Part shown: one piece after another, positions 1 through 64,000 of the stretch | How the letters are laid out: every line of letters begins with the position of its first letter | How positions within the stretch are numbered: the stretch's first letter is position 1 | Virus record (IMG/VR): IMGVR_UViG_3300048686_000449 | Coordinates: 1-64,000 of that record | DNA length: 64,000 bases | Source: a virus | Reading direction: 5' to 3' (one strand) | The notes under the pieces: generated by a model | Told to the model about the DNA's origin: nothing | The model's database searches: none | Seen by the model: the letters and a program-made list of their open reading frames with translations, nothing else | Position numbers and translations under genes: made by a program

Positions 1-1106
1 GCAGACTTCTTCCGTTCAAACTCCTGAGCCAAGAGCGCAATGTAATCGCGATTCTGTTCCATAAACTTCTGGAAGAGTTCGTTTCGCGTCTCAACAGGAA
101 TACTCTGATGATAATAGTTAGATGTGCTATAGTAGGTCTTCAAGACCTGGAGCGTCTCCTTCCATGGCACCACGATCTGTTTCAGATTCGGCGTCGGCAA
201 CGTCACATATTCCAGATCAAATGAGTCCTGACTCAACAAACGAGACTGCTGCTCACGATAATGTTCATCGGTACGCACACGAGGTTCACGTTCTTCTTTG
301 TCTTCCTGTTCTTTTGAAGAATTCTGCGCAGCATCGTGGTCATGTTTTGTTTCGTTTGCGCCCAATCCTTCTTCGTCAAGAGAAGATACCTGCTTCTTCT
401 TTTGTTTGTCAGATTCGTGTTCTCCTGCGTCGCTGTCGTCAAAGTCCATAGAAGACAACGTATCGCCCATCTCAGACCCATCCCCCTCGCCTTCCATTTC
501 ATCTGAATCCAGATCCATATCACTCAAATCTGAGTCAGGCTGTTCTTCCATCTTATCTTTTTCATATTCGTACAAGTCTTTCGCCAGAGCCTCAACATCA
601 TCCCAAGTCTCCAAGGCTTCCATGCGTGTAACATAAGGGAGTTCTTCGGGACTAAAGCGACATTCTAGCAGATTGCCACCCTTCGCTAAGAGGTTCATTC
701 GATCAATCAACGGATACTCAGAGACATTTTTTCCTTCGACGCCAAAGAAGTTGTCTTTCCGCAGCTGTTGATACGCATGATTGAAGGACAATGTCAAGCC
801 AGGGAACTTGCGCTTCATCTTCTTCTCGATGCGCGCATCCTCCAAGACATTGAGGAAATACTTGAACGTGCCCTTCTGATCTTTGAGAGCCTCGTGCCAA
901 CCTTCATCTGGGGTATAGAGCGCATGACCGACTTCATGACCCATCAACAAATCATACAGTGCACCGTTCATATTTTTCCAGATCGGACAGATCAACGTCC
1001 GATTCTTGAGGTCAAAGTATGCAGTAGTGGTTTTGCGATGCTCGACCCGAATATTTTCTTCGGCGAGCAATTTGGCGAGTTGAGATTTTGATTCAGCAGT
1101 AAACAT
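1..1106 (-). CDS. CobT-like phage metallopeptidase, C-terminus beyond window edge
   Basis: This reading frame is open from an ATG at 1106 (SD AAGGAG) to the window edge, giving 368 visible residues with no stop. Around residues 53-60 there is a zinc-metallopeptidase type motif (GHEVGHALY), and further on an acid-rich, low-complexity linker full of Asp, Glu and Ser. That layout (HExGHA core, acidic middle, then a VWA-like domain) is that of CobT-like peptidase proteins of T4-like phages; the VWA part would lie outside the window. Such proteins are usually partnered by a CobS/MoxR-type AAA+ ATPase, and one is encoded at 7652-8512. Promoter 1137-1165 lies just upstream. The substrate is unknown. 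Confidence 0.8.
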   Translation of the reverse strand, partial: MFTAESKSQLAKLLAEENIRVEHRKTTTAYFDLKNRTLICPIWKNMNGALYDLLMGHEVGHALYTPDEGWHEALKDQKGTFKYFLNVLEDARIEKKMKRKFPGLTLSFNHAYQQLRKDNFFGVEGKNVSEYPLIDRMNLLAKGGNLLECRFSPEELPYVTRMEALETWDDVEALAKDLYEYEKDKMEEQPDSDLSDMDLDSDEMEGEGDGSEMGDTLSSMDFDDSDAGEHESDKQKKKQVSSLDEEGLGANETKHDHDAAQNSSKEQEDKEEREPRVRTDEHYREQQSRLLSQDSFDLEYVTLPTPNLKQIVVPWKETLQVLKTYYSTSNYYHQSIPVETRNELFQKFMEQNRDYIALLAQEFERKKS

Positions 1107-1136
1107 AGTCGGTCGCTCCTTTCATTCTATAAAGAT

Positions 1137-1165
1137 ATTCTACCTTAGTCTTACGAAAAAGTCAA
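1137..1165 (-). promoter_or_regulatory. sigma70-like early promoter
   Basis: On the minus strand TTGACT (1165-1160), a 17-bp spacer and TAGAAT (1142-1137) lie 30 bp before the metallopeptidase start. It belongs to a family of 15 such promoters in the window. Confidence 0.8.
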
Positions 1166-1214
1166 GAAAAATCTTCCATTTTGAAGAAAATAATTTCCTT
1201 GTCTTTTCAAGAAC

Positions 1215-1451
1215 TTAGGCACGTCGTGCGCGTCGTGTGATGCGAATGGATTGACGTTGAACAGGAGCAGCTTGTGGAAGGCGATATTCAAATCGATACA
1301 ATCCATCGATCATCGTATAGCGATATTCCACTCGTTCAAGCCAGACACGATAGGTTCCATGAGGAACATTCACGGCGACTGGATACCACGCGAACCACGA
1401 AATCCACTCAGAACATTCTGAAATACGCACGGGTGACTTCAATCGTCTCAT
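1215..1451 (-). CDS. hypothetical protein, 78 aa
   Basis: An ORF of 78 codons with a good SD (GAGGAA six bases before ATG). It overlaps the 3' end of the upstream 70-aa gene by 44 bases in another frame. The middle is rich in aromatic residues and beta-prone, and the C-terminus is strongly basic (RITRRARRA). No family is recognised. It is the last gene before promoter 1137-1165. Confidence 0.55.
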   Translation of the reverse strand: MRRLKSPVRISECSEWISWFAWYPVAVNVPHGTYRVWLERVEYRYTMIDGLYRFEYRLPQAAPVQRQSIRITRRARRA

Positions 1452-1620
1452 ACCGATTCCTCTTCTGTGTTATACGACGTGTGTCGGGCAACGGGCAGTC
1501 ACATACCATTGCATCGCGACCACAATCAGGACAATCTGTGGGGATAGTACGCGGAGTGCAATTTCCATCACACTCATGACGATCATGCCCACAACTCCAA
1601 TGCCGACCTTCGTAACTCAT
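1408..1620 (-). CDS. small Cys-rich (zinc-ribbon-like) protein, 70 aa
   Basis: The N-terminal half contains Cys and His clusters (CGHDRHEC, CPDCG, CDC), suggesting one or two zinc-binding knuckles; the C-terminal third is basic. Many small zinc-ribbon proteins of unknown role occur in phage early regions, and this window has several. It follows a 57-aa membrane protein gene with almost no gap. Confidence 0.6.
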   Translation of the reverse strand: MSYEGRHWSCGHDRHECDGNCTPRTIPTDCPDCGRDAMVCDCPLPDTRRITQKRNRYETIEVTRAYFRMF

Positions 1621-1621
1621 T

Positions 1622-1795
1622 CTAGATCTCCATCAATGCCCAAATAAGAAGACTAAAAAAGACTACAAATCCTATACTCCGCAACCATCCAAGCTCACCG
1701 ACCAACGATAACAATATTCCATAACAAACCAAGAAGATGACCAATACAAACACTGAAAGAATATAAAATTCCGCAATGTTTCGTTTAGTTGGCAT
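1622..1795 (-). CDS. small membrane protein, 57 aa
   Basis: An ATG at 1795 opens 57 codons ending in TAG at 1622. Two hydrophobic stretches (about residues 11-32 and 37-53) predict two transmembrane helices with a short connecting turn, after a basic N-terminus (MPTKRN). It fits exactly between its neighbours. No family is recognised. Confidence 0.6.
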   Translation of the reverse strand: MPTKRNIAEFYILSVFVLVIFLVCYGILLSLVGELGWLRSIGFVVFFSLLIWALMEI

Positions 1796-1802
1796 TTTCA
1801 TC

Positions 1803-2315
1803 TTACGATGTTCTCCGCTGAATCACCATCGCACCATCTCGCTGAATGATTCGCAAATCAGGATGCGGCAGTGACGGTTGATCACCATTTCGGAGTTCTG
1901 CCCATAACTGTCCTTCATTGTTGACACCCGGATGGAAACCAGCCTGGAACATTGGAACATCTTCCCAGTCAGGAGATTCCGTTTCTTTCTGAAGCGAACA
2001 CAACACAGTCTCAGGATATTCTGAAGAGATCGTTGGTGTGTGGTCTTTCTTTTGTTGCCACGAATCTAAGAGACGACAGACATCTCTCAGTTGATTCGCC
2101 ACATCATAAATGGCTTCCAACTCGTTGGCATCAATCCGAATCTGCTGAGTGCCATCTTTCGGAGGATCATCAGGAAACTGTTGAATCACCAGAAACGGTC
2201 CCGCTCCGTCATCCTCAATGCGAATCGTCGTCGCCTGTTCACTAAAGATCGCCTCACCTTTCGGCAAGACCACCATGGATGTAATAATTGTCTGATACTC
2301 AGGTGTGCTCATCAT
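1803..2315 (-). CDS. conserved hypothetical phage protein, 170 aa
   Basis: First gene after promoter 2345-2373, with SD AGGAG before the ATG pair at 2315/2312. The N-terminal 85 residues look like a small alpha/beta domain (strands around IRIEDDGAGPFLVIQQF, then a helix ELEAIYDVANQLRDVCRLL); a Pro/Glu-rich linker and a short beta C-terminus follow. No catalytic motif is visible and the function is unknown. Confidence 0.65.
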   Translation of the reverse strand: MMSTPEYQTIITSMVVLPKGEAIFSEQATTIRIEDDGAGPFLVIQQFPDDPPKDGTQQIRIDANELEAIYDVANQLRDVCRLLDSWQQKKDHTPTISSEYPETVLCSLQKETESPDWEDVPMFQAGFHPGVNNEGQLWAELRNGDQPSLPHPDLRIIQRDGAMVIQRRTS

Positions 2316-2344
2316 CTACTCCTGTTCAATAGGTGGATAGAATC

Positions 2345-2373
2345 ATTCTACCTTAGAATCACACAAAAGTCAA
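2345..2373 (-). promoter_or_regulatory. sigma70-like early promoter
   Basis: TTGACT (2373-2368), 17-bp spacer, TAGAAT (2350-2345) on the minus strand, 30 bp before the gene starting at 2315. Confidence 0.8.
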
Positions 2374-2387
2374 TTTTTTGAAGAATA

Positions 2388-2639
2388 CTATGAATTGAGA
2401 TCTTGGCGAAGATCTAAGATGCGAAGAATGGCGTCTTCAGCAATTTGGACGGTGCCCGTTTGAAGCTCCAGAATCTCACAGAGCGCGGTGTAACAGATTT
2501 CATTTTCTTCCGCCATGGCTAAGACCGTCTTCATCACTTCTTGCGCAAGAGAGGTATGGGAAAATTCCAGCTCACGATATTGGGCTTCCAGTTCGCGAAC
2601 TCGCTGGGTTAATTGCGCCACATGGTCTTGGTCTTCCAT
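2388..2639 (-). CDS. small coiled-coil protein, 83 aa
   Basis: Heptad-like helical sequence from the N-terminus (QLTQRVRELEAQYRELE) predicts a coiled coil of about 45 residues, followed by a second helix. It is probably oligomeric. It is the last gene of its block, ending just before promoter 2345-2373. Function unknown. Confidence 0.6.
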   Translation of the reverse strand: MEDQDHVAQLTQRVRELEAQYRELEFSHTSLAQEVMKTVLAMAEENEICYTALCEILELQTGTVQIAEDAILRILDLRQDLNS

Positions 2640-2666
2640 GAGGATATTTAGTCTCAGAACCCCGTG

Positions 2667-2816
2667 TTAGACTGTAGAAGATGTGTGTTGTAATAGATCG
2701 ATTCCTTGCATGACCCAGGTATGGGCTGTGAGAATTATCACGCTAATCGCTTTTGCTGCTTCCTGGGGGTACGCAATGGCTAATCCAGTCCCAACACCCA
2801 GCATAAAATTCCACAT
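2667..2816 (-). CDS. small protein with one hydrophobic segment, 49 aa
   Basis: ATG at 2816 to TAA at 2667. It starts MWNFMLGVGTGLAIAY, has a short polar stretch and then a second hydrophobic stretch (AISVIILTAHTWV). It lies 3 bases after a 39-aa membrane protein gene and is probably translated from the same mRNA. It is likely membrane-associated; no function is known. Confidence 0.5.
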   Translation of the reverse strand: MWNFMLGVGTGLAIAYPQEAAKAISVIILTAHTWVMQGIDLLQHTSSTV

Positions 2817-2819
2817 GGC

Positions 2820-2939
2820 TTACCTCAATGTCCAGATACGATAGAGAAGAATACCAATAATCATTCCGAGAATAAAGATTCCCGTGACCAACAGGGAGAG
2901 AGTATCATAATTAATTGGACCCATCGGCTGCTGAATCAT
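2820..2939 (-). CDS. small single-pass membrane protein, 39 aa
   Basis: The start codon overlaps the stop of the upstream gene (ATGA at 2939-2936), which indicates translational coupling. Residues 15-35 (LSLLVTGIFILGMIIGILLY) form one clear transmembrane helix, followed by a positive C-terminus (RIWTLR). Tiny inner-membrane proteins like this are common in phage early regions. Confidence 0.6.
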   Translation of the reverse strand: MIQQPMGPINYDTLSLLVTGIFILGMIIGILLYRIWTLR

Positions 2940-3418
2940 TTGAGATTCCCCTTCATCAATTGATGAAAGCGTTCGCGTGTGACCGTCTTGCGTTCGGTTT
3001 CAATCTTCTTTTCCCCCGTCAGATAGACGACCTGTCCTCTCACCAGGTGCGCCGTATAGTCCCAGGAAATCGCAGGATCGCCGTTGCCATCTTCTGTCAC
3101 CCAGACATATCCATCAGGGCTTGGTGTGCCTCCGCTGAGATTCGAGATATAAAAATTAATCGTGCCGTTAAAATCGGCGACTCGTTCTTCTCGTTCATTC
3201 ACTCGTGTCATCATCCCAGAGAGACGTTGAAGACCTTCCGCATTCGGATCACTTCGGTCTTCAATGTCGTAGGTGGTCACCCACAACGCGCCATTCGCAT
3301 CAATGCGATATTCATCCAACATCTGATTCGGTGTATCTTTCGTTTGAAAGCGAATTGAGGCACCATTCGGTTCATCAGGTAACGGATACTCACAGCGAAT
3401 CCAATCAAACATTCCCAT
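2936..3418 (-). CDS. conserved phage protein of the MGMFD-IRCEYPLP type, 160 aa
   Basis: The start at 3418 is chosen because SD AGGATGAGAAG lies directly upstream and because the N-terminus MGMFDWIRCEYPLPDEP is a recurring opening of uncharacterised proteins in many phages; a longer in-frame start 16 codons upstream has no such support. The rest is mostly beta-strand prone, ending in a charged helix. It is a soluble protein of unknown function, coupled by ATGA to the 39-aa membrane gene. Confidence 0.7.
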   Translation of the reverse strand: MGMFDWIRCEYPLPDEPNGASIRFQTKDTPNQMLDEYRIDANGALWVTTYDIEDRSDPNAEGLQRLSGMMTRVNEREERVADFNGTINFYISNLSGGTPSPDGYVWVTEDGNGDPAISWDYTAHLVRGQVVYLTGEKKIETERKTVTRERFHQLMKGNLK

Positions 3419-3432
3419 CTTCTCATCCTTTC

Positions 3433-3891
3433 TTATACAAGAATCGTATCGCCACAGATTTGACATCCACTTGAGACTCTAGCATCTCCAGAGACCCAAG
3501 CCTTCCCAAAGACCCAAGCATTCTCATAGACCCGAGCATATCCAGAGACCTTAGCATTTCCAGAGACCTGAGCATTTTCAGAGACCTTAGCATTCCCAAA
3601 GACCCGAGCATCTCCATAGACCTTAGCATTCCCAAAGACCCGAGCATCTCCATAGACCCAAGCATATCCACAGACCTCAGCATCTCCAGAGACACAAGCA
3701 TCTCCATAGACCCAAGCATTTCCAAAGACCAGAGCATGTCCAGAGACCTGAGCATTCCCAGAGACCTGAGCATCAGGACCAACAAAGGCTGATTCTTCTA
3801 CTGTCGCCGTCTCAGCAACCCAACCGCCACCGTTCTTATGTCGGTGGGCTGGGACTGGTCCGTTCCCATCTTGAAAGTCAAACATCCCCAT
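3433..3891 (-). CDS. hexapeptide-repeat left-handed beta-helix protein (paralogue 1)
   Basis: The start at 3891 gives 152 residues. An N-terminal module (FDFQDGNGPVPAHRH, then NGGGWVAETATVEESAFVGP) is followed by about 17 six-residue repeats of the type V-x-G-[DN]-A-x, as in left-handed beta-helix proteins (hexapeptide acyltransferases and related folds). No acyltransferase catalytic loop is visible, so it may be structural or binding. The DNA shows an 18-bp periodicity. The same N-terminal module occurs in the genes at 7351-7644 and 26725-27600. Confidence 0.75.
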   Translation of the reverse strand: MGMFDFQDGNGPVPAHRHKNGGGWVAETATVEESAFVGPDAQVSGNAQVSGHALVFGNAWVYGDACVSGDAEVCGYAWVYGDARVFGNAKVYGDARVFGNAKVSENAQVSGNAKVSGYARVYENAWVFGKAWVSGDARVSSGCQICGDTILV

Positions 3892-3892
3892 C

Positions 3893-4216
3893 TTAGTCTC
3901 CCTTCGTCGTAAACTGTGTGAGTTCATCCACACTCCAATAGGATTCGACAGGAACATCTTGCTGAATGGCTTGCAAGTAGGTGTCGAGTCCTTCGAGGGC
4001 ATCATTCACCGATTCCGCCAATCGATCATAATCATTCTCGCGGAGTTCATCTGCTCCCTCATCAATCACCACCATGATCGCCCTCCAGCGCATCCGTATA
4101 GCAAAGCTCGCCAGTTCGGGTTGGCAGAGGAATTCCTTCTTGGTATCATCCACTAAGATCTCTACTTCTGCTAAGAGTTGGTTAACATATTGCTGCGATT
4201 CTTCTGGTGATAGCAT
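3893..4216 (-). CDS. hypothetical helical protein, 107 aa
   Basis: SD AAGGGG lies upstream of the ATG at 4216. The sequence is acidic and almost wholly helical (for example SPEESQQYVNQLLAEVEILV), without Cys clusters or membrane segments. Its TGA ends one base before the beta-helix gene start. No family is recognised. Confidence 0.6.
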   Translation of the reverse strand: MLSPEESQQYVNQLLAEVEILVDDTKKEFLCQPELASFAIRMRWRAIMVVIDEGADELRENDYDRLAESVNDALEGLDTYLQAIQQDVPVESYWSVDELTQFTTKGD

Positions 4217-4227
4217 ACTATTCCCCT

Positions 4228-4335
4228 TTACAAGACATACCCCGATACAAGCGCCCCCACTCCAACACAGACGATCAAGAGAATCAAGAACAGTGTCACG
4301 GTATCTTCACTCAGATCTCACTCAGAGGGTGTCAT
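4228..4335 (-). pseudogene. small membrane ORF with in-frame TGA at codon 6
   Basis: A good SD (TAGGAGA) precedes ATG 4335, but codon 6 (4320-4318) is TGA. The same frame then continues open through a clear transmembrane helix (about 20 residues, TLFLILLIVCVGVGALVSG) to TAA at 4228. The TGA sits in an imperfect 11-bp tandem duplication. Either the small membrane protein is broken, or translation starts downstream at GTG 4299. TGA is an ordinary stop elsewhere in this genome. Confidence 0.35.
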
Positions 4336-4404
4336 ATCAATCTCCTACATATACCGTTCCCAGTTTGACATGTTATCATGGGTCTCTTCTCCTTTTCTTC
4401 TGTC

Positions 4405-4521
4405 TTAGAATACCATCACGCCCAAAGTCAGTAGGGTGATCACTGTGCCTAACACGATTCCGATAGCGATATCAGAGATCATGGAATCTGTATAGCGTGT
4501 ATTGGGTCGAATGCGGTGCAT
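4405..4521 (-). CDS. small single-pass membrane protein, 38 aa
   Basis: SD AAGGAG stands six bases before ATG 4521; the ORF ends at TAA 4405. A polar N-terminus (MHRIRPNTRYTDS) is followed by one hydrophobic helix of about 20 residues that ends the protein. It directly follows the 4532-4774 gene. Function unknown. Confidence 0.6.
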   Translation of the reverse strand: MHRIRPNTRYTDSMISDIAIGIVLGTVITLLTLGVMVF

Positions 4522-4531
4522 CTAGTGCTCC

Positions 4532-4774
4532 TTATGCCTGATAGGGTAATGCGGTGACATCCTGAATCATTTCGTAATCATCATTTTCTTGATTTCCGAA
4601 GTAGATACAGAGAGTGACTCCATCCAGGATATAGAGGACGTCATCCTGTTCTGCGTAAAATGGAACAGGAGAAGTGCATCCTGCGAATCCATACCACATC
4701 GATTTGTCAAATGGCTTCCAATTCAGGTTAGCCAGGAATTCTCTGGTCACGGTAGGTAATGTCTGAGTCATCAT
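4532..4774 (-). CDS. hypothetical phage protein, 80 aa
   Basis: The start at 4774 is set by SD AAGGAG about 8 bases upstream; an in-frame ATG 13 codons further upstream lies in the promoter leader. The protein has a helical N-terminus (TVTREFLANLNWKP) and a beta-rich remainder with several aromatic residues (WYGFAGC, FYAEQDDVLYIL). It is the first gene of promoter 4821-4849. No known family. Confidence 0.6.
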   Translation of the reverse strand: MMTQTLPTVTREFLANLNWKPFDKSMWYGFAGCTSPVPFYAEQDDVLYILDGVTLCIYFGNQENDDYEMIQDVTALPYQA

Positions 4775-4820
4775 GGTCTTTTCTCCTTGGTTGGTGTTCG
4801 TTCTCATCATCACAAGAGAG

Positions 4821-4849
4821 ATTGTACCCTATTCCTGGTAGAAAGTCAA
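4821..4849 (-). promoter_or_regulatory. sigma70-like early promoter with conserved flanks
   Basis: TTGACT (4849-4844), 17 bp, TACAAT (4826-4821). The flanks (an A/T-rich stretch upstream and leader TCTTGTGATGATGAGAA downstream) are nearly identical to those at 6369-6397 and 8557-8585. Confidence 0.8.
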
Positions 4850-4907
4850 CAGGAAAATACAGATTTCAACATTAAAATTCTTTGCTTGTAATATCAACAA
4901 CTTAGGA

Positions 4908-4937
4908 GAGAAAGAGGGAGGGGACAACTCCCCTCCC
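4908..4937 (-). terminator. rho-independent terminator
   Basis: On the minus strand the GC-rich stem GGGAGGGG / CCCCTCCC with a 6-base loop is followed by TCTTTCTC. It sits between the stop of the gene at 4948 and promoter 4821-4849, where a terminator is expected. Confidence 0.75.
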
Positions 4938-4947
4938 GTTTCCCTGG

Positions 4948-5292
4948 CTAGACTGAGGGAACCGCTGCCTGCACCGAACTCGGAGCCGTAGCAGCCGTTC
5001 TCGCGGAGGTCGCGACTGTTGCTGCCGTAGCCTGAACCTTCATAATCGTATTCAGCTTTGCCACCATTTCAGCAATATTCACCACACGAATCGTCTCAAT
5101 CGATCGATTCGTCTTGGTAATCGCAAACTGGATGCCCTCTTTGGCGCGCATCCACTGAATCATTCGCAGTGCACGCTGTTCATTACCTCCTGCCAACTGA
5201 TCACGAAACTCTGCCATGGTGAACGTCTTCCCTGTCACCAGCTGAGCCATGGCTTTCGCCACATAACTATCCTTCGACTTATTCCGTGCCAT
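4948..5292 (-). CDS. putative small winged-helix-like protein, 114 aa
   Basis: The start at 5292 follows SD GGAGGAG. The N-terminal 75 residues are helical with a short beta-hairpin-like end (QRALRMIQWMRAKEG, then FAITKTNRSIETIRVVN), resembling a compact winged helix-turn-helix; the last 35 residues are a flexible Ala/Thr/Val-rich tail. A role in binding DNA is a guess from this layout. It is the last gene before a terminator. Confidence 0.5.
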   Translation of the reverse strand: MARNKSKDSYVAKAMAQLVTGKTFTMAEFRDQLAGGNEQRALRMIQWMRAKEGIQFAITKTNRSIETIRVVNIAEMVAKLNTIMKVQATAATVATSARTAATAPSSVQAAVPSV

Positions 5293-5366
5293 ACTCTCCT
5301 CCATATTATAGTGTTGGACTCTCGATCTGCCCAGTCCCGCCAACAATCAAGACTGTGCCACAAACA

Positions 5367-5774
5367 TTACTTGCTCTTCTTTCGGTGTTCTTGGTACTTT
5401 CTCACATTCTCTTTTGCATCCACCCATTCCAGATTCGATGGATGAAAATTCTTATTATTGTGATCAATATGGTTCACTTGAAAATTGTTCTGAACAAGCC
5501 GCTTCACAGATTTGGGGGTCTTCTTCCAGTCTGTGCTGGTAATGCTGGAAGGTTTTGGGAAGGGGTGAAACGTTTCACACACCATTTGATGCAAAGGGAT
5601 GGTTCTCGTTTTGCCGTCAAAATAGAGGCCAACAGCAGGATATGGGCTTTTCCCAGAAACATTTATTGACAGTCGTCTCATAGACCCACTGGGTGATTTA
5701 TCGCTAAAAATATTCCCCTTCTTGTCAAGAAAATATCCGTACAGCATCTGACCTTTGAATACTGCCTGTTTCAT
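5367..5774 (-). CDS. HNH homing endonuclease
   Basis: 135 residues from ATG 5774 (SD GGAG). The C-terminal half has the HNH core VNHIDHNNKNFHPSNLEWV, in which His/Asn residues form the metal-binding active site, followed by a basic tail (NVRKYQEHRKKSK). The N-terminal half resembles the strand-rich modules that precede HNH in phage free-standing endonucleases. It is expected to nick or cut DNA at an allelic site and promote its own spread. It is a minus-strand gene and lacks the plus-strand cassette leader seen at 24463 and 55633. Confidence 0.85.
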   Translation of the reverse strand: MKQAVFKGQMLYGYFLDKKGNIFSDKSPSGSMRRLSINVSGKSPYPAVGLYFDGKTRTIPLHQMVCETFHPFPKPSSITSTDWKKTPKSVKRLVQNNFQVNHIDHNNKNFHPSNLEWVDAKENVRKYQEHRKKSK

Positions 5775-5804
5775 ATGAGTCTCCATTTTTTGGATAGAGT
5801 TGTA

Positions 5805-6110
5805 TTAGACTGTCTGCATCGCCTTCTGGACTCGCCGCTTCGCTTCCGTCAACATCTTCCGAGTAATCCCCAGATCACGAAAGTGTGGGATCGTCACCGC
5901 ATCTTGATCAAGAATCATCACTGCCGCGATTCGCCGTTCCAGCGAACTCGTCAACCGAGGAAGCACACGATCATAGAGGGCTTGCCGCTCCCGATCGTCT
6001 TCCGTTTCGAGGAAGTGATTCTTCGGTGGCATCTCATACACCCGAGGCGCACGACTCTCATCCACCCCAAATTCGTCTACTGAGAACAAATCGGTCAACG
6101 TTTGCTTCAT
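5805..6110 (-). CDS. hypothetical protein, 101 aa
   Basis: An acidic N-terminus with the opening MKQTLTDLFSVDEFGVDES is followed by a helical, basic C-terminal half (LERRIAAVMILDQ, RKMLTEAKRRVQKAMQ). The helix-turn-helix-like spacing could mean nucleic-acid binding, but no family can be assigned. SD GGAGG lies upstream (AGGAGGACCC). Confidence 0.6.
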   Translation of the reverse strand: MKQTLTDLFSVDEFGVDESRAPRVYEMPPKNHFLETEDDRERQALYDRVLPRLTSSLERRIAAVMILDQDAVTIPHFRDLGITRKMLTEAKRRVQKAMQTV

Positions 6111-6118
6111 GGGTCCTC

Positions 6119-6316
6119 CTATCGGTTGGTGAGTTTATCGTAATTCAGAATCGCATAGCCTAACGAAGAACGATCGAAGTTTCGCTGAACTTTGCTGCCC
6201 TTGACACGCATCTTCGGTCTCGGAACTCCAGCGGCTCTCGCCGACTTGACGACGGTAATCCGTCCACCACGCTTCATAAACGAACTCACCAACTCATTCA
6301 CATCAATACGGGTCAT
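6119..6316 (-). CDS. small conserved basic phage protein, 65 aa
   Basis: The start at 6316 (SD AAAGGAG) is preferred because promoter 6369-6397 lies inside the longer possible frame. The pattern MTRIDVNELVSSFMKRGG, followed by ITVVKSARAAGVPRP and a basic patch, is met in short uncharacterised proteins of T4-like phages. It is probably a nucleic-acid-associated protein, but that is unproven. Confidence 0.65.
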   Translation of the reverse strand: MTRIDVNELVSSFMKRGGRITVVKSARAAGVPRPKMRVKGSKVQRNFDRSSLGYAILNYDKLTNR

Positions 6317-6368
6317 TGTAGAACTCCTTTGGGTTAGGTTGACTGCCATTCTCATCATCACAAGAAGA

Positions 6369-6397
6369 ATCATACCGTATTCTACCAGGAAAGTCAA
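6369..6397 (-). promoter_or_regulatory. sigma70-like early promoter with conserved flanks
   Basis: TTGACT (6397-6392), 17 bp, TATGAT (6374-6369). It shares about 110 bp of flanking sequence with the promoters at 4821 and 8557. Confidence 0.8.
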
Positions 6398-6441
6398 GCG
6401 CAAAATACACACTAGAACATTAAAATTTTTTGCCTGTATAA

Positions 6442-6528
6442 TCAACAACTTACGAGACGATAGCCTCGTGCAGCTAAGAGAGATTGGAGTCGTTTCAGGG
6501 TCTTTTGATTCAGAGTCGTCGGTTTCAT
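6442..6528 (-). CDS. very small basic protein, 28 aa
   Basis: The ATG at 6528 overlaps the upstream stop (ATGA) and has SD AAGGAGAT inside the upstream gene. 28 codons ending in TGA at 6442 read MKPTTLNQKTLKRLQSLL and onward, a basic amphipathic helix. Coupling and SD favour translation; function unknown. Confidence 0.45.
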   Translation of the reverse strand: MKPTTLNQKTLKRLQSLLAARGYRLVSC

Positions 6529-6719
6529 CGTATCTCCTTCTGTTGTGTACGTTCAGCCTTGTCAAGCGCCTGATAGATCTCCATCGCCAGCGCATCATTC
6601 ATATCCCCATTCTCGTTCTCACAATACGCTTGGAGACAATCCGCTGCACGTCGTAAGAGTCGCACATGATACTCTTCAATGGATTCTACATAGGTTCCGT
6701 TGGGATAATAGGGCATCAT
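6525..6719 (-). CDS. hypothetical helical protein, 64 aa
   Basis: The start at 6719 is set by SD AGGAGAT embedded in the end of the upstream gene. The protein is helical and acidic (SIEEYHVRLLRRAADCLQAY). Its C-terminus KEIR is encoded by the SD of the following gene, a pattern repeated in this block. Confidence 0.6.
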   Translation of the reverse strand: MMPYYPNGTYVESIEEYHVRLLRRAADCLQAYCENENGDMNDALAMEIYQALDKAERTQQKEIR

Positions 6720-6988
6720 CTGATCTCCTGCTGTTTTGTGATCAATTGGCGTGCTTCCCACCCGAGTTGATAAAACGCTGAGAGCGGTGCATGCCCACCC
6801 AGTCCTTCAGCTGACGGGCAAAGTCGTGAGAGTTTTTTGAGAATCTCCAGCATCTCTGGGACTTGAGCGATCACCTCAGCTGTGTCATCAAAGACCAGCG
6901 CAATCTTGTGTCCGTTCGTGTCATAGATCGCCATATATCCAGAATCACCACAATCTTTAGCCGCAATCCACGGTCCTACAAGGTTCAT
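6716..6988 (-). CDS. conserved phage hypothetical protein, 90 aa
   Basis: A beta-rich N-terminus (PWIAAKDCGDSGYMAIYD) leads to a helical C-terminal half (VPEMLEILKKLSRLC). It overlaps both neighbours by four bases and ends in QEIR, which encodes the next SD. No motif identifies the function. Confidence 0.6.
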   Translation of the reverse strand: MNLVGPWIAAKDCGDSGYMAIYDTNGHKIALVFDDTAEVIAQVPEMLEILKKLSRLCPSAEGLGGHAPLSAFYQLGWEARQLITKQQEIR

Positions 6989-7182
6989 GAGCGTATCTCC
7001 TTTATCGCCTCACACACCCATTGAGGTGTCCGTGTCTCTCGCAACCATCCCGCTAAAGGATGAAAGATAAAGAGACAGTGACACTCTCGGCAGTAACGAT
7101 AGGCTCTCTGGTTTCGTCGTTCAGGAATGCATTCCTGTATCTGATCACTGCCACAGTAGCCGCACTCAATAGGAATAAACAT
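6985..7182 (-). CDS. zinc-ribbon protein, 65 aa
   Basis: Two knuckles, CGYCG near residues 8-12 and CREC around residues 32-35, with hydrophobic spacing, make a four-Cys zinc ribbon. The C-terminus IKEIRS carries the SD of the next gene. Partner and role are unknown. Confidence 0.65.
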   Translation of the reverse strand: MFIPIECGYCGSDQIQECIPERRNQRAYRYCRECHCLFIFHPLAGWLRETRTPQWVCEAIKEIRS

Positions 7183-7334
7183 TATGAGACTTTCTTGTTG
7201 AGCAATTCGACCGCAGTAATCAGTTTCTCCACGGTGTCATCGAGCGTATTCAATTTTAGAAACAGGGTGTTGATATCCGTATCAATGTCTTGAACACGGT
7301 CTTGGAGTGATTGAAATTCTTCATCGTGAATCAT
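7182..7334 (-). CDS. short coiled-coil protein, 50 aa
   Basis: The start at 7334 has SD GAGGAG; a longer frame would run into the repeat region of the upstream beta-helix gene. The sequence is one continuous heptad helix (LQDRVQDIDTDINTLFLKL). It is probably a dimerising or trimerising peptide. Function unknown. Confidence 0.6.
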   Translation of the reverse strand: MIHDEEFQSLQDRVQDIDTDINTLFLKLNTLDDTVEKLITAVELLNKKVS

Positions 7335-7350
7335 TGTATTCTCCTCGTGA

Positions 7351-7644
7351 TTAGTTGAGGACCACATCTCCGAACACCCGTGAGGTTCCAGAGACCCGAG
7401 CATTTCCAGAGACCCAAGCATCTCCAGAGACCAGAGCATTCCCATAGACCCGAGCATTTCCAGAGACCCAAGCATCTCCAGAGACCAGAGCACTAGGTCC
7501 CACAAAGGCTGATTTTTCTACTGTGGCTGTCTCAGCGATCCAACCACCACCATTCGGATGTTGATGAGCAGGAACAGGTCCGTTCCCGTCTCTAAAGTCA
7601 AAGAGTGTCTTCTTATTTGTTTTCTTCTTGCGTTTCGTCATCAT
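7351..7644 (-). CDS. hexapeptide-repeat beta-helix protein (paralogue 2, short)
   Basis: 97 residues: a lysine-rich start (MMTKRKKKTNKK), the shared module FDFRDGNGPVPAHQHPNGGG, then only about eight hexapeptide turns (V-x-G-[DN]-A-x). It is the shortest of the three paralogues, so the repeat domain expands and contracts. SD AAGGAG. It probably forms a small beta-helix; no catalytic residues are visible. Confidence 0.75.
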   Translation of the reverse strand: MMTKRKKKTNKKTLFDFRDGNGPVPAHQHPNGGGWIAETATVEKSAFVGPSALVSGDAWVSGNARVYGNALVSGDAWVSGNARVSGTSRVFGDVVLN

Positions 7645-7651
7645 TCTCTCC

Positions 7652-8512
7652 TTACCGAAAGCAGGTAATCTTCGCGAGTTTCTTCCATCCCAGTGAGTCC
7701 ATCTTCATCAAGCCAGCGAGCTTGATCACCATCCGAAGACTCAATTCACGCAACCGATCCTGCTCTTCCACGATAAAGTCCAGAATCGATTCTTCCTGGA
7801 CTTTCGTAAAGCCTTCACGACTCAACATCCCATGGTCTCGAACCACCTGCTTGATACGCACCACATAATCCCGCTTCGTCTTCATCTCCAGATCCAGATA
7901 GTGGCTACGGGAGATCATCGCTTCAAAGTGAGGCGCGAGTTTGTTCCCATTCGCTGCCATCGAGGACATGTCATAATTCGTGATGAAGATAATCGAGCCT
8001 TCAAACTCAAAGTTCCGAGGAAGTCTCTCTCCCTCTTCATCTTCCATCCGAGTCTCCGTCAACCAGGACAACCGACGGCTCTTCGTCATATCACAGGCAG
8101 TCTTCAGGATATTCAATGAGACATCATCCAAGAACACCGAATCCGCATCATCAAAGACCACGACGCAATTCGGGTCTTTGAACTCATAGAGCGTCTTATA
8201 GAGCCCAGTGGGACGCACATATCCACGAACCACATAGGGACGATAGCCTTTCGACTCCAGATCCTCGACGACCTTCATCACCCCATAGGACTTCCCAAGA
8301 CCCGCAGGACCAGAGATAATCAGTGATCGGTTCTTGCCAGTCGCCGTCGCCTCAGCCAATGTTTCCATGGCCGCAAAGCGATCGGTCAGTTTCTGGTAGA
8401 TTTCCTCTTCAGTTTCCACGATCACGGGAGCCTGGGTCATCGGCATCGTTCCCTTTCTCATCAAAAAGTTCTTGGTCTTACGGAAACCAGACTTGGGGAC
8501 ACCTCTAGGCAT
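7652..8512 (-). CDS. CobS/MoxR-like AAA+ ATPase
   Basis: 286 residues. Walker A GPAGLGKS lies around 68-75, Walker B VVVFDDAD follows around residue 120, and a sensor-like SIIFITNYD around 180; the C-terminal part is a helical lid. Single-domain AAA+ proteins of this type in T4-like phages resemble CobS/MoxR chaperones that act with a VWA/CobT-like partner, and such a partner is encoded at 1-1106. The two presumably remodel or insert metal into a target protein. It is the first gene of promoter 8557-8585 (SD AAAGGAG). Confidence 0.8.
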   Translation of the reverse strand: MPRGVPKSGFRKTKNFLMRKGTMPMTQAPVIVETEEEIYQKLTDRFAAMETLAEATATGKNRSLIISGPAGLGKSYGVMKVVEDLESKGYRPYVVRGYVRPTGLYKTLYEFKDPNCVVVFDDADSVFLDDVSLNILKTACDMTKSRRLSWLTETRMEDEEGERLPRNFEFEGSIIFITNYDMSSMAANGNKLAPHFEAMISRSHYLDLEMKTKRDYVVRIKQVVRDHGMLSREGFTKVQEESILDFIVEEQDRLRELSLRMVIKLAGLMKMDSLGWKKLAKITCFR

Positions 8513-8556
8513 TCATCACTCCTTTGGTTAGATTCGTTCTCATCATCACAAGAGAG

Positions 8557-8585
8557 AGTGTACCGTATTCTACCAAGAAAGTCAA
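8557..8585 (-). promoter_or_regulatory. sigma70-like early promoter with conserved flanks
   Basis: TTGACT (8585-8580), 17 bp, TACACT (8562-8557), 45 bp before the AAA+ ATPase. It is the third copy of the promoter module also present at 4821 and 6369. Confidence 0.8.
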
Positions 8586-8661
8586 CAGGAAAAGTGCGAA
8601 ATCAACATTAAAATTTTTTGCCTGTACCATCAATGACTTAGGGAGGCGAGGAGAGGAGGAG

Positions 8662-9051
8662 TTACTGTTCCCACCCAAATGCGGCTCCAGCACGGAACAA
8701 CGCATTTAGAACCTTCTCACGACGGATTTGCAATTCGTTTGAATTCACACCTGGAAACTGTGTGGAGGTGATGAGAGGAGGACGACGGCTTGTGACGAGC
8801 ACTTCAGCAATCTGTTGATCAAGGGGATTCGTCAACAGTGATTGCACTTTAGTGAGCAATTGTGTTCGTTCTTCAGATGAGAGCGGTGCGCCAGGGCTAC
8901 GCCCATATCGCGCACCCCATAACCATAACGAGACCTTTTTTCTGTTATGTTCTCCACTGAAACGATCTAATTCTCGTGGAAAATTGAATCGCTTCCCTTG
9001 GGTGGGAGAAGTAGATTCTAGACAATACTGACGAAATGAGTAGAGTGCCAT
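8662..9051 (-). CDS. hypothetical protein, 129 aa
   Basis: The start at 9051, just after the upstream stop, is preferred to a longer frame that overlaps the previous gene. A basic N-terminal half (HNRKKVSLWLWGARYGRSPG) is followed by helices with a possible helix-turn-helix (LTNPLDQQIAEVLV; LQIRREKVLNALF). It is possibly DNA-binding; no family is assigned. Confidence 0.5.
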   Translation of the reverse strand: MALYSFRQYCLESTSPTQGKRFNFPRELDRFSGEHNRKKVSLWLWGARYGRSPGAPLSSEERTQLLTKVQSLLTNPLDQQIAEVLVTSRRPPLITSTQFPGVNSNELQIRREKVLNALFRAGAAFGWEQ

Positions 9052-9059
9052 ACACCTAT

Positions 9060-9290
9060 TTAGCGTTCTGTAGCGTGCACCAGGACAAAGCTGGCAAATG
9101 GGGTCTGTCGAGTGGTCTGAGTAGCTGGATTCGTGTATTCGACGGTCCAATAGGTGATGCCATAGAGGATCCCGAGACAGTTCACAATCGTCCCAGTCTG
9201 GTGATAGAGCATACTAGGAACACTGTGGTGCACTCGTTCTCCGAGTCGCGAAGTATCCGTACTGGGTTTCAGTTGTGCACGACGAGCCAT
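9060..9290 (-). CDS. hypothetical small beta protein, 76 aa
   Basis: First gene of promoter 9321-9349 with SD GGGAGGA. Residues 28-76 are beta-prone (GTIVNCLGILYGITYWTVEY), like a small SH3-type barrel, after a polar N-terminus. Function unknown. Confidence 0.6.
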   Translation of the reverse strand: MARRAQLKPSTDTSRLGERVHHSVPSMLYHQTGTIVNCLGILYGITYWTVEYTNPATQTTRQTPFASFVLVHATER

Positions 9291-9320
9291 CGAGATCCTC
9301 CCAATAAATAGTGTACAACA

Positions 9321-9349
9321 AGTCTACCTTATTCTACCAAGAAAGTCAA
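9321..9349 (-). promoter_or_regulatory. sigma70-like early promoter
   Basis: TTGACT (9349-9344), 17 bp, TAGACT (9326-9321) on the minus strand, 30 bp before the gene at 9290. Confidence 0.8.
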
Positions 9350-9880
9350 GTTTCCAGTCTCTGAACATGCTGCCTTAGTGGATTATTATCTGGTGCAGGA
9401 TGGAGTGGATATTCCCTTCTCTGCGAAAGCTGGGGCTGGTGGAGCACCCCGAATCCTGTGGGCAATCGGATCGGGATGACGATGGTCAAACGACCTCATA
9501 AGACCTAATCAGGAGTCTCAATGCGTCCTTCACAGTCAGACGGGATCATTCGCGAATATACCAGTTGCACTCGACGATCATCATGCATTTGTGTCTCCGT
9601 GGATGGTTTCTCGAGATTATCCAGTTTTTCTACGACCCCCTAAATACTCAGTCTAGACCGCAATTTCTCAGTAGATTATCATGTGTTTTCGTTACTTTTT
9701 CGTTACGTGATCTAATATAGAAAGAAATATCTCTATGCAACCCTCTCAAATAGACTGGATTGTAAAAGAATGTGTTCATAACTGGACTCATGGAAAGAAG
9801 CGTAAGGTATTCAATTGTCTTCGTGTGTGTATGATTCAACGAGAGTGGCAAATGATACGAATCATACTGACAGCGATTCT
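9350..9880. other. gene-poor interval with only marginal small ORFs
   Basis: About 530 bases without a convincing gene. The minus strand has two short ORFs (9386-9499, 37 aa; 9505-9588, 27 aa) that sit head to tail but have weak SDs. The plus strand has a 49-aa ORF (9735-9884) without an SD that would converge on the TusA gene. The Pro/His-rich minus ORFs look like remnants of a decayed gene. No terminator or tRNA is seen. Confidence 0.4.
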
Positions 9881-10123
9881 TTAGTGGACTTGCACTCGAT
9901 AATAGGTGATCTTAGGAGTGATTCGAATAGATTCAAGAAGCGTAATAGAGGCGAGGTGACAAAATTTGTCAAAGTCTTTGTCAAATGTGGGATCATCGGC
10001 GAGAATATCAAGGATCTCACCCGAACACATGGTATTCAGGGCAAGTCGAACGTGAAGTATAGGCAGGGGACACGCAAGTCCCCTGCAGTCCACTGATTTA
10101 CTCTTGATCTCTATATCGTACAT
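9881..10123 (-). CDS. tusA: TusA/SirA-like sulfur-carrier protein
   Basis: 80 residues covering the whole TusA fold. The N-terminal signature CRGLACPLPIL carries the CPxP motif whose Cys accepts persulfide in TusA. LDILADDPTFDKDFDKF matches the conserved DDP segment, and LLESI the C-terminal helix region. In bacteria TusA relays sulfur from IscS to TusBCD for tRNA 2-thiouridine synthesis and to other pathways. A phage copy could serve tRNA thiolation or sulfur metabolism of the infected cell. It overlaps the upstream gene by 26 bases; its own SD is weak. Confidence 0.8.
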   Translation of the reverse strand: MYDIEIKSKSVDCRGLACPLPILHVRLALNTMCSGEILDILADDPTFDKDFDKFCHLASITLLESIRITPKITYYRVQVH

Positions 10124-10301
10124 GACCGCTAGAGGATGATTCTGTTAGTAATTGTCCCTTTGATGTTGATTCGGTCACAGCAGATTGAGCTTGAAGCAAA
10201 TCGTGTAATTCACACTGAAGACGACGATATTTCTGCCAGGTTGCTTCAATGTCGCGTTGCAGCTGAGATACACGATATCGAATCATTGATTCGTCCATCA
10301 T
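10098..10301 (-). CDS. small coiled-coil protein, 67 aa
   Basis: The start at 10301 (SD GAGGAG) overlaps the previous gene by four bases. Helical residues 5-45 (QLQRDIEATWQKYRRLQCEL) form a likely coiled coil, followed by a Ser-rich tail. Function unknown. Confidence 0.55.
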   Translation of the reverse strand: MMDESMIRYRVSQLQRDIEATWQKYRRLQCELHDLLQAQSAVTESTSKGQLLTESSSSGHVRYRDQE

Positions 10302-10468
10302 ACATTCGTCTCCTCTTGTTCCCAAAAAGGAACCACATGAGATATATCCTGATCCTGTTCATCCGAGGTATCATCGTTGTGCGGGGGGCGTTTCTTGTTG
10401 ATCGGGGTGGCATCGTCACGAAATTTCTGTTTTTGACGCATGGGTTCAAGACTGCGACTACTATACAT
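10298..10468 (-). CDS. small polar protein, 56 aa
   Basis: The start at 10468 has SD AAGGAG inside the end of the glycosyltransferase gene. The sequence is polar and charged, rich in Asp, Gln and Glu, probably disordered (HNDDTSDEQDQDISHVV). It is coupled by overlap to both neighbours. No function can be proposed. Confidence 0.5.
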   Translation of the reverse strand: MYSSRSLEPMRQKQKFRDDATPINKKRPPHNDDTSDEQDQDISHVVPFWEQEETNV

Positions 10469-11213
10469 GGGAATGATTCTCCTTCTGACGCCAGGGAAAG
10501 GACTGATTAAATCGCTGGGCATATTCGGCATTTCCAGCGAGGAAAAAGGGCAACTGGACCGATCCAGCATTGCCACCGAGACGATAATTGACGGTATACT
10601 CACCCGTACACGCAAAGCGCGGAGCAATCTTTCGTAGATGTGAAAAGAACACACGATCTGCACCCCATTGTCCATACCAGGCAGGACCGACGGTGATTGC
10701 TAATGATCGTGGCACACAATAACAGGAGGTATCAATGTGCTGATAGATGTGTGCGGGGTCGGGGGAATAGGCATTCCACTTACCCAAGGATTCACAGTTA
10801 TCACAACAGAGCCAGGTACCTTTTACATCAACGATATTGCGCAGACTATAGGCCCACTGCGCCTGAGTTCGATGTAGAGTAGACAGCAGTGATGCGCAGT
10901 GATGTGGCTGGAGTGTGTTGTCGGAATCTAAGTATATGATGAAATCTGTGTTACAGAGGGCGGGAACTGAGCTATACACACGATGCCCATAGAATCCTTT
11001 GCCGACATTTTCCTCTAAAAAAATAATGCGAAGATGTGTTTGTGATGGTAAGGACTCAACAATATCCATCACTTCCTGATGATATTGTGCCCCATCAATC
11101 ACAAGATAATGAACCACGGGAATGGTTTGTTCCATGACCGAACGAAGACATGCGGCGAGATGTGGACCACCAATTGTGGGGGTGATAATACCTATAGTGG
11201 ATTCAGTCATCAT
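10461..11213 (-). CDS. GT2-type glycosyltransferase
   Basis: About 250 residues in a single GT-A domain. It opens with IGIITPTIGGPHLAACLRSV, as GT2 enzymes do, and has the metal/nucleotide-sugar site LDSDN around residue 98, with acceptor-side aromatic residues after it. It should transfer a sugar from an NDP-sugar to an unknown acceptor (host envelope, virion protein or modified DNA). It stands alone in the early region, away from the glycan cluster at 50-55 kb, and has its own promoter; the start codon lies only 9 bases after the -10 box. Confidence 0.8.
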   Translation of the reverse strand: MMTESTIGIITPTIGGPHLAACLRSVMEQTIPVVHYLVIDGAQYHQEVMDIVESLPSQTHLRIIFLEENVGKGFYGHRVYSSVPALCNTDFIIYLDSDNTLQPHHCASLLSTLHRTQAQWAYSLRNIVDVKGTWLCCDNCESLGKWNAYSPDPAHIYQHIDTSCYCVPRSLAITVGPAWYGQWGADRVFFSHLRKIAPRFACTGEYTVNYRLGGNAGSVQLPFFLAGNAEYAQRFNQSFPWRQKENHSHV

Positions 11214-11222
11214 GTTAACACT

Positions 11223-11251
11223 AGTATATACGATTCACACACAAAAGTCAA
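11223..11251 (-). promoter_or_regulatory. sigma70-like early promoter
   Basis: TTGACT (11251-11246), 17 bp, TATACT (11228-11223). The glycosyltransferase ATG (11213) follows after 9 bases, so the mRNA would be nearly leaderless. Confidence 0.8.
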
Positions 11252-11253
11252 AT

Positions 11254-11453
11254 TTATGGCAGTGGATCTCGTCTGTTGGGGTCTTTTCCCATGGGAGTAT
11301 GCACTGGCTCATCAAGTGGAATAGGATTTTTTTCGGTTTTCGCGGTATTCGTGTCTTTGATGACGAGAGTGGACCTATCGGGGTCATAGAAATCGCTCCA
11401 CTCCATCGCGGTGGAGCGTCATCTTCAGTAATAAAAGCACGAAATGTTTTCAT
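11254..11453 (-). pseudogene. small phage protein gene broken by a 5-bp tandem duplication
   Basis: The N-terminal part (from ATG 11453) reads MKTFRAFITEDDAPPRW, an opening typical of T4-like phage proteins; the C-terminal part lies in another frame and ends in TAA 11254. At 11405-11396 the 5-base unit CTCCA (plus strand) is repeated twice; removing one unit joins both halves into a clean 64-aa frame (PPRWSDFYDPDR and onward). It may be a true mutation or an assembly error. No SD is seen. Confidence 0.55.
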
Positions 11454-11551
11454 ACTAGTAATAACAGCATCTCGTGTGCAACCAGTCCAATGGATAGTGG
11501 AGAGTAAGGCTCTCGTCCGTATCTGGGAACACGATTATCTGTCATTCTCAT
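11450..11551 (-). CDS. possible small protein, 33 aa
   Basis: ATG 11551 to TGA 11450, overlapping the next start by ATGA. The C-terminal hydrophobic stretch (SIGLVAHEMLLLLV) suggests membrane contact. There is no SD, but a late-type motif (ACTAAATA, 11579-11586) lies about 28 bp upstream. A weak call. Confidence 0.3.
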   Translation of the reverse strand: MRMTDNRVPRYGREPYSPLSIGLVAHEMLLLLV

Positions 11552-11577
11552 TGTAGTGAGAGACTGAACGACTATTT

Positions 11578-11757
11578 CTATTTAGTATTTCCTGAGAATT
11601 CACTATATCGTAATTGCATTCGTAACTCCTCTAATTCACGCAAAACTCGCTCATAATCCTCTGCTTTGACATAACACGGGGTTCCATCATTATGATAAGA
11701 CCATTCAGGATCAGGAATAAGATATTTGTCATCTAAACACAGATATCGTATAGCCAT
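11578..11757 (-). CDS. hypothetical protein, 59 aa
   Basis: SD TAGGAG precedes ATG 11757. The N-terminal half is short beta/turn (LCLDDKYLIPDPEW) and the C-terminal half one charged helix (EDYERVLRELEELRMQL). The terminal codons Asn-Thr-Lys-stop are also the late promoter-like motif ACTAAATA. Function unknown. Confidence 0.6.
   Translation of the reverse strand: MAIRYLCLDDKYLIPDPEWSYHNDGTPCYVKAEDYERVLRELEELRMQLRYSEFSGNTK
11579..11586 (-). promoter_or_regulatory. putative T4-type late promoter (ACTAAATA)
   Basis: The minus-strand octamer ACTAAATA, one of several variants of the T4 late consensus TATAAATA in this window, is embedded in the stop region of the 59-aa gene. Confidence 0.35.
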
Positions 11758-11765
11758 AGTGACTC

Positions 11766-12014
11766 CTAACGACGAAAATCTTTCCAGAAATCGTCCATCT
11801 CGGGCGGTGGTGCATCAGCCGCTGGTTGCAAGACTGGATTCAGTTCATAGGATCCTCGTCGTGTCTCAGTAGTTTGGAGCTTTTGATGAAGATCTCGCAA
11901 GGCTAATCGAATAATCGCTGCCATTGAGAGACCATAGTGCGCCGAAAGCTGTAACAGCTTTTCATAGTCGGACACTTCCATCAATGTATCAAACTTTTTG
12001 ACGAGTCGTGCCAC
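11766..12014 (-). CDS. ribbon-helix-helix-like protein, 82 aa
   Basis: The N-terminus (MARLVKKFDTLMEV) can form the DNA-reading strand, and DYEKLLQLSAHYGLSMAAII the two helices of a ribbon-helix-helix fold, as in Arc/CopG regulators; the tail is Pro-rich and acidic. It is probably a small transcriptional regulator. It overlaps the upstream DUF6433-like gene by 26 bases. Confidence 0.55.
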   Translation of the reverse strand: MARLVKKFDTLMEVSDYEKLLQLSAHYGLSMAAIIRLALRDLHQKLQTTETRRGSYELNPVLQPAADAPPPEMDDFWKDFRR

Positions 12015-12507
12015 GCTTCTTCGTCTCCTTCACTGAAGTGTCAACTTTGGTTGCTTCCTTCAGATCAAAGGGTAATGTTGGGAAGGCTTCCTTAGCAACA
12101 GATGCCGTCAATCCATGAATACACTCTGGCACTTTCTTTTGTAGCAGGGCGCACAAAATCTTGGCTTCTTCTGGATGTAGATAGGACAGAATCTGCGTCA
12201 AAATTGTTTGCTCTTTCTTTTCAGTTAACTTTGATACCCGTCTTGGATGCCCGTCTATAAAGATATATAACCGTGAAAGCTCTCCGTGTAAGTAGGTGTC
12301 GTTCATTCCCGCTGGCATCAATGATGGTTTATATTTGGGAATTTGCGAAATATCAAACTTCACGGTAGGATTGAACGCGGCATTCAGGAATTCGGGCAAC
12401 CGTGATCCGCCGCGCGACATTGCAAAGTTTCTCAAAATTATGATTTTCTCTTCTCGCGTCTTTGCAGACTGAAATTGTTCAAACACTTCATGATAGAGTT
12501 GATACAT
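11989..12507 (-). CDS. DUF6433-like T4-like phage protein, 172 aa
   Basis: The start at 12507 has a strong SD (TAGGAGG). The pattern YQLYHEVFEQFQSAKTREEK, then NAAFNPTVKFDI, LYIFIDGHPRR and an internal LLQKKVPECIHGLT matches the DUF6433 family found in T4-like phages, whose function is unknown. The last 25 residues are a basic Thr/Lys tail. A CACTAAATA motif lies 37 bp upstream, so late expression is likely. Confidence 0.75.
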   Translation of the reverse strand: MYQLYHEVFEQFQSAKTREEKIIILRNFAMSRGGSRLPEFLNAAFNPTVKFDISQIPKYKPSLMPAGMNDTYLHGELSRLYIFIDGHPRRVSKLTEKKEQTILTQILSYLHPEEAKILCALLQKKVPECIHGLTASVAKEAFPTLPFDLKEATKVDTSVKETKKRGTTRQKV

Positions 12508-12543
12508 ATGACCTCCTAATAATATATTCACACAACCTACTGA

Positions 12544-12551
12544 TATTTAGT
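12544..12551 (-). promoter_or_regulatory. putative T4-type late promoter (ACTAAATA)
   Basis: ACTAAATA on the minus strand between the cyclase stop and the DUF6433-like gene, 37 bp before its ATG. Confidence 0.5.
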
Positions 12552-12555
12552 GACC

Positions 12556-14556
12556 TCATTTACTCGTCGCCACATAGACGCCCGTCCAATTTGAAGGGCA
12601 TCCTGCAGATAATCGCTGTGTCATGATGGTATAATACTCTTTCAGTGTAGGATTTGATTGCGATAATCCATCAGCTAAGTGAAGAGCTTTTTTCCATTCT
12701 CCCGAATAATACAAGTCTAAAAATTGTTGATGGACTGTATCATGTTCAGCTACGGTGTAAATATGAACACCCTGCTTCTTACCTTTCACAGCTAAACAAT
12801 CAAGTTCTGTTACTGAGATTCGCGATTTCACTATCTCAGCAGTCTGTGGCCCAAGAATCAACTTGACCCCATATGATTTGCTCTGACCTTCCAATCGTGA
12901 GGCGAGATTGACCGCATCACCTAGACAGGTATAATCAAATCGTTGAGTGCTGCCCATGTTCCCGACAATCACAGATCCTGTATTGATGCCGATACCCATG
13001 CCAAATGGTGGAACGCCTTCCGCAGCAATCTCCTCATTGAAACGATCCAAATCATGAAGCATTGTTTGGGCTGTCAGAACGGCATGATACGCATGATCCG
13101 CATCATTCAACGGTGCATTCCAGAAGGCCATCTGGGCATCTCCGATGTACTTATCTAATGTTCCCTGTTGAACGAGAATAGTTTCAGTCATGGCTGTCAT
13201 ATACCGATTCATAATCTGCGTCAGCCCTTCAACATTCTCTCCATAATGTTCTGAGATCGTGGTGAATCCGCGTACATCAGTAAACATAATACTCAGTTCT
13301 CGTCGTTCACCACCCAAACGTAACAGCGCAGGATTTTGTTGGAGCTTCTCCACCATTGCAGGTGACAGATAAGTTCCAAATTGTTTTTTGATTTGTTGCT
13401 TTTGCAGAAACTCAGAGAGGAACTTGACGCCATACGCATGTAACGCAATCAGAATAAATCCTGCATCCAACATCGTAACATCAAGCAGCCATTTCTCTTT
13501 CGTATAGAACCAATAGGTGAATGCTGGCGCACTCAAAATCAGAAGAACTGTAAACCCGAGTCCCACATAGGTCCAGCGACTGAGCGCAATAATTAGAAGA
13601 CCCCCCAGACACAGCAATGATAATTCAAGTCCCATGGCCCAATCGGGTCGTTGAATGGAGATGCCATTGATCAGAGTACCAATGACCGCTGCTTGGACAT
13701 CGTGCGGCCACACTGATCCAAGACTGGTCGGCACAGGATTGGCCACGCCTGTCGCAGTGACACCCAGAATGACAATGGCACCGTTGAGATCGGGAATGGG
13801 ATCAAGAAAAGAGTGTGTTTGAGCCGTCTGTGTCCAATCAATCCACACTCGTCCGAGTTCATCAGTCGCAATCGGTCCAAATTGAGGAATACGCAACTTC
13901 TCAATCCCGCCCGAGAATAACTTGACCTGAATCGTTGTATCATTAGCTAAGAGACGAAGAGTTTCCAGTGGCACCGAAGGATACAACACGCCCTGCGCAC
14001 TCGCGACTAATGGCATTCGACGAACCACACCATCAAGTTCGGGTAATGTATGAATCGTACCGACTCCAGCGGCAGCCGTTTCTAACAGAGGAATATTTGA
14101 GAGCATACCTGGATAAGTGATGAGTTGTGTGAGATATTCGGGATTGAGCACTACGCTTCCAGGGTAACGTGGTACATTCTTTTGTTCTTTGGCTGGCGCA
14201 TTCACTAAGAGCACGGGATAACGATCCATCGTTTTTGCAAATAATTCATCACCATGATGTGGATCTGGGTCGGGCATCAAAATGGTGCTGATAACAAGTC
14301 CAGCACCGTGTGCATAGAGTTGTTGAATATACTCTGCATACACTGAGCGATTTAATGGATATTGCCCATAGCGAGTAATTGTCTGATCATCGATTTGAAT
14401 TGTATGAATCTGCGTGGCGACAGCAGGACCCGATGTCACCAATGTATCAAAGTATCGTAATCTGACTGATTCTAAAAATGATGGATCAGATTCACGAACA
14501 GCAACCATTAAACATAATGTGAGAATTGCCCACCAGGGTGTTAACCAACGAATCAT
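12556..14556 (-). CDS. CHASE2-domain class III adenylate cyclase
   Basis: 666 residues. An N-terminal membrane anchor (about 4-20) precedes a periplasmic CHASE2 sensor domain (about 25-300), three transmembrane helices (about 308-377), a short linker and a class III cyclase domain (about 415-590). Both metal-binding aspartates are present (D427 in FTDVRGF, D473 in KYIGDAQMAFW), as are the purine-selecting Lys469, a Thr at the paired position (T543) and the transition-state Asn550/Arg554 (GDAVNLASRLEG). The Lys/Thr pair is that of class IIIb adenylate cyclases, so cAMP is the expected product. It is the last gene of the curli operon, one base after curlin B. FecR and CHASE2 proteins are neighbours in many bacteria; here they lie in a phage. 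Confidence 0.92.
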   Translation of the reverse strand: MIRWLTPWWAILTLCLMVAVRESDPSFLESVRLRYFDTLVTSGPAVATQIHTIQIDDQTITRYGQYPLNRSVYAEYIQQLYAHGAGLVISTILMPDPDPHHGDELFAKTMDRYPVLLVNAPAKEQKNVPRYPGSVVLNPEYLTQLITYPGMLSNIPLLETAAAGVGTIHTLPELDGVVRRMPLVASAQGVLYPSVPLETLRLLANDTTIQVKLFSGGIEKLRIPQFGPIATDELGRVWIDWTQTAQTHSFLDPIPDLNGAIVILGVTATGVANPVPTSLGSVWPHDVQAAVIGTLINGISIQRPDWAMGLELSLLCLGGLLIIALSRWTYVGLGFTVLLILSAPAFTYWFYTKEKWLLDVTMLDAGFILIALHAYGVKFLSEFLQKQQIKKQFGTYLSPAMVEKLQQNPALLRLGGERRELSIMFTDVRGFTTISEHYGENVEGLTQIMNRYMTAMTETILVQQGTLDKYIGDAQMAFWNAPLNDADHAYHAVLTAQTMLHDLDRFNEEIAAEGVPPFGMGIGINTGSVIVGNMGSTQRFDYTCLGDAVNLASRLEGQSKSYGVKLILGPQTAEIVKSRISVTELDCLAVKGKKQGVHIYTVAEHDTVHQQFLDLYYSGEWKKALHLADGLSQSNPTLKEYYTIMTQRLSAGCPSNWTGVYVATSK

Positions 14557-14557
14557 A

Positions 14558-15232
14558 TTAGTGTTGAGTCACACTCGCCGAACAACCCGCAGGATTCAAA
14601 CAATTTTGTGTTAACGAATAGGATTTATTCGTTGATCCACTCTGCGAGAGATTCAGTGAAGATGACCCCCCTCCATTTGTAAGTTCAATGATAGCTGTAT
14701 GCGATCCGCTCCCCGTTTGTGAGGAGGTCACGCTATTACCATTACCATTGAGTGTGACTGATAATGAATGATTCCCCGCATCTTGTTGGACCGCAGAGAT
14801 CATATTTGTATTACCATTAATGTTGAGAGTTTGAATTTTTGTCTTGGCATCTTTTTGCAACGCTGATACTTGATTGGCATTTCCTAAAATTGTTGTATTG
14901 AGAATATGCCCCGAATCAACATCTCCCATATTAAATTGTGTGACATTGAGAATATTATCCACCCCATTTATATAAATGTTTGATGTGTGACCACCACTGT
15001 CTAACGCACCACCTTGGGTGACGTTAACACTATTTCCTTGATTATATAACTGAACCGACGCAGTTGACGAAGGAGTTTCTTGTGTTATGGTGATTATATT
15101 GTTATCGCCGACTTGATCCACATACACTGAATTCTCTGCGAGTGCAGGAGGATTAACTATAAAAAGAATCGTCAAGATCCAGTTAGTTAGACTGACGAAT
15201 CGTAATTGTCGTGCTGCCGCCCTGATTAACAC
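14558..15232 (-). CDS. curlin-repeat secreted protein B
   Basis: A GTG at 15232, with GGAG about ten bases upstream, gives a clean signal peptide (basic start, hydrophobic core LTNWILTILFIV, cleavage after PPALA). The mature part (about 190 residues) consists of curlin-like repeats with the N-x-V/I-x-x-x-Q-x-G rhythm (DNNIITITQ, NSVNVTQGG, NSVTSSQTG). A Cys pair near the C-terminus (NCLNPAGC) is unusual for curlins. A longer ATG frame starts at 15322 inside the FecR gene. It is predicted to be exported through CsgG and form or nucleate amyloid-like fibres. Confidence 0.8.
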   Translation of the reverse strand: MLIRAAARQLRFVSLTNWILTILFIVNPPALAENSVYVDQVGDNNIITITQETPSSTASVQLYNQGNSVNVTQGGALDSGGHTSNIYINGVDNILNVTQFNMGDVDSGHILNTTILGNANQVSALQKDAKTKIQTLNINGNTNMISAVQQDAGNHSLSVTLNGNGNSVTSSQTGSGSHTAIIELTNGGGSSSLNLSQSGSTNKSYSLTQNCLNPAGCSASVTQH

Positions 15233-16316
15233 GGTTTGTAATCTCCACGCTACCTTGGATTTGAGTGATGGTACTATTTTGATTTGTAGGAGTCTGAATA
15301 CATTGAATATTAGACCCATCATTTCGGCATAATTCTACACTTGGTTCATCAATCGCCACAACAACTCCAGAAGATTTCACATAATCTGGTAAGAGTCCAC
15401 CTTTGGTACGAGCTAATGCATCCGCTTTTGCTGCGAGTTGTTCATTGATTTGATCAAGAATATTTTGTAAAAAGTCTTGATCTAATGAATTCTGTTCCAG
15501 CTTATTGACATACATTTTTTGAATTTCTTTATTTGATTGATCGAATGCATTCACGAGTCCTGTGGAAGCCAAAAAGTCAATATCTAATGCACCTTTGTTG
15601 AGATTCAATCGTGCGTCTTTTTTATCCTGTAGTTCCTGTGGTGGAGCAAATAGAATCATATTATGAATCGCATCTTCGCTGAGATTGAGAATGACGGGTG
15701 ATTTGGGTTTTGTTTCTTTAGTCTCCACACGTGTGGCTTGAAATGCTTGATTCATTACAACAATACCTTCCGATGTCTCTACAGAGATTTCACCCACCTT
15801 ACAATCACGTTCAATTGAGATCCAGCCACGTGGACAACTGGGTAACAAGATAATCGTGCTGCGTCCCAATTCATCAACTGATGCAGTAAAATCCGTCCCG
15901 CGCACACCGATTGTTGCTGTGGGAGTCGTAATCGCTACAGCTTGAGGATTGCGTTTCGCAATTGCTCCAGAGGCATATCGTACTGTTCCAAGTGCCACTT
16001 TCATCGCTAATTTTCCACCAGTAGATGATTTTGGATCATAGACAAACTCATCAATGACTAATCGTGAATTATCAGTTACCTGTACTTTAGTTTGATCGTC
16101 AAAGACAATTCCGATTTTTCCTTGCGCAGTACGAATCGCATCCATCATCTCAACTCCACTACCCTTCTTCCCCTCTAAAAATTGGGTTGAGCGTTTAATT
16201 TGCGCGGGTTGATTGATTTGTTCTGTAATCGTTCCGATGGACGCACTGACCATCACTGGAACAGTCAGTGCGATCCACAGATTAATTATGAGAATTGATA
16301 CTAAGTGTATTCCCAT
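15183..16316 (-). CDS. FecR-domain secreted protein
   Basis: 377 residues from ATG 16316 (M12 of the longest frame), with a hydrophobic export signal ending near VMVSAS. The first half is a FecR domain: GKIGIVFDDQTKVQVTDNS, LAMKVALGTVRYASG, ITTPTATIGVRGTDF. A Cys-containing insertion and a helical region (about 210-300) follow; the last 40 residues have a curlin-like N/Q/T/I pattern (STITQIQGSVEITN). In bacteria FecR domains act as periplasmic signal transducers or surface-protein modules. It overlaps both curlin genes, so the three are translationally linked. Confidence 0.85.
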   Translation of the reverse strand: MGIHLVSILIINLWIALTVPVMVSASIGTITEQINQPAQIKRSTQFLEGKKGSGVEMMDAIRTAQGKIGIVFDDQTKVQVTDNSRLVIDEFVYDPKSSTGGKLAMKVALGTVRYASGAIAKRNPQAVAITTPTATIGVRGTDFTASVDELGRSTIILLPSCPRGWISIERDCKVGEISVETSEGIVVMNQAFQATRVETKETKPKSPVILNLSEDAIHNMILFAPPQELQDKKDARLNLNKGALDIDFLASTGLVNAFDQSNKEIQKMYVNKLEQNSLDQDFLQNILDQINEQLAAKADALARTKGGLLPDYVKSSGVVVAIDEPSVELCRNDGSNIQCIQTPTNQNSTITQIQGSVEITNRVNQGGSTTITIRQSN

Positions 16317-17055
16317 TTCCAACCGATGTAATAGCGACATGGGTATCAATAGTGCCGCTTTGTGTAATGGTTGCGCTGTTACTAGATCCCGTCACACTTA
16401 ATTCAGTCGTATGACCTGTCGTTCCTGCGGTGCCGCTTTGCGTTAAAGAGACGGTATTACTCGCACCCACTGTCGTGATGGTACTGGTACCTTTATTACT
16501 TGTGAGATTAAGTGTTGCGCTGTTACTCGCACCACCCGTCATTGATGTAGTATTAGTAATATTCGTTCCTGCAATAGTGGCTGAAAGTGTTTGATTATTA
16601 CCACCCGTTTGTGTAGCAGTTAACGAGTTACTGGTACCAGTCATTGTCACGTTAGTTGAAGCATAGTTTCCTCCTTGCGTGATGGCTACTGTATTCTCAT
16701 CAGAGATAGAGGATCCATCGTTGTTCATATTAATGGTAGCTGAACCGTTACTTCCTGTAACTTCATATGTCATTGAGTTTGAATCACCCAACCCACCATT
16801 AATACCTAAATTCAGTTGGTTTCCTGTACCCGTTTGGGTCACAGAAACTGTTGTATCTGATCCATAAATTTTAGCTTTGGTATCACTAGCGGCTCCAATT
16901 CCCTTGACTGTATTTGTTGAACCATTCTGTTCAATCGTAATCGTCGAGGTCGATCCGATTTGATCAATATAAACTCCATTATCTCCAGCCCACGCTGTCA
17001 CTCCAATCATACATGATAACAGCAGCGTGAAGATAAAATGACTGAAACGTTTCAT
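16282..17055 (-). CDS. curlin-repeat secreted protein A
   Basis: 257 residues with a signal peptide (FTLLLSCMIGVTAWA, cleavage before GDNGVYIDQ). The mature protein is built from Asn/Thr/Ser/Gly-rich repeats carrying the curlin signature N-x-[VA]-x-[IL]-x-Q-x-G (NTVAITQGG, NTVSLTQSG, NSATITQSG). CsgA and CsgB of E. coli have five repeats of this kind; here they are more numerous and looser. Its start overlaps the csgG stop by ATGA. Secretion through CsgG and assembly into extracellular fibres are inferred from repeats and context. Confidence 0.85.
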   Translation of the reverse strand: MKRFSHFIFTLLLSCMIGVTAWAGDNGVYIDQIGSTSTITIEQNGSTNTVKGIGAASDTKAKIYGSDTTVSVTQTGTGNQLNLGINGGLGDSNSMTYEVTGSNGSATINMNNDGSSISDENTVAITQGGNYASTNVTMTGTSNSLTATQTGGNNQTLSATIAGTNITNTTSMTGGASNSATLNLTSNKGTSTITTVGASNTVSLTQSGTAGTTGHTTELSVTGSSNSATITQSGTIDTHVAITSVGNGNTLSINSHN

Positions 17056-17879
17056 TGATCCTCCTGTGGGGTAATTGAATCAGGGGGATTCCCCCAAATT
17101 CCCTTTCGTGTTCCTTCCTTAATAAGTTCTAATACAGCAGCTTCAATAGTATATTTGACGGCAAATGTACCAGGCTCATTGACAGTCAATCCGATTTCTC
17201 CTTCAAATGCTTTTGTTCCTTGATCAAAAAACTTTAATGCAGTCGCATGATCGGCCACTGAGAGTAAGTTTTTTTGTACATTTACTGATGCTAACACTTT
17301 CCCTGTTGACACTGATACAACACGCAAACTGACGGTCACGACATCTTCTGAAAATTGTGTAGATCCGCCGACCCCTAAGTATCTCGCCCCAATCCCACCA
17401 CTTTTGGTCGTTGTATCATAACCAATGACTCCACCTTCAATTAAAATTCCAGCAAATAATAATGGTTGAAGTGGTTTTGAACTAGTCCCTTCATAGGCAT
17501 CGCGCATCTGACGAATCAATTGACGTTCTCGTGTCAATCCATCGACGCCAATACGTTCTAATACTGTGAACCATTCACCTCTTCCTACATCTTGCAGAGC
17601 TTTAATTAAAAAGACTTCAGCTCCTTGGGTCAATGCAGTGCTAAATGATGCCATGTTATTGGAGGGTCGTCGTTGTCCCGTTTTATCTAAAAATGAATAC
17701 ACCGCCACCGTAATTGGTTTGCCCATTGGTGGACCAGTGATACTATCAAACTCGCGTTGTAATAAATTTTTCGTCACTTCTGGTTTTTGGGGTAATTGAT
17801 CGACCAAGACTGCGCATCCTGTCATCAACCAGAGATGCAGGATAATCATCAGCGTGAGTATAATTGAGAGAATATTCAT
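17052..17879 (-). CDS. csgG: CsgG-type curli secretion pore lipoprotein
   Basis: 275 residues. The lipobox is LMTGC with the lipidated Cys22. The region VAVYSFLDKTGQRRP through SFSTALTQGA corresponds to the CsgG constriction segment; by eye the pore Phe is kept while the neighbouring Asn is Ser. GGVIGYDTTTKSGGIGARYLG and VSLRVVSVSTGKVLASV follow the family closely. CsgG forms a nonameric outer-membrane channel for unfolded curli subunits. It directly follows csgF (TAATG overlap) and precedes curlin A. Its length matches the family. Confidence 0.92.
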   Translation of the reverse strand: MNILSIILTLMIILHLWLMTGCAVLVDQLPQKPEVTKNLLQREFDSITGPPMGKPITVAVYSFLDKTGQRRPSNNMASFSTALTQGAEVFLIKALQDVGRGEWFTVLERIGVDGLTRERQLIRQMRDAYEGTSSKPLQPLLFAGILIEGGVIGYDTTTKSGGIGARYLGVGGSTQFSEDVVTVSLRVVSVSTGKVLASVNVQKNLLSVADHATALKFFDQGTKAFEGEIGLTVNEPGTFAVKYTIEAAVLELIKEGTRKGIWGNPPDSITPQEDQ

Positions 17880-18331
17880 TAGAATTGAAAACTTCCCAAT
17901 GGAATCGTGACCACCGTGCGAGTCCCATTGGTGTCAATCGTAGTAAGTTGAATATTTGTGCCATCTTTAATCCACGAAATCGTATTTCCCTCAAACACCA
18001 AGGTGCCTTGATTTGTCCCACCATTGGCAAACATGGCTGTAGCCAAATTTTGGGAGATTTGTGCGTAAATACGACTTTCCAGGTTATTGAGAAACTTGGA
18101 GAGATTGGTATTGTTGGATTCAGCTTTGGCTTTATCCAAGGCTGCTTGAATCTCAGCTTTGAGTTTATCACGACGAGTAGCTTCAAGATTCTCAATCGTC
18201 AGGGTATGACTGGAGTACCCTATACCATTGAATGCAGGACTAAGAAACTTGAAATCTTCAATAGGAGCAGCAAAAGAGAAATAAGGAAAGAGTAGCAAGA
18301 GAAGTATAACAATAGTGCGGGGGGATAACAT
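17879..18331 (-). CDS. csgF: CsgF-like curli assembly factor
   Basis: 150 residues with a signal peptide cleaved after FSFAA. The start of the mature chain, DFKFLSPAFNGIGYSSHTL, matches the CsgF N-terminus that plugs into the CsgG pore. A helical middle (about 45-95) and a beta C-terminus ending in VVTIPLGSFQF complete the family pattern. CsgF couples subunit export to nucleation at the cell surface. SD AAGGAG. It opens the secretion part of the operon, and no CsgE or CsgC gene is visible in the window. Confidence 0.85.
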   Translation of the reverse strand: MLSPRTIVILLLLLFPYFSFAAPIEDFKFLSPAFNGIGYSSHTLTIENLEATRRDKLKAEIQAALDKAKAESNNTNLSKFLNNLESRIYAQISQNLATAMFANGGTNQGTLVFEGNTISWIKDGTNIQLTTIDTNGTRTVVTIPLGSFQF

Positions 18332-18377
18332 CGAGAACTCCTTATGTTATCATCATATTTGAAAACCTCACGCTCGG

Positions 18378-18629
18378 TTATTGCTCATTGTGTTTTTGTT
18401 TTTTCAATTCTAAAACAACATTGACTTTTTGATGAAGACGAATCAAATCATTATCAAGCATTCTAACTCGGTCAATCAACCCAACTAATGTCTTTTTCGT
18501 TTCATTAAGTACGGGTTCAATAGTTTCGGTCACCCAAGTCCAGACATACCAAATCATATAGAACATCCCACCTGCTGCCACGATGGGGAATCCATATTTA
18601 TTGATAAGTTCGACTGGATTAGTTTCCAT
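18378..18629 (-). CDS. small membrane/coiled-coil protein, 83 aa
   Basis: One transmembrane helix (about residues 12-33, GFPIVAAGGMFYMIWYVWTW) is followed by a cytoplasmic amphipathic helix with a heptad pattern (LIDRVRMLDNDLIRLHQKV). It is a paralogue of the upstream 92-aa protein, sharing GFPI and the helix layout. It lies between the late promoter and csgF and could be a holin-like or scaffold protein; neither is proven. Confidence 0.65.
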   Translation of the reverse strand: METNPVELINKYGFPIVAAGGMFYMIWYVWTWVTETIEPVLNETKKTLVGLIDRVRMLDNDLIRLHQKVNVVLELKKQKHNEQ

Positions 18630-18907
18630 TAGTCTTTCCGAGCATCTTCTTTTCCATCAGATCGCGATAAACGATCTAGATCTGGTTGTAAGCGTAACGC
18701 ATGGGAAATTAATGTATCAATTCGAACAATATCAGAGTTCATCGTTTTGACGCGGTTATCAAGTGCCATAATGATGCCTCGCATACTCTCAATCGTTTGC
18801 TGAACGCCTTCAAGAAGAATCTTGATTGTCAAGAAAACAAAGTATCCAGCCCCACATGCAGCAGCAATTGGGAATCCAACTTCCAGTAATGTCAGAAACA
18901 GTTCCAT
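18629..18907 (-). CDS. small membrane/coiled-coil protein, 92 aa
   Basis: Same layout as its downstream paralogue: a hydrophobic N-terminal segment (VGFPIAAACGAGYFVFLTI) followed by an amphipathic helix (MALDNRVKTMNSDIVRIDTL) and a charged tail. The ATG begins only five bases after the late promoter octamer, so its mRNA would be leaderless. It is the first gene of the curli operon. Confidence 0.65.
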   Translation of the reverse strand: MELFLTLLEVGFPIAAACGAGYFVFLTIKILLEGVQQTIESMRGIIMALDNRVKTMNSDIVRIDTLISHALRLQPDLDRLSRSDGKEDARKD

Positions 18908-18912
18908 AAGAG

Positions 18913-18920
18913 TATTTATA
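18913..18920 (-). promoter_or_regulatory. T4-type late promoter (TATAAATA) of the curli operon
   Basis: An exact TATAAATA followed by CTCTT on the minus strand, close to the extended T4 late consensus (TATAAATACTATT). No sigma70-like -35 is seen. Genes from 18907 to 12556 follow without a terminator. Confidence 0.65.
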
Positions 18921-18938
18921 GTCTACTAGAACTACCAA

Positions 18939-19118
18939 TTACCGCACAGATTCGCTTCCGTAAGGAATTGATGGTTCTCCCTCGCAAAGTCCGCTGTGTA
19001 CACAGAGATGAGATTCCAGAGATTCATCTTCATCTTTCATCACGAAACAATGAAGAACAATCAAAAGCACAAATGATATGACAATCACACCTGAAATTAA
19101 TAGTAGTTTTTTAATCAT
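18939..19118 (-). CDS. small single-pass membrane protein, 59 aa
   Basis: The start at 19118 has SD TAGGAG. After MIKK comes a long hydrophobic helix (LLLISGVIVISFVLLIVLHC), then an acidic external tail with two Cys. It is possibly an anchored periplasmic peptide. It lies just before the curli late promoter and just after the RNase H gene. Confidence 0.6.
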   Translation of the reverse strand: MIKKLLLISGVIVISFVLLIVLHCFVMKDEDESLESHLCVHSGLCEGEPSIPYGSESVR

Positions 19119-19126
19119 AAATTCTC

Positions 19127-19975
19127 CTAAAATTCTTGAATACATTCTACTAACCTGGTACATTTACAAGCAATCAAATATGACAAGAACTCTTGCATGG
19201 TGGCGGGTTTGATGCGTTCAAAGGCTTCCTGAATCTGTGTTGCTACAGAGTCAGGAATCTTAGATAAATCAATTAATTGTTCATTTCGTTTATAATTACG
19301 CAACAGATCAGAGGAGAGCGCACTGACAGGCTGTTCCATCATCTCTGCTAAACGCTTTTGTGTCATTGGCTTCTGTCTGGTTCCCTTCACAAACGTATCA
19401 TCGGCTGAGAGAATATTAGGAATCCCATCACCCTTATCACCCGTCAGAATGAGTTCCTTGAGATATTCTTGAGGGTGTGTTTTACCAATCATTGTCTTTT
19501 TAGCGGGGGAATACTGAACCACTCGCGTACCATATGTATGAAGCTGAATAAAGTCTTTGTCAGATGAGACAATCAGAATTGGTTCATGAGGGGCATACTT
19601 TATGGTTAATATTCCAATGATGTCATCAGCTTCAACTCCATCTAAACGAATCGTTCGATAGGGAAGTGACGCAGGGAACTCAGTCTTCAATGGTTCCAGA
19701 AGTTCAAACACTTTAGACCAATCTTGGCCCGATGATTCACGCTGTTCCTTGCGCTTATACTTGTAATGCGGAAACACATTTTTTCTCCAATAATTGCGAC
19801 CATCCATCGCAATGACTACCTCGGGTCCAAAGGTGCCTTTATGACGGGCGGTGATCGCTCTGATACTATTGAGTATCAAATGTCGGAGAAGATCCGTGCT
19901 CGGCGTCTCTCTCAGAGAGGTCGTCATTTCTAATGCGCAGGAAAATGCCACTCCACTATAATCAAATAGAATCAT
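19127..19975 (-). CDS. rnh: T4 RNase H-like 5'-3' exonuclease (FEN family)
   Basis: 282 residues. It has the PIN/FEN core with acidic metal ligands: FDYSG at the N-terminus, IAMDGR around residue 57, LDGVEADDIIG, VSSDKDFIQL, and ILTGDKGDGIPN leading to the helix-hairpin-helix DNA-binding part. Phage enzymes of this family remove RNA primers and 5' flaps from lagging-strand fragments. It is consistent with the T4-type replisome genes elsewhere in the window. Confidence 0.88.
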   Translation of the reverse strand: MILFDYSGVAFSCALEMTTSLRETPSTDLLRHLILNSIRAITARHKGTFGPEVVIAMDGRNYWRKNVFPHYKYKRKEQRESSGQDWSKVFELLEPLKTEFPASLPYRTIRLDGVEADDIIGILTIKYAPHEPILIVSSDKDFIQLHTYGTRVVQYSPAKKTMIGKTHPQEYLKELILTGDKGDGIPNILSADDTFVKGTRQKPMTQKRLAEMMEQPVSALSSDLLRNYKRNEQLIDLSKIPDSVATQIQEAFERIKPATMQEFLSYLIACKCTRLVECIQEF

Positions 19976-20235
19976 AACGAAGACTCCTTCTTATCAGATA
20001 CAGGTTTGAATGGGGTAGCTTCTTTGCGCATTTCTCGTTCAATGCGCGAACGTAACACCAAAAACACATGATCAGGCACCTTCTGCCCACAATCACGAAT
20101 GTTGATCAGAATATCGACTGCTTCAGTAGCAGAACAATTATACCAACTATTCTCCATGCCATCATGGATATTATACCCGTAGTCAGTGGCGTAGGCAAAA
20201 ACATCACAATTATTGGACCAACGACAGAGTGCCAT
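19972..20235 (-). CDS. conserved phage hypothetical protein, 87 aa
   Basis: The start at 20235 gives MALCRWSNNCDVFAYAT, an opening seen in short phage proteins of unknown function. The C-terminal half is helical and basic. It overlaps the rnh start by four bases (ATGA). Confidence 0.6.
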   Translation of the reverse strand: MALCRWSNNCDVFAYATDYGYNIHDGMENSWYNCSATEAVDILINIRDCGQKVPDHVFLVLRSRIEREMRKEATPFKPVSDKKESSL

Positions 20236-20237
20236 TC

Positions 20238-20855
20238 TCAAACCTCACAATGCGTTTCTTTCCACTTCAAAGACTTTTCTAATTCTTTATCAAAAATCAT
20301 CAGGAACCGATGTTTTCGAGTACGATCTCTCCATTCACCTTCCAATCCCTTGACAGAACCACGTGAATGCTTGGTGCCATCCGCATAGTAGAAATCTTTC
20401 TTAGGATCGGTGAGTCCATAATATTTGAAATTACATGCACGATAAATCGTTCCAGTATGGCGAGAACTATCCGCATAACTCAGAATCACTCGAACATCCG
20501 ATTCACTACGAAATTTACGAATACAACGACTCACGAACCATGAGGTGATATTGTATTCCGTCTGCTGTAATTCTGGATGAACACAGAGACGTGAGAGTTC
20601 ATAGAGTCCTTCTTGTTGATCTCGTCGAAGACCAAAAGCCCCGACCGCTATTTCTGGCACGGGAATTTTTGTAAAGATACAGACTCCTAGACATTCTCCC
20701 ACGTGTAGAATATCAGTGACGGCATTTCGATATAAGCCATATGAGTAGGGACTAAACTTGAAATCTTTCGATTCATCTTTGAGGTAATGGAAGGTGGTCA
20801 GTAGACCCTTGACCTCAGACTTTTTCACATTATCAATAAAGAACTCAGACTTCAT
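20238..20855 (-). CDS. Mom-like DNA modification protein (GNAT fold)
   Basis: 205 residues. The order of motifs follows the Mom family: an N-terminal FHYLK, then GLYELSRLCVHPEL, a helix NITSWFVSRCIRKF, VILSYADSSRHTGTIYRACN and YYGLTDPK. Mom of phage Mu uses acetyl-CoA to turn adenine into a carbamoylmethyl form that blocks restriction. A related role here would protect phage DNA from host restriction enzymes. Assignment rests on motif order, not on proven chemistry; another GNAT activity is possible. Confidence 0.72.
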   Translation of the reverse strand: MKSEFFIDNVKKSEVKGLLTTFHYLKDESKDFKFSPYSYGLYRNAVTDILHVGECLGVCIFTKIPVPEIAVGAFGLRRDQQEGLYELSRLCVHPELQQTEYNITSWFVSRCIRKFRSESDVRVILSYADSSRHTGTIYRACNFKYYGLTDPKKDFYYADGTKHSRGSVKGLEGEWRDRTRKHRFLMIFDKELEKSLKWKETHCEV

Positions 20856-20856
20856 A

Positions 20857-21408
20857 CTACTCTTCGCACGAATAGGTCTGCGTTTGCAATTTGATTTCCG
20901 TAGGCCACTGCGGGTTCTTCACGAATGAACGTTCACACATCAACAGATGATTTGTGGGTTGTACGGTATAACGACCATTTTCGAGAGCCACAAAGGAGAA
21001 CTCTTTGGCTTGTTCAGGTCGAGAGGACCATCCATCATATAGTGGAGCTACAGTGAACAGATAGCGACCTGGATATTCATGTACATTAGCTTGCACCAGA
21101 CACACACTGTCTTTTAAGAACGCATACTCAAGTACAGCAAAGTGATAATCATAACAATCCCATGTCTGAGCATCTTTCGGCGTCCACACCCACTCAGGGT
21201 CTGCTTTCCAGGCTAATGCATGAATAGGCACATTCCGATACACGGCCCCATTCTGAAACAAGACATTACACCCCCAGACTCGTCCAGGATACGAGACTAA
21301 TCCAAACCAGATGCACGGCACAAATCCCTGTGCTTCTTTATAGGTGAACGAGGAATCCACCAGTGCGTATTGATGCACTGGAAGATCACCAATGAACGTG
21401 TATTCCAT
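20857..21408 (-). CDS. conserved phage protein of unknown function, 183 aa
   Basis: Beta-rich, aromatic sequence. FVPCIWFGLVSYPGRVWGCN and YRNVPIHALAW are conserved-looking blocks that recur in uncharacterised proteins of T4-like phages. No signal peptide, membrane helix or catalytic triad is evident. It sits between the Mom-like gene and a DNA-metabolism-linked block. Confidence 0.65.
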   Translation of the reverse strand: MEYTFIGDLPVHQYALVDSSFTYKEAQGFVPCIWFGLVSYPGRVWGCNVLFQNGAVYRNVPIHALAWKADPEWVWTPKDAQTWDCYDYHFAVLEYAFLKDSVCLVQANVHEYPGRYLFTVAPLYDGWSSRPEQAKEFSFVALENGRYTVQPTNHLLMCERSFVKNPQWPTEIKLQTQTYSCEE

Positions 21409-21412
21409 ATGA

Positions 21413-22510
21413 TTATTTGTGTACTCGTATAATCAGAGTTTCTTTATTCAACCGATTGCGATACTTGGTCGGTTTCGTTGTCAAAGAATCCATCAACTTC
21501 TTCGTAATAGTTTTGCCTCCATTCAAGACTTCTTTCAATGTCTCTTGTGGCTTGCGTAATTTCTTTGAGATACACATCGTTTGACTAGTATTAAACACCG
21601 AGGTGCCTTTGAAAGTTAGACCAGAGGCATCATCTGCAACATGAAGAGTCAATACACGAGTCTTTGTGTGATAAGTCCACGCATAGAGGGCACCCACCAT
21701 TTGCGCAGGTTCTATTGATTTCACCCCCAACTCATCATCGACTGATTGATACTGCACACGCTTGGCAATCTGTTCTGGCAATTTCTTCTTTTTCTTACGA
21801 GGCGACCGCGTCTCCATGGATTCTTTGACAAGCAATAATCCATCCGTCATAATCTGGTCACAATAGTTGGCCAGTTTATTCAGTTCGGGTTTACTAAAGT
21901 TGGAATACGCCTCCCGCATATCAGGATCTGCTGCACTATGAGCAAGGCGATATTCATCGCGAATCTTTTTGAACCAATTAATAATCTGTTGCGCCTGGGG
22001 TCCTTTGATCTGATGTTCGCGCATGATCTTGATTGGCGGTTTTGCAGTCTTGAATTCAGAAAGAATCAATTCATCTAGACAACCTTCCAGTTCCCCAAGA
22101 CACTTGGAAATCTGTTGCTTCATTCGTTCTTGTACACTGACGATGGGTTTCTCAATCTTCACGGATTCTTTCGGTCGATCATTATACGCATCCAACGGCT
22201 TGACGAATGTTTTGAATTCTTCTATTTGGTTCTTCAGCCATCGTTGAGAAGATTCGGGTAATTGGGCTCCGCGCATCTGAATGCGACAGAGATATCCTAC
22301 ATTTGGATGATAGGTAATAAATCCAAGAACAGAATCTTGATCGTATTCAATCTGTTGACTTTTTAGATACTCGTTAAAATACTTGGCTGACATATCTGAT
22401 GTGTAATTGGCGGCATACCAATTCAATAAACTAATGAGTTGATTCTTCGTTAGTTCAGCAGTCAACGTAGGAATCTGAGGCTCCGATGACTTATATGAAG
22501 TCTTACTCAT
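21413..22510 (-). CDS. conserved T4-like hypothetical protein, 365 aa
   Basis: The start at 22510 (SD AAGGGG) is preferred to a longer frame overlapping the upstream gene. The N-terminal 90 residues are mixed alpha/beta, the middle mainly helical, and there is a lysine patch (SPRKKKKKLPEQ) before a beta-rich C-terminal 110 residues that look like a separate domain. Function unknown. Confidence 0.65.
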   Translation of the reverse strand: MSKTSYKSSEPQIPTLTAELTKNQLISLLNWYAANYTSDMSAKYFNEYLKSQQIEYDQDSVLGFITYHPNVGYLCRIQMRGAQLPESSQRWLKNQIEEFKTFVKPLDAYNDRPKESVKIEKPIVSVQERMKQQISKCLGELEGCLDELILSEFKTAKPPIKIMREHQIKGPQAQQIINWFKKIRDEYRLAHSAADPDMREAYSNFSKPELNKLANYCDQIMTDGLLLVKESMETRSPRKKKKKLPEQIAKRVQYQSVDDELGVKSIEPAQMVGALYAWTYHTKTRVLTLHVADDASGLTFKGTSVFNTSQTMCISKKLRKPQETLKEVLNGGKTITKKLMDSLTTKPTKYRNRLNKETLIIRVHK

Positions 22511-22718
22511 TGTAGTCCCCTTCAAACGAATTTGATTCACGCACCTGATTGACACGAGATAGAGGATAATGATAGGTGTGTTCGACCTTTTTCTTTTCGT
22601 ATAACCAAGACACTGAGACCACATCATTCGCCACAAATACATTTGTGACATTCGTCAGCGTGACAGGCTCTTTACCGTCATTGAATTCAATCCAGACTGA
22701 ATGTTTCTTCCAGGTCAT
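22503..22718 (-). CDS. small beta-rich hypothetical protein, 71 aa
   Basis: A strong SD (AAGGAGG) precedes ATG 22718. It is strand-rich (VWIEFNDGKEPVTLTNVTN, VVSVSWLYEKKKVEHTYH), like a small beta-barrel. First gene of promoter 22737-22765. Function unknown. Confidence 0.65.
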   Translation of the reverse strand: MTWKKHSVWIEFNDGKEPVTLTNVTNVFVANDVVSVSWLYEKKKVEHTYHYPLSRVNQVRESNSFEGDYNE

Positions 22719-22736
22719 TATTTCCTCCTTGTACTT

Positions 22737-22765
22737 ATTGTATATGTTTGACCATCAAAAGTCAA
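22737..22765 (-). promoter_or_regulatory. sigma70-like early promoter
   Basis: TTGACT (22765-22760), 17 bp, TACAAT (22742-22737), 18 bp before the 71-aa gene. The -35 box touches the end of the ligase gene. Confidence 0.8.
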
Positions 22766-22766
22766 A

Positions 22767-23891
22767 TTATTCATAATCACGAATTGCGATACCAACAGGA
22801 AAGATCGGAATGCCATCGTCACTATAATTTTGAAATTTGACAGTCAACATCTTATTCAAATACTTCTTATGATGCTTCCACTGTTCTTGGCGTTCTTCGT
22901 CGGTGCCTTTGCATCGCACCTCAAACTCTTTCTTATCTTTGGTAATACAACGGAAGGTAGCTTTCCCTTCGTCCTTCCCGACACCTTCCTTCGCTCCAAT
23001 AATCTCAAACTCGTTATCCAGAAAGTCTTTGAGCTTGAGCAGCGTGGGTGAACGATACTGAAACCGATACGGTTCTTGACCACCAGACCGCACCATCGTG
23101 CCTTCATAGCCTTGGTACATAAATGTGTCATGACACGCCATGATTTCTTCTTCCGTTTTGGCGAGCCAAGTCGTCACTTTCACAATATGCACATAACTAA
23201 CTAGACGCTCGGCTCGCTCGTGAAATGGCGCATCAATGCAAATATCATAGTTATAGAACTTGACATACTCCTGCAACATCTTCGCATTCTGTTCTTTGTT
23301 CTTATCGTTCTTGATCAATGAGACGAGTTCTTGAAAGGAAATCTTCTGATGACAATAGAGTTCACCATCCAGAATCTCGCCGTCTTTCATTACTTTCAAT
23401 GCGTCTTCTTTGATATGATCCAGTGTCGTAAACTGTTTGCCACCACGAGAATGAAAGATAATTTCGTCGCCATTGCGTTCCATCAAACAGCGCACACCAT
23501 TGAGCTTTGGTTGAACATACACTGGCCACACCAAATCGTGCTTGCGATCTTCATACTTCAGTGCCAGCATCGGTAAGCGTGAGCCCGTTGTCTTAGACGG
23601 CGCAACAGTCAGCAGACTTGAGCGATCCTGAACATAACCTTTGTCCTGTTTCTTATTCCAGAAGGCTTCTGCTTCAAGTCGGGCTTGTTCAGCCGCCGTC
23701 GTCTCATTACTGCGCCCGATGTTTTTACCTGCTTTGATTTTGCGAATGGTTTGTTGTTGTTTGCCATTTTGAATTCCATGGTGAATAATAATGTGAGATT
23801 CGTTCTTGTGGTCTTCTACGGCAATCGACCACACTTTGATTGTTCCGTGGGAGGCACGTCCATACAGAACAGGATAGGTCGTGGTGCTCAT
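22767..23891 (-). CDS. ATP-dependent DNA ligase with N-terminal WGR-like domain
   Basis: 374 residues. The first 100 residues (LYGRASHGTIKVWSIAV, IQNGKQQQTIRKIKAGKN) resemble a WGR-type DNA-binding domain. The nucleotidyltransferase domain follows: motif I KLNGVRC with the AMP-accepting Lys, motif III ILDGELYCH, motif IV EGTMVRSGG, motif V LLKLKDF. An OB-fold with VKFQNYSDDGIPIFPVG ends the protein. It seals nicks during replication, repair and recombination. Confidence 0.9.
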   Translation of the reverse strand: MSTTTYPVLYGRASHGTIKVWSIAVEDHKNESHIIIHHGIQNGKQQQTIRKIKAGKNIGRSNETTAAEQARLEAEAFWNKKQDKGYVQDRSSLLTVAPSKTTGSRLPMLALKYEDRKHDLVWPVYVQPKLNGVRCLMERNGDEIIFHSRGGKQFTTLDHIKEDALKVMKDGEILDGELYCHQKISFQELVSLIKNDKNKEQNAKMLQEYVKFYNYDICIDAPFHERAERLVSYVHIVKVTTWLAKTEEEIMACHDTFMYQGYEGTMVRSGGQEPYRFQYRSPTLLKLKDFLDNEFEIIGAKEGVGKDEGKATFRCITKDKKEFEVRCKGTDEERQEQWKHHKKYLNKMLTVKFQNYSDDGIPIFPVGIAIRDYE

Positions 23892-24061
23892 TATTTCACC
23901 TCAAACGCATCAGCCCAATCACCAGGCTCTGCGACAATGGAACCGCAGAACTCACACGAAGTGGTCAGTGAGTCATCCTCTGCGTATTCACCGAGCACAG
24001 GTTCCTGACATTTAACACAGAAGAACACAGGCGTATAGTGATCTAAGAACGTAGCCATCAT
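23891..24061 (-). CDS. zinc-ribbon protein, 56 aa
   Basis: SD AAGGAG; the ORF runs from ATG 24061 (or 24058) to TAA at 23891, which overlaps the ligase ATG. CVKC and CEFCG form a four-Cys zinc ribbon inside an otherwise acidic chain. Function unknown. Confidence 0.65.
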   Translation of the reverse strand: MMATFLDHYTPVFFCVKCQEPVLGEYAEDDSLTTSCEFCGSIVAEPGDWADAFEVK

Positions 24062-24069
24062 TTACTCCT

Positions 24070-24267
24070 TTAGGTAGTGATTTTTGGATTCAATTGTTTG
24101 AGCCAGTCTCTGGTCACTAATTGGTAAGATGACTTATTTCCGCACGCCACAGGAAACACTCGCTGCTTCGCAACCTTGTCACCACAAGACAAGCAATCAC
24201 GATAACCGAGTTCCCAGCGTTTGGGATGAACCTCATACAGCGAACATTTGACGCAATAGTGTTTCAC
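24070..24267 (-). CDS. zinc-ribbon protein, 65 aa, GTG start
   Basis: A GTG at 24267 is chosen because AAAGGAGG lies directly before it; upstream ATGs overlap the SD. CVKC and CLSCG form a zinc ribbon; the rest is basic. First gene of promoter 24294-24322. Confidence 0.6.
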   Translation of the reverse strand: MKHYCVKCSLYEVHPKRWELGYRDCLSCGDKVAKQRVFPVACGNKSSYQLVTRDWLKQLNPKITT

Positions 24268-24293
24268 AATTCCTCCTTTCATCATATAGAAGA

Positions 24294-24322
24294 ATTATAC
24301 TGTATTCGATATGAAAAGTCAA
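24294..24322 (-). promoter_or_regulatory. sigma70-like early promoter
   Basis: TTGACT (24322-24317), 17 bp, TATAAT (24299-24294): the closest to bacterial consensus in the set. Confidence 0.85.
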
Positions 24323-24369
24323 GCATTATTTTTGAGGGGAAAGATGAAGAAAATCAAGAGGTTAGAGTG

Positions 24370-24443
24370 GCGAATTCGCGAGGATTTGAACCTCGACCCT
24401 TAGTTTTGGAGACTAAGATGCTACCATTACACCACGAACTCGC
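24370..24443 (-). tRNA. tRNA-Trp (CCA)
   Basis: Cloverleaf on the minus strand: acceptor GCGAGTT/AATTCGC, anticodon arm TTAGT-CTCCAAA-ACTAA with anticodon CCA, T-arm with GGTTCAAATCC. The 3' CCA is not encoded. It adjoins the plus-strand HNH cassette. Confidence 0.9.
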
Positions 24444-24462
24444 AAAGAGAAAACATAAAATG

Positions 24463-24470
24463 ACTAAATA
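24463..24470 (+). promoter_or_regulatory. putative late promoter of HNH cassette (ACTAAATA)
   Basis: Plus-strand ACTAAATA followed by GATGTGGGT, at the same position in the cassette as the exact TATAAATA at 55633-55640. Confidence 0.5.
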
Positions 24471-24473
24471 GAT

Positions 24474-24504
24474 GTGGGTCGCGATGTTATCAGCATCCAC
24501 CCAC
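24474..24504 (+). promoter_or_regulatory. conserved leader hairpin of homing endonuclease cassette
   Basis: GTGGGT pairs with ACCCAC and, inside, GATG with CATC; the loop differs from the copy at 55644-55674 while both stems are identical. It lies in the 5' leader between the late promoter and the start codon and may control translation. Confidence 0.6.
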
Positions 24505-24537
24505 TCTAACACTATAGATTTAGGAGGAGTGCCAGCT

Positions 24538-24597
24538 ATGTCTATTTATTCTACTAAAACTTATTCATTCGCATATCTCACGAGAGGTGGGATATGA
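24538..24597 (+). CDS. leader peptide coupled to HNH endonuclease, 19 aa
   Basis: After SD AGGAGG, the ORF MSIYSTKTYSFAYLTRGGI ends in TGA, which overlaps the HNH ATG. Its first four residues and FAYL resemble the N-terminus of the GIY-YIG protein at 55708 (MSIY, YAYL). It is probably a remnant start of a GIY-YIG gene replaced by HNH, now used for coupling. Confidence 0.5.
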   Translation: MSIYSTKTYSFAYLTRGGI

Positions 24598-25307
24598 ACT
24601 ACAAAAAAGTTTACTTCTCTTTGATTGAGAAACGAAAAACCACTCCAGTTTTGGGATATTCCGAATCTCACCATATCACACCAAGAAGTCTAGGAGGTTC
24701 AGACGCTCCAGATAACATCGTTGAATTGACGGCGAGGGAGCACTTCTTCGCTCATCTACTTCTCACAAAAATACACAAAAGAGGTCCGGCGAAATATAAG
24801 ATGGTCAGAGCTTTTATTATGATGCTTTGTGTTGCGGGTCAAAATCAACAGAGATATATCTCATCAAAAAGATATGACCAATTACGAAAACAATTTTCTA
24901 TTGCGCAATCATTATCACAATCAGGCGAAAGAAATTCTCAGTTCGGAACTTGTTGGGTCGTTCACGATCTATTCGGTCCAAAAAGAATAGAAAAATCCCT
25001 ATTCTGTGAATATGTAGAACAGGGATGGTATCTTGGAAGAACTTTCAATTATATACAAGAAAAGAAAACGTCAGTTCAGATAAAAGAAAGAAGAAAACAA
25101 AAAACTCTAAAAAAGTATCCCAATCTTGATGAGTGGTATCGCATATATGATGCGAAAGGATTTGAAGAATTTGTTAGAATTACTGGATACCCTCATTCAA
25201 AACCTAATTTGGTTACGTTATTCGCAAAATATGTTCCGTCTTTTGTCCCACAAAATAGAAAAAGAAGAGGTTGGCTGGCGGGGCAGGCTTCGATCCTGCG
25301 ACATTAG
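24594..25307 (+). CDS. HNH homing endonuclease (plus strand)
   Basis: 237 residues. The N-terminal nuclease core reads SHHITPRSLGGSDAPDNIV followed by ELTAREHFFAHLLL, the HNH/NHN-type motif common in free-standing phage endonucleases. The C-terminal part is basic with predicted DNA-binding helices. Its base composition (A-rich codons) differs from its neighbours, as expected for a mobile gene. It lies on the opposite strand between tRNA-Trp and tRNA-Asn, and its 3' end overlaps the tRNA-Asn gene. Confidence 0.88.
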   Translation: MNYKKVYFSLIEKRKTTPVLGYSESHHITPRSLGGSDAPDNIVELTAREHFFAHLLLTKIHKRGPAKYKMVRAFIMMLCVAGQNQQRYISSKRYDQLRKQFSIAQSLSQSGERNSQFGTCWVVHDLFGPKRIEKSLFCEYVEQGWYLGRTFNYIQEKKTSVQIKERRKQKTLKKYPNLDEWYRIYDAKGFEEFVRITGYPHSKPNLVTLFAKYVPSFVPQNRKRRGWLAGQASILRH

Positions 25308-25348
25308 GAGTAACAATCCTACGTTCGTACCATCTGAGCTACCCGACA
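25275..25348 (-). tRNA. tRNA-Asn (GTT), possibly degenerate
   Basis: Anticodon arm TAGGA-TTGTTAC-TCCTA gives anticodon GTT; T-arm GCAGG/CCTGC is intact. The acceptor has one mismatch (third pair T-C) and the D-stem another, and the 3' end overlaps the stop of the HNH gene on the other strand. It may be decaying. Confidence 0.65.
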
Positions 25349-25368
25349 TCAGCACATCTTATAATTGG

Positions 25369-25440
25369 TAGCGGGGGCTGGAATCGCACCAGCGACCTTT
25401 AGGTTATGAGCCTAACGAGCTACTCCTGCTCCACCCCGCT
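25369..25440 (-). tRNA. tRNA-Met (CAT), initiator-like
   Basis: Acceptor AGCGGGG/CCCCGCT, D-arm GAGC/GCTC, anticodon arm TTAGG-CTCATAA-CCTAA (anticodon CAT). The 5' half (GCGGGGTGGAGCAG) resembles bacterial initiator tRNA, but position 1 pairs with 72 and the anticodon stem lacks the three G-C pairs. Confidence 0.85.
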
Positions 25441-25461
25441 ATATTATATCTACAGACGCAC

Positions 25462-25469
25462 TATTTAGT
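25462..25469 (-). promoter_or_regulatory. putative late promoter (ACTAAATA) before tRNAs
   Basis: The octamer coincides with the stop codon of the 49-aa gene and lies 22 bp upstream of tRNA-Met. Confidence 0.4.
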
Positions 25470-25614
25470 GGAATGGTGTTGGACTTGATACCAACTCTGG
25501 ACAGCCGCCGTTCTTCCAGACAAGTAGCCGAGGTGTTAAGCGGTATCCCGCAATCCACCTGTGCTTGCGCTCGATTCGTCGGTCTTCTATAGCACGTCCT
25601 TCCGTGCTGCCCAT
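25465..25614 (-). CDS. small basic protein, 49 aa
   Basis: ATG 25614 to TAA 25465. The sequence is basic and polar (EDRRIERKHRWIAGYRLTPR), with a Cys/Pro-rich end. It directly follows the 65-aa gene; the SD is weak. No family is recognised. Confidence 0.45.
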   Translation of the reverse strand: MGSTEGRAIEDRRIERKHRWIAGYRLTPRLLVWKNGGCPELVSSPTPFH

Positions 25615-25623
25615 TCCATTTTC

Positions 25624-25821
25624 TTAGAAATGCGTCACTTTCTGTAGCACATCCAAGACCGCTTGAACCTGTGGATTTGATTCCAACATCGCCAAGGCTG
25701 CGTCAAGTTCATCCAATCGCCTCTTCACATCAGCCCGTTCATTCTTCAATCGTTCTGTCATTGTCGGACGATAGCAATCAACTGCCTTCGCAGGAACCTT
25801 AGCATCATACTCATAACTCAT
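25624..25821 (-). CDS. small coiled-coil protein, 65 aa
   Basis: Good SD (AGGAG) before ATG 25821. Residues 20-62 are one long helix with heptads (RLKNERADVKRRLDELDAAL). It probably oligomerises. Function unknown. Confidence 0.6.
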   Translation of the reverse strand: MSYEYDAKVPAKAVDCYRPTMTERLKNERADVKRRLDELDAALAMLESNPQVQAVLDVLQKVTHF

Positions 25822-25858
25822 TGGAATCTCCTTTGTTAGTTTTTCTGAACCGTCTTAT

Positions 25859-26017
25859 CTAGTATTGCCAATTTAATGTTACAAGAGGAAGAGAAATAGC
25901 AATGACAGCACTCGTGGTCGCAAGTCCATAGTATTCAAAACTCACGAAAATACCAGCAAGAGACGCAATTCCTGTAACGATTAGCACATCTATCACATAG
26001 CCCCACTGAATCGTCAT
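25859..26017 (-). CDS. small membrane protein, 52 aa
   Basis: ATG 26017 to TAG 25859. Two hydrophobic helices (VIDVLIVTGIASLAGIFVSF and TTSAVIAISLPLVTL) predict a hairpin in the inner membrane. Function unknown. Confidence 0.6.
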   Translation of the reverse strand: MTIQWGYVIDVLIVTGIASLAGIFVSFEYYGLATTSAVIAISLPLVTLNWQY

Positions 26018-26031
26018 CGTATTTCTCACTG

Positions 26032-26355
26032 TTACAAGTAATGCCCACCTTTATTTTTGGGGGCTTCTATTAGCGTGGCCAGTTTTGCGAGATCCCACAG
26101 ATCCACACGCCCCAACGGAATATAGGAATTACATTCGTGAATATCATTCTCGACCACTCGATCAATCTTGCGACAAAACACTGTCATCTCATTCCGATAT
26201 TTGCGAATATGAATATGCCCACTCTTACACTGTTCGCAGAGATTATGCGGTTTATTCTTGAAGATGATCTTCGACCGATTACTATCAGTCAGAGCATCCC
26301 CGACCGCATTCACCTGATCATAGATCTGTTCTGTCTCTTCGGTGTCTCTCATCAT
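26032..26355 (-). CDS. small zinc-binding hypothetical protein, 107 aa
   Basis: CEQCKSGHIHIRKY and two later Cys residues suggest one zinc site in the middle of the protein. The N-terminus is acidic and helical, and the C-terminal part helical. The start overlaps the upstream stop (ATGA). Unknown role. Confidence 0.55.
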   Translation of the reverse strand: MMRDTEETEQIYDQVNAVGDALTDSNRSKIIFKNKPHNLCEQCKSGHIHIRKYRNEMTVFCRKIDRVVENDIHECNSYIPLGRVDLWDLAKLATLIEAPKNKGGHYL

Positions 26356-26531
26356 TCCTCTGATGGCTGGTGTCTTTCAATTTTGACTGCGTTGATTCCA
26401 TCACAATAGACGTAAATAAACTCACCAGGAATAATTGGAATACCTAATGCCTTGAGAATATCTTTCTGATCATAAATGAGAATGGTAGAACGCTGTATTG
26501 TTCTTGGTTTTATTTTGTTATTAGTAGCCAT
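26352..26531 (-). CDS. hypothetical protein, 59 aa
   Basis: ATG 26531 to TGA 26352, coupled to both neighbours by overlap. After a basic start the chain is beta-prone (STILIYDQKD, IIPGEFIYVYCDG), like a very small beta domain. Function unknown. Confidence 0.55.
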   Translation of the reverse strand: MATNNKIKPRTIQRSTILIYDQKDILKALGIPIIPGEFIYVYCDGINAVKIERHQPSEE

Positions 26532-26721
26532 TTCGTTTCCACTCGTGCTGACAAAAAGGACATCGCCACGCCACGGTACAATCTTCTGTCATATCATAGA
26601 TGCCAATCACCGTGCTCCAATGCGTCTTATCACCATAATATCCCGCATCAATATACTCTTGAGGAATCGGATCACCTTGAAAGGACACAAGACAATTGGG
26701 GCACGATGTGGGATCACTCAT
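26521..26721 (-). CDS. zinc-ribbon protein, 66 aa
   Basis: CPNC near the N-terminus and CPFC near the C-terminus (WRCPFCQHEWKR) form a zinc ribbon framing an acidic middle. Such proteins are frequent in phage genomes but have no known role. Confidence 0.65.
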   Translation of the reverse strand: MSDPTSCPNCLVSFQGDPIPQEYIDAGYYGDKTHWSTVIGIYDMTEDCTVAWRCPFCQHEWKRNGY

Positions 26722-26724
26722 TTC

Positions 26725-27600
26725 TCAACTCTTAATCCAAGTATTTCCGCCGATTTGTTTCTCTCCATAGATCTCGGCATCTCCAGAGATCCAAGTATAT
26801 CCATAGACCCAAGCATCTCTAGAGACCTGAGCATCTCCAGAGACACGAGCATTTCCATAGACCCGAGCATTTCCATAGACCTGAGCCTTTCCAAAGACCT
26901 GAGCATCTCCAGAGACACGAGCATTTCCATAGACCCGAGCATTTCCATAGACCTGAGCATCTCCAGAAACCCGAGCATCTCCAAAGACCCAAGCATCTCC
27001 ATAGATCAGAGCATTCCCATAGACCCAAGCATCTCCAGAGACTTGAGCATCTCCAGAGACACGAGCATTCTCATAGATCCGAGCCTTTCCAAAGACATGG
27101 GCATTTTCGGAGACTTTAGCGTTTTTAGAGATCCAAACATCCCCATAGACCTGAGCTTTTCCATAGACCTGGGCGTTGTCGCAGATCCAAGCTGTTTCAG
27201 AGACCCGAGCATTCTCGTAGACCTCAGCATTTCCAAAGATGCAAACATCATCGTAGATGTGAGCATTTCCAGAGATCCGAGCACTTTGAAAGATATGAGC
27301 ATTTCCATCAATAGCAGCACGTTCAGAAACCTTCGCCTGTCCAAAAACCCAAGCATTAGGTCCCACAAACGCAGATTCTTCTACCGTCGCCGTTTCAGCA
27401 ACCCAACCACCACCATTCTTATGTTGATGGGCTGGAACAGGTCCATTCCCATCCAAAAAGTCAAACATCAGAAGAGATGATGAACTTTGTTTCGGTAACT
27501 CCTCAATGCTAGGTGGCTTCGGTGACGCAGCAGTGACGCTCGGCAAGGCTACAGTCGCAAGCGATCCCAATACTACTTTGAAGAAAGTTCTACGATTCAT
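26725..27600 (-). CDS. Tat-exported hexapeptide beta-helix protein (paralogue 3)
   Basis: The start at 27600 gives MNRRTFFKVVLGSLA, a twin-arginine signal (RR-x-FFK) with a moderately hydrophobic core and a TAASP cleavage region. After a Ser/Pro linker comes the module shared with paralogues 1 and 2 (FDFLDGNGPVPAHQHKNGGG) and then about 35 hexapeptide turns (V-x-G-[DN]-A-x). Tat export implies folding in the cytoplasm before crossing the inner membrane. A rigid beta-helix rod in the periplasm or at the surface is likely; ligand or enzyme activity is unknown. Confidence 0.8.
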   Translation of the reverse strand: MNRRTFFKVVLGSLATVALPSVTAASPKPPSIEELPKQSSSSLLMFDFLDGNGPVPAHQHKNGGGWVAETATVEESAFVGPNAWVFGQAKVSERAAIDGNAHIFQSARISGNAHIYDDVCIFGNAEVYENARVSETAWICDNAQVYGKAQVYGDVWISKNAKVSENAHVFGKARIYENARVSGDAQVSGDAWVYGNALIYGDAWVFGDARVSGDAQVYGNARVYGNARVSGDAQVFGKAQVYGNARVYGNARVSGDAQVSRDAWVYGYTWISGDAEIYGEKQIGGNTWIKS

Positions 27601-27784
27601 TGGAATCCTCATTCAATCCAAAGACTTCACGAATCTTCTGAGCCGCACCGCCACTGGTCATCTGAGTGGCTTCACCCTCTTCACAAATTCTCGCGCATTC
27701 CTCTGCGACCGCTTGAGTATAATGAATCATATCTGTCGTGGAAGAATGATCTAGAATCAAATTAATCATGAGATCTTCGTTCAT
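27590..27784 (-). CDS. hypothetical acidic protein, 64 aa
   Basis: Good SD (GGAG) before ATG 27784. It is helical with two Cys in the middle (AVAEECARICEEGEA) and an acidic end. It overlaps the start of the Tat-exported beta-helix gene, so the two are probably co-translated. Confidence 0.55.
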   Translation of the reverse strand: MNEDLMINLILDHSSTTDMIHYTQAVAEECARICEEGEATQMTSGGAAQKIREVFGLNEDSNES

Positions 27785-27809
27785 AGTGTAATCTCCGTTA
27801 GAGAGGCTA

Positions 27810-27840
27810 GAGCCGCCCAGTCTTGGGGACCGGACGGCTC
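27810..27840 (-). terminator. GC-rich hairpin, probable terminator
   Basis: The minus-strand stem GAGCCGTCC / GGGCGGCTC (9 bp) with a 13-base loop lies in the 142-base gap after the helix-turn-helix gene. A second hairpin (GTAGAC/GTCTAC) lies closer to that gene's stop. There is no clear U-run, so a structural leader is also possible. Confidence 0.5.
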
Positions 27841-27926
27841 CGTATGCTCATTTCCTACGCATGGTAGGCGAGCCGTTAATTCGTCTCCCGAATGCACTCA
27901 GTAGACGAACCCTGTCTACCTAAGAA

Positions 27927-28202
27927 TTAGGCAGACTTCCGAAGGCGGGCATAAAAGCGGTTCTTGCGAACACTCTTGGTCGGCGTACCGAGACGATAGA
28001 TCGCAAGCTTTTCACCGCTCTTCGACCGCACAATGTTGGTATAGATCGGATGACCTTCCCGACGAAGCTCAGAGATCCGAGCGGAGACGTTCTTCACGCC
28101 AAACATCCGCTGTGCCTGCTTCACCGTAAAGTTGTTGTACGGTCCTTCCTTCTGAAGGAAATTCAACATCCGCTCATTTACCGTCATCGTAGCACTAGCC
28201 AT
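27927..28202 (-). CDS. helix-turn-helix protein, 91 aa
   Basis: The start at 28202 (GAGG upstream) is preferred to a longer frame. Residues 8-50 form a winged helix-turn-helix (NERMLNFLQKEGPYNNF, VKQAQRMFGVKNVSARISEL), and GEKLAIYRLG the wing strand; the tail is basic. It is probably a DNA-binding regulator, expressed from a consensus early promoter with TTGACA. Confidence 0.7.
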   Translation of the reverse strand: MASATMTVNERMLNFLQKEGPYNNFTVKQAQRMFGVKNVSARISELRREGHPIYTNIVRSKSGEKLAIYRLGTPTKSVRKNRFYARLRKSA

Positions 28203-28275
28203 AACAAACCTCACTATAAAATAATATTGATCGCACTTGGTGGGAGGGGCGACCATTGCCTCACATTCTTTAGAT

Positions 28276-28304
28276 AGTATATACTATCATACCCTAGATG
28301 TCAA
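28276..28304 (-). promoter_or_regulatory. consensus sigma70-like early promoter
   Basis: TTGACA (28304-28299), 17 bp, TATACT (28281-28276): the only member with a full consensus -35. Confidence 0.85.
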
Positions 28305-28518
28305 ATTTTTTGATTTTTTTCGTCTTCTTTTTTGAAGACACTTTCTTCTTTTTTGGTTTATCCTCTACAATCACATCTTTCCCAAGACAAAGATCATCAA
28401 TATTATCATCCATTTTAGACTCATTATATTCAGTTGGTGAAAAATTGAATTCATTCTTCTTATCTTTACTGCGAAAAATATTTGAGATCTTTTCCATAAA
28501 TTCTTGTACCCAGCTCAT
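28294..28518 (-). CDS. small Lys-rich protein, 74 aa
   Basis: The start at 28518 (SD GAGGAG) gives a helical N-terminus (WVQEFMEKISNIFR), an acidic middle and an extreme lysine tail (KPKKKKVSSKKKTKKIKK). Its last codons contain the -35 region of the next promoter. Nucleic-acid or membrane association is possible. Confidence 0.6.
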   Translation of the reverse strand: MSWVQEFMEKISNIFRSKDKKNEFNFSPTEYNESKMDDNIDDLCLGKDVIVEDKPKKKKVSSKKKTKKIKKFDI

Positions 28519-28532
28519 TTTTTCTCCTCTTG

Positions 28533-28847
28533 TTAAGAATAAAGTAACCAACGGACCATACCAACACTATCAATAACCAAAAATGTACCATAGATAATTG
28601 TAAAACCTGTTGATCCGCGATTAATAGATGTTACAATCAAACATGATGATCCGATCATCCACAAAAGATAACACACTCCAATATTTGGATCAGGTACTGT
28701 GACAGCCAATACAAATGAAGCGAGAATCGACGCGATCATTCCAATCATCTCCAGAACGAATCGACGGCTGTTATGATAATAATCATCTGAGATGAAATTA
28801 ATAGCCACTCCAACACGTTCACTCACCTTTCCTAATATATCATACAT
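28533..28847 (-). CDS. membrane protein with three helices, 104 aa
   Basis: After a soluble N-terminus (about 30 residues), three hydrophobic segments follow (MIGMIASILASFVLAVTV, IGVCYLLWMIGSSCLIV, FTIIYGTFLVIDSVGMV). It is a multi-pass inner-membrane protein of unknown function; similar small ones are known in T4-like phages. Confidence 0.65.
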   Translation of the reverse strand: MYDILGKVSERVGVAINFISDDYYHNSRRFVLEMIGMIASILASFVLAVTVPDPNIGVCYLLWMIGSSCLIVTSINRGSTGFTIIYGTFLVIDSVGMVRWLLYS

Positions 28848-29026
28848 TATAAAATCCTTTTAACATAGTTACTAATCATCATTAATTGACTTGACAGAAT
28901 CTCTTCTTCAGCCTTTCTCTTTTTATATTTCGCAAACGCATATATCGCACACCATCCTATTGCAATTATCGCGATTGAGATATAATATGTAACAGAAGAA
29001 ATATGTAACAGTTCAAATAACGTCAT
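28847..29026 (-). CDS. small single-pass membrane protein, 59 aa
   Basis: ATG 29026 to TAA 28847 (overlapping the next ATG). One transmembrane helix (VTYYISIAIIAIGWCAIYAF) is followed by a charged cytoplasmic helix. There are only six bases between the -10 box and the ATG, so the mRNA is probably leaderless. Confidence 0.6.
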   Translation of the reverse strand: MTLFELLHISSVTYYISIAIIAIGWCAIYAFAKYKKRKAEEEILSSQLMMISNYVKRIL

Positions 29027-29032
29027 AATTGT

Positions 29033-29061
29033 ATTTTACTCTATCATGAGATAGAAGTCAA
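29033..29061 (-). promoter_or_regulatory. sigma70-like early promoter
   Basis: TTGACT (29061-29056), 17 bp, TAAAAT (29038-29033). The promoter overlaps the end of the 29044-29607 gene and lies six bases before the next ATG. Confidence 0.75.
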
Positions 29062-29607
29062 ATTTTTTATCACATACCAATCGGGAACCGAACGATTTTT
29101 CCAATGGGCCAGATGTTGCTTCTTTTCACGATAATAAGTTCGATAGGCTTCCACAGCATCAGAATGTTTACACTCATCAGGCATTGCTTGCGCTGGTTCA
29201 GTCCATCCTTGCGATGGGAAATATGCAGGAGGAACCCACAACATAGAGATCAAACCATCTCGTTCACACTTATGCGTTTTTCCATAACGATAAGAATACT
29301 CTTTTGCGAGCGCATTCGTGAGACTCCACAACCACGTATAATTTTCAATCGAATTGCGACACCACACTGCACAGGGATGATTGATGTGGGTGGCATGGTA
29401 TAGCATTGAATCATACGTCTGTTCTGAGAGCATATATCGTGTAACACGTCGATTCGTCTTGGTGCGATCTTCAAAGGGAGTCCCATCATTGACTCGATGC
29501 GCTGTAGACAACAATTGACACGATTCGAGCACCATTTTGATTACATGAGAATTATTGTGATACCGAGCGCATGTCACAGTGTTGCGATCTAAGTGAAAGA
29601 TGTTCAT
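29044..29607 (-). CDS. conserved phage protein of unknown function, 187 aa
   Basis: The N-terminus MNIFHLDRNTVTCARYHNNS and then HVIKMVLESCQLLSTAHR, with HINHPCAVWCRNSIENYTWL and YRYGKTHK, is the pattern of a widespread uncharacterised phage family. Conserved His, Tyr and Lys residues suggest an enzyme, but none is established. Its last codons contain promoter 29033-29061. Confidence 0.7.
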   Translation of the reverse strand: MNIFHLDRNTVTCARYHNNSHVIKMVLESCQLLSTAHRVNDGTPFEDRTKTNRRVTRYMLSEQTYDSMLYHATHINHPCAVWCRNSIENYTWLWSLTNALAKEYSYRYGKTHKCERDGLISMLWVPPAYFPSQGWTEPAQAMPDECKHSDAVEAYRTYYREKKQHLAHWKNRSVPDWYVIKNLTSIS

Positions 29608-30206
29608 AACAATAGCTCCGTCAACATATCCTCGCTACCGAGTGTCCCCTTGACGATGGCATTAAATGCTAAACTGATACGTTCGCCGTCATTCAGTTTC
29701 GTTTCAACCTGATGAAACAGATACGAGGGGAATACAATAATCTCATTCGTGGCTGGCTTGAAGGAACATTTCTCAGCATTATGATTATTATTGATTGCGG
29801 GTGGAATAGCAAATAATTTCCGTTCAGGTTGTATAAAGGTAATAGAATCCTGTTCAGTTTCAATATAGAATACACCCGAGAGCAGACTATTCGGATGATT
29901 ATGCGAATGATGCATCTCACCTTTTCGTGTGATATTCGTCCAGGATTGTGTCAGTGAGATAATAAGTTCATGTTTCGGTTGTAGGACTGAATCCACATAG
30001 GATTGTAATGTTTCAACACAAAACGATTTAATCGCAGCCAACTCAGGGCAATCAAGAACATGCGTATTCACGCTTCGTTGATTTCCAACATTCCGTGTCA
30101 TTTTCAATTCGCGAATAAAGGTTAACTCAGAGTTAGTGATTCCTTGCGCATAATATGAAAAGAGTACAGGAGTCGGAAACAATTCAATCACATGTGTTAA
30201 CTGCAT
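29604..30206 (-). CDS. putative 2OG-Fe(II) oxygenase
   Basis: 200 residues from ATG 30206. The double-stranded beta-helix signature is visible: HHSHNHPNSLLSGVFYIE with candidate iron ligands, then IVFPSYLFHQVE with the distal His, and GERISLAFNAIV with the Arg that binds 2-oxoglutarate. It fits the phage family of 2OG-Fe(II) oxygenases of unknown substrate (protein or DNA hydroxylation). It overlaps the next gene by four bases. Confidence 0.78.
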   Translation of the reverse strand: MQLTHVIELFPTPVLFSYYAQGITNSELTFIRELKMTRNVGNQRSVNTHVLDCPELAAIKSFCVETLQSYVDSVLQPKHELIISLTQSWTNITRKGEMHHSHNHPNSLLSGVFYIETEQDSITFIQPERKLFAIPPAINNNHNAEKCSFKPATNEIIVFPSYLFHQVETKLNDGERISLAFNAIVKGTLGSEDMLTELLL

Positions 30207-30226
30207 CGTCAACCTCACAGAGGAAA

Positions 30227-30251
30227 CGGTGGGGGATTTGGTCCCCCACCG
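30227..30251 (-). terminator. rho-independent terminator
   Basis: Minus-strand stem CGGTGGGGGA / TCCCCCACCG with a 5-base loop and then TTTCCTCT, directly after the lipoprotein stop. Confidence 0.75.
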
Positions 30252-30258
30252 AGATTAG

Positions 30259-30468
30259 TTACTTCGTGGCGGGTGCAGCAGGAGCGGAAGGAACAGCGGG
30301 AGCGGATGTCGGAGCAGGACTAGTAGGAGCCGCAGCAGCTGCTTCAGGAGAGACAGTCGTTGCAGCAGGAGCTTGCGTCACTGGAGCTGGTGTAGCAGCT
30401 TCCTCTTTCTTTCCACAAGCTGACAATCCAAGAATACACAACGCAACAATCATAAAACGAAACTTCAT
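30259..30468 (-). CDS. small phage-encoded lipoprotein, 69 aa
   Basis: The start at 30468 has SD AGGAGG. The signal peptide MKFRFMIVALCILGLSAC ends in the lipobox LSAC; the mature lipoprotein is a charged cap (GKKEEAA) followed by a flexible Ala/Pro/Thr tail. Small phage lipoproteins can block superinfection or act as the outer spanin; neither is shown here. It is bounded by tRNA-Thr and a strong terminator. Confidence 0.75.
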   Translation of the reverse strand: MKFRFMIVALCILGLSACGKKEEAATPAPVTQAPAATTVSPEAAAAAPTSPAPTSAPAVPSAPAAPATK

Positions 30469-30491
30469 AAAACCTCCTAAAAAGTAAATAG

Positions 30492-30566
30492 TGGAGCTGA
30501 CGATAGGACTTGAACCTACAACCTGAGCTTTACAAAAGCCCCGCTCCGCCATTGAGCTACGTCAGC
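30492..30566 (-). tRNA. tRNA-Thr (TGT), CCA encoded
   Basis: Acceptor GCTGACG/CGTCAGC, regular D and T arms, anticodon arm GGGCT-TTTGTAA-AGCTC (anticodon TGT), and a 3' CCA encoded in the genome. It lies between its promoter and the lipoprotein gene. Confidence 0.93.
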
Positions 30567-30580
30567 GTTGTTTCATAGTA

Positions 30581-30609
30581 ACTATAACGCAGCGGAGAAC
30601 AAAAGTCAA
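30581..30609 (-). promoter_or_regulatory. sigma70-like early promoter for tRNA-Thr
   Basis: TTGACT (30609-30604), 17 bp, TATAGT (30586-30581), 14 bp upstream of the tRNA 5' end. Confidence 0.8.
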
Positions 30610-30613
30610 ATTT

Positions 30614-31222
30614 TTATGTCCACAGAGAACTGCGCAAGTCCATGAGCTTTTTCAACTGATCGTTGTCTTCTTGATAATACTGTTCTTCTAAAAGATTCGC
30701 AGCGTCCGATTGCTTAGTCCAGAGAGCAAGTTGTCGTTTCTCTTCATCTGTCAAAGGTTCATTATTTCCCCACCACGCCCAATCAAATTTCACATCAATC
30801 TTACTATAGGGATCAACTCGCTTAGGTCGCATAATCGTCCACCACCAGTACAGATCATAAATCTGTTTCGCTGTTGTTGCTTGTGGTGTTGGTTTGCCAT
30901 TATCATCTCTCAGATCGCTTTCCCACTGAAGGTACTTCGTGCCGTGCCGCCGTGATCGTAGAGTTCCTCCGCATATCAAATACAGACGTTGAATCAATGG
31001 CAACTCATTCCATTCATCCGAGGAGAATACGATGTTCATCCAGGCGCATTCTTTCTCCACATAATTCACCAAAATCTGGAAATTGGCATGGAGAATCTGC
31101 TCATCTGAATCGTGCCATCCACCCCGCAGCGTCTCAATCGTCATTCGAAGCGGAAAAAGTTTCTGAAACATTCTTCGCAGACTCCGACATTTTTGACGCA
31201 TCATTCTATAAATCAATCCCAT
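30614..31222 (-). CDS. conserved T4-like hypothetical protein, 202 aa
   Basis: ATG 31222 has SD AAAGGA; an alternative start lies at the internal MTIETLRGG. Trp- and Tyr-rich blocks (GGWHDSDEQILHANFQILVN, YDLYWWWTIMRP) recur in T4-like phages. It is soluble and helical; function unknown. Confidence 0.65.
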   Translation of the reverse strand: MGLIYRMMRQKCRSLRRMFQKLFPLRMTIETLRGGWHDSDEQILHANFQILVNYVEKECAWMNIVFSSDEWNELPLIQRLYLICGGTLRSRRHGTKYLQWESDLRDDNGKPTPQATTAKQIYDLYWWWTIMRPKRVDPYSKIDVKFDWAWWGNNEPLTDEEKRQLALWTKQSDAANLLEEQYYQEDNDQLKKLMDLRSSLWT

Positions 31223-31242
31223 TATCTATCCTTTTCCTGTTC

Positions 31243-31749
31243 TTATTCTTGTTCTTGTTCTTTGACAAATTTTTTATACGCACAAAGCAATGGGCCTTGT
31301 GTTGCGTAGGCATCTTTTTCCCATGGCAAATCCCTATAGGCATACTGTGTCACATCAATTATCTTCCTACGCCATCGAGTCAAATCACTATTGGCCGCGT
31401 AATCGAACAACTGATTAGTCACAAATTGTTTCACATGGGTCAATTCGTGGGCTAACGTCACCATTCTTTGGTTTTTTGTCTGACGAGTTGAGATTCGTAT
31501 CAAAAACTGACGTGGTCCGATATTATCATCCAACCACTCACAATCCCCAACATAATTTCCGAGATGTGGAACAAACCGAACAGTCAAATCAATATTTTTG
31601 ACTAGTCGAGTTCCCACGAGTGCAGTAAGCATCCATTCGATTGCATGACGAAACTGTTTTCGATCAGTCTTTCCGATACCTGTGATACTGAGTCGAAGCA
31701 GTGATGTCGGAGTCGCTCCACCATCGAATAATAATCGACGTTTTGGCAT
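31243..31749 (-). CDS. putative zinc metalloprotease, 168 aa
   Basis: The motif LAHELTHVKQF contains HExxH (two His ligands and the catalytic Glu), followed after about 40 residues by PWEKDAY, whose Glu can be the third ligand, as in SprT/gluzincin-like enzymes. No signal peptide is present, so it acts in the cytoplasm. The target is unknown. An AATAAATA late-type motif lies upstream. Confidence 0.7.
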   Translation of the reverse strand: MPKRRLLFDGGATPTSLLRLSITGIGKTDRKQFRHAIEWMLTALVGTRLVKNIDLTVRFVPHLGNYVGDCEWLDDNIGPRQFLIRISTRQTKNQRMVTLAHELTHVKQFVTNQLFDYAANSDLTRWRRKIIDVTQYAYRDLPWEKDAYATQGPLLCAYKKFVKEQEQE

Positions 31750-31775
31750 AGAAACTCCTTTCTCAGATTCCTTTC

Positions 31776-32078
31776 TTATTTATTGAGAAGTTTTTTAGCT
31801 TTTCGAACGGAAAGAATCAACGCATTATACATGATATTCCGAACAACTGTCTGAAATTGTTTCACAATACGCGGTTGATCAAGAAACAGTTTCTTTATCG
31901 CCTTTGGAATGCGCAAGAAATCATACTGAAACGACAGATTATTACCCCTAAAGGTGATCGAATGAATCTTAAAGGAAACACCTTCAAATTTTCCACTCGT
32001 GAGGCGCACAGACATTGTATTCGCTTTACCTTTTCTCGCAGAATAGGTGGGAATGACTCTCAATCGTGACGCACTCAT
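31776..32078 (-). CDS. hypothetical basic protein, 100 aa
   Basis: An N-terminal beta-rich half (SVRLTSGKFEGVSFKIHSIT) is followed by a basic amphipathic helix (ILSVRKAKKLLNK). It overlaps the upstream WYL_2-type gene by four bases. No family is recognised. Confidence 0.55.
   Translation of the reverse strand: MSASRLRVIPTYSARKGKANTMSVRLTSGKFEGVSFKIHSITFRGNNLSFQYDFLRIPKAIKKLFLDQPRIVKQFQTVVRNIMYNALILSVRKAKKLLNK
31777..31784 (-). promoter_or_regulatory. putative late promoter (AATAAATA)
   Basis: The octamer spans the stop codon of the upstream 100-aa gene, 27 bp before the metalloprotease ATG. Confidence 0.4.
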
Positions 32079-32374
32079 TTCAGACCTCCATCACGTTGAA
32101 CATCATACCACACTTGCCCACCCGCCGAAGTAATGAGCTTCACGGAATCCCAACAAAATGAACGCCATTCGTCTAGAGTCACATCAAAAATAGGACACGC
32201 GGCTCCCACTGCGTTTGATTCTGATTCTTCCTTAATTGAGATGGGAAGTTTATGAAACGGAATGCGAGAAGGATCTTGTGTGCCCGTAATCGTGCGCTCC
32301 GTGCCATCTTTCTTCGTAAACGTGACAGTCAACACCCCTGTCCACAGTTGCCCCTTCACTTCTGATCGCGTCAT
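32075..32374 (-). CDS. WYL_2 (DUF2693)-like small protein, 99 aa
   Basis: The start at 32374 gives MTRSEVKGQLWTGVLTVTF. The block VTFTKKDGTERTITGTQDPS then IP is the signature of the small SH3-like WYL_2/DUF2693 domain found in many phages, followed by a short tail with W and D (LDEWRSF). It is probably a nucleic-acid or protein-binding module; role unknown. Confidence 0.7.
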   Translation of the reverse strand: MTRSEVKGQLWTGVLTVTFTKKDGTERTITGTQDPSRIPFHKLPISIKEESESNAVGAACPIFDVTLDEWRSFCWDSVKLITSAGGQVWYDVQRDGGLK

Positions 32375-32378
32375 AATC

Positions 32379-32858
32379 TTACTCCTCCTCAGGTTGTTCC
32401 TTCGGCATGATACCAAACCACATTTTAATCCGAGTCCACAACGGAATCTGCTTATGCTCTTCCTTCATGCGACTCATAATCAATTCACGCATAATATCTT
32501 CACCTTCACGTTCAACACCCTTGATGAAGGACTGCGCTTTCTTGACATCCCGCACAATGAATCCAAACATCTGCGTTTGTTTCCGAAGCATATGCGCGTA
32601 TTCTTTAGGATCAGAAAAATGCGCACGAAACGTTTCAAAAAGTTCTACATCTTCGTTGCGAATAGAGTACAGAGACACATGGCAGGGAATGCGCTCATCT
32701 TCTCTATGTACCACTCGTTTTCCCGATAAACAAAAATATTCAAAATACATTTGCGAATGTGTGGGATAGAAAATGACTCCATCATACATCTGTGGGGTCA
32801 GTTCTTCCTCATTATTCGCAGCGACTGTCACGGTCATGTCCTTCTTTCGTTTGGGCAT
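32379..32858 (-). CDS. hypothetical protein, 159 aa
   Basis: The start at 32858 has SD AAAGGG. Beta-rich in the first half (QMYDGVIFYPTHSQMYFEYF), helical in the second, with an amphipathic segment WTRIKMWFGI near the end. It overlaps the small basic gene at 32812. Function unknown. Confidence 0.6.
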   Translation of the reverse strand: MPKRKKDMTVTVAANNEEELTPQMYDGVIFYPTHSQMYFEYFCLSGKRVVHREDERIPCHVSLYSIRNEDVELFETFRAHFSDPKEYAHMLRKQTQMFGFIVRDVKKAQSFIKGVEREGEDIMRELIMSRMKEEHKQIPLWTRIKMWFGIMPKEQPEEE

Positions 32859-32979
32859 GAATCTGTCCCTTTTCTTTGTGACGGGCATAAAGTTTTTTAG
32901 ATGTCACAATTCGTTGATGAAATTGACGTTCTCGCAAAGAGGCTGCAACTGGATTTTTCTTTGTAAGAATTTTACTCAT
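32812..32979 (-). CDS. small basic protein, 55 aa
   Basis: ATG 32979 overlaps the upstream stop. The pattern TKKNPVAASLRERQFHQRIV, then SKKLYARHK, is a recurring short basic phage protein type of unknown role. It overlaps the next gene by 47 bases. Confidence 0.6.
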   Translation of the reverse strand: MSKILTKKNPVAASLRERQFHQRIVTSKKLYARHKEKGQIHAQTKEGHDRDSRCE

Positions 32980-33064
32980 CGTCATCATCCAATCGACTCA
33001 GTATTAATCCCGTGGTTATCAAAATCATAATAAAGAATGTGGGAATAAGTGCCCGCAGTGTCAT
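32972..33064 (-). CDS. tiny membrane protein, 30 aa
   Basis: ATG 33064 (overlapping the GIY-YIG stop) to TAA 32972: one transmembrane helix (LIPTFFIMILITTGLIL) and an acidic tail (RLDDDDE). The ATG lies 9 bases after a -10 box, so the mRNA is probably leaderless. Confidence 0.5.
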   Translation of the reverse strand: MTLRALIPTFFIMILITTGLILSRLDDDDE

Positions 33065-33495
33065 GATACAACTATCATACTATCTGTAAGGCGAGAAGTC
33101 AAATTTTTTAGATGACTACGATGGACTTTACAAGAAGTCCATTGATTATAATAGTTGGATGAGAGTAAAGCATGGGAGGCAAAAATCTCATAGTTCTCCC
33201 AATAGGTGCATTCTCCTCGCGAAGTGCAGAGATGCAGAATTTCTTTGGTGAAATGATCTTCTCCGAGTTGTTGAATATCTGATAAGAGTTGATCGTTAGA
33301 CCCCCAGTAGGTCTGCCAATCAGATTGAACGCGAAGTTTTTTATTACGTTTTTTACGACGAAGCGTTTTGGCTTTGGTGAAGAATTTACGACCTATATAG
33401 TGTTTATTCGTCAGAGTATTAGTGATGCGATATACATATCCATACGAATCTCCTATCATGTCTTCTGTGAAGGGATTTCCCTTATAAATCCACAT
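33061..33495 (-). CDS. GIY-YIG domain protein, 144 aa
   Basis: GYVYRITNTLTNKHYIGRKF carries the GIY-YIG core with the catalytic Tyr and the conserved Arg; a basic loop (KAKTLRRKKRNKK) and the block WQTYWGSNDQLL follow. The end YYNQWTSCKVHRSHL is conserved in a family of T4-like phage proteins usually called endonucleases. It is not in a mobile cassette like 55708. Its last 14 codons contain promoter 33074-33102. Confidence 0.8.
   Translation of the reverse strand: MWIYKGNPFTEDMIGDSYGYVYRITNTLTNKHYIGRKFFTKAKTLRRKKRNKKLRVQSDWQTYWGSNDQLLSDIQQLGEDHFTKEILHLCTSRGECTYWENYEIFASHALLSSNYYNQWTSCKVHRSHLKNLTSRLTDSMIVVS
33074..33102 (-). promoter_or_regulatory. sigma70-like early promoter inside a coding end
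   Basis: TTGACT (33102-33097), 17 bp, TATGAT (33079-33074), entirely within the last codons of the GIY-YIG gene. Confidence 0.8.
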
Positions 33496-33548
33496 TAGAA
33501 ATCCTCAAATAACTAATATGATAAAGGTGATGTCTCCTGTTTCTATTT

Positions 33549-33725
33549 TTATAACTCCACGTCATCGTCATCTACGAATCCTCTCAAACTTGGAGGGTCG
33601 TCACGATGTTCCGCTGTGTATTCTCCACAAAAAACGCAATAATCAGGCGTCTCCTCAATTACCTGATCATCATAGAGAATTTTAAATTGGCTTTCGCAGT
33701 GTTCACAGGTTACTAGATGTGTCAT
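33549..33725 (-). CDS. zinc-ribbon protein, 58 aa
   Basis: ATG 33725 to TAA 33549. CEHC (residues 7-10) and CVFCG (about 30-34) form a zinc ribbon; the tail is acidic (FVDDDDVEL). Role unknown. It follows the Dps gene by two bases. Confidence 0.65.
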   Translation of the reverse strand: MTHLVTCEHCESQFKILYDDQVIEETPDYCVFCGEYTAEHRDDPPSLRGFVDDDDVEL

Positions 33726-33727
33726 AG

Positions 33728-34156
33728 TTATTTTAGATGCGACTTGAGCATCCAGGCAAACTTGTCATGCTTGTCGATACGATCTTCCAAGAAATTAATG
33801 ATCCCCGCTTCACTGACTGCATCTGCTTCCCCACGAGCCCGATACAAACTGGCTCGAACCAGATCGTTGGCAACGATCAATCTTGTAATCATCTCACGAG
33901 TTTCATAGACACTCGTATCTTCCGAAATCTCACAATTCGTCATCAGACTAGTGAGCGATACTGGTGCATAGACACCCAACGCACGAATATGTTCAGCGAT
34001 TGGATCCACCGCAGCATGAAGATCTTCATAGAGTGTGCCAAAGAACTCATGAAGTGACGCGAATAACATGCCCTCCACATTCCAGTGAGCGGCATGTGCC
34101 TTATAATAAAACATGAATGTGTTTGATAAAACTTTCTTCATTTCATCAGCTAACAT
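33728..34156 (-). CDS. dps: Dps-like ferritin
   Basis: 142 residues forming a four-helix bundle. The Dps signature is complete: AHWNVEG, LHEFFGTLYEDLHAAVDPIA then EHIRALG, which supply the His, Asp and Glu ligands of the inter-subunit ferroxidase site. In bacteria Dps dodecamers store iron, consume peroxide and coat DNA. A phage copy may protect replicating phage DNA from Fenton damage or sequester iron. Length is close to the family minimum. Confidence 0.88.
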   Translation of the reverse strand: MLADEMKKVLSNTFMFYYKAHAAHWNVEGMLFASLHEFFGTLYEDLHAAVDPIAEHIRALGVYAPVSLTSLMTNCEISEDTSVYETREMITRLIVANDLVRASLYRARGEADAVSEAGIINFLEDRIDKHDKFAWMLKSHLK

Positions 34157-34159
34157 AAC

Positions 34160-34651
34160 TTACCTCTTCGGTTGAAAAATTTCAGCCCCGTCCCAATTGA
34201 TTATCGCACCTTTGGGTCGTTTTTCAGGACTCGTCGCGCCGTTCTTGTATAACTCGTAGTATAACACCAGATCTTTACAGCTACCTTCATTAGCTTTCCC
34301 GCTTACATCTATGTATATGAGATCTGGAGCACCATCTTGGGGCTCAAAATCAATCTCATAGAGAATGCCGACGCCATGCACGACTTCAATATCATCGGGA
34401 TCTCTCTGCTCTATAATGCCATAAGAGGGCGAATAGAGCGCAAGATCGGGACGGCCATCGCCATTAATATCATACAGTTCAGAGAACAAGCCATTTTGTG
34501 ACAATCGTGTATCGATAATCTCTGGTTCTCCATGAGGATGCAGCGGCTGAAAAATGGAACACCGCAAGATATCTTTGGAGATATGGGCTTCTGGAGATTG
34601 ACCAGGAATCATCAAACAAGACAACAGAATGAGCGTTTGAAGCAGTTTCAT
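34160..34651 (-). CDS. exported FG-GAP-like protein, 163 aa
   Basis: The start at 34651 gives a signal peptide (MKLLQTLILLSCLMIPGQSP). The calcium-binding type loop DINGDGRPDLALYSP and a second block GAPDLIYIDVSG are those of FG-GAP/VCBS-like repeats of secreted proteins. It is therefore probably periplasmic or surface-bound. A CATAAATA late-type motif lies 30 bp upstream. Phage-encoded exported proteins of this sort are unusual and occur several times in this window. Confidence 0.65.
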   Translation of the reverse strand: MKLLQTLILLSCLMIPGQSPEAHISKDILRCSIFQPLHPHGEPEIIDTRLSQNGLFSELYDINGDGRPDLALYSPSYGIIEQRDPDDIEVVHGVGILYEIDFEPQDGAPDLIYIDVSGKANEGSCKDLVLYYELYKNGATSPEKRPKGAIINWDGAEIFQPKR

Positions 34652-34680
34652 GGTACTCCTAGATGATAGGATGATACCAC

Positions 34681-34688
34681 TATTTATG
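34681..34688 (-). promoter_or_regulatory. putative late promoter (CATAAATA)
   Basis: CATAAATA on the minus strand after the nrdB stop, 30 bp before the signal-peptide protein start at 34651. Confidence 0.5.
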
Positions 34689-34692
34689 GTTT

Positions 34693-35682
34693 CTAGTTTG
34701 CCGCACCCCAAACCTCATCCCACGATCCGCTCAACGCACCTTTGGCATAGTCACTGCTGCGATTTTCGAAAAAATTAGTGTGTCCAGGTGCATTAATAAG
34801 TCCTTCCACCCAAGGCAAAGGATTCTTTTTGACCTTGAAAATCCCCTTCATACCCATAGAAATCAAGCGACGATCCGCGATATACCGAATGTATTGCTTG
34901 ACTTCATCAGCTGTCAATTCAGGCATCGGACCCATTTTATACGCCAAATCAATAAACTGATCTTCCAATTCCACCATCTTTTCTGCAATGGTATAGATAC
35001 CTGACTTCAGCTTATCATCCCAAATTTCTGGGTGTTCTTCAATAAACGTGCGGAACAGCTTGATCATACTTTCGCAATGTGCGCTCTCGTCACTTATCGA
35101 CCAAGAAATAATCTGCCCCATCCCCTTCATCAATCCGTGCCGAGGAAAATTGAGCAACATAATAAACGAAGAGAATAACTGTAGTCCTTCCGTGAACGCT
35201 GAGAACGCTGCAATCTGAAGCGCAGTAGAATCTTTAGAGACCGCGCGATCACTAATCTTCAACAAATAATCGTGCTTGTTCTTCATCTCCTGATATTCAA
35301 GAAATTCATTATAGGTGGACTCGGGCATTCCGAGCGTTTCAATTAAGTGCGAATAGGCTGCGATATGAACCGCTTCGCGTGAGCTGAATCCCAGCAACAT
35401 CATTCGCACTTCAGGCGACTTGAAATAAGGAAGATAGTGTTTCACATAGCCAGACGCAACGTCTATATCTCCCTGAGTGAAGAATCTGAAAATATTTGTC
35501 AAAAAATACTTTTGTTCTGGAGTAAGTTTCGTTTTCCAATCTTTGACATCTTCAATCATAACCACTTCAGTGTGAATCCAATGAGATTTTTCATGCGCTA
35601 ACCATGCGTCATACGCCCAATTAAAACTGAACGGTTTAAAAGCAGTTCTCTCATCCGTTAATAATAATTTCTTTTTAGACAT
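34693..35682 (-). CDS. nrdB: ribonucleotide reductase class I small subunit
   Basis: 329 residues. The di-iron ligands are all present: D in FTQGDIDVA, E and H in SREAVHIAAYSHL, E in AFTEGLQLF, and E and H in SDESAHCESM. The radical Tyr sits four residues after the first His (AAYSH), so this is a Tyr-radical subunit. It generates the radical used by NrdA to reduce ribonucleotides. It is transcribed with an 85-aa gene upstream. Confidence 0.95.
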   Translation of the reverse strand: MSKKKLLLTDERTAFKPFSFNWAYDAWLAHEKSHWIHTEVVMIEDVKDWKTKLTPEQKYFLTNIFRFFTQGDIDVASGYVKHYLPYFKSPEVRMMLLGFSSREAVHIAAYSHLIETLGMPESTYNEFLEYQEMKNKHDYLLKISDRAVSKDSTALQIAAFSAFTEGLQLFSSFIMLLNFPRHGLMKGMGQIISWSISDESAHCESMIKLFRTFIEEHPEIWDDKLKSGIYTIAEKMVELEDQFIDLAYKMGPMPELTADEVKQYIRYIADRRLISMGMKGIFKVKKNPLPWVEGLINAPGHTNFFENRSSDYAKGALSGSWDEVWGAAN

Positions 35683-35939
35683 TATCTATTCTCCGTATCC
35701 AGCCACTTCGCCGCAGCAAGTTCATAAATTTTGTTGAATGCTCGTTCAATCGCGGTAAACTGTTCGGGCGTAAAATCCATATCCTTTTTCAGAAAATGTA
35801 GATCCATCAGTTCTTCCTCATAATCTTCGTGTGAGAGCACCTCATACTGAAGTTTTGTTTCGAGTTGAATCAACCGCTTGATGAGTTTAGACGTTCTACA
35901 AGGCGGATCTTGATGTAGTATATAGATAATCGCATCCAT
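35682..35939 (-). CDS. hypothetical protein between porin and nrdB, 85 aa
   Basis: Helical and charged (LIKRLIQLETKLQYEVLSHE), soluble, with no metal motif. Its stop overlaps the nrdB start (TAATG), which suggests coordinated translation with NrdB. Unknown function. Confidence 0.6.
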   Translation of the reverse strand: MDAIIYILHQDPPCRTSKLIKRLIQLETKLQYEVLSHEDYEEELMDLHFLKKDMDFTPEQFTAIERAFNKIYELAAAKWLDTENR

Positions 35940-35963
35940 AATAAGTCCTCGAAGAGTAAATAA

Positions 35964-37181
35964 TTAGAAAAACCATTGCGCTTGTAAACGAATTAATTCA
36001 CTAGAAAATGCTGTTTGAGGATCAGTATTTGTAATAGCTACTCCAGGTTGTGTTTGAAAGGTATTTAATCCATCTTTATGCATATATTCTATCACAAATC
36101 TCCAAGATGTTGGTTCCCATACAATACCAAGATTAAATGTTTTCGTTGTTCCATCCATGCCATTGATGGACTTTATTCCACCACTATATTCTCCATATCG
36201 TGTGTATACAGTTACGCTTCCTTCTGATGAATAGACCCATTTGTAATATGGTTGAGCATAAAATCCTCGTAATGAATCGCTGTGTAGGTATCCTTGTTCG
36301 TCTCGTTTTGGTCCTCTTCCAATGCTGTATTCGGCTAAAATTCCCCATGGTTGGGCTGGGGTCCATACATATATAGTTGCTCGTTCATCAATTGTTTCGC
36401 ATCCTTTAGATCCTTGATCGCTACCGTATACTGATTTTTCAGCTCCACAACGAAATGCATTTGAATAAGGAACTACAAATTTTCCTGTGTATGCATGTAT
36501 ACCAGTTTCTATAAATCTTCCTGTTGGCAGTTCAAATGGATGACCTACTCTTATTCCAAGATGTTTATTAGCATTTAATTCAGGTTTATTTCTTCCCTGT
36601 CCATTATACAGAATAATTCCAAAGTTTCCATAATCACCAGGACCATTATAATATCTTTTTAAAATTTCATATCGTTGTTGCGCGATTTCTGATGTCCACA
36701 TATAAGAGACACCGAGATCTCGTTCACCTACAGCACCGCTTTGAACAGATTCATGACGATCTAATTCTTGACGTTGACTACTTGAACGATATGTGTCGAA
36801 TGAGTTTGCAACACGTTGAATACCAAATCGTATTCGATTTCTTTTATCAGTCGTGAGATGAAAATCGCCATATGCATCAACTACATCAACTGAATTTCCA
36901 GTGTTATATCCATCACCTTCAAATGCTGGCTGAAGATAAAAAGATAATCGATCAGAGACATCACCAGAAATCGGAAGACGAATGCGACGAATATACAATG
37001 ACTGTGGCGACTTTGTGGCCTGTTTATCCCCTAATGGAATATCCATCATGGGATCTGAACTCATCGCATATCGTGTTTGTACATATCCATTAATAGTGAG
37101 ATGTTCATACCAAGGTTCAGCAGAATATGATACTGTGGGAAACAATACTAGTAATAATAAAACAGATAAAAATAAATTCAT
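35964..37181 (-). CDS. outer-membrane porin (OprO/OprP-like)
   Basis: 405 residues. A signal peptide (LLLLVLFPTVSYSA) precedes a beta-barrel sequence with alternating strands from start to end. The first block (HLTINGYVQTRYAMSS, IRRIRLPISGDVSDRLSFYL) and the aromatic C-terminus AQWFF are typical of the phosphate-selective porin O/P family; the final Phe is the outer-membrane insertion signal. It would let the infected cell take up phosphate or other anions. Its codon use is more T-rich than in neighbouring genes, hinting at recent acquisition. It separates nrdA from nrdB. Confidence 0.8.
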   Translation of the reverse strand: MNLFLSVLLLLVLFPTVSYSAEPWYEHLTINGYVQTRYAMSSDPMMDIPLGDKQATKSPQSLYIRRIRLPISGDVSDRLSFYLQPAFEGDGYNTGNSVDVVDAYGDFHLTTDKRNRIRFGIQRVANSFDTYRSSSQRQELDRHESVQSGAVGERDLGVSYMWTSEIAQQRYEILKRYYNGPGDYGNFGIILYNGQGRNKPELNANKHLGIRVGHPFELPTGRFIETGIHAYTGKFVVPYSNAFRCGAEKSVYGSDQGSKGCETIDERATIYVWTPAQPWGILAEYSIGRGPKRDEQGYLHSDSLRGFYAQPYYKWVYSSEGSVTVYTRYGEYSGGIKSINGMDGTTKTFNLGIVWEPTSWRFVIEYMHKDGLNTFQTQPGVAITNTDPQTAFSSELIRLQAQWFF

Positions 37182-37214
37182 ATTCAGTATACCTCTAATT
37201 AATAAATCTAGAAG

Positions 37215-37222
37215 TATTTACT
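37215..37222 (-). promoter_or_regulatory. possible late promoter (AGTAAATA)
   Basis: AGTAAATACTT on the minus strand, 33 bp before the porin ATG. A weak variant of the T4 late motif. Confidence 0.3.
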
Positions 37223-37269
37223 GAATATAAGTTACTAAACAGTTATCTCTATATTACGAATATGTAAAT

Positions 37270-39060
37270 TTATTCACACGCCAAACACGTATCTTCGCCA
37301 GATGCCAAAGCCTTCAGATCAATCTCCTCAATGACTTTGCGCTCAATCTTCTTCGCGACTTTATCAGCCTTGGCGAGCTTTTCACTGCGACAGTAATAGA
37401 GCGTCTTCAGTTCGCTCATCCAGGCTTGAAAGTGAACCGCATGAAGATACTTGATATTCACATCAGGGCGAAAGAAGAGATTGATGGACTGGGCTTGATC
37501 AATATAGACTTGTCTGTCTGCGGCGTGCTGAATCACCCAGCGTTGATCAATTTCCATCGCCGTCTTGAATACGGCTTTTGTATGATCATCCAAAAAATCT
37601 AAATGTTGAACCGAGCCATCATTGGCAGTAATGGATGACCAGATATCATCATAATCCAGTTTTGAATTATCTGTACAGAGCTTTTTAATGACGGCATCCA
37701 AGTACCGATTCTTATTCAAAAACGATCCTGACAGCGTATCTTGGCGATAACAATTCGCACGAAAGGGTTCAACACTGGGCGAGGTGTTTCCCATAATGAT
37801 TGAGCTTGAAGCATTGGGGGCAACGCTGGTCATATGTGAGAATCTTCGTCCTGTTCCTTTCGCGTCAGGAGCTTCGCCACGTTCCTTCCCGAGTCTAAAA
37901 TTCGCATCCTCTAATTGTTTACGAATGTGTCTAAAAATATTTTTGTTGATACCAGATGCCACAGCAGATTCCCACGGCACATTTTTCTTCTGAAGATAGG
38001 CGTGAAAGCCGAGTGCCCCGATTCCGATACTACGTTCACGACTCGCGGAGTACTTTGCACGATGAATCTCTTTAGGCGCATGATCAATGAAATATTGAAG
38101 CACGTTATCGAGCATCTCAGCGATGTCTGACAAGAAGTGTGGGTCTTTCTTCCACTCATCGTAATATTCAATATTCACCGAAGAGAGGCAGCAGACAGCC
38201 GTTCGTTCTTTACTTACTGGCAAGACCACCTCTGCACAGAGATTGGATTGCTTGACGCTCAAGCCCAGCTTCTTTTGCCATTCAGGAAGATGCTGATTAG
38301 AGGTATCAATGAAATGAAGATAGGGTTCACCAGTCTGCATGCGAATTTCTAGAATGCGTTGCCATAGATCTTTCGCAGAGACCACTTCACGCACCACTCC
38401 AGAATGTGGATCTTTCAATTCCCAATCATCACTCGCAGAAGGATCAATCATACACTTCTCAATAATCTCCATGAACGCATCAGAGATATTGATGCCGTGA
38501 TGAAGATTTTGGCAGCGCATATTCGGATCGCCCGTGGGCTTGCGCATTTCTAAGAACATCAGAATGTCAGGATGGGAAATATCCAAATACATTGCATAGC
38601 TTCCACGACGGGTCTGCCCCTGACGATATGCAAGACAGGAAGCATCATACGTGCGCAAATGAGGCATAATACCAACCGACTTGTTATCGGTGGAACGAAT
38701 GCCGACACCAACACCTACTCCTCCGCCCAACATTGATAACCAATTCACTTCAGAGAGTGTGTCTACCAATCCTTCGGCTGTGTCGTCTAAAAAAGAAAGA
38801 TAACAGGAAATTGGTAACTGACGCTTTCGTCCCGCAAACGACAAAATGGGCGTCGAATAACTCAACCAATGCTTTGACGCATAGTTATAGAGCCGTTGGG
38901 CGTGCTCAGGATTACTACTAAACTGTTGTGAGACAAACGCAAACCGATCTTGCGGAGAGCATTCGTTCTCTGTCATATACGATTCTTTGAGTCGCTTGAT
39001 GCCCAGTTCATCAAACAAACTATCGCGAGTATAATCAATAGTGACAATTTTGTTGGTCAT
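37270..39060 (-). CDS. nrdA: ribonucleotide reductase class I large subunit
   Basis: 596 residues. Catalytic motifs: QSNLCAEV with the radical Cys, NTSPSVEP nearby, SSSIIMGN, the Tyr pair near LKTLYYCRSEK, and a C-terminal CLAC redox pair. The protein is short for the family because the N-terminal ATP-cone that senses dATP is missing, as in several phage enzymes. The subunit would therefore not be shut off by dATP. It lies between ThyX and the porin. Confidence 0.95.
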   Translation of the reverse strand: MTNKIVTIDYTRDSLFDELGIKRLKESYMTENECSPQDRFAFVSQQFSSNPEHAQRLYNYASKHWLSYSTPILSFAGRKRQLPISCYLSFLDDTAEGLVDTLSEVNWLSMLGGGVGVGVGIRSTDNKSVGIMPHLRTYDASCLAYRQGQTRRGSYAMYLDISHPDILMFLEMRKPTGDPNMRCQNLHHGINISDAFMEIIEKCMIDPSASDDWELKDPHSGVVREVVSAKDLWQRILEIRMQTGEPYLHFIDTSNQHLPEWQKKLGLSVKQSNLCAEVVLPVSKERTAVCCLSSVNIEYYDEWKKDPHFLSDIAEMLDNVLQYFIDHAPKEIHRAKYSASRERSIGIGALGFHAYLQKKNVPWESAVASGINKNIFRHIRKQLEDANFRLGKERGEAPDAKGTGRRFSHMTSVAPNASSSIIMGNTSPSVEPFRANCYRQDTLSGSFLNKNRYLDAVIKKLCTDNSKLDYDDIWSSITANDGSVQHLDFLDDHTKAVFKTAMEIDQRWVIQHAADRQVYIDQAQSINLFFRPDVNIKYLHAVHFQAWMSELKTLYYCRSEKLAKADKVAKKIERKVIEEIDLKALASGEDTCLACE

Positions 39061-39062
39061 GT

Positions 39063-39731
39063 TTATTCCTCTTCCAATGCTTCTACAATACTAGGAAATT
39101 CTTGTTTGAGGATTTCCCAACAACCTTCAGCAATTGCTTGATGTTCGAGTTGCGTTCCATTCTTTCTTCGGAGATCGCAATAATGCACCCAACTACGAAT
39201 ACTACCAGCCATATATAGTCTACTCATCGTACACCCTTCGGGAAACACCGCACGAGCTTGCTCCTTAGCAATACCATTTTTAATAGCCCATTCATATGTA
39301 GTCTGCGCTCTGAGAATCACTCCTTGCTGTCTCGCTTCCCATTCTTCCTTCAATTTTTTATTTGTTGTCGTAATACTATTTTGCCGATTCTTGGTATCTT
39401 GAAGCCGTGCGTCTTTCGTAATGAACTTCAAATCCTTTGTCGGATCCGCATAGCGTTGACTAAATTCCTGAAACGAAAATGACCGATGCCGCAAAATCTG
39501 TCGCGCAATATCTCGTGTAGTATTGATCTCTACTGTCATGTTCACCACCTCCAGAGGACTCCAATGCTTGTTCTTGATCAGATACCGAATCAATTTAGGA
39601 CCCGTGTCCATATTGGCTTGATTCGCAGGATTGGACACACGAGCACAATACGCAATCAATTCCTCTGCGGTCATATTGGGAAATTCTGGCAACCGAGGCG
39701 CGGAGACACACACGAGCGACACTGAATTCAT
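39063..39731 (-). CDS. thyX: flavin-dependent thymidylate synthase
   Basis: 222 residues from ATG 39731. The ThyX motif is exact: RHRSFSFQEFSQRY, where the Arg/His/Ser/Glu residues bind dUMP and FAD. C-terminal blocks (VFPEGCTMSRLYMAGSI, then WVHYCDLR) also match. It methylates dUMP to dTMP with methylene-tetrahydrofolate and FAD. It ends three bases before nrdA, so nucleotide synthesis genes are grouped. Confidence 0.95.
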   Translation of the reverse strand: MNSVSLVCVSAPRLPEFPNMTAEELIAYCARVSNPANQANMDTGPKLIRYLIKNKHWSPLEVVNMTVEINTTRDIARQILRHRSFSFQEFSQRYADPTKDLKFITKDARLQDTKNRQNSITTTNKKLKEEWEARQQGVILRAQTTYEWAIKNGIAKEQARAVFPEGCTMSRLYMAGSIRSWVHYCDLRRKNGTQLEHQAIAEGCWEILKQEFPSIVEALEEE

Positions 39732-39733
39732 AC

Positions 39734-40759
39734 TTACACCTTCTTCCAAAATGAGAGTTTAGTTTGTGCGGTCAATCCTGATGCTGAATCGCGGTAGATT
39801 GCTTGAGTTAATTCTTCTACTGTATGACCATTGAGAATCATTTCATTGACATCTTTACCACGAATCGTTTCGGACCAGAACATCACACGATAACCTGCGT
39901 GAATTGCTTTGCGCATGGACTCAACGATTTCTTTATTACGTCGTTCGTTATCAAATACCAAATACACATCATCGTGTGTCGCTCGTTGGGCTGCGAGCAT
40001 CAAGTTTGCATCACCTGACGCCACTGCATTTGGAAAGAACAAACTATCCAGGGGTCCTTCTGTGACAATCAGTGGTTGGTCAGATTTGACTCGCTCCATC
40101 CCATAGACTAATTTATCTTTTCCCTCTGCGAGACGAATCGTCACATAACGAAGCTCTGATGCCCCCAATGCACGCCCAGAGATTGCCGTGATTGATCCAT
40201 AGCTATCATAGAACGGAATCAGTAGTCGAGTATCGGGACGAACCTTATTGATGTTCTCTGGTGAGAGGTGACGAATCACTGTCTCATAATTATCTGTGTA
40301 ATGAAGCAATGACCACCGCGAAAAGGGAATTTGTCTTCGCGTCAAATACAACCGACAATGATGTTGTTCAGGAAGATAATCACATCGTTCAGCGCCCTCA
40401 ATTGCGGTCTGCTTGACCGTATCAAAACGAACAGCTGGGATACTCTGCACTCGTTTCTGAAGTGATTTGTGCTGTTGATGATGCGGGTCACTATACGACT
40501 CTAACACATATTCTTTATAGAGAGTCGGATCGAGATGTCTAAGAATCGTCGAGATCTTGTGACTTCGTGAACAGTTATGACACTTATAGACGAGGCGCTC
40601 TTTCTCTCTAAAAAAATATCCCCGCATTTTCGTCTTTTTTACGTGGGAATCGCCGCACAAAAAGCAGCGACAATTCCATAAGTATTCAGATTTCTTATGG
40701 AATCCCTCTAGACGAGTCGAGAGTAACTGGAGATATTTGATGTCAGTGTATAGAGCCAT
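39734..40759 (-). CDS. 61: DNA primase (T4 gp61-type)
   Basis: 341 residues. An N-terminal zinc ribbon (CRCFLCGDSHV and CHNCSRSH) is followed by a Toprim core: VTEGPLDSLF with the catalytic Glu, VYLVFDNER, and DVNEM near the C-terminus. It synthesises RNA primers together with the helicase encoded at 60714-62087. Promoter 40766-40794 lies just before it. Confidence 0.85.
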   Translation of the reverse strand: MALYTDIKYLQLLSTRLEGFHKKSEYLWNCRCFLCGDSHVKKTKMRGYFFREKERLVYKCHNCSRSHKISTILRHLDPTLYKEYVLESYSDPHHQQHKSLQKRVQSIPAVRFDTVKQTAIEGAERCDYLPEQHHCRLYLTRRQIPFSRWSLLHYTDNYETVIRHLSPENINKVRPDTRLLIPFYDSYGSITAISGRALGASELRYVTIRLAEGKDKLVYGMERVKSDQPLIVTEGPLDSLFFPNAVASGDANLMLAAQRATHDDVYLVFDNERRNKEIVESMRKAIHAGYRVMFWSETIRGKDVNEMILNGHTVEELTQAIYRDSASGLTAQTKLSFWKKV

Positions 40760-40765
40760 TCATCC

Positions 40766-40794
40766 ATTATATAATAATCACGCATCAAAGGCAA
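40766..40794 (-). promoter_or_regulatory. sigma70-like early promoter of primase
   Basis: TTGCCT (40794-40789), 17 bp, TATAAT (40771-40766). Only six bases separate the -10 box from the primase ATG. Confidence 0.75.
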
Positions 40795-40795
40795 A

Positions 40796-41251
40796 CTATT
40801 TCAAAAGAAACTCAAACATTGGCTGGATTTTTGCTGTGTAGTACCCTATAAAAAATACTATCACAATGATCGCCCAGACAAATTTTCCTAATTTGTCTAT
40901 ATTGAACAAAGAAAAGATGCTCTCATTATTCTCATTCTTCTGTTCGCGACTTAAAATACAATCTAAGATTTTTTGTTCTTTCTTCTCAATCATCTCTTGG
41001 ATTTCACGAGCAACAGTAGTAATTCTTGAGTGAAGGTCTTTGATATCCTGTTGAAACGTGTTCTGAAATCTCTCATGTTGTTCATGCTTCTCATCGTGTA
41101 GTGCAATCATCCGCAACAAATTAACATTCACTTCCTGGATTTTCTCAATAGACTGCGAGAGGCGATCAAAGAGTATCCTATTCTGTTGGGTATCACGCTC
41201 CAACAAGCCCATTTGTAACTTCATGTCTGCGAATTCTTCTGGTCCTGTCAT
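40796..41251 (-). CDS. tail-anchored coiled-coil membrane protein, 151 aa
   Basis: The start at 41251 (SD AAGGAG). Long coiled coil (about residues 10-115), then a single C-terminal transmembrane segment (FVWAIIVIVFFIGYYTAKI). The layout resembles small phage membrane-scaffold or lysis-regulator proteins; not assigned. Confidence 0.65.
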   Translation of the reverse strand: MTGPEEFADMKLQMGLLERDTQQNRILFDRLSQSIEKIQEVNVNLLRMIALHDEKHEQHERFQNTFQQDIKDLHSRITTVAREIQEMIEKKEQKILDCILSREQKNENNESIFSLFNIDKLGKFVWAIIVIVFFIGYYTAKIQPMFEFLLK

Positions 41252-41259
41252 GGCACTCC

Positions 41260-41685
41260 TTATTTCTTTCCGTAGCGAAGATAGCACATCGCGCCAGTCC
41301 GTTCATCCTGAATGATGATTGGACGACTGTAATCTTCATTCCCATAGGCGCGAATCGCTTCACCGATTTCATCATTTCCAACATAATGCTCGTATCTCGC
41401 ATGTTTCTTTTTTCCAAATCGCGCACGTTGAAACCAATCAGCGTTGACCTCAAAGACATCCATGCCAGCAAACTTTTTACGTTTCAGCATTGTGGAGTGT
41501 GAGATGCCAGGTTCACCTTGAGGCCCGATCCCAATTCCCGCAATCGCTCCACTGCCTGCTGACATCGCGGGAGCATCTTCTTTTTGAAGTCTGTTTCCAC
41601 TGATTGATTGTTCTATTCCTGTATCTGCTTGTTGAAATGCAGGCGTATAGGATTGTGTAGAAGATTTCTTTTGCGGTCTTTTCAT
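41260..41685 (-). CDS. conserved T4-like phage protein, 141 aa
   Basis: A Ser/Gln/Gly-rich disordered N-terminal half is followed by a compact C-terminal half (FAGMDVFEVNADWFQRAR, IRAYGNEDYSRPIIIQ, CYLRYGKK) conserved in T4-like phages. It starts the block of late structural-type genes. Function unknown. Confidence 0.65.
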   Translation of the reverse strand: MKRPQKKSSTQSYTPAFQQADTGIEQSISGNRLQKEDAPAMSAGSGAIAGIGIGPQGEPGISHSTMLKRKKFAGMDVFEVNADWFQRARFGKKKHARYEHYVGNDEIGEAIRAYGNEDYSRPIIIQDERTGAMCYLRYGKK

Positions 41686-42071
41686 CGTAGTTCTCGTAGT
41701 TTATTAGCAACGAACATATCGACTGCTATTGACGAAGATTGAATATCTGCGTTTCGAATGCCTCGTATTATATTGGGCATATAATTCAAAAACAATAAAC
41801 ACGTTTTTAATATCGAATACTCTGATGACCGAATATAGAAAAACAATAATCGTGTCGTGGGTTCAACACCAAAAACGTTGTACAACACGACCAAATGATT
41901 CAAAATTAATCGCTCTCGTAACTCTCCTGTTTTCTTATAACGACGAAACAAGCGGCCCAGATAACTGAACCGCTTGAAGTCATCTTTGAATTCACTTTTG
42001 ATACAGTTAGGGCGTTCATACGCTTTTACTGCATACAAAAATACATTATCTTCTGTTAGCACATTAAACAT
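41682..42071 (-). CDS. conserved T4-like phage protein, 129 aa
   Basis: The pattern DDFKRFSYLGRLFRRYKKTG and ERLILNHLVVLYNVFGVEP, then TRLLFFYI, is widespread in T4-like phages of many hosts. It is helical and soluble; the function is not established. It overlaps the next gene by four bases. Confidence 0.75.
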   Translation of the reverse strand: MFNVLTEDNVFLYAVKAYERPNCIKSEFKDDFKRFSYLGRLFRRYKKTGELRERLILNHLVVLYNVFGVEPTTRLLFFYIRSSEYSILKTCLLFLNYMPNIIRGIRNADIQSSSIAVDMFVANKLRELR

Positions 42072-42074
42072 TAC

Positions 42075-42482
42075 TTAGATGTCGAGCGTCTCATCCTCAT
42101 CCGTTGAGGTCAAAAAATCATTGAGATTCTGCTCGTCCATAATTTCCGCATAAAACTCATACTGTCCCATGTCTGTCTGAAAATATGCAGTATACAAAAA
42201 CCACTGTTGTGACCCATCGATTAAGTATATATGTTCTCCCTGCTCAGGATCTAATGGATATGCAAATAATGGCAGGGCCAGATGATAGGGTGCCATGAGT
42301 TCATAAACTCGTTTATATCCAATGTCAGGACTGAGCATCGGGGATTCAAATGCCTCAGCAAACTGGTCATTCAATTCATCATGCCAGTCATTCCCGAGGG
42401 TCATATCCATGGGTCCTCTTTCAGGACCCATGGTAACAATATGATCTTCATCGATGGCAAATTGTTTGAACGAAATTGCCAT
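42075..42482 (-). CDS. hypothetical phage protein, 135 aa
   Basis: It opens MAISFKQFAIDEDHIV, then continues acidic and aromatic with mixed helix and strand (YLIDGSQQWFLYTAYFQTD). It stands between conserved T4-like late genes. Unknown function. Confidence 0.6.
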   Translation of the reverse strand: MAISFKQFAIDEDHIVTMGPERGPMDMTLGNDWHDELNDQFAEAFESPMLSPDIGYKRVYELMAPYHLALPLFAYPLDPEQGEHIYLIDGSQQWFLYTAYFQTDMGQYEFYAEIMDEQNLNDFLTSTDEDETLDI

Positions 42483-42508
42483 ATCGTGCTCTCCTACGAA
42501 GTCATAAA

Positions 42509-42835
42509 TTACTGCGGCAAGACTGCATCATCTGATGTGCCATCATTCTGCGAACCCTGCGCCACGATTGTTTCATAATGGACACGACCCGCACGACCGC
42601 CAGTACCTTGTTTGCGAAGCACCCATCCCGCATGAGATACCTTGATAGATTCGCCTGTGGTATTTGCCTTTTCTCCAGCTGACACTCCAAATACGCCAAT
42701 CGCTGCACCAGTGACGAATGCACCAGAAGTGGTATTGCCGTATAACGTATCACCATTACCAGAGACTCCCAATCCACCAGCGACGGCAAATTTTGGTGCT
42801 CCTGTGTTTGCATCTGTTGCTGACCAAAGTGACAT
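42509..42835 (-). CDS. putative virion structural protein, 108 aa
   Basis: Gly/Ala/Thr-rich and beta-prone (MSLWSATDANTGAPKFAVAG), ending in the block SHAGWVLRKQGTGGRAGRVH then YET that recurs in structural proteins of T4-like cyanophages. It is probably a small capsid or tail surface protein. Confidence 0.65.
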   Translation of the reverse strand: MSLWSATDANTGAPKFAVAGGLGVSGNGDTLYGNTTSGAFVTGAAIGVFGVSAGEKANTTGESIKVSHAGWVLRKQGTGGRAGRVHYETIVAQGSQNDGTSDDAVLPQ

Positions 42836-42854
42836 GATACTCTCCTTGTAAATG

Positions 42855-43355
42855 TTAATGATAACCGAGTTGTCTCAATTCATTTAATGTCTGATTCACA
42901 TTCATATGATGAATAGCGATTCCGCCAGCACGACGAAATTCTTCAATGTTATTCCGAAAATCATCAATCAAGAGATTCGGACCCGTTTCCGACTGAGCAT
43001 AGTCTTGTTTCTCTGAACGTCTCACAATATGCACTCGTGTTAATGGAATACCAAGATGCTTCTTGACCCACATCATTTTTCCGATTCGTGAATACCGCAC
43101 TCCTGCGTCACGATCCCAAGATGCTTTAGCTGAAAGAATATGCGATTGATATTTGGAAATTACTTTCCACAATCGCATCATCTCGGGCATTGGTGGCAGA
43201 TTCGTCCAAAACTCATCTTTCAGTTGAAGAATCTTTTGACGATCTTGTTGCTTCGCCGAATCTAAGATTGATGAATCAAATGGATGACCCACAGCGATTT
43301 CTGCACCTTTCTCAAAGTTAACTAAGACGCCATCCATGTCGCAATAAATGATCAT
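42855..43355 (-). CDS. HAD-type 5'-nucleotidase-like phosphatase
   Basis: 166 residues. HAD motif I is YCDMDGVLVNF with both catalytic Asp; motif II is Ser in HILSAK; the Lys is in MMWVKKH; motif IV LLIDDFRNN. The layout matches 5'(3')-deoxyribonucleotidase-like phage proteins. It would hydrolyse nucleotide monophosphates, or trim modified ends. Confidence 0.8.
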   Translation of the reverse strand: MIIYCDMDGVLVNFEKGAEIAVGHPFDSSILDSAKQQDRQKILQLKDEFWTNLPPMPEMMRLWKVISKYQSHILSAKASWDRDAGVRYSRIGKMMWVKKHLGIPLTRVHIVRRSEKQDYAQSETGPNLLIDDFRNNIEEFRRAGGIAIHHMNVNQTLNELRQLGYH

Positions 43356-45007
43356 TGTTGTGTAATCACCAATGGATGATATTCAGGATCTTTTTCAAAC
43401 TCCGACTTGCCGCCGATCTTCTGTTTCTGTTTCTCTTTGGCAGATTTCATAACATCTTTGAGAATCTCTTGCTTCCGCGTACTCTTGGGAGCTGTATCAG
43501 ATCCCGTGACGGTCTTTGTAGAGATATCGCCGCCCATCGGAACACCTGCGCTCTCAGGACCACCAACGCCACCTGAGGGCGTCTGTTCATTGACAGGGAC
43601 GCAATTCGGCACTTTCTTGCCACCTTTTTCTTTCATTCCAATCGCCTCAAAGCCTTTCCAACAGGCATCTTTCAGACTCGCTTCTTCCAGTTTCACTTCT
43701 TCATTCTGTGTTTTTGGAAGATGTGGCGTCACTTTGAAGACATGGAGTTTTCCGCCATGAGTTTTGTGAGCTTGAATGCGTACATGCTTGCCGTCGTTCT
43801 TCGTCACTTTCCCGCTTATTTTATCTCCTGTACCAGACGCATAAAAATCGATTTCGCGACCAGTTTTCTGATGAATCGGAAGTCCTGCATGCTCTGGATG
43901 CATCAACCCATGGGATGCATATTGGCGTCCATTGATGAACTTCTCATCTAGCTGAGTTTCTTCAGTCTTCATCGTAGTTGATGGCATAATCGAATGATGT
44001 TCAGCATCGTGGACTTTATATCCACTATTTCTATAAAATTTCTTTGCCTTTTCGACTGCACCTTCTTTGGTATGACTTTTTACTGCCACACGTTTTGCAA
44101 TCAATTCTTTTCGTTTATGGACCATAGGATGATTCGGGTCGGATACTGTAACCATGACTTTATGAGTCTGAGGTTCTGATTCATCCAGTTCTACTTCTTC
44201 CTTCGTCGGACGCTCCATCGTTTTGCCGTGTGACATCACCTGCCAACGAGACCCATACTTCACATCCAGCGGTTTCTTCTTCATGAAGGATTCTTTCCCC
44301 TTCATCGTCGTGTAACCTTCTTCAACGCTTTCTTTATGGACTTGTTGAATATGCTGATGAATCTTATCAATTTCCTCTGGAGACATATTCTTATTGTGTT
44401 TGGCTACATGCTCCCGAGATGTTACCGTGCTATGTGATAACGGCTTTTTATGCTCAGGTTCAAAGGAGGAGTATGTAGCATGAGGAACCACATACGTTTT
44501 CCCGCCGATCTTTCCTGTATATTGGTGCGATCCTTTGTGTGATGGCGCCATTTCTTCATCTAAAGATTCTTTGGTCACATGATGATGGGGGGCAATAATC
44601 TTGCGCGGTCCAAATTTATCATGTGGGTCCTTATCTAATTCGACGTGGACATGTCCATTTCCATCCATCTTTTTCACAACACCACGAAACCCTACACCAC
44701 CTTTAGAACCAAACCCCGCATGAACACGATCGCCAACTTGAACGTGATCTTCATTCATCTTCTTACATTTACATGGATCACAGCCACAATCAGGGCACGC
44801 AGCAGACTCCGCAACCGTATGAGGATTGAGATGATGCGGCTGGGCTGTTGTCGCCCCCATGCGATACCGATTCCGCTTGCCTGTCAATCCCTTCGGCTTG
44901 ATATTCACTTCACCAGTGCTGTGAACATGAATCACCGTATGTGGGTGTCCTTTATGTGGTCCGATCGTCGGAACCACGGTATCCCCGACTTTGTATGAGT
45001 GTGCCAT
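43352..45007 (-). CDS. large prohead/virion internal protein with KOW-like start, 551 aa
   Basis: The start at 45007. The N-terminus (MAHSYKVGDTVVPTIGPHKG) resembles a KOW/SH3 loop, and a second such segment follows (VQVGDRVHAGFGSKGGV); a Cys cluster (CPDCGCDPCKCKK) lies between. The rest is Lys/His-rich linkers alternating with repeated acidic LDE/LEE patches, which fit the (L/I)xE prohead-protease cut sites of T4-like phages. SLKDACWKGFEAIGMKEKGG and VPNCVP near the end are a T4-like signature. It is probably an internal head protein. Confidence 0.65.
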   Translation of the reverse strand: MAHSYKVGDTVVPTIGPHKGHPHTVIHVHSTGEVNIKPKGLTGKRNRYRMGATTAQPHHLNPHTVAESAACPDCGCDPCKCKKMNEDHVQVGDRVHAGFGSKGGVGFRGVVKKMDGNGHVHVELDKDPHDKFGPRKIIAPHHHVTKESLDEEMAPSHKGSHQYTGKIGGKTYVVPHATYSSFEPEHKKPLSHSTVTSREHVAKHNKNMSPEEIDKIHQHIQQVHKESVEEGYTTMKGKESFMKKKPLDVKYGSRWQVMSHGKTMERPTKEEVELDESEPQTHKVMVTVSDPNHPMVHKRKELIAKRVAVKSHTKEGAVEKAKKFYRNSGYKVHDAEHHSIMPSTTMKTEETQLDEKFINGRQYASHGLMHPEHAGLPIHQKTGREIDFYASGTGDKISGKVTKNDGKHVRIQAHKTHGGKLHVFKVTPHLPKTQNEEVKLEEASLKDACWKGFEAIGMKEKGGKKVPNCVPVNEQTPSGGVGGPESAGVPMGGDISTKTVTGSDTAPKSTRKQEILKDVMKSAKEKQKQKIGGKSEFEKDPEYHPLVITQQ

Positions 45008-45011
45008 AGTG

Positions 45012-45953
45012 TTAGTCCTTCTTGGCGATTTTTGTTGCCGTCGCGTACATGACTTCTTTCGCTCGCTCACCGTAGCGTTCCTTGAAGCCCGGCAATTTCT
45101 TCTTCATACTCTTGACGACTTCTTCCTTCTTCTTCGTTTCCGCAGGTGTCAATTCACGTTCCTCAATCTGTTCTACTTCTTCCTTAGCAAGTTTCTTTAC
45201 TGCAGTGGCAATACCCTTTTCTCTTTTTTGTGATTCTTTTGCAGCGATATGTTTTGGGACACCAGGTTCAGGGTGACGCGCCATATACATCTGTTCTTTA
45301 TGAGCTTTTTGAGTGTACGATGCTAGTGTGGACTTCTTCAATTCGTCCAACTGCTCTTCCTCAAGCTCTTCCACTTCTTCTTTCATCTCATGCCCACCAC
45401 GCAATGCTTTCAAATCATGTTGATCAATCTTGTGTGGATCACCAGCAATCTTCGCAATCTTTTTCTGCTTCGGAGACAGTTCCGCTTCCTCAATGCGCTC
45501 CAGCGATTCCTTGCGCAACGTCTTCAATGTTTTCGCGAGTCGCGCACGCTTGCCCATCTTTCCAGGTTCTTTCGCCGCTTTCTCAAGTTTTTCAGCAGGA
45601 ATCTTTTCACCTTCAGGCACCCCCAAGGCTTTATGCAGCGCACCAGGTTTCTTGATCGCACCGGCAATCCACTTCTTTTCTTCTCCAAGCGTTTCCACGG
45701 TAACACCATTGATCGCATCTGCGTCATACATCTCCACTTCTTCATTCTTGACAGCCTGCACAGAAGGCTTGGCGACTTCAGCTTTCTTCCCCTTACCCTG
45801 CGACTTCGCTTCAGCCGTCTTGACTTCTTGCGTAAACTGGTCGTTGTCAGGCTCTTCTGTCAGCGGTTCCAGCTGACCCTGCATCCGATGTTCCATGATC
45901 TTCTTGTAATCAAACTGCCCATCTGTCATGAATTGTTTCGTAAACTGTGCCAT
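45012..45953 (-). CDS. prohead core/scaffold-like protein, 313 aa
   Basis: The start at 45953 gives MAQFTKQFMTDGQFDYKKIM. It is a highly charged Lys/Glu-rich helical protein with many LxE sites (VEELEEEQLDEL, IEERELTP). The end VVKSMKKKLPGFKERYGERA and VMYATATKIAKK is a module typical of T4-like phage head proteins. It is likely packed in the prohead and cut by the protease. Confidence 0.7.
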   Translation of the reverse strand: MAQFTKQFMTDGQFDYKKIMEHRMQGQLEPLTEEPDNDQFTQEVKTAEAKSQGKGKKAEVAKPSVQAVKNEEVEMYDADAINGVTVETLGEEKKWIAGAIKKPGALHKALGVPEGEKIPAEKLEKAAKEPGKMGKRARLAKTLKTLRKESLERIEEAELSPKQKKIAKIAGDPHKIDQHDLKALRGGHEMKEEVEELEEEQLDELKKSTLASYTQKAHKEQMYMARHPEPGVPKHIAAKESQKREKGIATAVKKLAKEEVEQIEERELTPAETKKKEEVVKSMKKKLPGFKERYGERAKEVMYATATKIAKKD

Positions 45954-45963
45954 ACATGGCTCC

Positions 45964-47256
45964 TTATGTGAGTGTATTCCAAGAAATAATCGCGCCAACA
46001 TCTGCGCCATTTGTATCAGATTGTACAACGACTGTGATAATATCACTCGTATTATTTAATGATGCACCTAATGTCGAGCTGAAATCTTCAAGCGATCCAA
46101 TACTAATAGACCCACCCTTCAATGCGGTACTGAAATATCCTCCATCCAGTTCTATTCCCCCCGTAATCGTATTTGCCATGAGATCATATTGCACCGTATT
46201 AGCAGAATGTGTCGTCCATGAAGTGTTCGCAAGAGTGCCATTTTTAATAATTCTATACTTATAGAATGCACTCGTATTATTGCTGCCCACTAATTCAATA
46301 TTAATTGGGTTTACCACACTCTCTTCGCGACCAGGGGCCAGACGAATGGATGTAATCGGATACCAAGTACCCGCTGTTTGCAAATCTTTTAATTGATTGA
46401 TGTGTTGACCCGCATGGTGTGGTTCTGAACGACCTTGATATCCACCCTCAGAGATTACAGTGGAACAGATTTGTTTCATGAAGGCATTAGATGAAGCTGT
46501 CCCTGTATTAAAAACTTCATATCGTAATGGCAAACAGGCAGTGGTTATATATGCGCCCGTCGCCAGATTATCATGATGAAATACATGCGCAACAATCGGT
46601 AAACCGTCAACCACAAACCCACACCGCACATCACCAACACCAAGCCATTCAATATCCAACCAGAAAATTTGAGTCTTCGTTACATCTAATGATGTAGAAT
46701 GATTTGAATTTACTGAATATGCAACTCCAGATCCGTCAAATCGATCAGTATTCCAATCTGTCTGAGGTACACGAGTTTCTACAATTGTTCCACTTGAATT
46801 GGAACGAAGAACAAGATTGACAGTACTATCGGCGCGTTCAAGATAGACACCATTATTCGCACCATAATATCCAACACGCATAGTTGTATTGGCTTGTTCT
46901 GGTCCCATGACAAAGGTATTCATCACAAGAAGCGATTTTCCTGGTTGATAGGCGAATCGTCGATAGGTTTGACGAATAACACTATCAGTGTTTGCAGTTG
47001 AAATCTTTAAATTTACAGACGATTCAGATTCTATAAATGTGATTGTACCCGATCCAGCAGTTGCAGTATCCCATTTTTTATTTTGTTCATATCGATGTAC
47101 TGAGTCAAATAAGGTAAAAGGTTCTGATGTGCGCAATCGACCAAAGGCATCAGTTGTCGTGCCGTTAGGGGTCAATCGACTAGACAACATCATTACTTCG
47201 TAATTCGTTTTTCCTTCGGGACGAATGAGATTTTTGTCAATACGATATTGTGCCAT
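45964..47256 (-). CDS. virion structural protein, 430 aa
   Basis: Beta-rich throughout. The start DAFGRLRTSEPFTLFDSVHR and RFAYQPGKSLLVMNTFVMGP are hallmarks of a structural protein common in T4-like cyanophages and relatives. The second half (beta-strands with Gly/Thr loops) may be a fibre or neck-decorating domain. It follows the prohead genes directly. Confidence 0.75.
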   Translation of the reverse strand: MAQYRIDKNLIRPEGKTNYEVMMLSSRLTPNGTTTDAFGRLRTSEPFTLFDSVHRYEQNKKWDTATAGSGTITFIESESSVNLKISTANTDSVIRQTYRRFAYQPGKSLLVMNTFVMGPEQANTTMRVGYYGANNGVYLERADSTVNLVLRSNSSGTIVETRVPQTDWNTDRFDGSGVAYSVNSNHSTSLDVTKTQIFWLDIEWLGVGDVRCGFVVDGLPIVAHVFHHDNLATGAYITTACLPLRYEVFNTGTASSNAFMKQICSTVISEGGYQGRSEPHHAGQHINQLKDLQTAGTWYPITSIRLAPGREESVVNPINIELVGSNNTSAFYKYRIIKNGTLANTSWTTHSANTVQYDLMANTITGGIELDGGYFSTALKGGSISIGSLEDFSSTLGASLNNTSDIITVVVQSDTNGADVGAIISWNTLT

Positions 47257-47266
47257 AATTCTCTCG

Positions 47267-47533
47267 CTATTGTAAATATTCGTAAATTGAAAGACTTAAT
47301 TTTGTTGTTCCGCGATGTAGTCGGTGATACACATTCTTGGGAATCACATATGTTTTACCAACATTCAATAGAAATGGCATATGATCTTCTATCTGTAACT
47401 TCCAATTTTTCCCTTCTTTGATCTCAATGAAACGAGTATGATGATCGCGATGCCAAATTAATTCATCATCATTAACTGATACATCAAATACACGAATCCA
47501 AGAATCTTGCGTTTTACAATCTGTATAAGTCAT
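47267..47533 (-). CDS. cupin-like small protein, 88 aa
   Basis: The start at 47533 overlaps the upstream stop. A beta-barrel with the cupin-type order WHRDHHTRFIEIKEG, IPKNVYHRLHRG (His at both motifs) suggests a metal-binding cupin. Similar small cupins occur in T4-like virion clusters. Confidence 0.6.
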   Translation of the reverse strand: MTYTDCKTQDSWIRVFDVSVNDDELIWHRDHHTRFIEIKEGKNWKLQIEDHMPFLLNVGKTYVIPKNVYHRLHRGTTKLSLSIYEYLQ

Positions 47534-48090
47534 CACCAAAAAAAATTCCCCCCTCCAGATAATCCTAATGCCTTTGCATAACGAGGAGTATTACATGCCC
47601 AATATGCAGCACTCGTTCGATCTTTCTGTGTAGAACATTTATGTCGTGCAGCGAATGACTTTCTTCGTTCAGGATTATTCATCTTTACACTTAATCCTGT
47701 GGTATCACCCCAGGTTACTTTTTTGACGCCACCATCTGGCTTGCGCACATACACATAAAACTTCTTAGGACCTCCGCGTTTTGGCTTATTTAATGGTGGG
47801 GTCGCTTCGTCTTCTTCCGCAATCATTGGACAATCCAATGGAACCATCGTTCCTTCATAGAGTTCAAATTCGCCAATATCAGTTTCTTCTAATAAGATTC
47901 GATCCAGTTCAGATAATTGAATCACACCCTCTAATTGTAATTCGCGAGCCGTCCGAAATAGTTCAAAATACTTTTCAGATCCTACGCGGAAAATATTTTC
48001 CTGAAGCGGAACTTGATTAGTGAGATGCCAATCAAGTGCTTCCGCAATAGTTTGATCGGGTGCTGTATAATAGAATTTAAAAGATTTCAT
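47533..48090 (-). CDS. conserved T4-like phage protein, 185 aa
   Basis: The N-terminal half is variable and acidic; the C-terminal half GPKKFYVYVRKPDGGVKKV, WGDTTGLSVKMNNPERRKSF and AARHKCSTQKDRTSAAYWAC is very well conserved in T4-like phages. It ends in an aromatic GNFFW. It is probably a virion protein. Confidence 0.7.
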   Translation of the reverse strand: MKSFKFYYTAPDQTIAEALDWHLTNQVPLQENIFRVGSEKYFELFRTARELQLEGVIQLSELDRILLEETDIGEFELYEGTMVPLDCPMIAEEDEATPPLNKPKRGGPKKFYVYVRKPDGGVKKVTWGDTTGLSVKMNNPERRKSFAARHKCSTQKDRTSAAYWACNTPRYAKALGLSGGGNFFW

Positions 48091-49940
48091 GATTTCTTTA
48101 TTAAAAACGTTTTACTTTTGACTGGAGCTCCCGCTCGTCCACCCATTTTCATATTCCATTCATCCTTATCAGGACCCCATTGTTGTGGTGTCGTTTCATC
48201 ATACCCATAGGTGGTTTCTTGCATTTTCTTTTTCACTTGTGCAAATGACAATTTCTGTTTAGGCGACTGTTCTAAGGTTTTCAATTTCGTATAGTAATCG
48301 GGACGTTCTTTCAAATGATCTAATGCAATCTTGAGTGCAATATCCTGATCTTTCGTGTGTTCCATTTCTACTTCAATGCCCATTTCTAACTGCGCCATAA
48401 TAGACTTGTGGGAGACTCCATGTTTTTTCGCTAACTGGTCAATCATGGTTTCGCTTTGCTCCTCGATTATCTGCGATTCTTTGATACTGCGTTTTGGATA
48501 GGAATCTACGGGTATCAAACGATTTTCGTGAAGATGATGTGTGATCAGACCGTGTGTGCCATACCGTCCAAATCCATAATATCGCAATCCTAGTTCAGCA
48601 ATTTCATCAGAGAGATCTGGTCTTGGATGATCGGGAAGTGCAGGACGAATTGATTCAAAAAGCTGGTATGCGATTGGATCTTGGGAGTCGCGTGTAAGAA
48701 ACTGATCAATGCGATGACGAATTTGCGTCAATTCAATGTTTTTTGATTCTGTAATCGTCAAATCAATCTGGGGATTCAACAGATCAATTGAGTTATCAAA
48801 TACAATCAAATCTTCTTCAAACAAATCTTTAAAACGATCTAAGGCTTGTTGAGATCGTTCCCATTTTTCATGACGAATTGATTCTGTCATACATCGACCA
48901 CCGCGATGCCCACGAAGTTGATTACGATGTTGAGAACTTTCATCTGTAGTACTCACAAATGTCATCGCTGTGCTATATCCGACTGACTCCAATAGTTCAG
49001 CAATATGCACAATCTTATCCGCATCCTCAGCAGATCCGTTGACAATAATTCCTTGTGACCCTTCCAAGACCAACCGCGATCTCAAATCTGAGATCATCAA
49101 TTTAGAAAGAGATTTTGTGGTTGAGTGCATCAAATGATCATAGATTTTTTCTGCACTTATTTCTGTCAATCCACATCCCTCAAAGACTCGTTTCAAAAGA
49201 AAATCTTTACCTGATCCTGGTCCGCCAACCAAAAACATGGCTTTATAGAGAGGTGGTTCAGGTGTATGAACTGATTCGGTAAGTTTCATGCTATGACGCA
49301 CATCATGATAGAGTTCTTTGGCATGTTGATCCGAGACATGTGTGGGAACACCTTTACGAAATTCTTTGAAGTTGCCCGACTTCGCATGTTCTCGCATCTT
49401 TGATGCACTCATACCTTCGGCTCCTTCAGCATCGGGGTCTCTCTTTCCCGCTGACACTACTTTGATGGACTTGAACTTGTATTCTTTTCCATTATACTTG
49501 TTCAGGAGTTGCTTATACTGATGCGTGCGATCACTTCCTGCGACAAAGACTAAATGTTGATGCCCTGCCTGGTTCAATCGTTTGGCATGATGAATCAGTG
49601 TTGGCTCGTCTTTTGATGCAGCGGTAATCTTAGTGCCAGGAAAGTATCGCTTGAGATGCTTTATTTTTTGACTTGGCGACAGTGGATTCTTTTTAGAGTC
49701 CTGAGAATGGGAGACGACGAGTTCTTTATGATGACCCTCACCCACCTCATGGATCTTATCGACGAGTTTAGCGTGTCCAGTCGTTGGGGGATTCAGCCGC
49801 CCAAATGCCAGAACCGCTGTTGATTCTTTACCTTCAGAATACAGTTTCGGAAAAACTTCGGTGTAGGGCTGCGGAACTACTGAACTGGTGGCAGTGTTCG
49901 CTTTAGGGGAAAATATAGGTTTAGTGCTAAATTTTGACAT
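48087..49940 (-). CDS. NMNAT-like nucleotidyltransferase fused to P-loop kinase and DUF5661 domain
   Basis: 617 residues. The N-terminal domain (about 40-215) opens with AFGRLNPPTTGHAKLVDKI, the HxGH-type nucleotidyltransferase signature (here TTGH). A P-loop ATPase follows (about 230-390) with GGPGSGKDFLLKRV. The C-terminal part (about 510-580) is a DUF5661-like helical domain (MGIEVEMEHTKDQDIALKIA). Such multi-domain proteins occur in T4-like phages; NAD synthesis or virion-related nucleotidylation are possible roles. The first domain lies under a late-type motif. Confidence 0.75.
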   Translation of the reverse strand: MSKFSTKPIFSPKANTATSSVVPQPYTEVFPKLYSEGKESTAVLAFGRLNPPTTGHAKLVDKIHEVGEGHHKELVVSHSQDSKKNPLSPSQKIKHLKRYFPGTKITAASKDEPTLIHHAKRLNQAGHQHLVFVAGSDRTHQYKQLLNKYNGKEYKFKSIKVVSAGKRDPDAEGAEGMSASKMREHAKSGNFKEFRKGVPTHVSDQHAKELYHDVRHSMKLTESVHTPEPPLYKAMFLVGGPGSGKDFLLKRVFEGCGLTEISAEKIYDHLMHSTTKSLSKLMISDLRSRLVLEGSQGIIVNGSAEDADKIVHIAELLESVGYSTAMTFVSTTDESSQHRNQLRGHRGGRCMTESIRHEKWERSQQALDRFKDLFEEDLIVFDNSIDLLNPQIDLTITESKNIELTQIRHRIDQFLTRDSQDPIAYQLFESIRPALPDHPRPDLSDEIAELGLRYYGFGRYGTHGLITHHLHENRLIPVDSYPKRSIKESQIIEEQSETMIDQLAKKHGVSHKSIMAQLEMGIEVEMEHTKDQDIALKIALDHLKERPDYYTKLKTLEQSPKQKLSFAQVKKKMQETTYGYDETTPQQWGPDKDEWNMKMGGRAGAPVKSKTFLIKKS

Positions 49941-49971
49941 TTTTCGCCTCTACAGCAAATAGTCTCTACTA

Positions 49972-50946
49972 CTATTTAGTCTTTTTGAGAGTTGCCACCG
50001 CTAAAATATCATCAACAGTATTCCCTATCAAATGGGTGGAGTGAAGGCGGCGAGATCCTGCCACCAGTTGTTCACAATTCACGGTGTAAGTCTTTAGAAT
50101 CTCCTTTAATTGAGATTCGGACTCATAGACTGTTCCGAACTGTTTCAATAATCGCGCTCCCGCAATATTACGAGCAATCCAAGGAGTCTGATTTAGCATA
50201 CACTCTAATAGAACCAATCCAAAACCTTCTTCGCTTGAGTTCATAATATAGACATCCGCATCGGCAATAGCATTCGCTACATCGCTCTCCCTTTCTAACA
50301 TCAACGGAAGCACACGAGATGAGGCGGTTGGCATCAGATCCATTGAATTGTCATATCCAGTCGTGACCAGAATCGCATTTTCAAGATTCGCTTGTTCAAA
50401 GGTCTGAGCTAATTCCCGCATCCGTTTATTGGGCCAATACCCACCACAGGACAAAAAGAGTCGTGTTGTATTTGGAATTCCGTATTTCTCGCGAAAAAGT
50501 CCACGGGTTCCTGTACGTCGATTCGGATCAATTCCATGACGCACGACATAAGCGCGATCCCCAGCCTTATACTTAGAGACATGATCCCAATCTTCAATCG
50601 TTGAACATCCAATCGCTGCAGCATAATTCATGGCCAACTGACACACAGGACTATCAGAGGGTTTAATAATCAGATATAACACCGGCGAGGTCAGACGAGG
50701 AATGGCTGACAATACAGCGTTTTGAACATGAACATCTCCACCATGGACCACGATCAAATCAAATGACTCATTAAAGATAATTCCATCTGAGGTGACTCGA
50801 ACGCCATTTAAATCCCCATCGTGTTTCCCCGTAAAGACTGTGACCTCATGACCTCGACGTTGACATTCTTCAGCCATCCATTGGACATAATATTCAGATC
50901 CCCCAGGGAATGGAGCATAACGATGAACCACAAAGCAGAGTTTCAT
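49972..50946 (-). CDS. GT4-type glycosyltransferase
   Basis: 324 residues in a GT-B fold. It opens FVVHRYAPFPGGSEYYVQWM and has the donor-site block SEEGFGLVLLECML near the C-terminus, with the catalytic EX7E glutamates (E in SSEEGF, E in LLECM), as in GT4 enzymes. It heads the glycan cluster 49972-55460. Confidence 0.85.
   Translation of the reverse strand: MKLCFVVHRYAPFPGGSEYYVQWMAEECQRRGHEVTVFTGKHDGDLNGVRVTSDGIIFNESFDLIVVHGGDVHVQNAVLSAIPRLTSPVLYLIIKPSDSPVCQLAMNYAAAIGCSTIEDWDHVSKYKAGDRAYVVRHGIDPNRRTGTRGLFREKYGIPNTTRLFLSCGGYWPNKRMRELAQTFEQANLENAILVTTGYDNSMDLMPTASSRVLPLMLERESDVANAIADADVYIMNSSEEGFGLVLLECMLNQTPWIARNIAGARLLKQFGTVYESESQLKEILKTYTVNCEQLVAGSRRLHSTHLIGNTVDDILAVATLKKTK
49974..49981 (-). 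promoter_or_regulatory. putative late promoter (ACTAAATA)
   Basis: ACTAAATAG spans the Thr-Lys-stop codons of the GT4 gene and lies 33 bp before the NMNAT-fusion gene. Confidence 0.45.
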
Positions 50947-51095
50947 TTGGATTCCCCTATCTTTTCGTCAATCAGTTCCCAGATCAATTCTCGCAAGTCT
51001 TTGAGTCCATCTTGACTAATGGGCGATCCAAAACGAACGGAGGAATCAAGAGACTGATGCCACTGTCGCAGTTGTTTGAGTTGAACGTCGGTCAT
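50943..51095 (-). CDS. small helical protein in glycan cluster, 50 aa
   Basis: ATG 51095 overlaps the methyltransferase stop; the end overlaps the GT4 start (ATGA). Two helices (TDVQLKQLRQWHQSL; LKDLRELIWELIDEKIG). Function unknown; coupling suggests it belongs to the cluster. Confidence 0.55.
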   Translation of the reverse strand: MTDVQLKQLRQWHQSLDSSVRFGSPISQDGLKDLRELIWELIDEKIGESK

Positions 51096-51799
51096 ACTTT
51101 TTCCGTTCTCAACCAGAGCCATTGTGGATGCTCATCTTTACATGGTTCCGTCAGCACAATATCCGTATGGTGAAATCCAGCCGTTTCGACATCCTGCGTC
51201 AAGACAGACAAATCTTCGACTCGCACATCCTTATTCACAAATTCATCATCGTGCGCAAACGTCTCAGCAAAATAATCAACCGAACGAGGATGTCCAGGTC
51301 CATATCCAGTTTGAAAACAGAAATACCCACCTGGCTTCAGCACGCGATTGACTTCTTTATAAAGATTGAGTCGAACTGCGCGTGATGTAATGTGTTGATG
51401 AGAAATCACCATAAACACAATATCATAACTGGCATTCCCAATCATCGGAAGCGACTTGCCATCCATGGCCCATAGATTCGGAATCGGCACTCCTGCGTCT
51501 GTTAGATTGATTCGTGCTTTGATCAAGGTATCAGGAGCGATATCGACGCCATCAATCCGCGCAAACCAGTCACGAAAGAGAATCATATTGCGTCCAGGAC
51601 CACACCCGATTTCCAAGACCACTTTATCTTTCGTATTCTGAATTCCACGAAACAGATGAGTCTTATAATAGGGGAAACTATTATGGAAATCATACCAACC
51701 GACAACAGGATTCTTATTCTGTAGGGACCAGGTTTGAGAAATCCCATTCCAGAAATCTGATTGTCGTTTCAGAAACGATCCTTCACTCATCTTAGACAT
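51092..51799 (-). CDS. SAM-dependent methyltransferase
   Basis: 235 residues, class I fold. Motif I is VVLEIGCGPGRN; the acidic ribose-binding Asp is in DGVDIAPDTL; a motif IV-like block SYDIVFMVISHQHI is followed by the FKQTG-like LKPGGYFCFQTGYGPG. In this cluster it probably methylates a sugar or sugar-linked group. The start at 51799 follows GGGGGG. Confidence 0.8.
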   Translation of the reverse strand: MSKMSEGSFLKRQSDFWNGISQTWSLQNKNPVVGWYDFHNSFPYYKTHLFRGIQNTKDKVVLEIGCGPGRNMILFRDWFARIDGVDIAPDTLIKARINLTDAGVPIPNLWAMDGKSLPMIGNASYDIVFMVISHQHITSRAVRLNLYKEVNRVLKPGGYFCFQTGYGPGHPRSVDYFAETFAHDDEFVNKDVRVEDLSVLTQDVETAGFHHTDIVLTEPCKDEHPQWLWLRTEKV

Positions 51800-52598
51800 A
51801 AAGCCCCCCATTCAAATATTTCGTTGTAAACCACGGATACCAATCGATCTCAGGAATCTGCGATGGAGTGGTGTATTGAATCATACTCCCAATCCCATTG
51901 ATGCCATTTCCTGGCGCATCCCATTTCGCTTTGAAATGCGATTGTGATTGGTGTAGAGCAGTGTTTCTTCGATTCAATTTTCCTTCTGTTTCTTCGTGCT
52001 GATTCACATAGGTAGAATCAACAGCCTTGGCGTGAATATCAGTCGGAATAATTCTTCCCACGCCAATATCATTATGCGTAAATCCCCAGTCGTGACTGTC
52101 TGTCACTGAGAGACGATCACGATCATAACTGATCCAGATACGTTTGAGGAAATCCGCATCCCCACAATAACATCCCAAATAGCGTTCATCAAACCATCCT
52201 GCCTTTTGTAACACAGATTTGGTCAGATAAAAGAACTGATCTCCCGCAGGACCCCAAATCAGATCATACTTGGGCATATTCTCTTCGAGCAACGCACGAA
52301 ATGCTGCAGGATTCGTGATGCAAGTATCATCCTGAATACAAATTATTCGTTCTTCCGTTTTGAATGCTTTGAGAAAGATGTTATTCCAAGATCGCGCACA
52401 ATACGAATTCGATTCTGGATCTGACAATGTATTATAGATGATATGGAGTCGTTCTTGTTTCAATAACTCGTGATTCTCTTCAGTCAATTCAATGACTGGA
52501 TGATTAGAAAAAATATGAACATCAGCCCAATCCTTGAACGCATTGATCTGCCGGTTGAGAGCTTGAGGACGATTGAATGTCAAAATCCAAACTTGCAT
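51792..52598 (-). CDS. GT2-type glycosyltransferase
   Basis: 268 residues. It starts VWILTFNRPQALNRQINAF; the metal/nucleotide-sugar site is IQDDTCI (residues 90-100), an acceptor-proximal GDADFLKRIW follows. It lacks a strong DxD, so donor identity is unclear. It shares the cluster with other transferases. Confidence 0.7.
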   Translation of the reverse strand: MQVWILTFNRPQALNRQINAFKDWADVHIFSNHPVIELTEENHELLKQERLHIIYNTLSDPESNSYCARSWNNIFLKAFKTEERIICIQDDTCITNPAAFRALLEENMPKYDLIWGPAGDQFFYLTKSVLQKAGWFDERYLGCYCGDADFLKRIWISYDRDRLSVTDSHDWGFTHNDIGVGRIIPTDIHAKAVDSTYVNQHEETEGKLNRRNTALHQSQSHFKAKWDAPGNGINGIGSMIQYTTPSQIPEIDWYPWFTTKYLNGGLYV

Positions 52599-52610
52599 TC
52601 TTTACTCCCA

Positions 52611-53984
52611 TCACTTATGATGTTGAAGAAACACTTGTAAATCTTCAGGTACACCGAGTCCCCACATTTCTTCAACAGACTTGACACGAATCCGTTTTCC
52701 ATCCTCAATCGCTTGGTTGAACACGGGGCACACATAAAATTCATTATTGAATCGAATATTTCGTTCAATCATCTGTTCGGCATACTTGACATAATCCGAA
52801 CCTTTACGCCAATAGTAGATACCTACCGTTGCAATATTGGAGATCGGTTTCTTTTCTGCAACCTCTTTCACAAATCCGTGTTCATCCAACGCCGCATAGG
52901 ACCATTTAGGATGGGTCGCGGTAAAGGTCAGAATGCCACCATCAATCCCATCAGCGGTAAACGCATAGAGACATTCATTAGAGTTCCATTTCACAAATTG
53001 ATCGGAGTTCGCAATCACCAAGGGATTGTCATTGTTGATAAACTCTTTTGCTAAAAGAGTGGTACACGCAGCACCCTGCGTGACGCCATCGACTTGCACA
53101 ATCGTCACATTATCGGACAACAGATTCAACAAATACTTGAGATTATACTTTTCATAATGTTCTTTCTGAACCAGAAAGATATAATTGGCTTCAATGTTCA
53201 GGTTTTCGACTACCACCTGAATCATCGGCTTGCCGTTCACTTCAATGAGTGGCTTAGGAAACGTATATCCTGCTGCCGCAAATCGTGATCCAGCCCCAGC
53301 CATCGGAATCAACACATTCATCTTTTTGTCGCGCCACGGAATCGACTGCGACCGATCTTGGTGTTCAAACTGATCCATCCATGCCATAAAACGATCCTCC
53401 TTCAAATCAGCAACATTTTCTACAGGATACAGATGCGCACCAGAATCCAATGCGCCTTGACGACCAATATGACTATCTTCAATAATGACTGTATGTTTAG
53501 GCAACACTTTCATCGCCGTCATACATTGCCAATACATTTCTGGAAAAGGTTTCGGGTGACCCACATCCTCATTGCTCACAATATGATTTACATAAGGCAG
53601 CAAGCCAATCGCATTGAGTGCAGTCTTGATGGTCTCCCGAATCGCATTACTGGCGACTGCGATTTTCCATCCACGCTTCTGTAACGCAATCGCAATATTG
53701 ATCGCAGTCACATTCATCTGAAGATTGGATAATAATTTGACGGTGTACTCTTGTTTCAATTTCCAAATCACATCAAACAGAGTGCGAGGCAACCCTCTGG
53801 TCTCTGCTAATTTTTCCAGCTTCTTCGTGGTGGGTAATCCATCAAACACACTCAGGTGATCTTCACGACTAATCACATAGGATTCATCGAATGCCGCGAG
53901 TGCGTGATTCAGAGCTTCAAAATGTGCGTCACGTGAATCAATCAAGACTCCATCCAAATCAAAAATCAACAGTTTAGTGAGCAT
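52611..53984 (-). CDS. HAD phosphatase fused to sugar nucleotidyltransferase
   Basis: 457 residues. The N-terminal HAD domain (about 1-205) has motif I FDLDGVLIDS, motif II ASNAIR, the Lys in HPKP and motif IV IEDSHIGRQGA, as in beta-phosphoglucomutase-like phosphatases. The C-terminal domain (about 220-457) opens LIPMAGAGSRFAAAG and TFPKPLIEVNGKPMIQ, the nucleotidyltransferase signature with the phosphate-binding loop. Together they can dephosphorylate a sugar phosphate and make an NDP-sugar for the nearby transferases. Fusion of these two enzymes is unusual. Confidence 0.85.
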   Translation of the reverse strand: MLTKLLIFDLDGVLIDSRDAHFEALNHALAAFDESYVISREDHLSVFDGLPTTKKLEKLAETRGLPRTLFDVIWKLKQEYTVKLLSNLQMNVTAINIAIALQKRGWKIAVASNAIRETIKTALNAIGLLPYVNHIVSNEDVGHPKPFPEMYWQCMTAMKVLPKHTVIIEDSHIGRQGALDSGAHLYPVENVADLKEDRFMAWMDQFEHQDRSQSIPWRDKKMNVLIPMAGAGSRFAAAGYTFPKPLIEVNGKPMIQVVVENLNIEANYIFLVQKEHYEKYNLKYLLNLLSDNVTIVQVDGVTQGAACTTLLAKEFINNDNPLVIANSDQFVKWNSNECLYAFTADGIDGGILTFTATHPKWSYAALDEHGFVKEVAEKKPISNIATVGIYYWRKGSDYVKYAEQMIERNIRFNNEFYVCPVFNQAIEDGKRIRVKSVEEMWGLGVPEDLQVFLQHHK

Positions 53985-54597
53985 CGCGATGTACCTTATT
54001 ATGACGCACAATAGCGTTTCCGTTACAGACCAATTTACAAGTTTTTCTCACACGAAGAGACCACTCAATATCTTCTGCTGATCCCCACATCATCTGTTCA
54101 TTCAGTGGATATTGAATCGCAATTTTCTTTTTTAGAAGATAGTATCCCCCTGAGATGTACATATACTGCGTCAGTTCCCATTCATTATAATCAATCGGTG
54201 TATAACGAGGGATGGTCGGATGATCCCACATGACCCAATCGGTGAAGTGGCGTTTTCCCGTAATCAACAGCTGCTGATTGGAACAAATATCCCAGTCCTC
54301 ACCAAAAGTTAAAAATTGATCATACCAGTTCCGATCAAAGACATAATAATCATGCATCAAGACAATATTGTCATACTCAGCTTGTTGACAAAGAATATTT
54401 TTCTTTCGAGTAATCCAACCAGGGCGAACAGATTCATCAAATCCAAGACACCGCACCCGTCCATTTTTTCCATCTCGACCAGGACCAATAATCAAGACTT
54501 CATAATGAGGGATGTGTAAATTGCGAATGGAGTTGACGATTTCATCCAGTCGCCCTTCATTAGAATAATCAGTAGTGATTGCAAAGGTAAAATTCAT
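53974..54597 (-). CDS. GT2-like glycosyltransferase, short
   Basis: 207 residues, GT-A-like. It has an opening FTFAITTDYSNEGRLDEIV, then VLMHDYYVFDRNWYDQFL in place of a canonical DxD and an acceptor-like GSAEDIEWSLRV. It overlaps both neighbours (HAD fusion by 11 bases, next gene by four). The donor is unknown. Confidence 0.6.
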   Translation of the reverse strand: MNFTFAITTDYSNEGRLDEIVNSIRNLHIPHYEVLIIGPGRDGKNGRVRCLGFDESVRPGWITRKKNILCQQAEYDNIVLMHDYYVFDRNWYDQFLTFGEDWDICSNQQLLITGKRHFTDWVMWDHPTIPRYTPIDYNEWELTQYMYISGGYYLLKKKIAIQYPLNEQMMWGSAEDIEWSLRVRKTCKLVCNGNAIVRHNKVHRDAH

Positions 54598-55460
54598 TCA
54601 GCATACTTCGCGTCAATCATCGACTTCCATTCTGGCACTCGATCATATTGATGCACAAGATAGTAGGGATCACCATGTTCAGTACAAATCAATCCATCTT
54701 TGAGAATTGGTTCGCCCTCAGTCAGGAAGGGACGAAACTCAGACACTTTATTAGGATCTTTGGTGGTACCTAACTGCGCAGCCCATGCTTCATTAGCAGC
54801 GGTGAATCGAGTGATGCTTTTATAGGCGCGAGTATTTAACAATATATTTACAGCCGCTTGATCTGCTCCTCCGCCACCAGGAACATGAAGAGGTGCGCCT
54901 AAACAGGTTAAGTAAACATTCAAAAAGAAATCCAGAAGATGAGAGAATCGACCAGAGATAGTCCCAGCATTATAAATGAGATTATTCTGAAACTGATCAT
55001 AGATTAGAGGCCCAAATGATTGATAAAGATTATTCCGACCCCATGGTTCATCTTTATAATGAATCGATTCACAAGCCACATTGATCTTCCACGGATCAAT
55101 AAGATTATCTTCAAGCCACTCTGAAGGATTGCGCTGAAAGATCACATCTTTGACATCCGTTGCGATCACATACCGATAGTCAGATTTGTTTTCCAGACGA
55201 TTAAGAAAATACCAAAGATGCAGAAAGCGTTCTCGCACGATATTGAATTCACCTGAATATACGAGATCTTTCGTTTCTGGATCTTGATTGAATGCAAGAA
55301 TCGCATAGCCACGCCGTGCAAGTTCCTGCGCCACGTCGAACTTGATATTATAACACAGCATCGCCTTGGTTCCTTTGAACCCACAGCGATCTAATGAATT
55401 GACCCAATTCTTAATTTGAGAAAAAGAATACCCTGTTACTGCACCAATCACAAGATCCAT
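54594..55460 (-). CDS. putative GT-A glycosyltransferase, 288 aa
   Basis: VIATDVKDVIFQRNPSEWLE carries the DxxD nucleotide-sugar-like site of GT-A enzymes; an acceptor-side block GGGGADQAAVNILL and two late aromatic segments follow. It closes the cluster of at least four transferases. It lies just downstream of an ACTAAATA late-type motif and is probably expressed late. Confidence 0.65.
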   Translation of the reverse strand: MDLVIGAVTGYSFSQIKNWVNSLDRCGFKGTKAMLCYNIKFDVAQELARRGYAILAFNQDPETKDLVYSGEFNIVRERFLHLWYFLNRLENKSDYRYVIATDVKDVIFQRNPSEWLEDNLIDPWKINVACESIHYKDEPWGRNNLYQSFGPLIYDQFQNNLIYNAGTISGRFSHLLDFFLNVYLTCLGAPLHVPGGGGADQAAVNILLNTRAYKSITRFTAANEAWAAQLGTTKDPNKVSEFRPFLTEGEPILKDGLICTEHGDPYYLVHQYDRVPEWKSMIDAKYAE

Positions 55461-55480
55461 AATTACCTCATTATCTACTC

Positions 55481-55618
55481 TTATTTAGTGGACTGCCCTG
55501 GAGTCTCCTCTTGATACTTTTTGACCACTTCAGACCGACCCCATTCCCCTGCTCCTGCTTTGGACACAAAATCCTGCTTGGGTTTATACTTTGCGATATA
55601 TTTCTTGAACTGAAGCAT
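55481..55618 (-). CDS. small basic protein, 45 aa
   Basis: ATG 55618 to TAA 55481. Lys/Gln-rich (MLQFKKYIAKYKPKQDF), ending in PGQSTK, whose codons overlap the late-type motif. It stands alone between the GIY-YIG cassette and the glycan cluster. Confidence 0.5.
   Translation of the reverse strand: MLQFKKYIAKYKPKQDFVSKAGAGEWGRSEVVKKYQEETPGQSTK
55482..55489 (-). promoter_or_regulatory. putative late promoter (ACTAAATA) of glycan cluster
   Basis: ACTAAATAA spans the Thr-Lys-stop codons of the 45-aa gene, 21 bp before the first glycan-cluster gene. Confidence 0.5.
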
Positions 55619-55632
55619 AAAAACTCAAATAT

Positions 55633-55640
55633 TATAAATA
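55633..55640 (+). promoter_or_regulatory. late promoter of GIY-YIG cassette (TATAAATA)
   Basis: Exact plus-strand TATAAATA followed by GATGTGGGT, the cassette sequence shared with 24463. Confidence 0.65.
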
Positions 55641-55643
55641 GAT

Positions 55644-55674
55644 GTGGGTCGCGATGCTACTAACATCCACCCAC
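55644..55674 (+). promoter_or_regulatory. conserved leader hairpin of homing endonuclease cassette
   Basis: GTGGGT/ACCCAC and GATG/CATC stems identical to 24474-24504, with a different loop (CTACTAA). It lies between the late promoter and the SD (AAGGGAG). Confidence 0.6.
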
Positions 55675-55707
55675 TCTAACACCATAGCTTTAGAAGGGAG
55701 TGTCAGC

Positions 55708-56370
55708 ATGTCTATTTATAATACTACAAACAACATCTCAAGTCAAGAAACCCAATACAAGTTCTATGTCTACGCTTATCTGAGAAAGCGAAACGGAACT
55801 CCATATTACATCGGAAAAGGTAAAGGTCGTCGTGTATATGCTACTCATAAAGGAATTTCTATTCCTTCAGATCGTTCTAAAATTATATTTCTAGAAAAGA
55901 ATCTAAGTGAAGTTGGTGCGTTCGCATTAGAAAGAAGATATATCAGATGGTATGGAAGAAAAGATCTGGGAACAGGAATCCTTCTCAATAAAACAGACGG
56001 CGGAGAGGGAACAGATAACATCTCACCTGAAACAAGAAAAAAGCGATCAGAATCAAGAAAAAGATGGTGTAAAGAAAATCCAAATTCAAATCCAATGAAT
56101 AATCCAAAATATCGCGAAAAAATCAGCAAATCTTTGACAGGAAGACATCATTCACCAGAAACTATAGAAAAACTCAAAAAGTCTCATAAAGGAATGACTG
56201 GAAGAAGACACTCTGATGAAACACGAGCGAAAATATCAGAAACTAAGAAAAGAAAATGGCAAAATCCAGAATTCAGACAAAAAATGATGAGTGTGCTTCA
56301 AGGAACAGAATATAGAGAAAAAATGTCCAAAACTATGAAGGAACTCTTGTCAACGCAAGAATCTTCTTGA
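55708..56370 (+). CDS. GIY-YIG homing endonuclease with NUMOD3 repeats (plus strand)
   Basis: 220 residues from ATG 55708. The nuclease core [20 protein letters not shown] carries the Tyr-x-Tyr and Gly of GIY-YIG, with the catalytic Arg in RRVYATHKG. The C-terminal part has NUMOD3-type DNA-binding repeats ([40 protein letters not shown]). A-rich codons and plus orientation mark it as mobile. Its end converges on the gene 56333-56611, overlapping 38 bases. Confidence 0.9.
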
Positions 56371-56611
56371 TGACATCTTCTAGAATTTTGGCCCTCCCAG
56401 GCCAGTAGATATACGCCTTATCAGAAGTCTTCAACATCTTCACGAGAAACGGCATTACCATCTTTTCCACTTGCTGAAGGCGGTCTTTGAGTTCATCGAC
56501 GGTATCAGCAGATTCGTTGATAACTTTATTGTACTCTTCTTCTGAGACAGCAGAAAATCCAAATGCATCATCGTCGTATTCTTGAAGAATTTGTGAGAGA
56601 TCAATCGCCAT
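56333..56611 (-). CDS. conserved T4-like hypothetical protein, 92 aa
   Basis: The start at 56611 has SD GGAG. Acidic N-terminus ([20 protein letters not shown]) followed by a helix ([20 protein letters not shown]) and IKKILALTR at the end; this pattern recurs in T4-like phages. Its last codons overlap the GIY-YIG gene on the other strand. Confidence 0.65.
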
Positions 56612-56982
56612 TATTTTTTCTCCGGTTCGCACGACAAATTTGTGCCTGAAAGTTTTGAATATCCTACAATCACTGTAAAACCATACGGTCGAATGGGATT
56701 AGGATCAATATACGCAAACAGAATCCGATAGCGTTCATCATCGACAGTTTTTCGATCCAGAGATGCGCTAATAATTCGCACTTCCACAACAATCTGCCCT
56801 GCAGAGTCTGGGGCCATCTCCTCGATAACCCACGTATAAGATCGAGGACCACCATGCTTTGTATTGTTCTGAATGAATCGTTCGATGAGCGTCGGAATAT
56901 CGCGTTCCATTTCCGCAGGGGTCATAGCCCAAGCAGAAACGGAGAGAAGCGACCATATTAGGAAAACGAGTATCCAACGCAT
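56611..56982 (-). CDS. exported small protein, 123 aa
   Basis: Signal peptide MRWILVFLIWSLLSVSAWA, cleavage before MTPAEM. The mature part is mixed alpha/beta with IVVEVRIISASLDRKTV and VIVGYSKLSG. It is probably periplasmic. Unknown function; another exported protein in this genome. Confidence 0.6.
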   Translation of the reverse strand: MRWILVFLIWSLLSVSAWAMTPAEMERDIPTLIERFIQNNTKHGGPRSYTWVIEEMAPDSAGQIVVEVRIISASLDRKTVDDERYRILFAYIDPNPIRPYGFTVIVGYSKLSGTNLSCEPEKK

Positions 56983-56983
56983 A

Positions 56984-58210
56984 TTATTTCTCCCAATTTT
57001 TGGCGGATTGAAAATTGGCCCTGGAAAAAATCAGTCTGTCAATCAATTTTACAGCATTACCTTTCTTCAAGTTCACCGCCACAAAGCCTTCTGGTGTCGT
57101 GGCTCTGAACCCAGTATCGGTGCGCAGGAAGGTTCCGAGACTCTTGATCTGTTGTATTTTTCTGACAATCACCAACTTAGCTTGAACTAAGGCATTCATC
57201 AATTCAATCATGACGATTAATGAGGCATAGTTCGTGCGCAAAAAGCCAATCGTTTGCGTCTTTTCTTTCGTGCGATTCGCTTTTGTTTCAGCTTTCTTCG
57301 CACTCAAAATCTCTTGATTCAGTTCTGTTTCATAGGTCCGAATAAACTGATTGATAAACAGAGGTGGCTTCTCAATACTCTGCCCCTGACGAATTTGCGC
57401 ATTCTGAAACTTTTTGAGTGCAGCGATAATCTTTTCCTGAACCAATAATTGACCCATAAACCGTGAAGGAAGCTGTTTCACTAATCTCTGCGCCTCAACA
57501 ATATGATCTGTCACATCCTGCGTTTCTTCTTTGGTGAAGGTCGCGAGTCCACTTTCATCGACAAATGAGGCATCACGGAACCAGACCGATTTGATATGAT
57601 GAAGTGAACCGATATCGACGTTGAATGAGGCTTGCATATCCGCCATCGTTTTCCCATGATAGGAGGTATGGAACACAATTCCAATTTCAGCCTCAAGCAT
57701 CCGTTTGATCAGCGTTGAGTCCTTCGGGACCGCATAGACAATCGTATTTGGTTGGAAGGTGTAATAGTGCTCGCCATCGATGGTTTCTGATTTCAGATCG
57801 CCTTTGGTGAATAACATATCACCTTGCAGCACACCCTTGATGCCAATCTCCGAGAGATATCGCAGCGCCACCTTGAGTTTCTTATTCAATCCTTCGGCGG
57901 GGTGATTTTTATCAATATCGGCATCAGTGAAGTTCAACTTCGGCGATTTCGCAAACACTGACTTGGTGCCGACGAAAAACTTTTTGGATTCAGGATCAAT
58001 ACCGCAAACGATAGCAGGTGCGCCATCCCACTTGGTCGTGATATTGATTTGTTGATCAACATCACCTGACAACATATCGCGCAATGACCGCAAGAAATTG
58101 ACGGCATCATTGGCGCCAGCCAAGCCACGATTCAACACCTCATCTTCGAGGTGTTCCAGATGGACGTTTTTACCTTCTTTAGATTCTTTGAGGAACTGAG
58201 AGAATTTCAT
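56984..58210 (-). CDS. DUF6267-like protein, full-length copy, 408 aa
   Basis: The start at 58210. After MKFSQFLKESKEGKNVHLEH comes INITTKWDGAPAIVCGID, where K-W-D-G resembles the nucleotidyltransferase motif I of ligase-like folds, then KFFVGTKSVFAKSPK and GIKGVLQGDMLFTKG. DUF6267-type proteins are common in T4-like phages; a nucleotidyltransferase role is inferred from the KxDG motif. A broken second copy lies at 58796-59150. Confidence 0.75.
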   Translation of the reverse strand: MKFSQFLKESKEGKNVHLEHLEDEVLNRGLAGANDAVNFLRSLRDMLSGDVDQQINITTKWDGAPAIVCGIDPESKKFFVGTKSVFAKSPKLNFTDADIDKNHPAEGLNKKLKVALRYLSEIGIKGVLQGDMLFTKGDLKSETIDGEHYYTFQPNTIVYAVPKDSTLIKRMLEAEIGIVFHTSYHGKTMADMQASFNVDIGSLHHIKSVWFRDASFVDESGLATFTKEETQDVTDHIVEAQRLVKQLPSRFMGQLLVQEKIIAALKKFQNAQIRQGQSIEKPPLFINQFIRTYETELNQEILSAKKAETKANRTKEKTQTIGFLRTNYASLIVMIELMNALVQAKLVIVRKIQQIKSLGTFLRTDTGFRATTPEGFVAVNLKKGNAVKLIDRLIFSRANFQSAKNWEK

Positions 58211-58223
58211 CACGTGATGACCT

Positions 58224-58799
58224 CTATAAGTAATGCAGATACGTGCCTATGATATATTTAGGGTTGCTGATCGGTTTATTCCCAGCATGGAGAAACATCC
58301 ACATTGGTGGGAATATCAATAACTGTCCTTGAATGGGTTTCACGACCCGTGCGGATCCATTTGATAAGAATCGAGGAAACACTGTTTCTCCACCACTCTG
58401 AACGTCGTTCAAATACCAAAAGCACACCAAAAACCGTCGTGCCGAAGAATGATCTCCAACATCGACATGAAGCCGAAATTCATCATTCGTGTTTGGTATA
58501 TACCGTTTGATACGAATTTGTTCAAATCCATATTGCTCAGGTAATTGGCAAGAATCTAATCCAATATCTTTCGAATAAAGCTGCAAGACATCGATAGTTT
58601 TATTCACAAGGAGGTCGTGAATATCATGCCAATCAGATACTGAACTAACATTGATTTCAGTGAATGACCGATGACCTGGCATTGAAATTTTTTGTTGATT
58701 CGCTGTATCCTGTTCAAACCGACGGATAATCATATTGCAGGTCTCAGCATCCAAAGAGGATGGGTATTCACGAACCAAACTGTTCAAGTCTTTTGTCAT
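58224..58799 (-). CDS. 2OG-Fe(II) oxygenase (prolyl 4-hydroxylase-like)
   Basis: 191 residues. The iron triad is RLHVDVGD (HxD) and a distal His in MFLHAGNKP; a conserved Lys/Arg after it (NPKYIIGTYLHY) can bind 2-oxoglutarate. The middle FLVCFWYLNDVQSGGETVFP is typical of P4H-like phage oxygenases. It sits between the two DUF6267 copies and overlaps the remnant by ATGA. Confidence 0.85.
   Translation of the reverse strand: MTKDLNSLVREYPSSLDAETCNMIIRRFEQDTANQQKISMPGHRSFTEINVSSVSDWHDIHDLLVNKTIDVLQLYSKDIGLDSCQLPEQYGFEQIRIKRYIPNTNDEFRLHVDVGDHSSARRFLVCFWYLNDVQSGGETVFPRFLSNGSARVVKPIQGQLLIFPPMWMFLHAGNKPISNPKYIIGTYLHYL
58255..58262 (-). promoter_or_regulatory. possible late promoter (CCTAAATA)
   Basis: CCTAAATATA within the last codons of the oxygenase gene, 44 bp before the DUF6267 start. 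A weak variant. Confidence 0.25.
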
Positions 58800-59150
58800 A
58801 GAGTCGCAATCTTGAGTTTTTTATTCAGTCCCTCGCCTGGATGATTTTGATCAATATCCGCATCAGTGAAGTTTAACTTGGGAGATTGGGCAAAGACTGA
58901 TTTGGTGCCGACGAAAAACTTTTTGGATGTGGGATCAATACCACAAAATGACCGCACGTGCGCCATCCCATTTGGTAGTGATATTTACTCGACGATCTGC
59001 GTCTCCCGACAACATATCGCGCAATGAGCGCAGAAAATTCACTGCATCAGTCGCTCCCGACAGACCACGGTTAATCACCTCGTCCTCAAGGTGCTCGAGA
59101 TGGACGTTTTTACCTTCTTTAGATTCTGTAAGATATTGAAGAAATTTCAT
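58796..59150 (-). pseudogene. truncated, frameshifted second copy of the DUF6267 gene
   Basis: The first 64 codons match the start of the gene at 58210 (MKFLQYLTESKEGKNVHLEH). One extra T near the KWDG region shifts the frame to a stop (WY, TGA at 58935); in the next frame the homologue resumes (CGIDPTSKKFFVGTKSVFAQ) and runs to KKLKIATL, where it ends at the next gene's ATG. Only about 118 of 408 codons remain, so this is a decayed tandem copy. Confidence 0.85.
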
Positions 59151-60265
59151 TACAATTGAATCCCTAGTTTATCACGAACTCTATCCCAAGAGGCTTTACT
59201 ACGAAACGCATATTCGTCCCCCACATGATAAGTATCTAATTGAAATACTTTAGTAGCATCTGCGGTTGTCTGTAGGTGAAATTGAGGTATACCATCTTTC
59301 GTCAACCCCATTTTAATGATATTCAGATCTGGAAATAGAGCTTTCATGATATCATCAAATTTAAAATCTGATACTGAAGATATGTACTTAATCATCCCGA
59401 ATACTACATTAACACTCAAAAATCCATACCCATCTTTATCTTTTTTAGCCATAGCTTTAGTTTCTTGCTTCTTCTGAGTAGAAATCTTATCAAATACATA
59501 CTCAGTTAAAAAAGATTCGTATGCTTTTTGATTAGATAACTTCAACTTAGAGATATACTCTTCTTTATTTTTTTCCAATTTAACGGCATCTGCTGCGAAA
59601 TTAACGTTCCTAAAAATATTATAGACCTTCGAATCAAATCCTTCAGCCAACTTTTTCTTTTCCATCATCAACCCAAAAGCATTAACAACTCCAGAAAACA
59701 TCCCCCCATCCGTTAACGCCCTCAGCACATCTATCTCTACCTGAAAATTACGAAAGTCTGCCTGTGTTTTCATTTCGGTCATACGCTCAATAAACAGCCT
59801 CGGAACTAAGGGATTAGAACCACCCTTTAATGCCTTTGAGCTAAACCCATAATGAATTCCGTCTTTCACAAAGAAATCAAATATTTCATAATTTTGTCTA
59901 GTCGGAAACACAATATTATGCATCTTCTCTGATGTACTTTTTTGTAGAACAGTCAAAGCAAAAAAAGGACCAAGAACTTCACCGAAATTTTTAATGATAT
60001 CGGTATCAGGAATATTATTTTTCTTGTACAATGATGCTAAAGGTATCGTTTTTTTCCCACCCATATATTCAACAAGGGCAATAAGATATTCTTTTGATCC
60101 GCGATCCAAAGACTTAATAATATTAACCTTTTCCACCAACAGCTGTTGGTATTTACCGATAGGAATCACCCAAAACTTATCGTTCGATTTTCTGACCAAA
60201 GAGGGAATGTCTTGTGATCTTTCGCGTTCGAACAAACTAGAAGGTTGTAATGATTCCCAAGCCAT
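59150..60265 (-). CDS. hypothetical protein under late promoter, 371 aa
   Basis: ATG 60265 (SD AAGGAG). A Lys/Phe/Asn-rich, mostly helical protein with a central block HYGFSSKALKGGSNPLVPRL and a C-terminal beta part. A perfect TATAAATA stands 21 bp upstream. Codon use is more A/T-rich than the neighbours. No family is recognised; it is the largest unassigned gene of this end. Confidence 0.6.
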   Translation of the reverse strand: MAWESLQPSSLFERERSQDIPSLVRKSNDKFWVIPIGKYQQLLVEKVNIIKSLDRGSKEYLIALVEYMGGKKTIPLASLYKKNNIPDTDIIKNFGEVLGPFFALTVLQKSTSEKMHNIVFPTRQNYEIFDFFVKDGIHYGFSSKALKGGSNPLVPRLFIERMTEMKTQADFRNFQVEIDVLRALTDGGMFSGVVNAFGLMMEKKKLAEGFDSKVYNIFRNVNFAADAVKLEKNKEEYISKLKLSNQKAYESFLTEYVFDKISTQKKQETKAMAKKDKDGYGFLSVNVVFGMIKYISSVSDFKFDDIMKALFPDLNIIKMGLTKDGIPQFHLQTTADATKVFQLDTYHVGDEYAFRSKASWDRVRDKLGIQL

Positions 60266-60286
60266 GAACTCTCCTTATTTACAAAG

Positions 60287-60294
60287 TATTTATA
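60287..60294 (-). promoter_or_regulatory. T4-type late promoter (TATAAATA)
   Basis: Exact TATAAATA followed by CTTTG on the minus strand, 21 bp before the 371-aa gene. Confidence 0.65.
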
Positions 60295-60312
60295 ACTTAA
60301 CCAATAATGAAG

Positions 60313-60714
60313 TTAAAGAGTCACGATCTCTTGAGTTTCAGTGGTATAATACACATGGCGAATTCCGAACTCTGCAATCGCTTTCTGACACCCTTCACAT
60401 GGCTTTGACATTCCTAAACGAGGATTCAAACGATTATCATATTTAATCCGCACACTAATCAACATGGATCGTTTCAATTCCTTCTCAGATAAATGCCAAA
60501 TCGCCCGTTTGATCGCAGCCACTTCAGCATGAAGATAGATGGCATCAGGACGCCGACGATATTTGATCTGAAACGGATGAGTTTTAAAATGATTGGTTCC
60601 AACAGCAACAATTCGATTGCGATACACAATCGCTGCAGCATGACGACTTCGATGATCATCAGCAGTTTCCGCTAACGCTTTCAACATCGGCATATGTCGA
60701 GCAACATCATACAT
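60313..60714 (-). CDS. CMP/dCMP deaminase-family protein
   Basis: 133 residues. The zinc site is complete: HAEVAAIKRA supplies the His ligand and catalytic Glu, SKPCEGCQKAI the two Cys. That is the dCMP/CMP deaminase signature; the length is on the short side. It may supply dUMP for ThyX, or act on RNA/DNA bases. Stop and helicase genes overlap upstream. Confidence 0.85.
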   Translation of the reverse strand: MYDVARHMPMLKALAETADDHRSRHAAAIVYRNRIVAVGTNHFKTHPFQIKYRRRPDAIYLHAEVAAIKRAIWHLSEKELKRSMLISVRIKYDNRLNPRLGMSKPCEGCQKAIAEFGIRHVYYTTETQEIVTL

Positions 60715-62087
60715 TATACAATTAATCCTGAATATTTTTCAAACTTCTGATGAACCTCTTCGTCATCCTGACCCGAATCAGTCAACTGCTGCGCAGAGTT
60801 TTCCACATCGTACAGTTTCATTTTTGCTCGATCAATCCCAATCACAAACCGTTTATTCGTAGAGGGATCGCCATACCGATTCTTCAACTGTTTGATCATC
60901 ACTTGATTCAACTGCTGCAATTCTTCCGTAACAATCATTGCAAACATAAAATCAGCCGTCGCGGGAAGCCCAAATGATTCGCTCGTATCAGTCAAGTCGG
61001 GGTCAGAATTCGCAAACCCGCTTCGTGTCGTCTGAGTCGCACTGACCAAGGGCACATCAAATTCTACTGCCAGTCCGCGCAACTCCTCGGCGATAGATTT
61101 CACATAAGTGTAAGAGTTGATATTCGCTCCTGGTTTTACCCGAGCAGATGCACAAATATTGATGTAATCGACAAAGATAATATCAGGACGAAAGTTTTTC
61201 TTCAACTGAAGCTCATTCAACAATGATCTAAAATGAAGTACAGAGGCAGACGCCGTTGGATATTCCTTGATGATCAGTTTTCCTTGTGTTCGAGATCGAA
61301 GAGCTTGGAACTTCCTCTCGTAATCAGCTTTAGAAATTTTCTTCAATGTATCCAAATCTAAATTCAACAGATTCGCATCAACTCGTTCCGCAATCCGTTC
61401 TTCAGCCATTTCCATCGTCAGGTACAACACATTCAATCCTGCCGACAAACAGGATGCTGTCATATGACACATCGCCAAAGTTTTCCCGCAACCAGTTCCT
61501 GCGAGAATGATATTCAGTGTCTTTCTCGGCAATCCTCCATTTGTAATCTTGTTGAGGAACTCAAGATCAAACGCAATTCTCGCTTCTTTCTTATGATAAA
61601 ACTCAAATCGTTGCTCAGCCTGTTCAATATAATCATGACCCACATGCGGATCAAACGAGACTCCCAGGGCTTTCTTGAGTAATTCTGGAATCTCACCCTT
61701 GGCACGTTTGGTTTTCTTATCTTCAAGAATCGCCACAGATTCTAGCACCGCATTATAGACTGCTTTGTCCTGGCAGAACGATTCTGTTTGCGAAATCAAC
61801 CACTCAAGATTCGTGTCATCCTGACGATGTTCATGAAGCGTCTTGATAAGATCGTGACTCTGCTGAACTTCATCTTCGCGTAATGAGGTATTCTCTGACA
61901 AAGAGATAATGAGAGCTTCATACGTCGGACACGCTTTATAATCTTCAAGAAATCTACTGATACAGCGAAATAGCACCTTTTCCGAACGTTCAAGGAAATA
62001 TTCTTCTTTGAGAAACGGAAATACTTTTCGCGTGTAGTCTTCGTGATAAATGAGATGACGAAGAATAATGTGTTCAAGACGGGTCAT
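60714..62087 (-). CDS. 41: replicative DNA helicase (T4 gp41/DnaB-type)
   Basis: 457 residues. N-terminal helical primase-interaction domain (about 1-150), then the RecA-like core with Walker A ILAGTGCGKTLAM and Walker B IIFVDYINIC; later LVSATQTTRSG and GFANSDPDLT continue the DnaB family order. It unwinds the phage fork as a hexamer, with the primase at 39734. It overlaps the deaminase by one base. Confidence 0.92.
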   Translation of the reverse strand: MTRLEHIILRHLIYHEDYTRKVFPFLKEEYFLERSEKVLFRCISRFLEDYKACPTYEALIISLSENTSLREDEVQQSHDLIKTLHEHRQDDTNLEWLISQTESFCQDKAVYNAVLESVAILEDKKTKRAKGEIPELLKKALGVSFDPHVGHDYIEQAEQRFEFYHKKEARIAFDLEFLNKITNGGLPRKTLNIILAGTGCGKTLAMCHMTASCLSAGLNVLYLTMEMAEERIAERVDANLLNLDLDTLKKISKADYERKFQALRSRTQGKLIIKEYPTASASVLHFRSLLNELQLKKNFRPDIIFVDYINICASARVKPGANINSYTYVKSIAEELRGLAVEFDVPLVSATQTTRSGFANSDPDLTDTSESFGLPATADFMFAMIVTEELQQLNQVMIKQLKNRYGDPSTNKRFVIGIDRAKMKLYDVENSAQQLTDSGQDDEEVHQKFEKYSGLIV

Positions 62088-62421
62088 TCAATCCCAACTC
62101 CTTAGTTTCAATCATTGAACAAAGAATATCACCAGCAGTGGTATGAAACTCGTGATCTAACTCACTGAATCCCGAACGATTCAAAATCTCTGTAGAGAAA
62201 TGTAATGTTGCAAATCCTTCTGATTCTGTGACATAGGACCATCGATACCGATACCGCGCCCCCGCATACAGACCAGTCAACACTTCAATAAACTGGCCCG
62301 TATCATCTTCACAAATACGATAATCTTTATTCAGAATCTTCTTCGGTTGATCGGGTGGGAAGAATAGATCCGTAAGCCACTTCATACCGCTTGCGAATAA
62401 ATTCTTGAAATACTGTATCAT
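62074..62421 (-). CDS. hypothetical T4-like protein, 115 aa
   Basis: The ATG at 62421 overlaps uvsX by 95 bases but has a good SD (GGGGAG); an internal start at 62385 lacks one. The middle has ILNKDYRICEDDTGQFIEVL and GARYRYRWSYV, beta-rich. A small gene between uvsX and the helicase is common in T4-like phages. Function unknown. Confidence 0.55.
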   Translation of the reverse strand: MIQYFKNLFASGMKWLTDLFFPPDQPKKILNKDYRICEDDTGQFIEVLTGLYAGARYRYRWSYVTESEGFATLHFSTEILNRSGFSELDHEFHTTAGDILCSMIETKELGLNDPS

Positions 62422-63361
62422 TCAACATATCTCCCCAAAATTCTTTGGTTTGTGTATCTTCAAAACGAAGTTTGGTAGTTTGTCCGTCTTTCTGATACCA
62501 ACCAGGTGACGGTTTCTTGACAAATCCGCCTTCTAACGCAACATCTAACAATCCTGAATATGGTTGAATGCCACCTTCAAATGAGACGGTAATCGGAATC
62601 TTAGACTTCTCACGAACGAATCGTGACTTATCCACATTGATCACGAAATTGTAACCCGTCAACTCAGTGCCATCTTTATCTTGCTGACGACCAATAATCC
62701 AGACGGTATCTGCGGAATACATCACACCAGTACCACCAGACACAATATCTTTGGGATACATACCAATTTCTTTGTAGGTATGATTCACCACCAACATCGG
62801 AATATCCTTGATACGCAGATGCGGAGTCACCATACGAAACAGTGATTTGATAGATTTTGATCGCGAAAAATCGGCAACGTTTTTACCCTCAATTGAATCA
62901 TCCACTTCTTTCTTAGATGCCAGATTCCCTAATGAATCTACAATAATCAGCACTCGTTCTTTTGCTTCAATAGACTGTAACTGCGTCATCACATCATGTT
63001 TCAACTGCTCAATATCAGTGATCGGCGTATGGAGAACACGCTTGGTATCAATTCCAAATGTATCAAAATATCCCTGCGGGCATCCAAACTCAGAGTCATA
63101 AAACAAAATTACACTGTCTTCATATTTCTTCTGATGCGCAGCTGCCATCAAGAGCGCAAAACTGGTCTTGAAATGTTTAGATGGTCCAGCGAATACCGTC
63201 AATCCAGGCGTCAATCCACCATTCAGATGTCCAGATAATGCGACATTGATCATCGGCACATCCGTCTGAATTAGATCCGCATCAGTAAAAAACTTGGACG
63301 ATGACAACACGGAGGCAGAATCAATCGTCGTATTTTTCTTGAGTTTGTCAAGAAGACTCAT
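62327..63361 (-). CDS. uvsX: UvsX/RecA-like recombinase
   Basis: 344 residues from ATG 63361. Walker A is AGPSKHFKTS (the phage form of GPESSGKT); VLIIVDSLGNLA is Walker B; later MLVVNHTYKEIG and VSGGTGVMYSADTVWIIGRQ match UvsX. It promotes strand exchange in recombination-dependent replication. It lies in a replication cluster with helicase, under promoter 63418-63447. Confidence 0.92.
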   Translation of the reverse strand: MSLLDKLKKNTTIDSASVLSSSKFFTDADLIQTDVPMINVALSGHLNGGLTPGLTVFAGPSKHFKTSFALLMAAAHQKKYEDSVILFYDSEFGCPQGYFDTFGIDTKRVLHTPITDIEQLKHDVMTQLQSIEAKERVLIIVDSLGNLASKKEVDDSIEGKNVADFSRSKSIKSLFRMVTPHLRIKDIPMLVVNHTYKEIGMYPKDIVSGGTGVMYSADTVWIIGRQQDKDGTELTGYNFVINVDKSRFVREKSKIPITVSFEGGIQPYSGLLDVALEGGFVKKPSPGWYQKDGQTTKLRFEDTQTKEFWGDMLNDTVFQEFIRKRYEVAYGSILPTRSTEEDSE

Positions 63362-63373
63362 ACAAGGCACCTC

Positions 63374-64000
63374 TTATTGAAATGTAGTAATGTTGGATTT
63401 AGGAATCAATACACTTGATTGTACTATAGAAGGGTCATCAAAGTCAAAATTTTTACGATGCATCCAACTCATATTCGCAGCGATCAATAGCAAAATCGCT
63501 AATGGATCAAACACGGCAATGATCAACAAAATCACAATCCGAACCGCTTTATCAACAAATGACGGATCCGACTTGTCATAGAGAAACTCGGCAACATACC
63601 GAATCGGTCCAATTTCACCCATCAAGGTATTTTCCTGTTGCTTCAATGGCAACTTAGTAGTACCAATGTCTTCTAATTGTTTCTGAAGACGACGTAATTC
63701 ACGAGATTCTGCTGGTGTTGGACCGTCTGGGCGTTCCGCTTGTTTTAGAATAAAATTCATACGTGATTGAAGCAATCGTTCACGAGTCTCTAGTGATTGA
63801 ATCTGAATCGTGGTCGTAGACGAGACGGTCGTAGTTTGAAGATGTGCTGATGACAAAAAACCAAAAATCCCCATTGAGGTGATCAACATTAAGACCAATA
63901 CTGCTCCGGTGAAATAGGAGCGCAATCCCCAATGAACGACAGACCAATTACGATAGAGCCAAGACGCTGTGACTAACTTAGCCAGTTCTAATGTAGAACC
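63374..64000 (-). CDS. multi-pass membrane protein with central coiled coil, N-terminus beyond window
   Basis: The frame is open to the window edge; 208 residues are visible. A membrane segment (about FTGAVLVLMLITSMGIFGF) precedes a helical coiled-coil region with ETRERLLQSRMNFILKQAE and LRRLQKQLEDIG, then a second membrane segment (IVILLIIAVFDPLAILLLIA) and a short tail. This layout is found in uncharacterised T4-like phage proteins. Its last codons overlap promoter 63418-63447. Confidence 0.7.
   Translation of the reverse strand, partial: GSTLELAKLVTASWLYRNWSVVHWGLRSYFTGAVLVLMLITSMGIFGFLSSAHLQTTTVSSTTTIQIQSLETRERLLQSRMNFILKQAERPDGPTPAESRELRRLQKQLEDIGTTKLPLKQQENTLMGEIGPIRYVAEFLYDKSDPSFVDKAVRIVILLIIAVFDPLAILLLIAANMSWMHRKNFDFDDPSIVQSSVLIPKSNITTFQ
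63418..63447 (-). promoter_or_regulatory. sigma70-like early promoter of uvsX
   Basis: TTGACT (63447-63442), an 18-bp spacer and TACAAT (63423-63418), within the end of the upstream membrane protein gene, 57 bp before uvsX. Confidence 0.7.

Follow-up and report, generated by a model that had tools for sequence, protein, structure and literature searches.

A predicted CHASE2 adenylate cyclase at the end of a phage curli operon as a candidate output of an envelope relay

What use might a phage that encodes a curli-type secretion pore have for a membrane-bound adenylate cyclase with a sensor domain of its own? The gene in question lies in a stretch of 64,000 bases, referred to here as the window, which comprises bases 1-64000 of a 75,898-base IMG/VR virus record (IMGVR_UViG_3300048686_000449). 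The record encodes a DnaB-like helicase, a primase, a ribonucleotide reductase and a head protein, plus a T4-type RNase H detected by profile match. The source is a T4-like phage, and the cyclase gene was counted as phage-borne because it lies in a virus record with these genes. The GC content of the window (about 0.40-0.47) does not indicate a SAR11 host, and the phage probably infects a host outside SAR11.

The first-pass annotation had placed the cyclase at the end of a curli operon, and the Pfam matches agree: it is the last gene, after csgF, csgG, a curlin gene, a FecR gene and a second curlin gene. The unit begins with two small membrane ORFs and runs almost without gaps on the minus strand; the cyclase ATG starts one base past the stop codon of the preceding gene. 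Its features, from the promoter motif onward, are:

18913..18921, minus strand: exact T4-type late promoter motif CTATAAATA, 5 nt upstream of the first ORF's ATG
18629..18907, minus strand: small membrane and coiled-coil-like ORF, the first gene of the unit (match to PHROG 18771)
18378..18629, minus strand: small membrane and coiled-coil-like ORF, PHROG 18771, with a weak 18-residue holin-family match
17879..18331, minus strand: csgF, pore accessory protein (CsgF, 7.4e-12)
17052..17879, minus strand: csgG, outer-membrane secretion pore (CsgG, 4.9e-48)
16282..17055, minus strand: first curlin-repeat protein (Curlin_rpt, 2.9e-8, 6 stretches)
15183..16349, minus strand: exported FecR-domain protein (Pfam FecR, 9.2e-10), an ORF of 388 aa, with perhaps a downstream ATG as its real start
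14558..15190, minus strand: second curlin-repeat protein (Curlin_rpt, 5.7e-4; 20.2 bits, just below the Pfam cut-off of 20.7)
12556..14556, minus strand: CHASE2 adenylate cyclase gene, an intact ORF of 666 aa from ATG (Pfam CHASE2 and Guanylate_cyc)

The second curlin ORF is open from 15322, and its probable start was placed at the TTG at 15190, four bases into the end of the FecR gene, on the strength of a signal peptide and the gene junction. The two small ORFs (18378-18907) are paralogous; such a pair stands directly upstream of csgF in 87 of 165 relatives' loci, and in L009, L015 and L139 it is found directly past the cyclase on the opposite strand. A family 2 glycosyltransferase-like protein (10461-11213, minus strand, 5.2e-8) is encoded near the operon. 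The canonical bacterial curli operon includes the CsgE gate, whereas the phage-type operons searched do not: CsgE (PF10627, E 0.1) was absent from this phage's sequence (G000, a fragment), from Melnitz and HTVC008M and from the genome of Hyphomonas sp. TMED17, with a positive E. coli control. In the Podoviridae version of the cluster a histidine kinase gene precedes csgF, as described by Wittmers et al. (PMC9599517); none was found next to csgF in the window, where the two small membrane ORFs take that position.

The cyclase protein can be divided as follows, the membrane topology being predicted:

14488..14538, minus strand: first transmembrane helix (residues 7-23), a helix in the AlphaFold2 model with hydrophobic sequence
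13597..14520, minus strand: CHASE2 domain (residues 13-320), putatively periplasmic (Pfam, 1.5e-35)
13378..13638, minus strand: three more predicted membrane helices (residues 307-327, 329-354 and 360-393) in the AlphaFold2 model
12754..13299, minus strand: class III cyclase catalytic domain (residues 420-601), from Pfam, structure matches and residue conservation
12559..12738, minus strand: C-terminal helical tail (residues 607-666) ending in WTGVYVATSK, helical in the AlphaFold2 model, with W657 and G659 conserved

The proposal of a phage-encoded membrane cyclase with a CHASE2 sensor was sustained by the intact ORF, by the membrane helices of the AlphaFold2 model, whose topology is predicted, and by the CHASE2 match. 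For that domain an HMM check had been suggested, and Pfam matched it over residues 13-320 (E 1.5e-35; 123.5 bits against a cut-off of 26.3), its extracytoplasmic side being putative. In the model (46 sequences, mean pLDDT 90) CHASE2 is placed between the first (7-23) and the later (307-393) membrane helices, the last of which (360-393) continues into what would be a cytoplasmic signalling helix; all four helices and their orientation are predictions. Guanylate_cyc matched residues 420-601 (E 4.1e-19; 69.3 bits against a cut-off of 21.9), the cyclase fold spans residues 417-602, and PHROG 35576 was matched over its full length (E 2.4e-223). The model of the catalytic domain was matched by CyaB of Pseudomonas aeruginosa and by CyaC of Spirulina (3r5g, with Z 23.2 and an rmsd of 2.1 over 188 residues; 1wc1, with Z 22.9 and an rmsd of 1.7 over 185 residues). 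Both share its fold and its K/T substrate pair but, unlike the phage protein, have no CHASE2 sensor and are not phage-encoded. The closest viral model is the full-length protein A0A6J5RWB7 of an uncultured Caudovirales phage (TM-score 0.95, 45% identity). The nearest cellular sequences are alphaproteobacterial CHASE2 cyclases, and the order CHASE2, membrane helices, class III cyclase is common to the phage protein and the CyaD1/CyaD2/CyaK-type enzymes of S. meliloti; compared with the bacterial CHASE2 cyclases, only the phage protein is virus-borne and tied to curli genes. The profile scores, the dN/dS of 0.03-0.15 between related pairs and the mean pLDDT of 90 exclude a chance match. The tail forms three helices in the model (607-618, 621-634 and 636-650). 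ORFs of about 106-138 aa homologous to the tail only (33-42 bits) were found in L244, L245, L246 and L257 (~900 bases upstream of csgG) and at L275:9079-9495; by sequence, the tail looks as if it were an independent module.

All of the class IIIb catalytic residues listed in the first-pass annotation were found in the sequence, namely D427 and D473 for the metals, K469, T543, N550 and R554. In an alignment of 163 viral relatives, 161 of them with letters at the catalytic columns, both Asp, the Lys and the Arg are kept in 161/161. Three catalytic types were distinguished: D-K-D-T-N-R, to which the window belongs (81/161), D-K-D-D-S-R of Melnitz (78/161) and D-K-D-S-N-R of HTVC008M (2/161), the last of which also occurs in further pelagiphage-like sequences and in the Hyphomonas protein. 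A class IIIb cyclase that uses ATP is expected to pair Lys with Thr (or Asp/Ser), as K469 does here with T543; of the two residues the Lys is decisive and Thr alone is not (PMC4215837). The mycobacterial enzyme Ma1120, with Ala in place of the transition-state Asn, is active (PMC4215837), so the Ser in the Melnitz type was not taken as a sign of lost activity and, by this analogy, need not imply one. Judged by its residues, the protein of the window should be an inner-membrane adenylate cyclase of class III (IIIb-type) that is specific for ATP.

Phage cyclases with a sensor had been described as rare, and this part of the annotation did not hold: at least 596 loci in IMG/VR encode relatives of the cyclase, isolates carry the gene, and a cyclase in the cluster has been published (PMC9599517). 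We examined the best 80 of the at least 596 loci found with the window protein, plus 80 found with the Melnitz protein. Where the flank was long enough, csgF, csgG and FecR all lay near the cyclase in 44/45 window-type and 35/35 Melnitz-type loci; in 36 of the former and 33 of the latter the three genes preceded the cyclase and shared its strand. In 9/45 window-type loci the cyclase was off the same-strand position behind the operon, yet still in the neighbourhood. Of the csgG loci whose downstream flank reached 8 kb or more, 30/30 had FecR and 26/30 a full-length cyclase; for the four loci lacking a local cyclase, another part of the record encodes a CHASE2 protein (4/4). The cyclase is a near-constant partner of viral curli genes, even at loci where its transcription is separate. 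In both set and order, the six genes of the window (csgF, csgG, curlin, FecR, curlin, cyclase) recur in the isolates Melnitz and HTVC008M, which likewise have no CsgE; their cyclases are 35-36% identical to that of the window and differ from it in catalytic type (K-T-N in the window, K-D-S in Melnitz, K-S-N in HTVC008M). The cassette is common: it was found on hundreds of virus contigs, of which some exceed 300 kb, and in sequenced isolates with cultured hosts. A cyclase annotated to Acinetobacter phage MD-2021a (CAKLQH020000011.1) was set aside as a phage gene: it is surrounded by mfd, hscA and iscU, and the entry is likely a mislabelled host contig.

Parts of this cluster are in the literature. 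In the passages relevant here, csgF and csgG in pelagimyophages were first reported by Zaragoza-Solas et al. (2020; PMC7029224), where the cyclase is not named; Buchholz et al., the authors of Melnitz, proposed that the CsgG pore times lysis and mention neither cyclase nor FecR (PMC9004378); and Wittmers et al. (2022; PMC9599517) reported an adenylate cyclase in the type VIII secretion (curli) clusters of pelagiphages, which also include FecR. The gene order of those clusters is csgF, csgG, curlin and FecR, frequently followed by a second curlin gene and the cyclase, and the window agrees with it. The cyclase within phage curli clusters is thus already known from that paper. CHASE2 is not named in the passages of the three papers (PMC7029224, PMC9004378 and PMC9599517) drawn on here. 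Relative to those passages, the CHASE2 sensor, the PupR-like FecR partner, the three catalytic types and the swapping of catalytic halves are additions to the published accounts, as are the Hyphomonas operon, the scarcity of recognisable cAMP receptors in Pelagibacteraceae and their absence from 18 phage records.

Next, we compared the histories of the two halves of the cyclase. In the catalytic-half tree the D-S (Melnitz) type forms one clade with 100% support. The CHASE2 halves of these proteins are instead dispersed over their tree, where well-supported branches require at least 7 changes. A single CHASE2-half clade for the D-S group was rejected (AU p 3e-37, for a group picked by residues, with quick trees and long branches). 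An example is L142, whose CHASE2 half adjoins that of L084 and whose catalytic half is of the Melnitz type; L139, L140, L149, L275 and others are further cases of exchange when set against L136. The trees indicate that one catalytic half has been swapped repeatedly onto resident CHASE2 halves. Such exchange between phages offers a natural test of which of the two halves is under constraint.

A bacterial copy bears on where the operon came from. A 705-kb contig of Hyphomonas sp. TMED17 (L166:3999-10022) carries csgF, csgG, curlin, FecR and a CHASE2 cyclase amid ordinary bacterial genes, and the operon looks like part of a bacterial chromosome. In the CHASE2-half tree the phages and TMED17 stand apart from six bacterial sequences (99%); for CsgG, the tree joins TMED17 to the phages, apart from 26 bacterial sequences (99%). 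The TMED17 branch in the CsgG tree is long, and transfer between phage and bacterium may have run in either direction. Hyphomonadaceae and other bacterial curli operons were considered as donors and rejected, 26/26 examined being without FecR and cyclase. The TMED17 contig indicates that the block can move as one, as would be expected if the cyclase were inherited with the operon from an alphaproteobacterium in a module kept only for its pore. We regard this as very unlikely: the dN/dS of 0.03-0.15, the full conservation of the metal and ATP-specifying residues in 161 sequences, the persistence of the cyclase even apart from the operon and the repeated exchange of its catalytic half all point away from a mere passenger.

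The FecR protein was examined as a possible partner of the sensor. It begins with a signal peptide followed by the FecR domain, FecR being the sole Pfam family over its cut-off, and the domain model matches the cell-surface-signalling domain of PupR (6ovk; Z 15.3, rmsd 2.9 over 136 residues) and 4m0n (Z 14.3). The signalling-domain fold is thus common to FecR/PupR systems and to the protein of the operon. Those systems have an anti-sigma part, whereas neither a cytoplasmic anti-sigma domain nor a FecI-type sigma feature was found in the phage FecR protein by Pfam or in its sequence; its inner-membrane partner would be the cyclase and not a sigma regulator. The C-terminus is called curlin-like here because it has a conserved strand-turn-strand ending in Gln and resembling a curlin repeat; the strict motif Q-x-G-x-x-N occurs in only 4/107 of these C-termini, and Pfam Curlin_rpt gave no match. 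Structure searches with the C-terminal beta part (326-376) returned unrelated Ig domains with low Z only, and these were discarded. There are precedents for the pairing: in Campylobacterota, genes for CHASE2 cyclases cluster with one for a FecR outer-membrane protein (PMC9239204), and a CHASE2 histidine kinase is found with a FecR/LysM protein in Burkholderia (PMC5192318), so that by analogy the pairing appears to be independent of output type, be it cyclase or histidine kinase. In S. meliloti, CHASE2 cyclases respond via the outer-membrane barrel NsrA (PMC13001267), and plasmid-encoded CyaD1 deleted for CHASE2 makes cAMP constitutively (PMC5498481). Protein distances of the FecR domain and CHASE2 correlate at 0.55 over all phages (partial 0.34) and at 0.08 within the catalytic type of the window; given the last value, co-evolution in this type does not support a direct FecR-CHASE2 contact.

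The time of expression was addressed through promoter motifs. The motif CTATAAATA has a single exact match in the 64-kb window, at the head of the curli unit. With up to 1 mismatch it occurs 27 times against 13.4 expected, a count reached by 0/100 shuffles, and this excess fits a T4-like phage with late promoters. Among relatives, which are not independent of one another, TATAAATA precedes the homologous first ORF in 57/190, as compared with 4.6% of long ORFs. From the exact motif, the excess in the window and TATAAATA in the relatives, the operon is likely expressed late in infection. Counts of sigma-70 promoters and terminators around the operon match chance expectation, and the Rfam search gave only tRNAs and no riboswitch of the kind present in Melnitz.

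With moderate confidence, we propose that the cyclase forms the output of an envelope relay that a single late phage operon encodes and that runs from pore to FecR to CHASE2 to cAMP. Late in infection the phage would make an outer-membrane pore of CsgG and CsgF together with two secreted, curlin-like proteins. The exported FecR protein may dock on the pore or its cargo, perhaps via its curlin-like C-terminal strands; its fold is the one with which PupR-type cell-surface signalling senses what state outer-membrane proteins are in. Docked FecR would contact the periplasmic CHASE2 domain, the contact would switch the cytoplasmic cyclase dimer and change the cAMP level, and the cytoplasm would in this way receive a readout of the pore's state, which would time late infection or act as a checkpoint in it. 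Gene content and order, domains, active-site residues, purifying selection, near-obligate co-occurrence, the late-promoter motif and the fold matches were computed. We favoured the relay because of the complete active site under selection, the CyaB/CyaC fold, the co-occurrence, the PupR-like FecR, the CHASE2 precedents and the late promoter. The parts of the scheme that we infer are the membrane topology, the contacts of FecR with CHASE2 and with the pore, the direction in which regulation runs and what cAMP acts on.

Where the cAMP would act depends on its receptors. Pelagibacteraceae, the host family of the best-known relatives (HTVC008M-type), may not be that of this phage. A cNMP-binding domain was found in 9/147 of their genomes, many of which may be incomplete, and 3 of the 9 matches score as strongly as typical CRP-like proteins; class III cyclases exceed the cut-off in 2/147, one with a phage-type operon on its contig. 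None of 18 phage records, this one and those of 17 relatives, has a cNMP-binding domain. Pelagibacteraceae thus seem, from their genomes, to be without the usual cAMP receptor. CRP-like sites (TGTGAN6TCACA, up to 2 mismatches) show no excess in the window, with 41 against 48 expected by chance, and give no hint that CRP regulates the phage. The suggestion that the cyclase couples surface state to host cAMP therefore stands in part: a coupling of surface to cAMP is plausible, whereas a ready-made CRP-type host circuit cannot be assumed, given the 9/147 Pelagibacteraceae and none of the 18 phage records with the domain. For SAR11-type hosts a link to a cAMP circuit of the cell itself is doubtful.

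The cyclase may instead feed a host CRP/Clr-type regulon, with phage cAMP switching surface, biofilm or metabolism genes, which is the line of the first-pass annotation and of Wittmers et al. (PMC9599517). The host of this phage may have CRP, and the GC of about 0.40-0.47 carries no sign of SAR11; Wittmers et al. state that cAMP acts on csgD in E. coli-type curli systems, and the CHASE2 cyclases of S. meliloti drive the Clr regulon (PMC5498481, PMC13001267). The cassette, however, is kept in HTVC008M-type phages although only 9/147 Pelagibacteraceae (3 strong) have a cNMP-binding domain, and we consider a host regulon possible but unlikely. Alternatively, cAMP signaling may not be the point, and the enzyme may serve as an ATP drain, make a decoy nucleotide or address a non-CRP target of phage or host, for example in lysis timing or in countering nucleotide-based defence. 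No known receptor in phage records and few in Pelagibacteraceae (9/147), the late promoter motif, the small membrane ORFs at the head of the operon, one with the weak holin match, and the lysis timer proposed for the CsgG pore in the Melnitz paper (PMC9004378) are in line with this. A conserved periplasmic sensor half, on the other hand, argues for regulation rather than bulk consumption, and nothing points directly to any such target; we think this explanation improbable. The relay from pore to cAMP is itself weakened by the correlation of 0.08, the absence or scarcity of receptors, the lack of CRP-site excess, the predicted status of the helices and the 5-nt gap between motif and ATG, which at T4 spacing would give the first mRNA almost no leader.

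A more specific form of the relay may be considered, which we put forward as speculative and rather unlikely: a self-contained cAMP relay from outer membrane to cytoplasm would act as a late checkpoint on an unknown cAMP target in hosts with no CRP circuit, the catalytic half being exchanged and the sensor half resident as if selection for diversity acted on the output enzyme and not on the sensor, exerted for instance by host systems that degrade or sense nucleotides. A virus with its own sensor-gated cAMP synthase and secretion pore would bring an added signalling circuit rather than a single borrowed enzyme. The role of phage cAMP is a testable question because the cassette is common, isolates with cultured hosts are available and Pelagibacteraceae seemingly have no usual receptor; the sensor logic and the exchange of catalytic halves are the parts that deserve follow-up.

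Further genes were recorded elsewhere in the window. A Mom-family protein is encoded at 20238-20855 on the minus strand (PF25680, 1.3e-20), which suggests that the phage may hypermodify its DNA. Four tRNA genes (Trp, Asn, Met and Thr) lie at 24368-25440 and 30492-30566 on the minus strand.

Follow-up and report, generated by a model that had tools for sequence, protein, structure and literature searches.

Control by leader RNA is already established for single homing-endonuclease genes in T4-like phages, where every such gene has a hairpin of its own. In these phages, single homing genes carry an RNA hairpin together with a late promoter, from which late transcripts arise that lack the inhibitory half (PMC2988022). 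The combination of an RNA hairpin with a late or middle promoter has been described for I-TevI, I-TevII, I-TevIII and segB of T4 and for mobE of Aeh1, and in Aeromonas phage 25 a stable hairpin lies upstream of the ribosome site of the GIY-YIG gene seg43(25) (PMC2988022).

The module described here occurs twice in the window, i.e. the first 64,000 bases of a viral genome record of 75,898 bases. As in the T4 and Aeh1 leaders, a homing endonuclease gene of a T4-like phage is preceded by a structured leader with a putative late promoter directly upstream, and a candidate inhibitory structure would be present in read-through RNA only. Unlike in T4 phages, where each leader has its own hairpin, one covarying RNA family is common to many unrelated nucleases. 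No homologue of the module was found among the leader hairpins of T4, Aeh1 and Aeromonas phage 25 at E ≤ 0.1 in those genomes, and the same model finds Caulobacter phage Cr30 at E = 3e-10. The module shares with seg43(25) a stable hairpin that precedes a GIY-YIG gene and lies 5' of its ribosome site without covering it, but the phage 25 genome gives no model match, and no common sequence or second hairpin is known. It also resembles the cis-acting leaders of Rfam in being a conserved structured leader with compensatory changes, but matches no Rfam family, including self-splicing introns and ribozymes, at the gathering score or at E < 1. As no description of the motif was found in the open-access literature either, the RNA family itself is absent from Rfam and the searchable open-access literature. 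Comparison with the known systems suggests that the module most likely works like the leaders of I-TevI, segB and mobE, but as one conserved RNA family, which is present in hundreds of viral contigs and associated with several unrelated homing-gene families.

Module copies in the viral genome

Both window copies (24463-24548 and 55633-55718) were located exactly where the original prediction had placed about 80 nearly identical bases, and they share the stretch from the promoter box through the first codons, comprising a TAAATA box, the hairpin P2, the hairpin P3 around the Shine-Dalgarno sequence and the first codons (Table 1). The RNA leader has a length of approximately 65–75 bases. The pattern GTGGGTCGCGATG-N7-CATCCACCCAC, which spans P2, is matched exactly in both copies, with no occurrence expected in shuffles (64 kb, no mismatch). 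The gene assignments downstream (HNH and GIY-YIG) and the 19-aa leader ORF overlapping the HNH start codon were likewise correct, whereas of the late promoters assigned to both copies only the second has the canonical TATAAATA; the first has ACTAAATA. A third copy is located beyond the window on the minus strand (genome 69209-69292, G000:C1) and precedes a GIY-YIG gene of 219 aa, which lies between genes whose sequences look to us like those of clamp-loader genes and regA. Its inner stem is GGAA/TTCC instead of GATG/CATC in the window copies, i.e. a compensatory change.

Table 1 Features of the two module copies and of the genes that follow them, in window coordinates.
Feature	Position	Strand	Evidence
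ACTAAATA, putative T4-type late promoter, copy 1 (TAAATA 24465-24470); possible P1 5' arm as RNA	24463-24470	+	ACTAAATA recurs 5' of other genes here
P2 hairpin, copy 1: GTGGGT, CGC, GATG, loop, CATC, C, ACCCAC	24474-24504	+	covariation; model match E = 1.1e-20
TCTAA, conserved unpaired, copy 1	24505-24509	+	alignment
P3, copy 1: CACT 24510-24513 / AGTG 24528-24531; Shine-Dalgarno AGGAGG 24522-24527	24510-24531	+	sequence; compensatory changes
CAGC, conserved, 5' of start codon, copy 1	24533-24536	+	alignment
Leader ORF MSIYSTKTYSFAYLTRGGI; stop overlaps HNH start (ATGA); TATTTA 24543-24548, possible P1 3' arm	24538-24597	+	sequence
HNH homing endonuclease, 237 aa	24594-25307	+	phrog_655 E = 2.7e-42; alignment with named relatives begins at residue 1
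TATAAATA, putative T4-type late promoter, copy 2; possible P1 5' arm	55633-55640	+	sequence
P2 hairpin, copy 2	55644-55674	+	exact pattern; model match
TCTAA junction and P3 (ACAC...GTGT), copy 2; Shine-Dalgarno AAGGGA 55694-55699	55675-55703	+	sequence; model match
Start codon and TCTATTTATA, copy 2, possible P1 3' arm	55708-55720	+	opening energies
GIY-YIG homing endonuclease with NUMOD3, 220 aa	55708-56370	+	family matches

Conserved fold of the leader RNA

In two alignments, both of which had been fitted to the model, the pair cells of P2 and P3 were standard in 94.3% and 95.2%. Double-sided changes numbered 274 and 241, compared with 81 and 69 in shuffles, and were distributed over 13 and 14 of the 14 pairs. 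The covariation score was reached by 0/500 shuffles, and pairing dropped to 29-51% in slid registers. RNAalifold recovered P2 and P3 unprompted from an unfitted alignment, where it pairs the middle G of the CGC in P2 with the C across from it, so that two bulges of one C each remain. An absence of compensatory change, which would have spoken against the module as originally proposed, was thus not observed; the changes are massive. The P2 hairpin is made up of two parts, with the conserved CGC/C junction between them, the Shine-Dalgarno sequence lies in or beside the P3 loop, and the start codon follows CAGC. The unpaired bases are conserved and the stems are free to vary, although in the set retrieved by pattern the conservation of TCTAA is partly built in because TCTAA was contained in the search patterns.

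Distribution of the module

Exact-pattern scans of IMG/VR with strict forms retrieved 1, 3 and 8 contigs, and three looser patterns yielded at least 117, at least 120 and at least 120 stretches. Clustering at 80% identity gave at least 104 and at least 106 separate modules in two IMG/VR sets, and at least 210 modules in IMG/VR viral contigs are less than 80% identical to one another, with up to 13 copies on one large viral contig. By an independent route, a hand count found the module in 69 of 79 contigs chosen solely for encoding a relative of the GIY-YIG protein, where it ends nearly always at the nuclease start. The coincidence of recent recombination at only two sites, considered at the outset, therefore does not apply to hundreds of copies 5' of several nuclease families. 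Among cultured phages, one module each lies 5' of a homing-type gene in Cr30 (OZ74_gp204) and in Pseudoalteromonas phage vB_Psh_XG4 (E = 2e-8), and the CGC/C junction is kept in both, with an outer stem GCTAAT/ATTAGC in the latter. Since the cultured phage Cr30 has a module copy, the control of homing timing is directly testable.

As in T4, Aeh1 and Aeromonas phage 25, the model gave no match at E ≤ 0.1 in KVP40, HTVC008M, phiM12 and five other phages, and a single scan of prokaryote genomes returned no credible copy; five pattern matches in the latter were judged to be chance (best model score 21 bits), as was a match in Synechococcus phage B23 (E = 0.004), which is without the P2 core and promoter. 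A blastn search of the module against named phages gave mostly noise, yet pointed to Cr30. Some leaders are followed by a very short ORF only and have no nuclease, being solo or decayed (L007, 1979-2064; L129, 9310-9422; L101, 4564-4649). The module offers a means of locating homing genes by sequence, NUMOD3-only proteins and such solo leaders among them.

Exchange of leaders between homing genes

The genes 3' of the module are nearly all of homing-endonuclease types, including those of the set found by DNA pattern alone. Of 94 proteins encoded downstream, 73 match phrog_314 and 36 match phrog_655, which are both phrogs of homing endonucleases, and NUMOD3 is present in 53. Their motifs divide them into several subfamilies each of GIY-YIG and HNH, and NUMOD3-only proteins. 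The HNH protein of the window, in spite of its phrog_655 match, is under the Pfam HNH cut-off. Leaders of the window HNH and GIY-YIG genes are 82% identical although the proteins are unrelated, whereas the pair of related GIY-YIG genes in this genome have leaders that are 65% identical (between-genome mean 63%). Judged from these identities, leader and nuclease are uncoupled and swap partners. Together with the stem covariation and the hundreds of copies in front of several families, this strongly supports the original prediction of a regulatory module captured by unrelated nucleases, and it points to regulatory parts being held in common and traded among selfish genes.

The further proposal that the HNH gene replaced a GIY-YIG gene receives modest support. 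The 19-aa leader peptide resembles GIY-YIG N-termini in its stretch YSFAYLTRGG (shuffle p = 0.01), so that the leader ORF is a probable remnant of such an N-terminus, and named HNH relatives align from the protein's own ATG at 24594. On the simplest history, the HNH gene would have arrived downstream of a GIY-YIG leader that was already in place, and would now be translated by coupling. A peptide-pattern search for relatives of the window HNH in viral contigs gave none.

At its 3' end the HNH gene shares 36 bp with a tRNA-Asn gene on the other strand (window 25272-25307), and its relatives from Rhizobium phages IC12 and LG08 and from Vibrio phage SRILMA likewise overlap a tRNA gene, which suggests tRNA genes as homing targets. 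Small proteins of about 140-185 aa follow the leaders L008, L094, L112, L154, L156, L171, L182, L187 and L435; several have a common N-terminus (LCExLxxEF...SDQxLN) and NUMOD3-like repeats with no evident GIY-YIG/HNH catalytic part, and may be homing proteins that only bind DNA or a nuclease that has escaped recognition.

The sharing of one leader among unrelated nucleases also bears on its mode of action, since it argues against autoregulation by one nuclease. The leader could instead be the binding site of a trans-acting factor (a protein of the phage or the host, or else a small ligand) that reads the CGC/C junction, TCTAA and CAGC and switches translation or mRNA stability, the pairing of promoter and codons being incidental. 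The conservation of unpaired bases beside variable stems and the persistence of the junction in vB_Psh_XG4 and Cr30 are in line with this explanation, but Rfam has no match, RNA packing alone could explain the conserved bases, and part of these were set by the search patterns; we regard it as a serious though rather unlikely alternative. A related and similarly tentative idea is that the module is a mobile riboregulator tied to no one nuclease, traded among selfish genes and read by a dedicated factor via the P2 junction, which would provide one signal for up to 13 leaders per phage genome.

Putative promoter, possible start-codon pairing and proposed mode of action

We consider it fairly probable that the module is a portable late-expression cassette for phage homing endonucleases, composed of a T4-type late promoter and a conserved structured RNA leader. 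TAAATA is present in 95/104 and 102/106 non-redundant copies (197/210), mostly 3-5 nt 5' of P2, which at sequence level places a T4-type late promoter directly 5' of the leader. ACTAAATA and TATAAATA recur in this genome mainly just upstream of genes, which favours promoter function without proving it. One further ACTAAATA is found on the minus strand at window 25462-25469, just upstream of tRNA-Met, and may drive late transcription of the tRNA cluster in antisense to the HNH gene.

Under the cassette model, late transcription would start with the first bases of P2 or right next to them. The resulting mRNA would have P2 as its 5' end and display the ribosome site in P3, so that the nuclease would be made late. 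In the HNH copy, the leader ORF would hand ribosomes to the HNH start via the ATGA overlap. The T4-like control by a leader hairpin, as originally proposed, fits in kind, but P2, the hairpin on which that proposal was built, leaves the ribosome site uncovered, and any sequestration would have to be due to the promoter stretch pairing with codons 2-5 (P1, putative). RNA entering from upstream carries the promoter stretch, whose UAAAUA may pair with UAUUUA of the first codons; P1 might then complete a three-way junction that encloses the start codon, and keep translation low. The conserved unpaired bases count against the cassette model, as they exceed what simple occlusion needs.

TATTTA, the complement of the promoter core TAAATA, occurs at +3 to +17 in 76/104 copies versus 1/1433 windows inside the same genes. 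As it is found in three reading frames (126/24/13) and through biased codons (TAT for Tyr, 90/93 vs 512/690, p = 3e-8; ATT for Ile, 67/78 vs 515/1141), its sequence pattern indicates selection as nucleotides. In copies 2 and 3, folded read-through RNA is predicted to pair the promoter stretch with the start region, at an additional opening cost of about 5.5 kcal/mol (copy 2: 11.4 vs 5.9 kcal/mol in RNA starting from P2). Across all copies the mean cost of opening the start is 8.2 in read-through and 6.4 kcal/mol in late RNA and is higher in the former in 85%; the read-through cost exceeds that with shuffled flanks (p = 3e-5), and own flanks were not significantly better than those of other modules (p = 0.12).

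Both P1 arms are conserved, but RNAalifold does not return P1 among its helices, and no flanking pair covaries singly. As proof, the length of the whole helix was rejected: its excess is significant by shuffling (z 2.95) but outscored by an arbitrary non-Watson-Crick mapping (z 4.4), and common ancestry may explain it. A greater retention of TATTTA beside codirectional genes was dropped as well (p = 0.04 at first, p = 0.56 in an independent set). The majority of copies face an opposing upstream gene, so little read-through is expected. For a read-through-only structure covering the start, the energies agree and the covariation does not exceed its control; because the covariation failed against arbitrary mapping and the orientation effect was not replicated, we infer P1 in read-through RNA as a plausible pairing.

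The orientation of the neighbours and the position of the box would also suit a leader without switching, in which P2 is merely a 5'-terminal hairpin guarding the late mRNA from decay and P3 merely displays the ribosome site: with the box 3-5 nt away, P2 would come to lie right at the 5' terminus of the late mRNA, and copies facing opposing genes have little need of read-through control. We hold this to be improbable, since a hairpin in such a role could do without an invariant CGC/C junction, without TCTAA and CAGC, and without a TATTTA kept as nucleotides. Conservation of the stretch as DNA, with TAAATA and TATTTA as two convergent late promoters or as ends of a recombination unit, draws on TATTTA being the reverse complement of the promoter core, on a perfect TATAAATA on the minus strand of copy 2 (55720-55713) and on the swapping of leaders, but is very improbable given the P2/P3 covariation, which shows that the single-stranded fold matters, the nearly fixed distance from box to start codon, and the flanks of the minus-strand box (mostly AA vs TA, AC and GA for plus-strand promoters), which disfavour a minus-strand promoter.

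Other features of the window

On the minus strand at window 26725-27612, 18-bp DNA repeats encode a protein of six-residue repeats (GNARVY/GDAQVS) with a twin-arginine-like N-terminus, which probably folds as a left-handed beta-helix; related repeats are found near 3358-3900 and 7365-7615. A duplication of approximately 350 bp is present at 57866-58213 and 58805-59153, with 78-85% identity between copies located 940 bp apart.
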